Under the pieces are notes generated by a model that ran no database searches, was not told the origin of the DNA, and was given only the letters and a program-made list of their open reading frames with translations. A program made the position numbers and the translations under genes. From Candidatus Aminicenantota bacterium (GTDB taxonomy: Bacteria > Acidobacteriota > Aminicenantia > UBA2199), in contig JAUXFB010000006.1 of NCBI GenBank assembly GCA_030620255.1, positions 1 through 15,354 on the forward strand: DNA of 15,354 bases. Reading direction: 5' to 3'. This document shows, one piece after another, positions 1-15,354 of the stretch. The stretch's first letter is position 1; every line of letters begins with the position of its first letter.

Positions 1-37
1 ATAAGTACATTTTCAACAATAAGGAGTGTGATAAAAC

Positions 38-241
38 TTGGCTCATGTAACTGTTAAAGAAGGAGAATCCTTTGAAAGCGCTTTAAGAAGATTTAAGAGG
101 AAAGTTCAGCAAGAAGCTATTATTAAAGATATTAAAAGACATGCTGTTTATCTGAAACCAGGTGAAAGAAAAAGGCTAAAGATTGCACAAGCACATAAAA
201 GGATGCGCAAGAGAATAAAAAGAGAAATCTCAGATTTGTAA
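38..241 (+). CDS. rpsU: 30S ribosomal protein S21
   Basis: Small basic protein of the 30S subunit, needed for efficient initiation on natural mRNAs in the bacteria where it has been studied. The 67-residue product has the S21 signature: N-terminal HVTVKEGESFESALRRFKRK, then a Lys/Arg-rich helical tail ending in KRIKREISDL. The length is normal for the family. The start is a TTG codon. It is chosen because AAGGAG lies at 21-26, 11 bases upstream, and the family's N-terminus begins right there; no better ATG is in frame. The stop is TAA. The promoter lies outside the window. tRNA-Pro follows after 21 bases, so the three translation genes may be co-transcribed (inference). Confidence 0.95.
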   Translation: MAHVTVKEGESFESALRRFKRKVQQEAIIKDIKRHAVYLKPGERKRLKIAQAHKRMRKRIKREISDL

Positions 242-262
242 ATCATTACATTAAATACAAAA

Positions 263-336
263 CGGGGCGTAGCGCAGTCTGGTAGCGTATCGGTTTTGGG
301 AACCGAGGGTCGGAAGTTCGAATCTTCTCGCCCCGA
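263..336 (+). tRNA. tRNA-Pro (anticodon TGG)
   Basis: A complete cloverleaf can be read. The acceptor stem CGGGGCG (263-269) pairs with CGCCCCG (329-335), with A336 as discriminator. The anticodon arm TCGGT-TTTGGGA-ACCGA gives anticodon TGG. The T-arm contains GTTCGAAT. The sequence is very close to the common bacterial proline tRNA. The 3' CCA is not encoded (ACTT follows), so a CCA-adding enzyme is needed. It sits 21 bases after rpsU and 9 bases before tRNA-Arg. Confidence 0.97.
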
Positions 337-345
337 ACTTGAAGT

Positions 346-418
346 GCACCCGTGGCTCAATGGATAGAGCAGCTGACTTCTAATCAGCAGGTTAGGGGTT
401 CGAGTCCCTTCGGGTGCG
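346..418 (+). tRNA. tRNA-Arg (anticodon TCT)
   Basis: The cloverleaf has acceptor stem GCACCCG (346-352) pairing with CGGGTGC (411-417) and discriminator G418. The D-arm is GCTC...GAGC. The anticodon arm GCTGA-CTTCTAA-TCAGC gives anticodon TCT, which reads AGA/AGG, the arginine codons favoured in AT-rich genomes. The T-arm carries GGTTCGAGT. CCA is not encoded. A run of six T (420-425) follows at once and could end transcription of the rpsU-tRNA unit before convergent folK. Confidence 0.97.
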
Positions 419-441
419 CTTTTTTAACATCTAAATATAGT

Positions 442-939
442 TTAATATAAACAAAGATCTTTTATCTTTATTATAGTTTCATCTGTTTTTAATCTTTTCA
501 ATAAATTCCTCACTGTCTTAGAAGAAACAGGATGCTTTAAACCTGAAGCTATTTCATTTAATGGGATTAAAATAAAAGCTCTATTTACCATCTCTTTATG
601 AGGAATAATCAAATTATGCTCATTTAAAACCAGATCTTCAGCCACTAAAATATCGATATCAATCTTTCTTGATAAATTATGCGAATTCTTAATGTCTCTT
701 CCCATACTCTCTTCAAATCTCTTTATATTTGACAATAACACATCAGGAACAAGTTCTATTTTCATACAAATCACCAAATTATAAAAATTATCAACCTCAG
801 AATTCATTAAAACCGGAGTTGTTTCATAAACAGATGATATCTTTTTAATATTACCAATGCTTCTCAGAAAAGATACTGCTTCCCTGAGATTATTCTTCCT
901 GTTGCCTATATTAGATCCAAGAGATAAATAATAGATCAT
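442..939 (-). CDS. folK: 2-amino-4-hydroxy-6-hydroxymethyldihydropteridine pyrophosphokinase (HPPK)
   Basis: Cytoplasmic folate-pathway enzyme that transfers pyrophosphate from ATP to 6-hydroxymethyl-7,8-dihydropterin. The 165 residues match the usual HPPK length. Landmarks are SLGSNIG at 6-12, SSVYETTPV at 35-43, FYNLV near 52-56, the Mg/ATP-binding RKIDIDIL at 91-98 (two acidic ligands, D94 and D96), and IPHKEMVNRAFILIPL at 112-127, which matches the family's pterin-side PH..M..R.F.L.PL block. The ATG at 937-939 has GGGAG about 10 bases upstream on the minus strand. The stop is TAA. It is convergent with the tRNA genes and divergent from the DUF4097 gene. No other folate gene is in the window. 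Confidence 0.95.
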   Translation of the reverse strand: MIYYLSLGSNIGNRKNNLREAVSFLRSIGNIKKISSVYETTPVLMNSEVDNFYNLVICMKIELVPDVLLSNIKRFEESMGRDIKNSHNLSRKIDIDILVAEDLVLNEHNLIIPHKEMVNRAFILIPLNEIASGLKHPVSSKTVRNLLKRLKTDETIIKIKDLCLY

Positions 940-965
940 TCTAAATTTCTCCCATAAATATTATT

Positions 966-994
966 TTTTTAACATTTTTCCGTTTTTTAGTCAA
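966..994 (-). promoter_or_regulatory. Predicted sigma-70-type promoter of folK
   Basis: Read on the minus strand: TTGACT (989-994), a 17-base spacer ending in TGT, then TAAAAA (966-971). This is a weak -10 hexamer preceded by TG, as in extended -10 promoters. The predicted start near 959 gives a leader of about 20 bases holding the GGGAG ribosome binding site. The same TGT-TAAAAA arrangement occurs before the PP2C gene. Inference from pattern in AT-rich DNA. Confidence 0.45.
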
Positions 995-1055
995 AATTTT
1001 GATATATATGGAACTTTTCATAAATCATTTCGTTTTATTCATCTTAGGAGGTCAA

Positions 1056-1784
1056 ATGAAAACAAAACTTTTTTTTGCTACTTTCTTTTTACTTTTCTCA
1101 TTCGTGTTTAGTTATGAATATGAAGAAAAAATTGAAAAATCCTTTAATCTAAACAAAGATGGTATATTTAAGTTGTCAAATATCAATGGAAAAATTGTGT
1201 TGTCAACTCATAATAAAAATGAGGTTTTAATAAAAGCAGTTAAATCAGCATCAAAAAAATCAACATTGGATAATGTTGAAATAAACTTTGAGTATAAAGA
1301 TAACAAATTAAAAGTGTACACAAAGAAACATAGAGGAATATGTAATTTTAAGGTTGATTTTTTTGTAAAATTACCTGAACAAATTAGTTATGTAAAGTTA
1401 GAATCCGTAAATGGTAAAATTGATACAATTGGTAAATTTAAAACCATCAATTCAAACACAGTTAATGGGAAGATCATGCTTGAAGGTTCTTTCACAGCAA
1501 CAAACCTTAAAACAGTAAATGGAAGTATCAATCTATATGTTAAGGGTGATTTAAAAGGTAATATTTCTGCTAAAACAGTTAATGGAAGTGTAAAGATAGA
1601 AATTAGAAAAAACTCAAGTTTTTATGTAAATGCTTCAACAATAAATGGGAGCATCAAAACTGATTTTGAAACTTCCATAACAAGAGGATTTGTTGGCTCA
1701 AGAATGGAAGGAACAGTAAATGAAGGAAAACACAAAATAAACATAAAAACTGTTAATGGAAGCATAAAACTCTTTAAAATATAA
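1056..1784 (+). CDS. Secreted DUF4097-type beta-repeat protein
   Basis: Predicted exported protein of 242 residues. It starts at the ATG at 1056, preceded by AGGAGG (1046-1051). In-frame ATGs upstream (999, 1008) lack such a site. The N-terminus MKTKLFFATFFLLFSFVFS is a Sec signal peptide, with cleavage likely after VFS. The rest is built of short beta repeats with a recurring (T/S)(V/I)NG(K/S)(I/V) element. Seven copies can be read, spaced roughly 20-90 residues apart, and the last one is almost at the C-terminus. This is the hallmark of the DUF4097 'putative adhesin' family, which folds as a beta-helix-like repeat; its function is generally unknown. There is no catalytic motif, TM anchor or sorting signal, so it is probably periplasmic or surface-exposed. 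The gene is monocistronic and is followed by a hairpin cluster. The family assignment is fairly sure; the role is unknown. Confidence 0.8.
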   Translation: MKTKLFFATFFLLFSFVFSYEYEEKIEKSFNLNKDGIFKLSNINGKIVLSTHNKNEVLIKAVKSASKKSTLDNVEINFEYKDNKLKVYTKKHRGICNFKVDFFVKLPEQISYVKLESVNGKIDTIGKFKTINSNTVNGKIMLEGSFTATNLKTVNGSINLYVKGDLKGNISAKTVNGSVKIEIRKNSSFYVNASTINGSIKTDFETSITRGFVGSRMEGTVNEGKHKINIKTVNGSIKLFKI

Positions 1785-1803
1785 AATAAATCAAAAAAAT
1801 ATA

Positions 1804-1828
1804 GGGATCAGGTCTCACGGACCCCTTA
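1804..1828 (+). repeat. REP-like repeat, degenerate copy
   Basis: 25 bases, starting GGGATCAGGTCTCACGGACC. It differs at two positions from the perfect copy at 4008-4032 and has the same orientation. The two substitutions weaken the hairpin stem (GGGATC/GGACCC). The GGTCAGGTCT core resembles REP/RAYT-associated palindromes found in many genomes (from memory, not searched). Confidence 0.75.
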
Positions 1829-1839
1829 CTTTGCTATCT

Positions 1840-1859
1840 GGGTTTGATAAATCAAACCC
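1840..1859. terminator. Perfect palindrome GGGTTTGAT-AA-ATCAAACCC
   Basis: A 9-base perfect inverted repeat around AA (effectively an 8-bp stem with a TAAA loop). It lies between the converging DUF4097 gene (+) and the 410-residue gene (-). It has no T-run directly downstream on either strand, so it is not a classic intrinsic terminator. It may be a bidirectional stop, an mRNA 3'-end stabiliser or a REP-type element. It belongs to a cluster of three hairpins at 1804-1924. Confidence 0.55.
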
Positions 1860-1903
1860 CTACTTCAGCATACACATGCACACACATATGAACAATAATC
1901 AAT

Positions 1904-1924
1904 AAATAGGATGTGTCCCTATTT
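1904..1924. repeat. Inverted repeat AAATAGG-(7)-CCTATTT
   Basis: Seven-base arms (1904-1910 and 1918-1924) around an ATGTGTC loop. The GGATGTGTCCCTATTTT core resembles another palindrome often seen near REP-associated transposases (recalled, not searched). It ends 14 bases before the stop of the minus-strand gene, so it could serve as its 3' hairpin. Confidence 0.5.
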
Positions 1925-1938
1925 TATAAAGACTTTTA

Positions 1939-3171
1939 TTATCTTCTATGGTTCTTATCAGCACGCTTATGCTGAAACCTTCCAGGCCCATTATAATCAT
2001 CAGGCATCCTGTTAACTCCTAATGGCTTCACATATGAATTTTCTCTCATCATTGCATCTTCCTGAATCTGATCTGCAACTGTTGTAAATACCTTAATCTT
2101 AATATTCTTTGATGAAGCAGGATCAGGATTATTAGAGCTGTACTGAAAACCAGGAGGAGAAAAGTTCACTAAATAAATAGCTCTGCCTGCATCATTGACA
2201 AGCTTACCGCCAGATACATAAACACACTGGTGTGTTCCTCCATCAGCTCTCAAACCACTACTAGCCTGAAGCAATTCATCTAAAATAGTATCAAAATCAG
2301 CGGTTGGCATTGTTTTAATATCGCTTCTACTGATAATGTAAGTTTTTTTATCGAATTCCTCGTCATGAACAGGATTTTGATTCTCGTTAATAATGTGTGT
2401 TACGCCATTTGTTATGTATGAGTTTACTTTTCCCTTGTAATTAAGAGTTATGAGAGTATTATCTCTATTTATCATGTCAATAGCGTCTTTAAGATTTTGC
2501 TCTGCGTCTCCTGCTGCGACTTCTGCTTCCCACAATCCAACATCAATGCTTCTCTTATCATATCTTATGACTGTTCCATCTCCTGTGTTAGGATCTACTG
2601 GATTTCCTATGCTCTTAGCAAGGGTTACTGTGTCAAAATCATTTGGCACGAGATTGGCGTACATTGTTATGTTACTTTTCATGCTGTATTGTTTGAATGT
2701 TCCGTTCTTGTCCCTGGCAAAGACTATGTCTCCTCCAACTTCTCCAAGGATATATGTTCTTTTGTATCCGTCTACTCCTTTTACTTCTATACTGTTCACT
2801 ACATTTCCAGGTATTTTAAAATTGTCTCCATTGTACCCGGCTGTGTTATTCACCACAACTTCTCCTCCTACTATGTTGTTTCTAGTGAAAACATCCTGCA
2901 GATGTACTGTTAGATAGTATTCTTGAGGATCATGATTATTTATGTCTGCTGTTTTACATCCTGTATTCATTCCTACATTGATCAGCATTCCTAGTCCTGC
3001 TAATGTTAGACTAACATATTTCTTGAATTTTCCAGGTTTCTTGTTCATGCCCATCAATTCAATAGTGTCTTTGAAAGGGTTTTTTACTATTTTTTCTAAA
3101 CTAATATCTTCTGAAGAAGTATTCGGAACATACAGGTTTGTCTCAGGAATTGTTGTCATGTTTTGGTTCAT
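1939..3171 (-). CDS. Unrecognised 410-residue exported/lipoprotein-like protein
   Basis: I do not recognise this family. Residues 1-50 are polar. A hydrophobic stretch at about 52-68 ends in MNTGC (C72), a poor lipobox, so the protein may be membrane-anchored or lipidated. A start at M42 would give a more usual signal peptide, but M1 has the better ribosome site (GGGTGA, 9 bases upstream). Residues 85-190 look like a beta-sandwich (TVHLQDV...GGEVVVNN...), as in regulatory or PEGA-like domains. Residues 220-345 alternate helix and strand and contain LDELLQASSGL near 297-307. The C-terminus is basic (HKRADKNHRR). Codons differ from neighbours: lines 2461-2520 and 2581-2640 count 42% GC against 27% in cinA. 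This suggests transfer. The gene is inside the REP-bracketed island, back to back with the DinJ/YafQ pair. A strong promoter and about 125-base leader precede it. ORFs in the opposite frames are low-complexity shadows. Confidence 0.75.
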   Translation of the reverse strand: MNQNMTTIPETNLYVPNTSSEDISLEKIVKNPFKDTIELMGMNKKPGKFKKYVSLTLAGLGMLINVGMNTGCKTADINNHDPQEYYLTVHLQDVFTRNNIVGGEVVVNNTAGYNGDNFKIPGNVVNSIEVKGVDGYKRTYILGEVGGDIVFARDKNGTFKQYSMKSNITMYANLVPNDFDTVTLAKSIGNPVDPNTGDGTVIRYDKRSIDVGLWEAEVAAGDAEQNLKDAIDMINRDNTLITLNYKGKVNSYITNGVTHIINENQNPVHDEEFDKKTYIISRSDIKTMPTADFDTILDELLQASSGLRADGGTHQCVYVSGGKLVNDAGRAIYLVNFSPPGFQYSSNNPDPASSKNIKIKVFTTVADQIQEDAMMRENSYVKPLGVNRMPDDYNGPGRFQHKRADKNHRR

Positions 3172-3217
3172 CTTATCTTTTCACCCTCTTTTATTTAGTA
3201 TTATCATCATGTTTTTA

Positions 3218-3256
3218 TTACTTATGGTTCTCTTTCTTTATAAACCTTTTTATCAT
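3218..3256 (-). CDS. Possible 12-residue leader peptide
   Basis: Inside the predicted leader of the 410-residue gene, ATG at 3256 opens MIKRFIKKENHK and stops at TAA. AGAGGT sits five bases before the ATG, a better ribosome site than many genes here have. A second, site-less 9-codon frame (MMIILNKRG, 3181-3210) ends in TGA within the main gene's ribosome site. Either may be translated and coupled to the main gene, or both may be chance. Confidence 0.2.
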   Translation of the reverse strand: MIKRFIKKENHK

Positions 3257-3303
3257 TTTACCTCTTTTATTTCTAATCTTTCATTCTTAATTGTTCTATA
3301 TAT

Positions 3304-3332
3304 TTTATATTACATCAAAAATTTAATGTCAA
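3304..3332 (-). promoter_or_regulatory. Predicted sigma-70 promoter of the 410-residue gene
   Basis: On the minus strand, TTGACA (3327-3332), 17 bases, TATAAA (3304-3309): near consensus and the best promoter in the window. The predicted start near 3297 leaves a leader of about 125 bases before the ATG at 3171, unusually long for this window. It diverges from the dinJ promoter, the two -35 boxes being about 43 bases apart. Confidence 0.6.
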
Positions 3333-3375
3333 TAATGATAAGTATAATAAAAAAAAATAATATTTAAAAAATAGG

Positions 3376-3404
3376 TTGAAAAATCCTAAAGAATGTATTA
3401 TATT
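3376..3404 (+). promoter_or_regulatory. Predicted promoter of the dinJ-yafQ operon
   Basis: TTGAAA (3376-3381), 17-base spacer, TATATT (3399-3404); an alternative -10 is TATTAT at 3401-3406. The predicted start near 3411 falls on the edge of the palindromic operator, so repressor bound there would block polymerase, as expected for an autoregulated antitoxin. Confidence 0.55.
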
Positions 3405-3412
3405 ATTTATGG

Positions 3413-3429
3413 GCTACATTGTAGCTACA
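3413..3429. promoter_or_regulatory. Palindromic operator for the antitoxin
   Basis: GCTACA-T-TGTAGC (3413-3425) overlaps the perfect 10-base palindrome TGTAGCTACA (3420-3429), giving three TGTAGC half-sites in 17 bases just upstream of dinJ. Overlapping inverted half-sites are typical of ribbon-helix-helix repressors such as DinJ/RelB. It is placed at the predicted transcription start. The symmetry is seen; the function is inferred. Confidence 0.6.
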
Positions 3430-3449
3430 TTAAATAAAGGAGATGATAC

Positions 3450-3716
3450 ATGGATAATAGCGTTGTTAGATCTAGAATTGATCCAATAGTAAAGCAAGAA
3501 GCAAATCGCATTTTTAAAAATATGGGCATTACTCTGAGTGATGGCATTCGACTTTTCCTTTATCAAGTAATTGCTGAGAAAGCTTTACCGTTCAAGGTGA
3601 AAATGCCGAATAAAAAAACTATTGCTGCAATGGAAGCTGCGCGCAAAGGCGAAACTGAACCCACAAGTCTTGAGCATATAGCAGATGAATGGAATAACGC
3701 TGAATGCGAGAAATAG
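3450..3716 (+). CDS. dinJ: DinJ/RelB-family antitoxin
   Basis: Antitoxin of a type II toxin-antitoxin pair. Its N-terminal ribbon-helix-helix binds the operator and its C-terminal part wraps and inhibits the toxin. The 88 residues have the family pattern: strand SVVRSRIDPIVKQEANRIF (4-22), then MGITLSDGIRLFLYQVI (25-41), then KALPFKVKMPN (44-54) leading to an acidic toxin-binding tail. AAAGGAG (3436-3442) precedes the ATG. The stop is TAG, used elsewhere in the window as a stop only by its partner. The last 13 bases overlap yafQ, so translation is coupled and antitoxin is made first. GC in 3541-3600 is 38%, above the chromosome's average here, consistent with transfer. Confidence 0.93.
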   Translation: MDNSVVRSRIDPIVKQEANRIFKNMGITLSDGIRLFLYQVIAEKALPFKVKMPNKKTIAAMEAARKGETEPTSLEHIADEWNNAECEK

Positions 3717-3976
3717 TTAGAACTTCACAATTTAAAAGTGATCTCAAAAGGCTGGCTAAGTCTAATAAATACAGCATTGACGAATTGCTTGCTATTGTAG
3801 AAAAACTGGCAAATGATATTTCATTGCCTGTAAAAAATTGCGATCATCCTTTAACCGGTAAATGGAAGGATTATAGAGATTGCCATATACGTCCTGATTG
3901 GTTACTTATCTATCAATTGGAATCAGAGAAATTGACTTTAGTTAGAACTGGCTCTCATGCAGAATTATTTAGATAG
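3704..3976 (+). CDS. yafQ: YafQ-family mRNA interferase toxin
   Basis: RelE-superfamily endoribonuclease that cuts mRNA at the ribosome when antitoxin is degraded. The 90 residues match the family length. All six residues described as important in E. coli YafQ have counterparts: H48, H61, D65, W66, H85 and F89, inside DHPLTGKWKDYRDCHIRPDW (47-66) and RTGSHAELF (81-89). It should therefore be catalytically intact. The ATG lies within the end of dinJ; coupling replaces a strong ribosome site. The stop is TAG, followed 29 bases later by a perfect hairpin (4006-4031) that probably ends the operon. Function is confident from the family; activity in this host is not shown. Confidence 0.93.
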   Translation: MREIVRTSQFKSDLKRLAKSNKYSIDELLAIVEKLANDISLPVKNCDHPLTGKWKDYRDCHIRPDWLLIYQLESEKLTLVRTGSHAELFR

Positions 3977-4005
3977 AAAAAAATTAATTTAATATATTAA
4001 TATAC

Positions 4006-4031
4006 AAGGGGTCAGGTCTCACTGACCCCTT
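4006..4031. repeat. REP-like perfect hairpin, possible terminator
   Basis: AAGGGGTCAG (4006-4015), six-base loop GTCTCA, CTGACCCCTT (4022-4031): a perfect 10-bp stem. Its 25-base core (4008-4032) matches 1804-1828 at 23 of 25 positions in the same orientation. It lies between yafQ and the ispG promoter and could act as terminator or insulator. The paired copy over 2 kb away marks it as a dispersed repeat rather than a gene-specific terminator. Confidence 0.8.
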
Positions 4032-4038
4032 ATGTCTA

Positions 4039-4067
4039 TTGAATGGGGAGACTTATACTGTTATAAT
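4039..4067 (+). promoter_or_regulatory. Predicted promoter giving a leaderless ispG mRNA
   Basis: TTGAAT (4039-4044), 17-base spacer, perfect TATAAT (4062-4067). Only six bases separate the -10 from the ATG at 4074, so the expected start coincides with the ATG. No ribosome binding site precedes it. The promoter begins eight bases after the REP hairpin. Confidence 0.6.
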
Positions 4068-4073
4068 ATATTT

Positions 4074-5114
4074 ATGAAGCGCGAAATATTTGTCGGGAAT
4101 GTGGGAATTGGGGGAAATCATCAAGTTTCAATTCAATCAATGACCTCAACCAAAACAGAAGATGTTCAATCAACTTTAAATCAAATAATTGACTTACAAA
4201 AAGAGGGTTGTGAAATTATAAGGGTTGCGATTACTGACAGATCATCTTTAGACCCATTTAAACAAATAGCAAAAGAATCTTCTATTCCTGTTATTGCTGA
4301 CATACAATTTGACTCATATCTTGCATTAAAATCCATTGAAAATGGTGCAAATGGAATAAGAATAAATCCAGGGAATATAGGAAGTAAAGAGAAATTAAAG
4401 GAAATTCTAAAACTTGCAAATCAAAAAAAAGTCCCAATAAGAATTGGCGTTAATTCAGGTTCAATTGAGACAAAATATAAAAACCATATAAGTTCAAAAC
4501 CAGAAGCAATGGTTGAATCTGTAATGGATAAAGTCAAATTCTTTGAAGATAATGATTTTTTTAATATAAAAATTTCATTGAAATCTTCCAATGTAAAAGA
4601 GACTGTGCAAGCATATAGAATAATAGACAAAAAATGTGATTACCCTTTACATTTAGGAGTTACTGAAACAGGCACTTTTTTTTCTGGAGCCATAAAATCT
4701 GCAATTGGAATTGGGGGTTTACTTTTAGATGGAATAGGAAATACAATAAGAGTTTCTTTAACAGAAGACCCAATAAAAGAGATCCAAGTTGCAAAAGAGA
4801 TATTAAAAGCTTTGGGCTTACGAAAAAATGAACTCGAGATAATATCCTGCCCAACTTGCTCAAGAACTACAGTAAATTTAATCTCTATTGTTAAAGAGGT
4901 AGAAAAAAAGCTGAATAAGATTAAACTTAATAAAAAAATAAAAGTTGCAATTATGGGATGTGAGGTTAATGGACCTGGAGAAGCAAAAGAAGCTGATATT
5001 GGAATCGCTTTTTCAAAAAAAAAGGGCTATATTTTTAAAAAAGGAGAGATGATTGAAATAATAAACCCTGACAAAGCAGTAAATAGATTGGTTGAATTAA
5101 TTGAAAAATTGTGA
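4074..5114 (+). CDS. ispG: 4-hydroxy-3-methylbut-2-en-1-yl diphosphate synthase (IspG/GcpE)
   Basis: Iron-sulfur enzyme of the MEP isoprenoid pathway that reductively opens MEcPP to HMBPP. The chosen ATG gives 346 residues. It is preferred over the ATG at 4032 because homology starts at KREIFVGNVGIGG and the predicted promoter lies between the two ATGs. An N-terminal TIM barrel runs from about 1 to 245 (QSMTSTKTEDV, ADIQFD, GIRINPGNIG, LGVTETGT). The C-terminal [4Fe-4S] domain has the three cysteine ligands C259 and C262 (SCPTCSRTTVNL) and C296 (MGCEVNGPGEA), plus the ligand E303. This is the short two-domain bacterial form. The stop is TGA. No other MEP gene is nearby. Apparent expression is from its own promoter just after the REP repeat. 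Confidence 0.96.
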   Translation: MKREIFVGNVGIGGNHQVSIQSMTSTKTEDVQSTLNQIIDLQKEGCEIIRVAITDRSSLDPFKQIAKESSIPVIADIQFDSYLALKSIENGANGIRINPGNIGSKEKLKEILKLANQKKVPIRIGVNSGSIETKYKNHISSKPEAMVESVMDKVKFFEDNDFFNIKISLKSSNVKETVQAYRIIDKKCDYPLHLGVTETGTFFSGAIKSAIGIGGLLLDGIGNTIRVSLTEDPIKEIQVAKEILKALGLRKNELEIISCPTCSRTTVNLISIVKEVEKKLNKIKLNKKIKVAIMGCEVNGPGEAKEADIGIAFSKKKGYIFKKGEMIEIINPDKAVNRLVELIEKL

Positions 5115-5137
5115 ATATAAATAAATCCAATGCTAAG

Positions 5138-5166
5138 TTGACTTTTATATTTGTTTGATTTATTTA
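5138..5166 (+). promoter_or_regulatory. Predicted promoter of the immunophilin fusion gene
   Basis: TTGACT (5138-5143), 17-base spacer, TATTTA (5161-5166). The expected start is near 5173, with a leader of about 23 bases carrying CGGAGG before the GTG start. Pattern match only. Confidence 0.45.
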
Positions 5167-5195
5167 TATGTTTTGTAAATCATACGGAGGTTAAA

Positions 5196-6209
5196 GTGAA
5201 GAAAATTTTAGTTTTATTTATTGTTGTAAGTGTTTGCTTTATTGGTTGCAAAACAAAAAAATATAAAGAAAACGGAATATATGCAGAAATAAATACTAAT
5301 AAAGGTCAAATTGTAATTTCTTTAGAATTTGAAAAAGCCTCAATAACAGTTGCAAATTTTATAGGACTCGCACAGGGAACAATAAAAAACAGTGCCCTAC
5401 CAGATGGAACACCTTTTTTTGATGGTTTATAGTTTCATAGAGTTGTTCCTGATTTTGTTATACAAGCTGGTGATCCGCTGGGAACAGGTGAGGGTGGCCC
5501 GGGTTATAATTTTCCAAACGAAATCCATCCCAATTTAAAACACGACAGTCCGGGTATAGTTGCAATGGCAAATGCAGGCCCAAACACAAATGGAAGTCAA
5601 TTTTATATCACACACAAAGCCCTTACTCATCTTAATAATAAATATTCAATATTCGGAAGAGTAATTAAAGGAATGAATGTTGTAAATAAAATAGAAAAGG
5701 GAGATATTATAAAAAATATTAAAATTATAAGGGTTGGTAAAAAAGCAAAGGTTTTTAAATCTGACAATGAGTCATTTCATGAGATGGTAAAAAAAGCAAA
5801 TGAAAAAATTCAGAAGGAGATAGAAATTAAAATGAAGCAAGATAAAGAATTTATAAACACAAAATGGCCAGATGCAATAACCACAGAAACTGGCTTGAAA
5901 TATATTGTAATAAAAAAAGGTAAAGGCAAAAAACCTGTAAAAGGTACAAAAATTAAGGTTCATTATATTGGAAAACTATTAAATGAAAAGATATTTGATA
6001 GTTCAATTGATAGGGGAAAACCAATAGAATTTGAAGTAGGTATTGGCAGGGTTATAAAAGGATGGGATGAAGCTCTTCTTGATATGAAAAAAGGAGAGAA
6101 GAGAATTTTAATCATTCCTCCAAACATTGCATATGGTAAAAGAGGTGCAGGGAGTGCGATCCCTCCGGATGCAACTCTTATTTTCGAAGTAGAATTAATT
6201 GATCTATAA
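5196..6209 (+). pseudogene. Cyclophilin-FKBP dual prolyl isomerase lipoprotein with one in-frame TAG
   Basis: Fusion of both immunophilin PPIase families, as in known dual-family immunophilins. GTG at 5196 follows CGGAGG; the N-terminus MKKILVLFIVVSVCFIGC is a lipoprotein signal, so the site would be periplasmic. Codons about 29-184 are cyclophilin: [15 protein letters not shown] just after the stop (catalytic Arg), [25 protein letters not shown] charged helical linker covers 185-230. The FKBP domain is 231-337, with [26 protein letters not shown] and a final LIFEVELID. Codon 79 is TAG (5430-5432) in FFDGL-stop-FHRV, where relatives often have Tyr or Thr. The frame is otherwise open with no second lesion. 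Without readthrough, only a 78-residue stub is made. A restart at ATG 5565 lacks a ribosome site. It may be a recent nonsense mutation, a sequencing error or recoding. Confidence 0.85.
5430..5432 (+). other. In-frame amber codon in the cyclophilin domain
   Basis: TAG at codon 79 of the fusion, between GGT TTA and TTT CAT AGA. One base change (TAG to TAT/TAC) restores Tyr, giving the common LYFHRV cyclophilin motif. Of the other fully visible genes, eleven end in TAA, three in TGA and two (dinJ, yafQ) in TAG. Confidence 0.9.
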
Positions 6210-6227
6210 TCAAGAAATTTATATAAA
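6199..6227 (+). promoter_or_regulatory. Predicted promoter, near-leaderless, for the 6236 operon
   Basis: TTGATC (6199-6204, overlapping the immunophilin stop), 17-base spacer, TATAAA (6222-6227). The ATG at 6236 is only eight bases past the -10 and has no ribosome binding site, so the transcript would start within about three bases of the start codon. Confidence 0.45.
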
Positions 6228-6235
6228 CATCAATT

Positions 6236-7126
6236 ATGAATAAAAGAAAATACGAATCTATAAATAAAAATGTTATTGTACTTTACGATGAAATGTTCCC
6301 TCTATACATTGTAAAGGGAGAGAAAAATTTTCTGATTGATTGTAGTATAACTGCAAAAGCAACATATATTCATAAAACTATAAATATGATATTAAAAGGA
6401 GGAAAAATTGATTCAGTACTCCTCACACATTCTCATTATGACCATACAGGCGCATGTTCTTACCTTCAAAATATCTATAATTTTAATATATATGGTTCTT
6501 ACAAAACTGTTGAGTTACTAAAAAAACAGAAAGTAATTGATTTTATAGACAGAATGAATCAGGATTTTAAAAAATTGTTGAATGATAACTCAAAAATAAA
6601 ATGTGAAATGTTAAAGAATTTAAACAGCATTAAACAGGGAGACAGAATAAAGGTTGATAATAACAGTCACTTTGAAATCTTAGACACACCTGGACATACA
6701 AAATGTTCAATCTCTTTCCTTTTACAACCCGAAAAAATTCTATTCCCGGGAGATTCTGTTGGGATTATTGAGAGGAATGGTAAAATAAAACCACTCTTTC
6801 TGTCAAGTTATAAAGAATATGAAAAATCTTTAAATAAATTAATAAAAGTTGAGCCACATATTCTTGCTTTCTGTCATAATAGATATATAAAAGGTAAAGA
6901 AAAGGTAAAATTTTTTTTAGAACTGTCATTAAGGAGCACTAAAGAATCAAAAGACAAAATATTAAAAATGTTAAAGAGAGATCAAGATTTTGATAAGATC
7001 GCTCAAGAAATACTTGAAAACGAATTTTCTATACCTACAGTTATGGGTCCATACAAAGCTATTATGATAAATCTTGTTGCAATGGTAAATTCTGTTCACA
7101 GAGAATTTGTAGAAGAAAAGATTTAA
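6236..7126 (+). CDS. Metallo-beta-lactamase-fold hydrolase
   Basis: Zinc hydrolase of the glyoxalase II/MBL superfamily, 296 residues; substrate not determinable. The metal site is complete: HSHYDH at 65-70 (H65, H67, D69, H70), H154 in DTPGHTKCS, D173 in FPGDSVG and H214 in FCHNR. Residues 1-215 are the MBL fold. The C-terminal 80 residues are helical, as in MBL proteins with a C-terminal substrate-covering domain. No signal peptide is present, so it is cytoplasmic. The gene heads a tight run; cinA starts 18 bases after its stop. The start is the only sensible ATG, but it lacks a ribosome site (see the promoter entry). It may be a thioester hydrolase, but nothing in the sequence decides this. 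Confidence 0.88.
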   Translation: MNKRKYESINKNVIVLYDEMFPLYIVKGEKNFLIDCSITAKATYIHKTINMILKGGKIDSVLLTHSHYDHTGACSYLQNIYNFNIYGSYKTVELLKKQKVIDFIDRMNQDFKKLLNDNSKIKCEMLKNLNSIKQGDRIKVDNNSHFEILDTPGHTKCSISFLLQPEKILFPGDSVGIIERNGKIKPLFLSSYKEYEKSLNKLIKVEPHILAFCHNRYIKGKEKVKFFLELSLRSTKESKDKILKMLKRDQDFDKIAQEILENEFSIPTVMGPYKAIMINLVAMVNSVHREFVEEKI

Positions 7127-7144
7127 TATGGAGTAAAACATAAT

Positions 7145-8386
7145 ATGAGAGCAATATTTATTGCTGTTGGAAGTGAATTATTAGAAAGAGACAGAATTGA
7201 CACAAATTCTTTATACGCAGCTAAAAAACTAAGAGAAAAAGGTATTTTAATGGATATGAAAATCACTGTATGTGACAATCTCGAAAATTTAACATGGACA
7301 GTAAAAAATGCATACAAAAGAGCTCAATTAGTAATAATAACAGGTGGACTTGGACCAACTGAAGACGACTTGACAAGGGAATCAGTTGCAAATGCATTAA
7401 AAAAAGATCTTGTATTTAAAGAAAGCATTGTTGATGAAATAAGAGAAACCTTTCTTAAACGTGGCATAAGAAAAATGCCTGAGATAAACAAAAGACAAGC
7501 TTTTATTATTGAAGGTGCAGAAGTTTTATCTAACAATGTAGGAACTGCCCCTGGCTTATATATTGACGATGAGAGTTGTAAGGTATTATTATTACCAGGA
7601 CCTCCAAGAGAGATGATACCAATGTTTGATAAAATTTTTGAAGAAAAAATAGCTCCGTTATCGAATTTTTATATATATACAAAGAGTTTAAAATTTTCAG
7701 GAATTACTGAATCTGAGACTGATTCGAAAATTGCTGAAATATATGCTAAATATAAAAACCCAAAAACAACAATACTTGCTACACCCGGATTAATTGAAGT
7801 ACATCTTATTGGCAGGTCAAAAAAATCAACAGATGAGGCACAAACTTCAACAGATGAATTAGCTGAAAAAATAAAAGAGCGAATGAAGGATTACATATTA
7901 ACTGAAAAAGATATTAGTATTGAGGAACTAATTGTAAATGAATTAAGGTCAAGGGAAACAACTTTAAGCATTGCTGAAAGCTGCACTGGCGGTGCTTTTG
8001 GTGATAGAATTACAAATGTTGCAGGAAGCTCTGAAATATTTCTTGGAGGAATTATTGCATATTCAAATGAGCTTAAAGTGAAGATGCTGGGTGTTAAAGA
8101 AGAAACTTTAAAAAAATATGGCGCTGTATCTAAAGAAACAGCAAAAGAAATGGCACAAGGAATAAGAAAAAAAACTGGTTCTGATATTGGAGTTTCAATA
8201 ACTGGAATTGCCGGACCTGGAGGAGCTACCACAGGAAAACCTGTAGGGCTTGTTTTTATACACTTAAATTCTAAAAAAAAAGACAAAGGAATCTACAAAA
8301 TATTCCCAAATGATAGAAATGTAGTAAAAATTGGAGCAGTGAATTTCAGTCTCAATCTTATCAATAAATATTTAGATGATAAATAA
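7145..8386 (+). CDS. cinA: CinA-family protein (nicotinamide-nucleotide amidohydrolase, two-domain)
   Basis: Full-length CinA of 413 residues. The N-terminal half has the MoaB/MogA-like molybdopterin-binding fold (COG1058), which in characterised CinA proteins acts as an ADP-ribose/nucleotide pyrophosphatase: IAVGSELL at 6-13, DTNS at 19-22, GGLGPTEDD at 67-75, LPGPPREM at 150-157. The C-terminal half (about 255-413) is the PncC-type NMN deamidase domain: SIAESCTGG at 275-283, IIAYSNELK at 303-311, GIAGPGG at 354-360. NMN deamidation recycles pyridine nucleotides. GGAG (7130-7133) lies 11 bases before the ATG. The stop overlaps the next gene by 11 bases, implying coupled translation. The gene often neighbours competence or recA genes; here it does not. 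Confidence 0.95.
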   Translation: MRAIFIAVGSELLERDRIDTNSLYAAKKLREKGILMDMKITVCDNLENLTWTVKNAYKRAQLVIITGGLGPTEDDLTRESVANALKKDLVFKESIVDEIRETFLKRGIRKMPEINKRQAFIIEGAEVLSNNVGTAPGLYIDDESCKVLLLPGPPREMIPMFDKIFEEKIAPLSNFYIYTKSLKFSGITESETDSKIAEIYAKYKNPKTTILATPGLIEVHLIGRSKKSTDEAQTSTDELAEKIKERMKDYILTEKDISIEELIVNELRSRETTLSIAESCTGGAFGDRITNVAGSSEIFLGGIIAYSNELKVKMLGVKEETLKKYGAVSKETAKEMAQGIRKKTGSDIGVSITGIAGPGGATTGKPVGLVFIHLNSKKKDKGIYKIFPNDRNVVKIGAVNFSLNLINKYLDDK

Positions 8387-9113
8387 TATAGATACTATTG
8401 ATGATATTACTTTTGACTTTTTTTATAAAAAAAAAGTAATTGTCCTTCAGAGAAAAGAGGGGTATAGATTTTCTGTTGATTCACCCATGCTAGCCGATTT
8501 TTTGCCCTTTTCTCCCAATGATAAAGCGATTGAAATAGGTACAGGTTCTGGAATAATCTCATTGCTTGCATTGTATAAAAAAAAATTTTCTTACATATAT
8601 GGGATTGAAATCCAGAACAAATTAAGTAGATTAGCAGAAATAAATGCAAAAAAGAACAATTTAAATCAAAAATTTAAAGCAATAAATGCTGATTTTAATG
8701 AAGTATATAAGAATTTTTCTGGCATTAAAACAATATTTTCAAACCCTCCATTTAAAAAAAAATATGTTGGAAGATTAAGCCCAAATGAGGAAATAAGAAT
8801 TTCAAAGGCAGAAATAAAAATAACCTTAATAGAGTTACTTGAAAAATCTTTTTCAATCTTAGGAGAAAAAGGTAGTTTATATCTAATTTTACCACATAAT
8901 AGATATGAAGAATTAATTCAATTATCTAATGATATAGGTTATTTTGTGTCAAAATTAAGGTATATTTTATCTTTTAAAGATGGAAAAACAGAACGATTTT
9001 TGATACAATTAACAAATTATAGAGGTTCATTTAAAGAATTGAAGCCTCTGATTGTTTTTAAACACAAAGGTGTTTATACTAAAGAAATGGAAGATATACT
9101 CTCAGGAAGTTAA
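8376..9113 (+). CDS. TrmN6-like tRNA1(Val) adenine-N6 methyltransferase
   Basis: SAM-dependent methyltransferase of the YfiC/COG4123 family, 245 residues. Its best-known member methylates A37 of tRNA-Val. Visible are the N-terminal QRKEGYRFSVDSPMLADF (25-42) typical of the family, SAM motif I EIGTGSG (53-59), the acidic ribose-binding IEIQ (77-80), catalytic NPPF (123-126) of N6-adenine methylases, and the family block RLSPNEEIRISKAEI (133-147). The C-terminal part, SLYLILPHNRYEEL onward, continues the Rossmann fold. Start ATG 8376 lies inside cinA (11-base overlap), so translation is coupled. wzm follows after two bases. The codon 18-20 region contains a run of nine A (8427-8435), a possible slippage site. 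The exact tRNA target is not certain. Confidence 0.88.
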   Translation: MINNIDTIDDITFDFFYKKKVIVLQRKEGYRFSVDSPMLADFLPFSPNDKAIEIGTGSGIISLLALYKKKFSYIYGIEIQNKLSRLAEINAKKNNLNQKFKAINADFNEVYKNFSGIKTIFSNPPFKKKYVGRLSPNEEIRISKAEIKITLIELLEKSFSILGEKGSLYLILPHNRYEELIQLSNDIGYFVSKLRYILSFKDGKTERFLIQLTNYRGSFKELKPLIVFKHKGVYTKEMEDILSGS

Positions 9114-9115
9114 GA

Positions 9116-9940
9116 ATGATTTTAAAATTAAAAGATTTATTTAAATACAGGCAATTAATATTTACCCTTATTTCAAGAGAACTAAAAGCAAGATATAGAG
9201 GTACTGTTTTTGGTTTTCTATGGAGTTTGATTAACCCTTTACTTCTTTTAGCCGTATATTCAATAGTTTTTGGTATTATCTTACCCGGAAGTAGTGGCAG
9301 AATTGAAAACAAAGATATTACTGGTATAAATTACTCTATTTTTCTATTTACTGGATTACTACCATGGATCTGGTTTAATTCCTCCATACTTGAATCATCG
9401 AATGTACTTTTTATTCATGGTAATTTGATAAAAAAGATCAAATTCCCAATTGAAGTTTTACCTGTTATGACTGTTCTTACAAACATGATTCATTTTATAT
9501 TTGGCATACCTATATTAGTACTGTTTATTATTTTCTTTGGTAAAGGTGTGGCAATAACTCCATGGGTACTCTTCTTCCCTGTTGCGGTTTTTGTACAGTT
9601 TGTCTTTACAATGGGTTTAAGCTTCCTTGTTTCTGCTCTTACAGTTCATTTTAGGGACCTTAAAGACATTCTTGCAAATTTTTTGACTTTATGGTTCTTT
9701 GGAACTCCAATTATATACGCATTTATGACACCTGCAATCCAAAACCATAAAGCAATGGTACTAGCATTATCCCTGAACCCAATGACCCATATTATAGAAG
9801 CATATCATTATACTTTCTTCTTTGGTTCACTTCCCCACTGGAAAAAACTACCTATAACTTTAGCTGTTGGTTTAATTTTCTTTTACATTGGCTATTTAAT
9901 TTTCGATAAATTGAGAGACACTTTTGTTGAAGAGGTATAA
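9116..9940 (+). CDS. wzm: ABC-2 type polysaccharide export permease (Wzm-like)
   Basis: Inner-membrane channel subunit that, with Wzt, moves a completed lipid-linked polysaccharide (O-antigen, or teichoic acid in Gram-positives) to the periplasm. It has 274 residues with the ABC2_membrane pattern: amphipathic N-terminus LISRELKARYRGTVFGFLWS, then about six membrane segments, including PLLLLAVYSIVFGIILPG, FTGLLPWIWF, MIHFIFGIPILVLFIIF, VLFFPVAVFVQFVFTMG, LTLWFFGTPIIYAF and LAVGLIFFYIGYLIF. The conserved HFRDLKDI and LNPMTHIIEAY blocks are present. CAGGAAG precedes the ATG. wzt starts two bases after the stop, so the two are made together. No glycosyltransferases follow, so the exported polymer is unknown. 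Confidence 0.94.
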   Translation: MILKLKDLFKYRQLIFTLISRELKARYRGTVFGFLWSLINPLLLLAVYSIVFGIILPGSSGRIENKDITGINYSIFLFTGLLPWIWFNSSILESSNVLFIHGNLIKKIKFPIEVLPVMTVLTNMIHFIFGIPILVLFIIFFGKGVAITPWVLFFPVAVFVQFVFTMGLSFLVSALTVHFRDLKDILANFLTLWFFGTPIIYAFMTPAIQNHKAMVLALSLNPMTHIIEAYHYTFFFGSLPHWKKLPITLAVGLIFFYIGYLIFDKLRDTFVEEV

Positions 9941-9942
9941 TA

Positions 9943-11211
9943 ATGCACACAGTTATAGTAGAAGACATTGTGAAATATTACAAAAAGTATTCAAATAAAC
10001 ACAAGTTCCTAACTTTAAAGAGTGCGATTGTAAACAGAAGTCTTTTTTCTGATTTAAAAAGCAGTGAAATATTTGAAGCATTAAGAGGCGTTAGTTTTAA
10101 GGTTAAAGATGGTGAAACATTAAGCATAATTGGGGAGAATGGATCAGGTAAAAGCACTCTACTCAAAATTCTTGCTGGTATAAGCCAACCCTCTTCTGGA
10201 AATATATTAACAAAGGGTAGAATTTCAGCACTTATTGAACTTGGAGCGGGATTTCATCCTGAAATCTCAGGAAGAGAAAACATATTTATAAATGGAATCA
10301 TTTTGGGGTTAACTAAAAAAAAAATTCAGGAAAGATATAATGACATTGTAAATTTTGCAGAATTGGAAGAGTTTATTAATAACCCTGTAAAAACCTATTC
10401 TTCTGGCATGTATATGAGACTTGGGTTTTCAATTGCTATAAATGTAAATCCTGACATTTTACTTATTGATGAAGTTCTCTCTGTTGGAGATGCATCTTTT
10501 GTTCCTAAATGTATAGATAAAATAAATGAATTTAAAAGAAAGGGTAAAACCATTATATTTGTTTCACATGACCTGACAACTGTTGAAAGAATAAGCGATA
10601 GAGTCATATGGTTGAAGAATGGGGAAATAGAAATGCAGGGGTATCCAAAACGAGTCACAGATACATATCTTGAATACATTGGCAAAAAGGATGAAAAAAA
10701 AGCAAATAAGCAACATGAAGCTGAAAAAATGGAAGCAGAAAAAAACAGGGAAAAAAGATGGGGAACAAAAGAGATTGAAATTAGCAAAGTTAAAATGATT
10801 GATAAAAATGGAAATGAAAAATATATATTTGAACAAAATGAACCCTTTGCAATTGAGTTTAATGTGAATTCAAAATCAGAGGAAAAAGATTTTGTTTTTG
10901 GAATCGGGATTTTTAACACTGAAGGAATCCAATGTTATGGGTCAAACACATTCATAGAAAATTTCAAATCTCAAAGCATAAAAGGAACAGGTAAAATAAG
11001 AATAAAAATCTCAAAAATAAATCTCGTTAATGGGACTTATTTTTTAGACCTCGCAGCGCACAAAAGAGATGGTTATCCATTTGATTACCACCATTTTCAA
11101 TATACTTTCAAAATAACCTCAGTATATAGAGATGTTGGCATTGTAAGAATCCATCACGAATGGGAGTTTTCAAATAACATAAAAATTCATAAGAAAAGTC
11201 TCGTAAAATGA
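9943..11211 (+). CDS. wzt: Polysaccharide ABC exporter ATPase with Wzt C-terminal domain
   Basis: ATP-binding partner of the upstream permease, 422 residues. Nucleotide-binding domain, about 1-245: Walker A GENGSGKST (64-72), signature YSSGM (152-156), Walker B DILLIDE (171-177), H-loop FVSHD (206-210, H209). A very charged helical linker (248-271, rich in Lys and Glu) leads to RWGTKEIEI (272-280). From there to about 415 is a Wzt_C-type beta-sandwich, which in O9a/O8 E. coli recognises the modified non-reducing end of the glycan. Presence of this domain suggests export of a capped O-polysaccharide (inference). GAGGT precedes the ATG. The TGA stop overlaps the next ATG by four bases. Confidence 0.95.
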   Translation: MHTVIVEDIVKYYKKYSNKHKFLTLKSAIVNRSLFSDLKSSEIFEALRGVSFKVKDGETLSIIGENGSGKSTLLKILAGISQPSSGNILTKGRISALIELGAGFHPEISGRENIFINGIILGLTKKKIQERYNDIVNFAELEEFINNPVKTYSSGMYMRLGFSIAINVNPDILLIDEVLSVGDASFVPKCIDKINEFKRKGKTIIFVSHDLTTVERISDRVIWLKNGEIEMQGYPKRVTDTYLEYIGKKDEKKANKQHEAEKMEAEKNREKRWGTKEIEISKVKMIDKNGNEKYIFEQNEPFAIEFNVNSKSEEKDFVFGIGIFNTEGIQCYGSNTFIENFKSQSIKGTGKIRIKISKINLVNGTYFLDLAAHKRDGYPFDYHHFQYTFKITSVYRDVGIVRIHHEWEFSNNIKIHKKSLVK

Positions 11212-11681
11212 AGATATATAAAGACATCAATGAATTAAATAAAGTATTAAAAACTTTTACAAGCAAAAAAATTGTCTTTACAAATGGAGTTTTTGACATA
11301 ATCCATCCAGGTCATATAGAGCTGCTCGAATTTGCAAAAAAAAATGGAGATATATTAATTATTGGAATAAATGATGATAATTCTGTAAAAAACATAAAAG
11401 GTAAAAACAGACCAATCTTCAATCTGAACGAGAGAATGGAGTTGCTCGAAGCTATTGAATATATTGATTATATCATTCCATTTTCTCAAGACACACCTAT
11501 TGATTTAATAAACAAGCTTTACAGAATTGATGTCCTTGTCAAGGGCGGAGATTATAAACCTGATGAAGTGGTAGGTAAAAAAGAGGTGGAAAGTACTGAT
11601 GGTAAATTACTTTTATTTAAATTTCAGACAAATTATTCAACTTCTTCAATAATAAAAAAAATAAACCCTAAGACATCCTGA
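11208..11681 (+). CDS. hldC: D-glycero-beta-D-manno-heptose 1-phosphate adenylyltransferase
   Basis: Makes ADP-heptose precursor for LPS core, or activates related heptoses. The 157 residues form a stand-alone version of the C-terminal domain of HldE (RfaE2): FTNGVFDIIHPGHIELLEFA (24-43) with the HxGH nucleotidyltransferase motif at 33-36, GDILIIGINDD (48-58), VKNIKGKNRP (60-69), VLVKGGDYKPDEVVG (109-123), and a final STSSIIKKI (144-152). The ATG overlaps the wzt stop (ATGA), and there is no ribosome site, so translation depends on wzt. The kinase (HldA/HldE-N), GmhA/GmhB and epimerase are not in the window. The paralogous GlmU- or TagD-type cytidylyltransferases are less likely given the KGGDY and STSSII blocks. 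Last gene of the run. Confidence 0.92.
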   Translation: MKIYKDINELNKVLKTFTSKKIVFTNGVFDIIHPGHIELLEFAKKNGDILIIGINDDNSVKNIKGKNRPIFNLNERMELLEAIEYIDYIIPFSQDTPIDLINKLYRIDVLVKGGDYKPDEVVGKKEVESTDGKLLLFKFQTNYSTSSIIKKINPKTS

Positions 11682-11751
11682 ATAACGCATTATTGGTGAT
11701 TCCCTATAATTTATTACTACATAAATCCACACATTTTTTTTTTGCTTTTAT

Positions 11752-11811
11752 TTGACAAAAAAAAATACATATGTTAAAAAAATTGATGGTAAACAGAGAT
11801 GGGGTTTATAC
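11752..11811 (+). promoter_or_regulatory. Two possible promoters before the PP2C gene
   Basis: First, TTGACA (11752-11757), a 17-base spacer ending TGT, then TAAAAA (11775-11780), the same extended -10-like form as at folK. Second, TTGATG (11783-11788), 17 bases, TTATAC (11806-11811), with start near 11818. Both lie upstream of the TAGGA ribosome site. The gap 11682-11751 also holds an isolated TATAAT (11705) and a ten-T run (11734-11743), which may mark the end of the preceding operon. Confidence 0.4.
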
Positions 11812-11835
11812 CTATCCAGTTATAGGAATTTTGAA

Positions 11836-12693
11836 ATGAGAATTGAATACTTTGGGAAAAGTGATATTGGAAGAGTAAGATCAAGAAATGAAGACTACTT
11901 TATCAATAAAAAAATTAACAGGAACGAATATATATTTATTGTTGCAGATGGTATGGGCGGACATAATGCTGGAGGAATTGCTTCTGAACTGGGCACATTA
12001 ACATTTATTAATCAATATAAATATCAAAGAGAGAAAAAAAAATCAGTTATTGATTCAATGACTTTCTCAATAAGAAAGGCAAATGAAACTATTTATAAAA
12101 AAGCATTATCTGATCCAAAAAAAAGTGGGATGGGCACAACCTTGAGTGCATGTGTTATATCAAATATGAGAGCTTATATTGTTCATGTAGGGGATTCTCG
12201 AATTTATTTAATAAGAGATAATGATATGAAAAAAGTCACAACTGATCATACATTTGTAGAAAAAATGGTTGAGCAGGGAAAAATCACAGATCAAGAAGCC
12301 TTACATCACCCTCAAAAAAACATTCTATATATGTCTCTTGGGGTACAAAAGTCTTTTGAACCTGAAGTGATAAATGATTTTAAAATAAAAGACAATGATG
12401 TGATTGTTATGTGTTCTGATGGTCTTGTTAATACAGTTCCTATTAACCAGATAAAAGAATTCTCTCTTACATACAAACCTAAAGAATCTGTTGAAAAATT
12501 GATTAAACTTGCAAATAAAAATGGTGGTACTGATAACATAACAACTCAGATTATTCATATAAAAAAAACTGAAGGTATTAGAAGATTAGAACCAATTAGT
12601 ATTGAAAAGGAAAACAAAAGAAATTCTTTGATTCTCTTACTTTTTATTATCCTCACAATACTTTTCATCCTATGGTTAATATTAAAATCATAA
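11836..12693 (+). CDS. Membrane-anchored PP2C-family protein Ser/Thr phosphatase
   Basis: Metal-dependent phosphatase (Stp/PrpC type), 285 residues from the ATG at 11836. TAGGA sits eight bases upstream and homology starts at once; a longer frame back to TTG 11752 runs through promoter-like sequence. All PP2C motifs are seen: RSRNED (15-20), VADGMGGH (36-43) with metal ligand D38, GMGTTLSA (98-105), VGDSRIYLIRD (118-128), CSDGL (193-197) with D195, and GGTDNITT (230-237) with D233. It should be active. A single hydrophobic helix at about 263-283 with basic flank KENKR before it anchors the domain with the catalytic part in the cytoplasm. The FHA protein follows after 138 bases. No Ser/Thr kinase is visible, so the partner lies elsewhere. 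Confidence 0.94.
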   Translation: MRIEYFGKSDIGRVRSRNEDYFINKKINRNEYIFIVADGMGGHNAGGIASELGTLTFINQYKYQREKKKSVIDSMTFSIRKANETIYKKALSDPKKSGMGTTLSACVISNMRAYIVHVGDSRIYLIRDNDMKKVTTDHTFVEKMVEQGKITDQEALHHPQKNILYMSLGVQKSFEPEVINDFKIKDNDVIVMCSDGLVNTVPINQIKEFSLTYKPKESVEKLIKLANKNGGTDNITTQIIHIKKTEGIRRLEPISIEKENKRNSLILLLFIILTILFILWLILKS

Positions 12694-12758
12694 GTACTTA
12701 ATAAAAGATCTAATTAAAATTTTAAAACAAAAATACACTCTAAAAATGGTCATCGAAT

Positions 12759-12787
12759 TTGAAAATATTTAAAAAATCATATATTAT
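12759..12787 (+). promoter_or_regulatory. Predicted promoter of the FHA gene
   Basis: TTGAAA (12759-12764), 17-base spacer, TATTAT (12782-12787). The expected start is near 12794, with a leader of about 38 bases ending in the strong AAGGAGG (12821-12827). argS may be read from here too, since only 58 bases separate it from the FHA gene. Confidence 0.5.
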
Positions 12788-12831
12788 TAAATTTAAATGT
12801 TATTATTGATTAATTATAGAAAGGAGGAATA

Positions 12832-13395
12832 ATGTCTTTTAAAAGCTTTTTAAATAAAATCATAAAAAAGAAAGCTCCAGAGGCTGATGAATCTGAAAAA
12901 AAAGAAACAGATAAAGGCCCATTCGATATTTCAGCTGAAAATTTAGAAAAAGCTAAATCAGACAAAAACAATGCTCCATTTGATATAGGACTTGATAATA
13001 TAGAGATAGATGTAGAGCAAGATCCCATTTCTCCAGATATAATAACAGAAAAAGAAGAAGATATAATTTTTGGTGAAATTGACATTTATGTAAGAGATGA
13101 AAAATTTACAACAAAAAAAATCAGCAAACAAGAAATAACAATTGGAAGAGATCCAGCAAAGGCTAATCTAATAATTCTTGAACCCATTATTTCAAAATTA
13201 CACTGTACTGTATTTGCAAAAGAAGGAAAAATTTTTATAAAAGATAATGATTCAACAAATGGAACCTATCTTGTTAGAAATGGTGCAATAATAACAGAAC
13301 AAGAAGTAAAGGAAAAGGACACTATCTCTTTAGGGAAAACAGGAATTGTTAAATTAATCATAAAAAAAACAAATAATAAGGAAAATAATATCTAA
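12832..13395 (+). CDS. FHA-domain protein with acidic N-terminal region
   Basis: Phosphothreonine-binding protein of 187 residues, likely a reader of Ser/Thr phosphorylation. Residues 1-14 form a basic, amphipathic-looking stretch (MSFKSFLNKIIKKK). Residues 15-80 are acidic and disordered-looking and contain a duplicated motif: PFDISAENLE (30-39) and PFDIGLDNIE (49-58). The FHA domain spans about 81-180 with the conserved residues IGRD (104-107), SKLH (121-124) and NGT (143-145), so phosphopeptide binding should be intact. A perfect AAGGAGG precedes the ATG. It follows the PP2C gene on the same strand, a pairing that implies a shared phospho-signalling role. The target is unknown. Confidence 0.88.
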   Translation: MSFKSFLNKIIKKKAPEADESEKKETDKGPFDISAENLEKAKSDKNNAPFDIGLDNIEIDVEQDPISPDIITEKEEDIIFGEIDIYVRDEKFTTKKISKQEITIGRDPAKANLIILEPIISKLHCTVFAKEGKIFIKDNDSTNGTYLVRNGAIITEQEVKEKDTISLGKTGIVKLIIKKTNNKENNI

Positions 13396-13453
13396 TAAAA
13401 CTAAAAAAATAATTCGGAGACAAAAATTAATCCTGAAGTTATTAAGGTAAAAT

Positions 13454-15354
13454 ATGAATTTCTTAAAAGATGATTTAAAAAATAAACTATACAGTTTGCT
13501 CAAAGAAGATTTTGCTATTTCTATTGAAGATATTCAGTTTTCCATTCCATCTAACAGAAAATTCGGCGATCTTTCAACTACAATTCCATTTATAATTGCA
13601 AAAAGAAAAAAAGAAAAACCTTTTATTATAGGAACAAGGATCATTGAAAAAATAAAAAGTAAATTTAATTTCATTTCTGATATAGAACTTGCAAACGGAG
13701 GATTTTTGAATTTCTATTTTAAAAAGGATTTTCTTCTTAAATATTTAATAAAGAACATAAATAGAAAAAACAAAAATAAGAATCAAAAAACCATTGTTGA
13801 GCACACAAGTATAAACCCTAATAAATCTGCTCATATAGGACATTTAAGAAATTCATGCCTTGGAGATACTCTTGTCAAAAGTTTAAAATATCTTGGGTAT
13901 GAAGTAGAGATTCAAAATTATATAGATGATACTGGAATTCAACTTACAGATGTTGTGTGGGGATTATTATATTATAAGAGTAAAAAAATTGAAGACATAA
14001 AAAAAATAAAAGATCTTGCTTCATATTTATGGGAACTTTATCCAGAAGTAAATAAACTGTTTGAAAAAGACAGCAATATGCTTAAACAAAGAACTCAAAC
14101 ACATGAAAAAATTGAAAAAAAAATAGATCCAGAATATGAAATCAGTGATTATATTTCTCAGGAAATTTCAAAAGACCATATAAGAGTAATGGATAGAATT
14201 GGAATAAGATACGATCTTTTAGTAAGAGAAAGCGATATAATTGAACTCGATTTTTTCAAAGAAGCAGCTGATATAATGAAGAAAAAAGGTGTTATGTATC
14301 TATCCAAAGATTCAGATAAAAAGGGGTGCTGGGTCATCAAATATGACAAAGAAAATATTGAAAAGATAATTATTAGATCAAATAATACTGTAACATATAT
14401 AGGCAAGGATATAGCCTATACTTTATGGAAAGTAGGGCTTTTCAAAAAGAATTTCTATTTCAGGAAATTTTCTGAATACAATAATAAAAAAGAGATATTT
14501 ATCACTTATAATAAACCTGATCTAAATATCCATGGATTTGGAAATGCAGTAATGGTTTACAATGTAATTGATACAAGGCAATCATATCTTCAGAATATTA
14601 TTTCTCAAGTTCTTAATAATCTTACAGGGTCAGACTCTAAAAAAAAGCAGGTCCATTTCTCATATGAAATGGTTGCTCTTACTCCAATGTGCGTTAAAGA
14701 ATTAGGTTTTAAAATCTTAAAAGAAGAAGAAAAAAAACCTTATATAGAAGTTTCCGGGAGGAAGGGTATTGCAGTAAAAGCAGATGAACTTATTGATAAA
14801 TTAATTGAAAAGTCATTGGAAGAGGTTAAATTGAGACACCCGCAAATGGAAGATGTTAAGACAAAAAAAATCGCAAAAGAAATTGCTATAGGTGCTTTAA
14901 GATACTTTATGATAAAATTTAATTCAAACTCAGTTATTGCATTTGATTTTAAAGATGCACTCTCATTTGAAGGTGATACTGGCCCTTATCTTCAATACAC
15001 ATTGGTAAGAACGAACAGCATACTTAAAAAACTCAAAATTAAGGATTTTTCAATAGATTTGAAAAACCTTACTGATATTTCTATTTTGAGCGAGAATGAA
15101 TTTAAAATATATTATGAAATTTTATTAGACCTCTCTTTAATTGACTCTCAAATCGAATTTGCTATTTATTCAAATGAACTCTCTGTAATAGCAAAATATA
15201 CTTATTCATTATGCCAGAAATTCAACCATTATTATCACTTATTTTCAATCATTTCTGAACAAAACAAAGATTTAAAAAATTTAAGAATATGCCTGATCTT
15301 TATACTTAAGAATAAACTTGAAAAACTCTATTATATAATGGGAATACCAATTCC
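13454..15354 (+). CDS. argS: Arginyl-tRNA synthetase (3' end cut by the window)
   Basis: Class I synthetase that charges tRNA-Arg. The frame is open for 633 codons to the window edge, ending GIPIP, so probably only a few residues are missing (usual length is about 550-640). Domains: N-terminal additional domain about 1-110 (RKFGDLSTTIPF); catalytic core with NPNKSAHIGHLRNS, carrying the HIGH motif; GYEVEIQNYIDDTG; the KMSKS-equivalent VSGRKGIAVKADELIDKLI; C-terminal DALR anticodon-binding domain with FEGDTGPYLQY and YTYSLCQKFNHYYH. The KMSKS loop is the SGRKG variant rather than MSxRKG. AAGGT (13444-13448) lies five bases before the ATG. There is no in-frame TAG in all 633 codons. tRNA-Arg(TCT) at the other end of the window is probably coincidental. 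Confidence 0.96.
   Translation, partial: MNFLKDDLKNKLYSLLKEDFAISIEDIQFSIPSNRKFGDLSTTIPFIIAKRKKEKPFIIGTRIIEKIKSKFNFISDIELANGGFLNFYFKKDFLLKYLIKNINRKNKNKNQKTIVEHTSINPNKSAHIGHLRNSCLGDTLVKSLKYLGYEVEIQNYIDDTGIQLTDVVWGLLYYKSKKIEDIKKIKDLASYLWELYPEVNKLFEKDSNMLKQRTQTHEKIEKKIDPEYEISDYISQEISKDHIRVMDRIGIRYDLLVRESDIIELDFFKEAADIMKKKGVMYLSKDSDKKGCWVIKYDKENIEKIIIRSNNTVTYIGKDIAYTLWKVGLFKKNFYFRKFSEYNNKKEIFITYNKPDLNIHGFGNAVMVYNVIDTRQSYLQNIISQVLNNLTGSDSKKKQVHFSYEMVALTPMCVKELGFKILKEEEKKPYIEVSGRKGIAVKADELIDKLIEKSLEEVKLRHPQMEDVKTKKIAKEIAIGALRYFMIKFNSNSVIAFDFKDALSFEGDTGPYLQYTLVRTNSILKKLKIKDFSIDLKNLTDISILSENEFKIYYEILLDLSLIDSQIEFAIYSNELSVIAKYTYSLCQKFNHYYHLFSIISEQNKDLKNLRICLIFILKNKLEKLYYIMGIPI

Follow-up and report, generated by a model that had tools for sequence, protein, structure and literature searches.

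A cyclophilin–FKBP fusion gene interrupted by one TAG codon

We analyzed a 15,354-nucleotide stretch of DNA (the window) from a Candidatus Aminicenantes metagenome-assembled genome (MAG). This genome, G000, comprises 1,753,095 bases on 325 contigs and is 77% complete with 4.46% contamination. On its forward strand the window carries a frame of 338 codons whose translation contains a single internal stop, the TAG at codon 79, in the context FFDGL-stop-FHRV; beyond this codon the frame stays open up to its final TAA (Table 1). The arginine of the FHR motif, which we take to be the catalytic residue of cyclophilin, is codon 82 and lies downstream of the TAG.

In the intact protein of a sister genome, Pfam places cyclophilin (PF00160) at residues 30–180 and FKBP_C (PF00254) at residues 245–335, with 64 residues separating the two matches, no third Pfam domain and no TPR. 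The ORF that begins after the stop matched parts of the domains of both families, the FKBP domain being complete. Read with X at the stop, the window's frame and the sister protein match at 93%. The translation, the Pfam domains and the open frame to the TAA confirm the original prediction of a cyclophilin–FKBP fusion broken by one TAG at codon 79.

Table 1 Positions of the fusion gene, its stop codon and other features in the window and in related genomes
Feature	Sequence	Position	Strand	Remarks
Cyclophilin–linker–FKBP (CFBP-type) gene, interrupted	Window	5196..6209	+	GTG start, TAA end
In-frame TAG, codon 79	Window	5430..5432	+	AAG (Lys) in both same-genus genomes
Pre-stop 78 codons	Window	5196..5429	+	Lipobox-like leader VCFIGC (by eye) and first quarter of cyclophilin, without FHR motif
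Putative 214-aa ORF from ATG after stop	Window	5565..6209	+	C-terminal part of cyclophilin and complete FKBP_C
Segment without match at this place in sister stretches	Window	1785..4038		
Near-identical 22-base copies	Window	1804..1825 and 4008..4029		
uvrB with lone internal TAA	G002 (L246)	7401..9371		
tmRNA	G000:C224 (L086)	3141..3486		
Pyrrolysine loci	G006, G019, G021	L073-L075, L258-L260, L266-L268		pylS, tRNA-Pyl, in-frame TAG in mttB

If intact, the encoded protein is a CFBP, an already known kind of dual-family peptidyl-prolyl isomerase (PPIase). An N-terminal cyclophilin and a C-terminal FKBP share one frame in the sister protein and in the window's frame read with X, and Pfam leaves a short linker without TPR between them in the sister protein; in the window's genome the TAG at codon 79 breaks what would be one continuous product. 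CFBPs are bacterial dual-family PPIases with the arrangement CYN–linker–FKBP, and Table 1 of the review by Barik (2018, PMC6316441) gives their hosts as Flavobacteria (n = 235), spirochetes (n = 26), proteobacteria (n = 7) and others (n = 10). Like the CFBPs described there, the window gene is bacterial and has a cyclophilin, then a short linker, then an FKBP, with no third Pfam domain. Unlike them, it is cut by a stop, and its host belongs to the Aminicenantes, a group outside those named in that table (PMC6316441).

Elsewhere in the window, the segment without a match at this place in the sister stretches encodes a 410-aa protein on the minus strand, with no Pfam match, and a RelB/DinJ–YafQ toxin–antitoxin pair. 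It also contains the near-identical 22-base copies, and a diverged copy (3 mismatches) is found at the corresponding place in the sister genome G001.

Codon 79 in sister genomes and wider relatives

The sisters, G002 and G001, are Ca. Aminicenantes MAGs of the same genus and are both 92% complete. Where they share sequence with the window, their DNA is ~95–97% (G002) and 86–90% (G001) identical to that of the window, with order kept. The fusion gene aligned gap-free over 337 residues (93% in G002, 83–84% in G001), and it has no stop in either sister. Codon 79 is AAG (Lys) in both, so that tyrosine, named beforehand as the expected sister residue, was not borne out.

Among 80 loci, sisters included, 63 motif-defined sites equivalent to codon 79 encode lysine (n = 42), threonine (n = 9), isoleucine (n = 4), leucine (n = 2), alanine (n = 2) or glutamine, arginine, valine and histidine (n = 1 each), and none of them is a stop. 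Ten other matches spanning both domains (both sisters included, with G003:C513 reaching only to residue 285) likewise contain no stop. Stops within the match in 11 other homologue rows (G022, G009, G019:C174, G003, G005, G006, G008, G012, G015, G019:C42 and G059) were all inspected, and each proved to be the natural gene end or, in G003, to lie before the start. Across the relatives compared, no internal stop other than the window's TAG was seen in the fusion gene. Given AAG in the sisters and lysine as the commonest residue in the wider relatives, the stop arose by a single base substitution, either in the lineage of the window or in its assembly. In genus g8 (G009 and G019), the orthologue terminates with TAG just past the cyclophilin domain at both of the loci inspected; the FKBP half is absent there or has been lost.

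TAG as a terminator in this genus

Stop codon usage was tallied on 39 of the 325 contigs of G000 (238,791 bases), some of which had been picked for carrying tRNAs or release factor 1 (RF1). Among 175 ORFs of at least 150 aa, 95 end in TAA, 56 in TGA and 24 in TAG. The original prediction had restricted TAG to dinJ and yafQ, which held in the window, where only these two of the 16 genes checked end in TAG, but failed genome-wide given the 24 TAG-ending ORFs. RF1 is intact in G000, scoring 477.3 bits against a cut-off of 423.25. A genome-wide reassignment of TAG, marked by a lost or changed RF1 and by TAG going unused as a terminator, is not what we found in this genome.

The median distance to the next in-frame stop was 7.5 codons after TAG, 7 after TAA and 5 after TGA. 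The mean was higher after TAG (38.8 codons versus 26.7 for TAA and 11.5 for TGA) because of one 658-codon run. This run turned out to be a separate next gene with its ATG three codons after the TAG. Open runs of at least 40 codons follow 3 of 24 TAG, 12 of 93 TAA and 1 of 56 TGA codons.

We also compared gene ends in 81 own/sister pairs (sampled G002 plus one G001 contig, dropping orthologues below 80% identity), 73 of which are co-terminal and 8 not. Twelve own ORFs that end in TAG have an orthologue in the sister; 10 of them are co-terminal, 4 of those facing TAA or TGA, and the remaining two are the fusion gene and one frameshifted gene. RF2 of G002 itself terminates in TAG; for both G002 and G006, the one TAG counted in RF2 as a candidate internal codon turned out to be the gene's own end. 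Further upstream, in another frame, lies the stretch LRGYL-TGA, which corresponds to the frameshift site usual for RF2. Opposite a tryptophan of the window's stp frame, G001 has a TAG, which sits upstream of the conserved methionine that opens the conserved part and was taken to precede the real start. TAG functions as an ordinary stop in this genus.

Background of lone lesions in draft genomes

Sampled G002 DNA (62 pieces, 911,023 bases) was compared with sampled DNA of the window's genome over orthologues of at least 85% identity. Two of the 89 own genes (27,284 residues) carried an internal lesion: the fusion gene its TAG, and a gene with an OmpA domain a frameshift. The reverse comparison, run as a control, gave a single lesion among 79 sister genes (24,422 residues), namely a TAA in the G002 uvrB (codon 347). 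Stops close to the start or the end of a gene were set aside and left uncounted, comprising 4 of 6 own stop rows (K662 of 665, TAA; Y508 of 509, TAG; K3 of 550, TAG; W5 of 102, TAA) and 1 of 2 sister rows (E233 of 240, TAA).

The sister uvrB is 95% identical overall to that of the window's genome, which has tyrosine at the site of the lone TAA. Because this codon is TAA, TAG recoding cannot explain it. This reverse control contradicts the view that an isolated lesion is out of the ordinary when the rest of the gene is undamaged: single internal stops belong to the background of these draft genomes. Such stops call for checks of RF1, tRNAs and the sister codon before recoding is claimed.

Origin of the stop codon

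Codon 79 almost certainly carries an AAG-to-TAG nonsense change, either a young mutation or an error of the draft consensus, with TAG read as a stop and not under a new genetic code. Both a recent nonsense mutation and a sequence or assembly error had been proposed at the outset, and both are supported by the AAG of the sisters and the background lesions. In this assembly, a single base change has turned Lys79 into TAG. With RF1 reading TAG as a stop, the product would be cut off at 78 residues without reaching the FHR motif, and would probably be a dead stub of the cyclophilin. Internal re-initiation would be the only way to make the FKBP half, which would then be leaderless. The intact gene would probably encode a foldase of the CYN–linker–FKBP type, predicted to be a lipoprotein.

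After the stop, dN/dS is 0.18 against both G002 and G001, compared with 0.35 and 0.28, respectively, before it. The post-stop codons still look constrained, which suggests that the stop, if real, is young. A genuine nonsense mutation of recent date, whether fixed or still segregating, would make the gene a pseudogene or a strain variant and would be tolerated because other PPIases remain; we give this reading slightly better than an even chance. Contig C269 of G000 encodes another cyclophilin, which is free of stops; together with the g8 genes ending past the cyclophilin domain, it suggests that, should the stop be real, the cell may cope with losing the fusion protein. Post-stop codon changes, which are small in number, comprise 7 non-synonymous and 6 synonymous changes on the window branch; the sister branch has 3 and 10, respectively. 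This difference leans toward a real mutation, but the counts fit both a young mutation and an error, separating neither. Against a real mutation stand the absence of a second lesion in the gene and the low post-stop dN/dS.

Alternatively, the cells may carry AAG and an intact gene, the TAG being a consensus or assembly error, which we regard as a realistic possibility somewhat short of probable. Such an error would be in keeping with the fragmented and incomplete state of this MAG, with the frameshift elsewhere in it and with the lone TAA in the uvrB of a sister MAG. The retention of AAG in both sisters and the constraint persisting past the stop also fit an error. However, no other lesion was flagged in the window against sister ORFs, and for a substituted base to enter an assembled contig, more than one read normally has to support it. 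As a stop codon in one MAG, the finding matters little.

Pyrrolysine decoding in the family

Decoding of this TAG as an amino acid, through pyrrolysine or a suppressor tRNA, could draw on the lysine ancestral at codon 79 (pyrrolysine is a lysine derivative), on the constraint past the stop and on the pyrrolysine systems of three other genomes in the family, but is highly improbable given the intact RF1, TAG ends co-terminal with TAA or TGA in orthologues and the fusion gene being free of internal TAG in every relative inspected. No CUA anticodon was present among the 35 of 35 tRNAs assigned in G000. The best pylS match in G000 reached 21.2 bits against a cut-off of 178.15, and G000, G001 and G002 gave no pylS over the cut-off, no match to the tRNA-Pyl model (R1, stricter filters) and no mttB with TAG. 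With RF1 intact and TAG ending genes at conserved positions, these results tell against the amber suppression or TAG reassignment raised by the original prediction. In G000, the tag peptide that ARAGORN predicts for the tmRNA is odd, being 28 residues long and rich in cysteine, and perhaps reflects a misplaced reading frame.

Compared with known pyrrolysine decoding of TAG (pylT, pylS, pylBCD and MttB), the window shares an in-frame TAG within a gene that is intact apart from it, and the system occurs in the family. It differs in that these components went unfound in its genome and the sisters, and in that the TAG is not conserved among orthologues, which have AAG in the sisters and no stop at any of the 63 sites.

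When applied to 60 relatives, pylS exceeded the cut-off in three (G006, G019 and G021), and model R1, under the stricter filters, was positive in the same three, which had been used to build it. In these three members of the family, pylS adjoins a tRNA-Pyl (CTA), and MttB has an in-frame TAG. Since all three components were found there, the searches are able to detect real recoding. Had the 92% complete sisters possessed a pyrrolysine system, these searches would probably have revealed it; for the 77% complete G000 this is less sure, and missing machinery in that genome taken alone counts for little. There is a very slim chance that a CUA tRNA on contigs missing from G000 reads codon 79 as lysine or pyrrolysine, which may yield the full foldase under some conditions.

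Among open-licence PMC papers, as far as their text was available, we found none ascribing a pyrrolysine system to Aminicenantes or Aminicenantota. The amber recoding in other family members matters more than the stop in the window and is the better lead, with the proviso that MAG contamination is 4–7% in G006, G019 and G021 and that the pyl contigs may be foreign. In G019, pylBCD-like genes lie downstream, and G021 has a pylB-like gene (both assigned by eye). The frame neighbouring mttB, taken by eye for MtbB, holds a TAG in all three genomes and two in G006, the second near its end.
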